From Burkholderiaceae bacterium (GTDB lineage Bacteria; Pseudomonadota; Gammaproteobacteria; Burkholderiales; Burkholderiaceae): a stretch of 5,385 bases of DNA. Position 1 is the first letter of the stretch. Each line of letters opens with the position of its first letter. The notes beneath the pieces were generated by a model. That model was not told the DNA's origin. It worked only from the letters and a program-made list of their open reading frames with translations, and ran no database searches. Below are positions 1 through 5,385 of this stretch, one piece after another. The DNA is taken from the NCBI GenBank assembly GCA_023253905.1, contig JALREG010000313.1:1-5385 (forward strand), given 5' to 3'. Made by a program: the position numbers and the translations under genes.

Positions 1-42
1 CCCGAAGAAACACTCCAGGCGCTCAAGGGGTTTCTGGGCTAG
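1..42 (+). CDS. Possible C-terminal end of an unidentified protein (partial)
   Basis: The frame from base 1 reads PEETLQALKGFLG and stops at TAG 40-42. It faces the minus-strand frame that stops at 64-66, and both stop codons lie in one inverted repeat, which is how convergent genes often end. Thirteen codons are too few to identify a family. The fragment sits on the far side of the apparent dapF junction, so it may come from a different locus or organism than the rest of the window. Confidence 0.2.
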   Translation, partial: PEETLQALKGFLG

Positions 43-70
43 TCCGGACTTGGCGCTCGACGACTAGCCC
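36..70. terminator. Stem-loop between convergent stop codons, possible bidirectional terminator
   Basis: GGGCTAGTC (36-44) and GACTAGCCC (62-70) are perfect 9-base inverted repeats around a 17-base loop. Each arm carries the stop codon of one of the two converging frames. The symmetry suits a shared terminator, but neither side has a clear run of T after the stem, so an intrinsic terminator is inferred only weakly. Confidence 0.35.
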
Positions 71-165
71 AACACCTCGCTCAACCACACACCCTGCCAG
101 CGTTGCAACAGCGCGGCGCTGCGCGCCTGAGGGGCCAGCAACAGATGCTCGACCAGGGGCTGGAT
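64..165 (-). other. Tail unrelated to DapF, probably the C-terminus of another protein
   Basis: The last 34 residues of the dapF frame, starting [16 protein letters not shown] and ending [11 protein letters not shown], do not belong to DapF. They read like a genuine protein C-terminus and end at a stop codon inside a stem-loop, which suggests the true end of some other gene. I do not recognise the family. Base composition is as GC-rich as the rest, so the donor could be the same genome or another high-GC one. Confidence 0.4.
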
Positions 166-333
166 CGGTGTGTGCGCGGGCTCGACCAGCAGCACCTGAT
201 CGGCGCCAATACCGAAATGGCGGTCGGCGAGCCAGCGCACCTGGGCGGGCGAGAGCGCGAGCGCCTGCCGAACGCCGTCGATCACGACAAAGTCGTTGCC
301 AGCGCCCTGCATCTTGGTAAACCGCAGTTTCAT
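64..333 (-). CDS. dapF: Diaminopimelate epimerase DapF, N-terminal part joined to an unrelated tail
   Basis: DapF interconverts LL- and meso-diaminopimelate in the cytoplasm, the last step before lysine and the source of meso-DAP for peptidoglycan. The first residues ([20 protein letters not shown]) are the family's N-terminal signature with the GAGNDF motif, and [15 protein letters not shown] at about 38-52 also fits. From about residue 57 (base 165 downward) the sequence no longer resembles DapF: the expected FRYRIFNADG segment, the first catalytic Cys in its CGNG motif and the whole second half are absent. The frame stops after 89 residues, against roughly 275-290 for the family. The start lies 8 bases after the stop of the upstream acyltransferase gene with no clear ribosome binding site, which suggests translational coupling. 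As it stands the product could not be an active epimerase. The break is more likely a chimeric join than a natural gene end. Confidence 0.85.
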
Positions 334-341
334 GGACGCGA

Positions 342-1265
342 TTATCGCCGATCGTAAGGCGATGCTTCGCCCGGCGGGCGGGTCTTGAATCGGCGGTGCG
401 TCCAGAGATATTGCTCGGGCATATCGAGCACCCGCGCTTCGATGAAGGCGTTCATCTGCCGGGTAGCCGCCTCCAGATCATCCACCGGGTAGTCGGTCCA
501 GCCCGGGTGAAATACACCGACGTAGCCGCGATCGGTCATCCGCGTCACCAGCGGTACAACGACTGCGCCGGTCAGTCGGGCAAGCCGCGCCACCGAGGTG
601 ACCGTCGCCGTCGACACGCCAAAAAATGGCACGAACAGCGCGTCGCGCGCGCCCAGATCCATGTCAGGCAGAAAATAAAACGCCCCGCCGTCGCGCAGCC
701 ACCGAACCGCCGGCCGCAGGCCCTCGTTACGAAGCAGCATGGTGCCCTGAAACCGGCTGCGGCCGCGCGTCATGGCCTCGTTCAGCACATCGCTTTTCTG
801 CCGGGCATACATGGATGCGAGCCGCGGATGGTCAAGGAGGAGCCGGATGCCCCCGGCATCGATGCCCACGAAATGCGGCGCGAGCACAATCACCGGCCGA
901 CCCGCCCTGACCGGCTCGAGAAAGTGTTGCATTCCCTCGAGACGACAGAGCTCAACAATGCGCTCCCGCGGGGCATACCAGAGGATGAACCGGTCGAGAA
1001 AGCTGCGCGTAAACGCCTTGAAATGGGCGCGTGCGACGCGGCGCCGCTCAGCCTCGCTCCAGTGCGGAAAGCAGAGGGCGAGGTTCACCTGCGCGATCCG
1101 CCTGCGCGGCCACGCAAGGCCATAGAGCAGCATTCCGAGCGCATTGCCCAATCGCACCAGCCAGCCGTAGGGGAGCCGCGCAAGTCCCCGCAGCACCATG
1201 ATGCCAAACCGCATCAGCGCCTCGGCAGCGCGAGCCCGGGCGGAAACGGCAAGCGGTTCCCTCAT
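342..1265 (-). CDS. lpxL: Lipid A biosynthesis acyltransferase, LpxL/HtrB family (HX4D type)
   Basis: The family transfers a fatty acyl chain from acyl-ACP to the hydroxyl of a lipid A primary acyl chain, at the cytoplasmic face of the inner membrane. The 307 residues match the usual length. A hydrophobic N-terminal stretch at about 20-52 fits the membrane anchor. The catalytic HX4D motif is HFVGID (131-136). [17 protein letters not shown] (200-216) fits the conserved pocket motif, and [13 protein letters not shown] (285-297) is the typical C-terminal block. The ATG at 1265 was chosen because it overlaps the stop of the upstream acyltransferase gene as ATGA; a longer start at 1325 would reach 20 codons into that gene. 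Betaproteobacteria often carry two such genes side by side next to dapF and metK, as in Bordetella (lpxL1/lpxL2). Which acyl position or chain length this copy uses cannot be told from sequence. Confidence 0.9.
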
Positions 1266-2227
1266 GGGCGTGTCACCGGCGCATCCGGCGCCCCGTCCGG
1301 CCGCTTGTAGCGGTTGTAGCCCCACAGATACTGATGGGGGGCAAGGCGAACAAGCTCCTCCATCTGGGCGTTCAACGCTTCCGGCGTCGGCATGGGCTCG
1401 AAAGCCTGAAGCCGGATCCGCCAGCCGCCCCGGACCCGCTCGCCCACTGCGATCACCACCGAAGCCCCGGTTGCCTGCGCGAGTTTCATGGGAAGCGTCA
1501 TGGTGAATGCGGGCGCGCCAAAAAACATCGCCCAGCGACCTTCGCCAGCACCCGGTACCTGATCAGGGAGTAAGCCCACCGCAGCGCCTGCGCGCAGCGC
1601 CCGAAGCATCGCCCGCACGCCCGAGAGCGCGGCCGGCACGGGATGAAGCCCTTCCCCACCCCGGGCCCGCGCCAGAAGCGCCCCCAGCGCAGCCTTGCGC
1701 GGCGGGCGGAACATCACGGTGATGGGCGCGCGAAGCGCATACCACCGCGCGGTGACCTCAAACGCCCCAAGGTGCGGGGTGAGAAAGAGGATGCCGCGGC
1801 CGGCCCGCTCGGCAGCTTCGAGCACCGCCACATCATCGCAGCGGACGCGGCGCGCAATCGCCGCAGACGGCCGCATCCAGATAAAGGGAAGTTCGCCCGC
1901 CATCCGACCAGCCTCGATCGCCGCTCGCACCATGGGCAGCATGCCCCGAAAGCCTGCGCGGCCGAGATTGGCGCGCAACTTTCCTCGATAGCTTGCAGAC
2001 AAGGCAAACGCAGCGAGCCCCGCCACAGCGCCCAGCGCCCGCGCTGCGGCAAGCGGCAGGCGGGCGAGCGCACTCGCGAGCCCGACCAGCCAACGGCCGG
2101 TCGTATCGGGCGACGGCGCCCGCTTTTCATGCGAAGGCGCGGCCGGTGACAAAGCGGCGCCCGAGCCCGATCCGGGCGGGGGCGGTGGTGAAGGCGCTCG
2201 CGGTGGCACCACAGGATCGGCAGACAT
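1262..2227 (-). CDS. lpxL: Lipid A biosynthesis acyltransferase, LpxL/HtrB family (HX4E type)
   Basis: This is a second, clearly divergent member of the LpxL/HtrB family and the first gene of the minus-strand operon. It should add another secondary acyl chain to lipid A at the inner membrane. Of 321 residues, the catalytic motif is HLGAFE (152-157), the HX4E variant also found in E. coli LpxL. PDQVPGAGEG (221-230) and the C-terminal QYLWGYNRYKRP (299-310) are family blocks. A hydrophobic segment at about 45-78 is the likely anchor. Before it lies a Pro/Ser/Ala-rich stretch (about 4-40) not typical of the family. The ATG at 2227 is the last in-frame ATG before the domain (the next Met is residue 96), and no in-frame GTG or TTG was seen nearer. 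It lacks a clear ribosome binding site; a start at 2320 is possible but would lie near the divergent metK promoter. Its stop overlaps the next start (ATGA, 1262-1265), so the pair is probably translated together. Confidence 0.88.
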   Translation of the reverse strand: MSADPVVPPRAPSPPPPPGSGSGAALSPAAPSHEKRAPSPDTTGRWLVGLASALARLPLAAARALGAVAGLAAFALSASYRGKLRANLGRAGFRGMLPMVRAAIEAGRMAGELPFIWMRPSAAIARRVRCDDVAVLEAAERAGRGILFLTPHLGAFEVTARWYALRAPITVMFRPPRKAALGALLARARGGEGLHPVPAALSGVRAMLRALRAGAAVGLLPDQVPGAGEGRWAMFFGAPAFTMTLPMKLAQATGASVVIAVGERVRGGWRIRLQAFEPMPTPEALNAQMEELVRLAPHQYLWGYNRYKRPDGAPDAPVTRP

Positions 2228-2386
2228 GACAGGTAAGACGGGGTAGGGCACCAGACCGGGGTCGGTCCTTGAAAAGCCGAAAGCGTACGCTTCCTGCGCA
2301 ATCAAGGTGATGCAGGCCATACGGTGCTGCGCAGTCTATGCGAAGCCAGGCGCCCGGCGCGACGCCGCTGCCCGCGCGAAGCCGGC

Positions 2387-2392
2387 TATAAT
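2387..2392 (+). promoter_or_regulatory. Probable -10 box of the metK promoter
   Basis: A perfect TATAAT lies 188 bases before the metK start. No good -35 match is found 16-18 bases upstream (bases 2363-2370 read CGCCGCTG). A start site about 7 bases downstream, near 2398-2400, would put the 5' end of the transcript exactly at the first stem of the structured leader. That agreement is the main reason for trusting the box. Confidence 0.6.
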
Positions 2393-2397
2393 TCGCA

Positions 2398-2459
2398 CTG
2401 CCGAGTTAAGGACAACTTGCGGGGCAGGGACCGATCGGGTCCGAAATACCGCTAAAGCG
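2398..2459 (+). promoter_or_regulatory. Pseudoknotted metK leader, SAM-II-like riboswitch candidate
   Basis: The leader can form an H-type pseudoknot. P1 is CTGCC (2398-2402) with GGCAG (2423-2427). P2 is formed by loop bases CTTGCGG (2416-2422) with CCGCTAAAG (2449-2457): GG/CC, GC/GC, then CTT/AAG around an unpaired TA. P2 abuts P1 with no linker. A small hairpin, GGACC/GGTCC with loop GATCG (2428-2442), is inserted in the third loop. The topology and the bases CTTGC and GCTAAAG match what I remember of the SAM-II core; loop 1 (GAGTTAAGGACAA) only resembles its GATTT segment. A competing hairpin, AAGCG TCGC CGCTT (2455-2468), would use the same AAG bases and could act as a switch. SAM-II is best known in Alphaproteobacteria, so this could be a variant, a separate class or chance. 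Confidence 0.5.
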
Positions 2460-2497
2460 TCGCCGCTTCTCCAGGGATCGGCCACGCCGAAGGTAAC

Positions 2498-2533
2498 TCC
2501 GCGGCGCAGGTGCCCGTCACCGCCCGCCGCGGA
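2498..2533 (+). promoter_or_regulatory. Strong GC-rich hairpin in the metK leader
   Basis: TCCGCGGCG (2498-2506) and CGCCGCGGA (2525-2533) are perfect 9-base inverted repeats. Inside them, GGTG (2509-2512) pairs with CACC (2518-2521) around a CCCGT loop. No T-run follows, so it is not an ordinary intrinsic terminator. It lies 33 bases before the metK ribosome binding site and could be part of the expression platform of the leader, a pause site or an mRNA-stability element. Confidence 0.4.
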
Positions 2534-2566
2534 TGCCGTCCAGTCGAACCGTTACGACGACATTCC

Positions 2567-2574
2567 AGAGGAGA
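2567..2574 (+). promoter_or_regulatory. metK ribosome binding site fixing a GTG start
   Basis: AGAGGAGA ends in a GGAG core (2570-2573) that sits 6 bases before GTG 2580-2582. This supports the GTG as the metK start rather than upstream codons of the same open frame, which reaches back to 2307. Confidence 0.85.
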
Positions 2575-2579
2575 AAGCT

Positions 2580-3740
2580 GTGGCCAACGATTATCTGTTT
2601 ACCTCCGAATCCGTTTCTGAGGGTCACCCCGACAAGGTGGCTGACCAGATCTCGGACGCGATCCTCGACGCCATCCTTGCGCAGGACAAGACCTCGCGCG
2701 TGGCGGCCGAAACCCTTTGCAATACCGGTCTGGTGGTGCTCGCGGGCGAGATCACCACGCGTGCCAACGTCGACTACATCCAGGTCGCGCGCGACACGCT
2801 GAAATCGATCGGCTACGACAACACCGATTACGGCATCGACTACAAAGGCTGCGCCGTGCTGGTCGCCTACGACAAGCAGTCGCCGGACATCAAGCAGGGC
2901 GTCGATGCCGCACACGACGACAACCTCGAGCAGGGCGCGGGCGACCAGGGCCTCATGTTTGGCTACGCCTGCGATGAAACGCCGGAGCTCATGCCCTCGG
3001 CAATCTATTACTCGCATCGCCTGGTCGAGCGTCAGTCGCAGGTGCGCCGAAGCGGCAAGCTCGGCTGGCTCCGCCCCGATGCCAAATCGCAGGTGACGCT
3101 GCGCTACGCCGACGGCCGCCCGGTCTCGGTCGACACCGTCGTGCTCTCAACCCAGCACGCCCCGGATGTCTCCATGGAGACCATCCGCGAAGGCGTGATC
3201 GAGGAAATCATCAAGCCGGTGATCCCTGCCTCGCTCATCAAGGGCGACATCAAGTATCTGATCAACCCGACCGGCCGGTTTGTGGTGGGTGGCCCACAGG
3301 GTGACTGCGGTCTCACAGGTCGCAAGATCATTGTCGACACCTATGGTGGTGCGGCCCCGCATGGCGGCGGCGCCTTCTCCGGCAAAGACCCCTCCAAGGT
3401 TGACCGTTCAGCCGCTTACGCCGCGCGCTATGTGGCGAAAAACATCGTTGCGGCGGGGCTTGCGAGCCGCTGCCTGGTGCAGGTGTCCTACGCGATTGGG
3501 GTCGCGCGGCCCACGTCGGTGTGGATCACCACCCAGGGCACGGGCAAGGTGAGTGACGCGCGCATTGCGGAGCTGGTACAGCAGCATTTCGATCTGCGCC
3601 CGAAGGGCATCGTGAAGATGCTGGACCTCCTTCGTCCCATCTATCGCAAGACCGCTGCTTACGGGCATTTCGGCCGCGACGAGCCGGAGTTCAGCTGGGA
3701 GCGCACGGATCGCGCCGAGGCGCTCAAAGCCTCCGCTTGA
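2580..3740 (+). CDS. metK: S-adenosylmethionine synthase MetK
   Basis: MetK makes SAM from methionine and ATP in the cytoplasm, releasing phosphate and pyrophosphate; SAM is the methyl donor of the cell. The product has 386 residues, close to the 384 of E. coli MetK. Clear motifs are [18 protein letters not shown] (13-30, with the ATP-phosphate-binding His 16), GAGDQG (119-124), [20 protein letters not shown] in the middle part, and the Gly-rich loop [16 protein letters not shown] (262-277) with its catalytic Lys, Asp and Arg residues. The GTG start follows a good ribosome binding site and gives [19 protein letters not shown], a typical MetK beginning. It is transcribed away from the acyltransferase operon. 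Its leader carries a pseudoknot that may sense SAM, and the SAH-controlled ahcY follows on the same strand. The gene appears intact, with codon use like its neighbours. Confidence 0.98.
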
Positions 3741-3753
3741 TCGCCGTCAAGGT

Positions 3754-3829
3754 GTGACGCCGGAAAATTTGAGTTAATGCAGTCTATGGCTGCTTCACTC
3801 AAACATCTGATCGATTCTCCGGCGTTCAC
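3754..3829 (+). repeat. Long nested stem-loop directly after metK
   Basis: The outer stem is GTGACGCCGGA (3754-3764) with TCCGGCGTTCAC (3818-3829), 11 pairs with one bulged T. The middle stem is TTTGAGT (3768-3774) with ACTCAAA (3797-3803), 7 perfect pairs. The inner stem is GCAG (3779-3782) with CTGC (3790-3793). It starts 14 bases after the metK stop. A smaller hairpin, CGTCA/TGACG (3745-3749 and 3755-3759), competes with it. There is no T-run after the outer stem, so it is not a textbook terminator. It could stabilise the 3' end of metK mRNA or open a structured RNA. Confidence 0.45.
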
Positions 3830-4112
3830 CGACGGCAACCCCGGGTCGCCGTCCGCCGCCTGCTGCCGGGTGGCGGACGCACTCGCGGGCGATTGCAGCA
3901 GTTCGCTGGGCGAACGCCTGCAAATCGTTGAGGCCGAATGCGGTTTCGGCCAACGCTGTTCGCGCGGATGTGCCGGACTGCCCCCGGCCGACTGCGGCTT
4001 TATCGGGGCCGGTCGCTCGAGCATCGGCCGGGTAGCGCTGCCATCGGACGCCGCCGCAAACGGAAACGCACCCTGCTTTGATGAGGCGGGGAGCGCAACC
4101 GGTTCTGGATAA
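3777..4112 (+). CDS. Weakly supported hypothetical open reading frame
   Basis: An open frame of 111 codons starts ATG CAG TCT ATG 36 bases after metK and ends at TAA 4110-4112. The product would be Cys-, Gly- and Ala-rich, with no motif, signal peptide or membrane segment that I recognise. Only a weak GGAAAA lies about 9 bases before the ATG. The same DNA is full of inverted repeats and is also open on the minus strand, as often happens by chance at this GC content. I list it as the best protein candidate in an otherwise gene-free stretch and think it more likely not to be a gene. Confidence 0.15.
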   Translation: MQSMAASLKHLIDSPAFTDGNPGSPSAACCRVADALAGDCSSSLGERLQIVEAECGFGQRCSRGCAGLPPADCGFIGAGRSSIGRVALPSDAAANGNAPCFDEAGSATGSG

Positions 4113-4187
4113 TCGGGGCGGACTGCCCGGCGCCCCAACTCGTGCGACCTCCTTCGCCGTTTGAGTTTCCCCATGCCGCGCAAGGTC

Positions 4188-4197
4188 TGACCGGTCA
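4188..4197. promoter_or_regulatory. Palindrome at the -35 position of the ahcY promoter
   Basis: TGACCGGTCA is a perfect 10-base palindrome centred about 33 bases before the likely ahcY start site. There it takes the place of a -35 box. A dimeric regulator could bind it, and a SAM-cycle regulator such as SahR or MetR is conceivable. The sequence does not match the MetR consensus, and no regulator gene is present in the window. Confidence 0.3.
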
Positions 4198-4210
4198 CCT
4201 CAAACCGCGC

Positions 4211-4219
4211 TGCTATCAT
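4211..4219 (+). promoter_or_regulatory. Probable extended -10 promoter of ahcY
   Basis: TGCTATCAT carries a TGN extension before a near-consensus -10 (TATCAT, 4214-4219). No -35 match is seen at the proper spacing, which extended -10 promoters tolerate. A start site near 4226 would begin the transcript 3 bases before the first stem of the SAH riboswitch, which supports the call. Confidence 0.6.
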
Positions 4220-4228
4220 CTCGATCTT

Positions 4229-4388
4229 GCTTCGAGGAGCGCTGCAACGCGACATCGTCTGTCGCTGCCAGGCTCGAAGCGGCGAACATCCTGCCGGCGG
4301 GTCCCGTCCCCACAGAGCCCCGCGCGGTCTGCCGCCACCGGCCGACTGGCCCCGGCAAGAGAAGGATGCTCGCTGTTGAACGGCGCTC
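4229..4388 (+). promoter_or_regulatory. S-adenosylhomocysteine (SAH) riboswitch
   Basis: The element binds SAH and turns on genes that remove it, here ahcY. P1 is an 8-pair perfect stem, GCTTCGAG (4229-4236) with CTCGAAGC (4273-4280). The conserved core GAGGAGCGCTGCAAC (4234-4248) and CCAGGCTCG (4268-4276) are both present. P2 is GCGAC/GTCGC (4249-4253 and 4261-4265). The pseudoknot joins GAGCGC (4237-4242) to GCGCTC (4383-4388), inside the conserved AACGGCGCTC. P4 is GCGAACATCCT (4282-4292) with AGGATGCTCGC (4363-4373), 10 of 11 pairs. The 70 bases inside P4 (4293-4362) make this arm long, with extra GC-rich stems. The class is well known in Beta- and Gammaproteobacteria upstream of ahcY. 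Confidence 0.95.
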
Positions 4389-4396
4389 GTTGACCC

Positions 4397-4446
4397 GCGG
4401 TTAGTCCGAGGTCGGCGAGCACCCGCCACCGCCCCGTACCAACCGC
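4397..4446 (+). promoter_or_regulatory. Hairpin between the SAH riboswitch and the ahcY ribosome binding site
   Basis: GCGGTT (4397-4402) pairs with AACCGC (4441-4446). Within it, GGT-C-GGCG (4410-4417) pairs with CGCC-ACC (4424-4430). The stem ends 12 bases before the GGAG of ahcY, and no T-run follows. GCGAGC (4415-4420) could instead pair with GCTCGC (4368-4373), the 3' strand of riboswitch P4. The hairpin and P4 are therefore linked by an alternative fold, as expected of an expression platform. This is inferred from base pairing alone. Confidence 0.4.
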
Positions 4447-4458
4447 TTCATCATCGAT

Positions 4459-4462
4459 GGAG
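4459..4462 (+). promoter_or_regulatory. ahcY ribosome binding site
   Basis: GGAG lies 7 bases before ATG 4470-4472 and supports that start. It is downstream of the riboswitch and its hairpin, and neither stem as drawn covers it. Confidence 0.7.
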
Positions 4463-4469
4463 TGTGTTC

Positions 4470-5385
4470 ATGTCTGCCGTTCTGAAATCCGCGCCCGCCG
4501 CGCCTGACTATCACGTTGCCGATATCGGTCTTGCCGACTGGGGCCGCAAAGAAATCCGTATTGCTGAAACCGAGATGCCCGGCCTGATGGCGATCCGTGA
4601 GGAGTTTGCTGCAAGCCAGCCCCTCAAAGGCGCCCGTATCACCGGGTCGCTTCACATGACGATCCAGACCGCAGTGCTGATCGAGACCCTCGCAGCGCTG
4701 GGTGCTCAGGTACGCTGGGCCTCCTGCAATATTTTTTCCACGCAAGACCATGCTGCTGCGGCCATCGCCGCCGCCGGTATCCCGGTGTTTGCTTACAAGG
4801 GCGAGAACCTGGTCGAGTACTGGGAATTCACGCACCGCATTTTTGAGTGGGCCGACGGCGCGCCCAGCAACATGATTCTTGACGACGGCGGTGACGCAAC
4901 GCTCTTGCTTCACCTCGGCACCCGTGCCGCAAGCGATCCCTCGGTCATCACCAATCCGCAGAGCGAAGAAGAAACCGCGCTGTTTGACTCCATCCGCAAG
5001 CGCCTCTCCACCGATCCGGGCTGGTACGAGCGGCAGCTGAAGTCGATCGTGGGCGTCACCGAAGAGACCACCACCGGCGTCAAGCGTCTCTATCAGATGG
5101 CGGCCAACGGCGAACTCGCCTTCCGTGCCATCAACGTGAATGACTCGGTCACCAAGAGCAATGATGACAGCAATAACTGGAGCAATTGCAACAATCTCTC
5201 GCTTGTTCAAGTCAGGCAGATTTTCATTTCCTGTAGTTGTGGGGCCATGCAACGCTTTCTGGACTGGAATCAAGATGTAGATAAGGTTTACAAGCCTATT
5301 AACGCTAAAGGGGTAAATAAAATTATGATAGCTTTTTCTAAATTTCAAAGGGATATTGAACTAATGCACTATGGCGAATATATCA
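4470..5385 (+). CDS. ahcY: Adenosylhomocysteinase AhcY, N-terminal half, joined to unrelated sequence at about 5161
   Basis: AhcY splits SAH into adenosine and homocysteine using bound NAD and relieves product inhibition of methyltransferases. Residues 1-230 are clearly Ahc[18 protein letters not shown] with the substrate-binding His, [15 protein letters not shown] with the catalytic Asp, [28 protein letters not shown] with the catalytic Glu, and NVNDSVTKS ending with the catalytic Lys (residue 229). The segment around [14 protein letters not shown] belongs to the insertion present in many bacterial AhcY proteins. The next expected residues, KFDNLYGCRES, with the conserved Asp-Asn, and the entire NAD-binding domain are missing. 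Full length would be about 470 residues. The frame stays open for another 75 codons to the window edge, but those codons are foreign: antisense NuoM-like sequence, then AT-rich DNA. The fusion product would be inactive. The join is probably an artefact, and the true gene would be intact. Confidence 0.93.
5151..5279 (-). CDS. nuoM: NuoM-like fragment (NADH-quinone oxidoreductase chain M), foreign
   Basis: Read on the minus strand, in the frame opposite ahcY, this stretch gives VQKALHGPT, then [20 protein letters not shown], then IALG. This is the pattern I know from the C-terminal part of NuoM, a proton-pumping membrane subunit of complex I: a Q+FxGP turn, a short loop ending DLN+RE, then a last hydrophobic helix. 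The DLN+RE..APxxAxxxALG wording is closest to actinobacterial NuoM. GC is about 43%, against about 60% in the ahcY bases just before. The fragment has neither start nor stop and loses its family resemblance above about 5279. The identification rests on memory of the motif. Confidence 0.5.
5280..5385. other. AT-rich tail of unknown origin
   Basis: GC falls to about 30%, against about 43% in the preceding 120 bases and about 60% in ahcY. The tail does not continue the NuoM-like reading. On the plus strand AAAGGGG (5307-5313) lies 11 bases before ATG 5325, from which a frame beginning [20 protein letters not shown] runs open to the edge; it could be the start of a gene but is too short to identify. 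The composition suggests a second junction near 5280 and a third source of DNA. Confidence 0.45.

Follow-up and report, generated by a model that had tools for sequence, protein, structure and literature searches.

The metK locus and its leader

The window, which is the whole 5,385-nucleotide stretch of DNA analyzed here, contains the gene for S-adenosylmethionine synthetase (metK), which begins with a GTG codon and encodes a protein with the Pfam S-AdoMet_synt N, M, and C domains (Table 1). A pseudoknot leader sits between a divergent gene and metK. On the 3' side of metK lies an SAH riboswitch (4228-4395; Rfam RF01057, 40.4 bits), behind which ahcY begins at position 4470 (Pfam AdoHcyase). 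Within 5175-5385 the AdoHcyase match ends at residue 235 and the GC content drops from about 60% to 44%, making a chimeric contig end or an insertion possible. On the minus strand, an open reading frame at 64-333, which we take to resemble the N-terminus of DapF, ends after 89 amino acids near the contig end and may be truncated or shifted.

Table 1. Features of the metK leader and gene in the window.
Feature	Position	Strand	Evidence and remarks
-10 box TATAAT	2387-2392	+	sequence; transcription start expected near 2398
P1 5' strand CTGCC	2398-2402	+	pairs with 2423-2427; two-sided changes in 5/5 P1 pairs (alignment A2)
Loop 1 GAGTTAAG	2403-2410	+	U11/U12 equivalents at 2406-2407; G2405 at position 10 instead of U
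P2a 5' strand GAC	2411-2413	+	partner GUC 2459-2461
P2 5' strand CTTGCGG	2416-2422	+	98% of cells paired over 7 pairs, 3 of which have two-sided changes
P1 3' strand GGCAG	2423-2427	+	partner of CTGCC; covariation in A2
Loop 3	2428-2448	+	hairpin 2428-2432/2438-2442, then A-rich GAAATA; fold -9.6 kcal/mol
P2 3' strand CCGCTAAAG	2449-2457	+	U44 equivalent 2453, A47 equivalent 2456; GCTAAA invariant in 86/86
Segment a GCGTCGCC	2457-2464	+	overlaps P2/P2a 3' strands; can pair with a' (2480-2487)
P2a 3' strand GUC	2459-2461	+	partner GAC 2411-2413
Anti-Shine-Dalgarno segment GCTTCTCC	2465-2472	+	pairs with 2570-2578; covaries with Shine-Dalgarno
Segment a' GGCCACGC	2480-2487	+	a x a' statistics in leaders
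Extra GC hairpin CCGCGGCG/CGCCGCGG	2499-2532	+	within spacer; sequence; in minimum-energy folds
Shine-Dalgarno AGAGGAG of metK	2567-2573	+	sequence
metK, S-adenosylmethionine synthetase	2580-3740	+	Pfam N, M, C domains

The leader was introduced in a preliminary description as a SAM-II-like pseudoknot before a betaproteobacterial metK. P1, P2, and the loop-3 hairpin (GGACC folding with GGTCC) are located where that description placed them, and compensatory changes across 86 elements maintain P1 and P2. The two helices abut, and in P2 the CTTGCGG strand pairs with CCGC (2449-2452) and AAG (2455-2457). P2 was first drawn around an unpaired TA. Homology with the SAM-II crystal structure, in the available account, would instead make U2453 the only bulged base and the equivalent of U44; A2454 would then pair with U2418 and A2455 with U2417, leaving A2456 unpaired. 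The alignments fit a U2453-only bulge and a TA bulge equally, because these letters are invariant. The third helix of SAM-II, P2a, was overlooked at first and is present in the window, such that the element extends to 2461 rather than ending at 2459. The alteration reported in loop 1 (GAGTTA for GATTT) is present but amounts to one substitution, U10 to G. The nested-only fold of the 69-nucleotide element is unremarkable (z = -1.10), which is uninformative on the pseudoknot because a nested fold cannot show pseudoknots. The 120-base spacer to the start codon, singled out in the preliminary description, is indeed long for the family (median 72; at least 120 in 2 of 86).

In the available descriptions of SAM-II, a -10 box is located directly before P1. 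Consistent with this arrangement, a TATAAT-like box with at most one mismatch is found just 5' of P1 in 73 of 94 related metK leaders, compared to 13 with shuffled letters. The suggestion that transcription begins exactly at P1 is plausible insofar as the TATAAT of the window would place the start nearby, but no full sigma-70 pattern accompanies it; the start is positioned from the -10 box alone because a scan of 2320-2640 for a two-hexamer sigma-70 promoter was negative.

Relatives of the metK element and their relation to SAM-II

The same element is found upstream of metK in 37 of 80 fetched metK loci, all of them within L001-L049, which are mostly named betaproteobacteria along with a few records bearing vague or odd labels. 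The elements follow the pattern CGCC-GAGTTAA-n-GACAA-CTTGCGG-GGCG-loop-CCGCTAAAGCGTC, with short forms of loop 3 in L009, L036, and L030. By these patterns, none was found in the Gallionella, Nitrosomonas, and Methylophilaceae loci or in L053-L080, barring loose-pattern matches in L066 and L078 that were judged spurious. A first alignment of 29 elements, including the window, contains two-sided changes in 4 of 5 P1 pairs and 2 of 7 P2 pairs, and the model R1 was built from these 29 aligned metK elements. When R1 was applied to 300 order-mates of one genome, 190 matched at E <= 1e-3 and 110 did not. Among the matches listed, 152 were classed, 145 of which come from the 300 order-mates; these 145 examined matches (140 genomes) lie before metK (87, the element being at metK in 87 of the 140 genomes), metZ (12), or other genes (46).

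Covariation was assessed in alignment A2, which comprises 86 elements (85 metK copies outside the seed and the window) and was fitted to P1, not to P2. No tested flanking 60-mer is common to the 85 copies and L001-L049, and 2 of the 85 elements are identical to a seed element. In A2, 98.6% of 993 P1/P2 cells are paired and two-sided changes occur in 8 of 12 pairs (84 cells), values reached by none of 500 shuffles; sliding the alignment by 1-3 columns lowers the pairing to 31-54%. The exceptions are the first P2 extension pair, which is unpaired in 9 of 82 elements, and the second, which has 14 gaps. The inner P2a pairs are paired in 80 of 85 (G-C 71, A-U 8, G-U 1), 78 of 82, and 82 of 82 elements, while the two outer P2a pairs are mostly unpaired, with pair-type counts no higher than in shuffles. 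The P2a change from G-C to A-U is found mainly in one tail type, GCGTTCGCC, which is probably one lineage. Loop 3 ranges from 5 to 74 nucleotides in the relatives, and 36 of the 37 elements (out of 86) in which it is at least 20 nucleotides long fold better there than the mean of their own shuffles.

The covariation proposed as a check on the helices is thus strong in both P1 and P2. Since this compensatory change extends across 86 elements, the pseudoknot is not a chance arrangement, and the comparison confirms both its existence and its membership in a leader element that is widespread upstream of metK in betaproteobacteria. Rather than being the unusual member that it was first taken for, the element of the window is fairly representative of a common, uncatalogued metK subfamily, in which both the longer loop 3 (37/86) and G10 (71/86) are frequent.

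According to the available part of a structure survey, 13 nucleotides are completely conserved in SAM-II, U10 among them; the carbonyls of U11 and U21 are positioned at the sulfonium, U44 at the adenine, A47 at the methionine end, and G22 at the ribose. Set against these published positions in our own alignment, the window has 12 of the 13 (U11, U12, U20, U21, G22, C23, G42, C43, U44, A45, A46, and A47), including both sulfonium-facing uridines, and the sole exception is U10, which is G. All twelve are invariant in A2 apart from gaps, which 4 rows have at four of these positions, and U11/U12 are found in 86 of 86 elements. The U10 of loop 1 that characterizes SAM-II is absent from the window and from the 71 elements with G at this position; the other 15 have T.

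There is a small chance that G10 gives the pocket a different affinity window or a tolerance of SAH or another SAM derivative, and that the metK-type RNA is its own class derived from SAM-II with a hidden SAM regulon. If so, SAM synthesis would be read differently from the U10-bearing SAM-II elements that can be present at metX or metZ in the same cell, and the hidden regulon of the relatives would reach MATE-family transporters and other non-methionine operons. It is unlikely that the same aptamer fold serves another ligand (SAH, decarboxylated SAM, or MTA), or has lost discrimination via the U10 to G change, and forms a separate class. Such a reading would explain why a completely conserved part of the published SAM-II pocket is G in most metK copies, but the 15 copies that keep U10, the invariance of the SAM-contacting U11, U21, U44, and A47 where letters are present, the fact that SAM is the product of MetK, and the SAH riboswitch already located before ahcY in the window all argue against it.

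The preliminary description proposed a search with the SAM models, and the Rfam search of 2320-2640 (E <= 5) returned no SAM riboswitch; membership in SAM-V, SAM/SAH, or SAM-II long loops was rejected, as none of these models matched there. The only match in this region, c-di-GMP-II on the minus strand (18.1 bits vs a cut-off of 47.9), was taken as chance. The window and every metK copy scanned fall below the SAM_alpha gathering cut-off of 36 bits. At gathering level, 20 of the fetched metK loci contain five SAH riboswitches and no SAM-II, and at E <= 10 nine loci gave one SAM_alpha match (L030, 19.9 bits vs 36). Of 21 genomes scanned with SAM_alpha, 3 have a match above its cut-off, none of them at metK, and the sole metK match listed is in G011 (20.3 bits). 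The printed SAM_alpha consensus, as read, shares the layout of the metK element, with P2a, a two-base spacer, CUUGC ... GCUAAAG, a one-base spacer, and P2a.

The metK element shares with SAM-II (RF00521) the H-type pseudoknot with P1, P2, and P2a, the CUUGC and GCUAAA segments, U11/U12 in loop 1, an A-rich loop 3, the -10 box just before P1, and an association with SAM/methionine genes. In contrast to SAM-II, it mostly has G at position 10, commonly has a longer loop 3 with a hairpin, is located before metK, places its anti-Shine-Dalgarno platform at a distance, and scores below the Rfam cut-off. A 2007 paper, in its available text, already mentions SAM-II in betaproteobacteria. As described in the available sources, SAM-V belongs to the SAM-II superfamily, has a P3 helix in loop 3 (as at 2428-2432/2438-2442 in the window), and controls translation, as is proposed here; however, its Shine-Dalgarno lies mostly inside P2a, whereas that of the window starts 106 nucleotides after P2a ends. 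SAM-II long loops (RF01726), which we liken to the element by a table description only, is SAM-II with enlarged loops but is listed in that table for Bacteroidetes and marine samples. SAM/SAH (RF01727) is likewise a small pseudoknot before metK, but the accessible description limits it to Rhodobacterales and puts the Shine-Dalgarno inside the pseudoknot. The SAM-II-like label holds because of the compensatory change in P1 and P2 and because R1 matches where SAM_alpha also scores, and the comparative evidence that the metK element is SAM-II-type is strong. The lack of U10 and the score below the Rfam cut-off keep it from being classed as SAM-II in the strict sense; judged by sequence comparison, it forms a new variant or subfamily within the SAM-II/SAM-V superfamily. 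The Rfam SAM-II model misses a sizeable branch of this superfamily, including copies before operons without a known SAM link.

Proposed expression platform and mechanism

The segments following GCTAAA occur in the order a (GCGTCGCC), anti-Shine-Dalgarno, a' (GGCNACGC), and Shine-Dalgarno. Their pairing was compared with a null in which partners were swapped between leaders (86 leaders, 2000 permutations; the window was excluded, L081-L088 were excluded as repeats of the first set, and L168 and L169 have the same aptamer). The anti-Shine-Dalgarno x Shine-Dalgarno pairing is -13.0 kcal/mol in native leaders vs -10.2 when swapped, and a x a' -12.0 vs -10.6, with 0 of 2000 permutations in both cases, and both results hold after shuffle correction. 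The former pairing also gave 0 of 5000 in a first set of 37 leaders (window included; 1 of 38, L047, was dropped as no Shine-Dalgarno/start was found), a set that may overlap in species with the 86. The control pairing of aptamer x Shine-Dalgarno did not covary (518/2000), and a x aptamer covaries weakly (78/2000). Comparison of the leaders thus shows the complementarity of P1, P2, P2a, anti-Shine-Dalgarno with Shine-Dalgarno, and a with a'.

Equilibrium folding, in which 1 of 87 leaders (>160 nt) was omitted, gave small effects. The probability that the Shine-Dalgarno is unpaired is 0.204 in the free leader vs 0.185 when the aptamer is occupied; occupation lowers Shine-Dalgarno accessibility in 14 of 86 leaders and raises it in 5, which is the right direction but tiny, and when a alone is blocked, it falls in 13 and rises in 8. 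In the window, the best partner that the programme gives for a is another segment, not a'. If the leader does switch, it may do so co-transcriptionally.

The metK leader is probably a riboswitch of the SAM-II type in which abundant SAM represses translation of metK; we infer SAM as the ligand, the OFF direction, and the sequence of steps. The metK mRNA would begin with the H-type pseudoknot aptamer (P1, P2, P2a), whose loop 1 and P2 would enclose a SAM pocket. Abundant SAM would stabilize P2 and P2a at the extreme 3' end of the aptamer. With a held in P2a, the a:a' hairpin, which has the anti-Shine-Dalgarno in its loop, would be blocked; the freed anti-Shine-Dalgarno would then close the ribosome site and less MetK would be made. 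When SAM is scarce, the anti-Shine-Dalgarno would be occupied through a:a' or through pairing of a with the aptamer, and metK would be translated. Its overlap with the 3' strands of P2 and P2a would make segment a the natural handle from the ligand state to the Shine-Dalgarno. The SAM-II-type reading is further supported by the ability of R1, built from metK copies, to match six places also scored by SAM_alpha. Counting against it are G10, the lack of a Rfam SAM match, the mostly closed Shine-Dalgarno in both states, the order-mates without a match (110/300), the weak a x aptamer covariation, and the other partner of a.

It is improbable, although several observations point this way, that a SAM-II-type aptamer acts here mainly on transcription, via a terminator or Rho, rather than on translation. 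As read, hairpin-like segments containing T-runs lie behind most metZ/metX sister elements, alpha- and beta-proteobacterial SAM-II elements are reported in the available literature to be tied most often to terminators, and a few metK leaders, such as L014, have a T-run before the Shine-Dalgarno. The covariation of anti-Shine-Dalgarno with Shine-Dalgarno, however, favors translational control, and a scan of 2320-2640 found no intrinsic terminator pattern in the leader of the window. A conserved metK leader structure without a ligand, such as a protein-binding or mRNA-stability element, would fit the predicted Shine-Dalgarno closure that is nearly independent of the aptamer, but is highly improbable given the retained SAM-contacting nucleotides and the homology to SAM_alpha-scoring elements.

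Sister elements and wider distribution

R1 has weaker second matches in 21 genomes, and those read include matches before metZ (L089, L093), metX (L094, L095, L096, L098), and metH (L097), with NCBIfam gene names for L089, L093, L094, L095, and L097. Loop 1 of these metX, metZ, and metH elements is GATTTGA. SAM_alpha scores at the R1 place in 6 of 10 loci (L089, L090, L093, L095, L097, and L098; 26.8-36.3 bits). One of the six reaches the SAM_alpha cut-off, and five lie before metZ, metX, or metH, the genes of four of these being named by NCBIfam. Elsewhere, SAM_alpha matches a neighboring copy in L091 (41.7 bits) and another place in L092 (29.4 bits), and it lists no match in L094 and L096. 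Four genomes (G014, G015, G020, and G021) have a sister element plus the metK element; G003 and G008 have a sister element and none shown at metK.

The R1 matches before metX and metZ probably correspond to the metXZ element that Leyn et al. (2014) describe, in the available text, as a betaproteobacterial element with six conserved regions and a possible pseudoknot before metX/metZ; several of them score with SAM_alpha. The metXZ element is described there as serving metX/metZ and being followed by a terminator, whereas the element of the window precedes metK and has no terminator pattern within 2320-2640. Leyn et al. (2014), a comparative search for regulators, found none for betaproteobacterial metK and left open how the SAM-making enzyme is controlled in these bacteria. 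The metK element offers a concrete, testable answer for many betaproteobacteria. In the sources available to our literature search, a SAM-II element at betaproteobacterial metK was not found described, although an earlier description may exist.

Beyond the order, R1 matches 77 of 274 genomes class-wide, mostly weakly. The 29 loci read (L246-L274) include 15 located by eye before a metZ-like gene (the printed stretch has a T-run in 12 of the 15) and four before metK: L249 and L250 from the order set, and L267 and L268 from another lineage, in which the end of P2 is changed to UU/AA. Phylum-wide, 30 of 299 genomes match, and each of the 16 matches that score above 55 bits comes from a genome that the order set already contained.

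Several further arrangements were observed around these elements. Among the matches listed, a small open reading frame starting MYDC/MFDC (85-114 amino acids) follows 30 of the 46 R1 matches before other genes; it is directly downstream of the match in, for example, L133, L138, L145, and L213, is also found in L090, and had no Pfam match in four tested. By eye, a MATE-like open reading frame is often next, with PF01554 confirmed for L129 only, which suggests a SAM-responsive transporter operon. In L278-L288, whose genomes measure 3.7-6.7 Mb, small open reading frames of similar sequence follow a SAM-II-like element (mostly GATTTA, ACTTGCGGGGCGC, GCTAAAGCGCTGG); the one fragment tested had no Pfam match. 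On the opposite strand of the SAM-II-like elements in L089, L092, L093, and L098, RF02424 (Burkholderia sRNA Bp2_287) scores 24.6-40.8 bits, below its cut-off of 70; the model of this sRNA family may have been built from the wrong strand of a riboswitch. Tandem elements occur in L090 (516-694), where a SAM_alpha-scoring copy with a T-run lies directly 5' of a metK-type copy, and in L091. Neighboring pairs of R1 matches are found, among the matches listed, in G025, G075, G120, and G160, and one genome (G565, L258) has ten R1 matches in five neighboring pairs.
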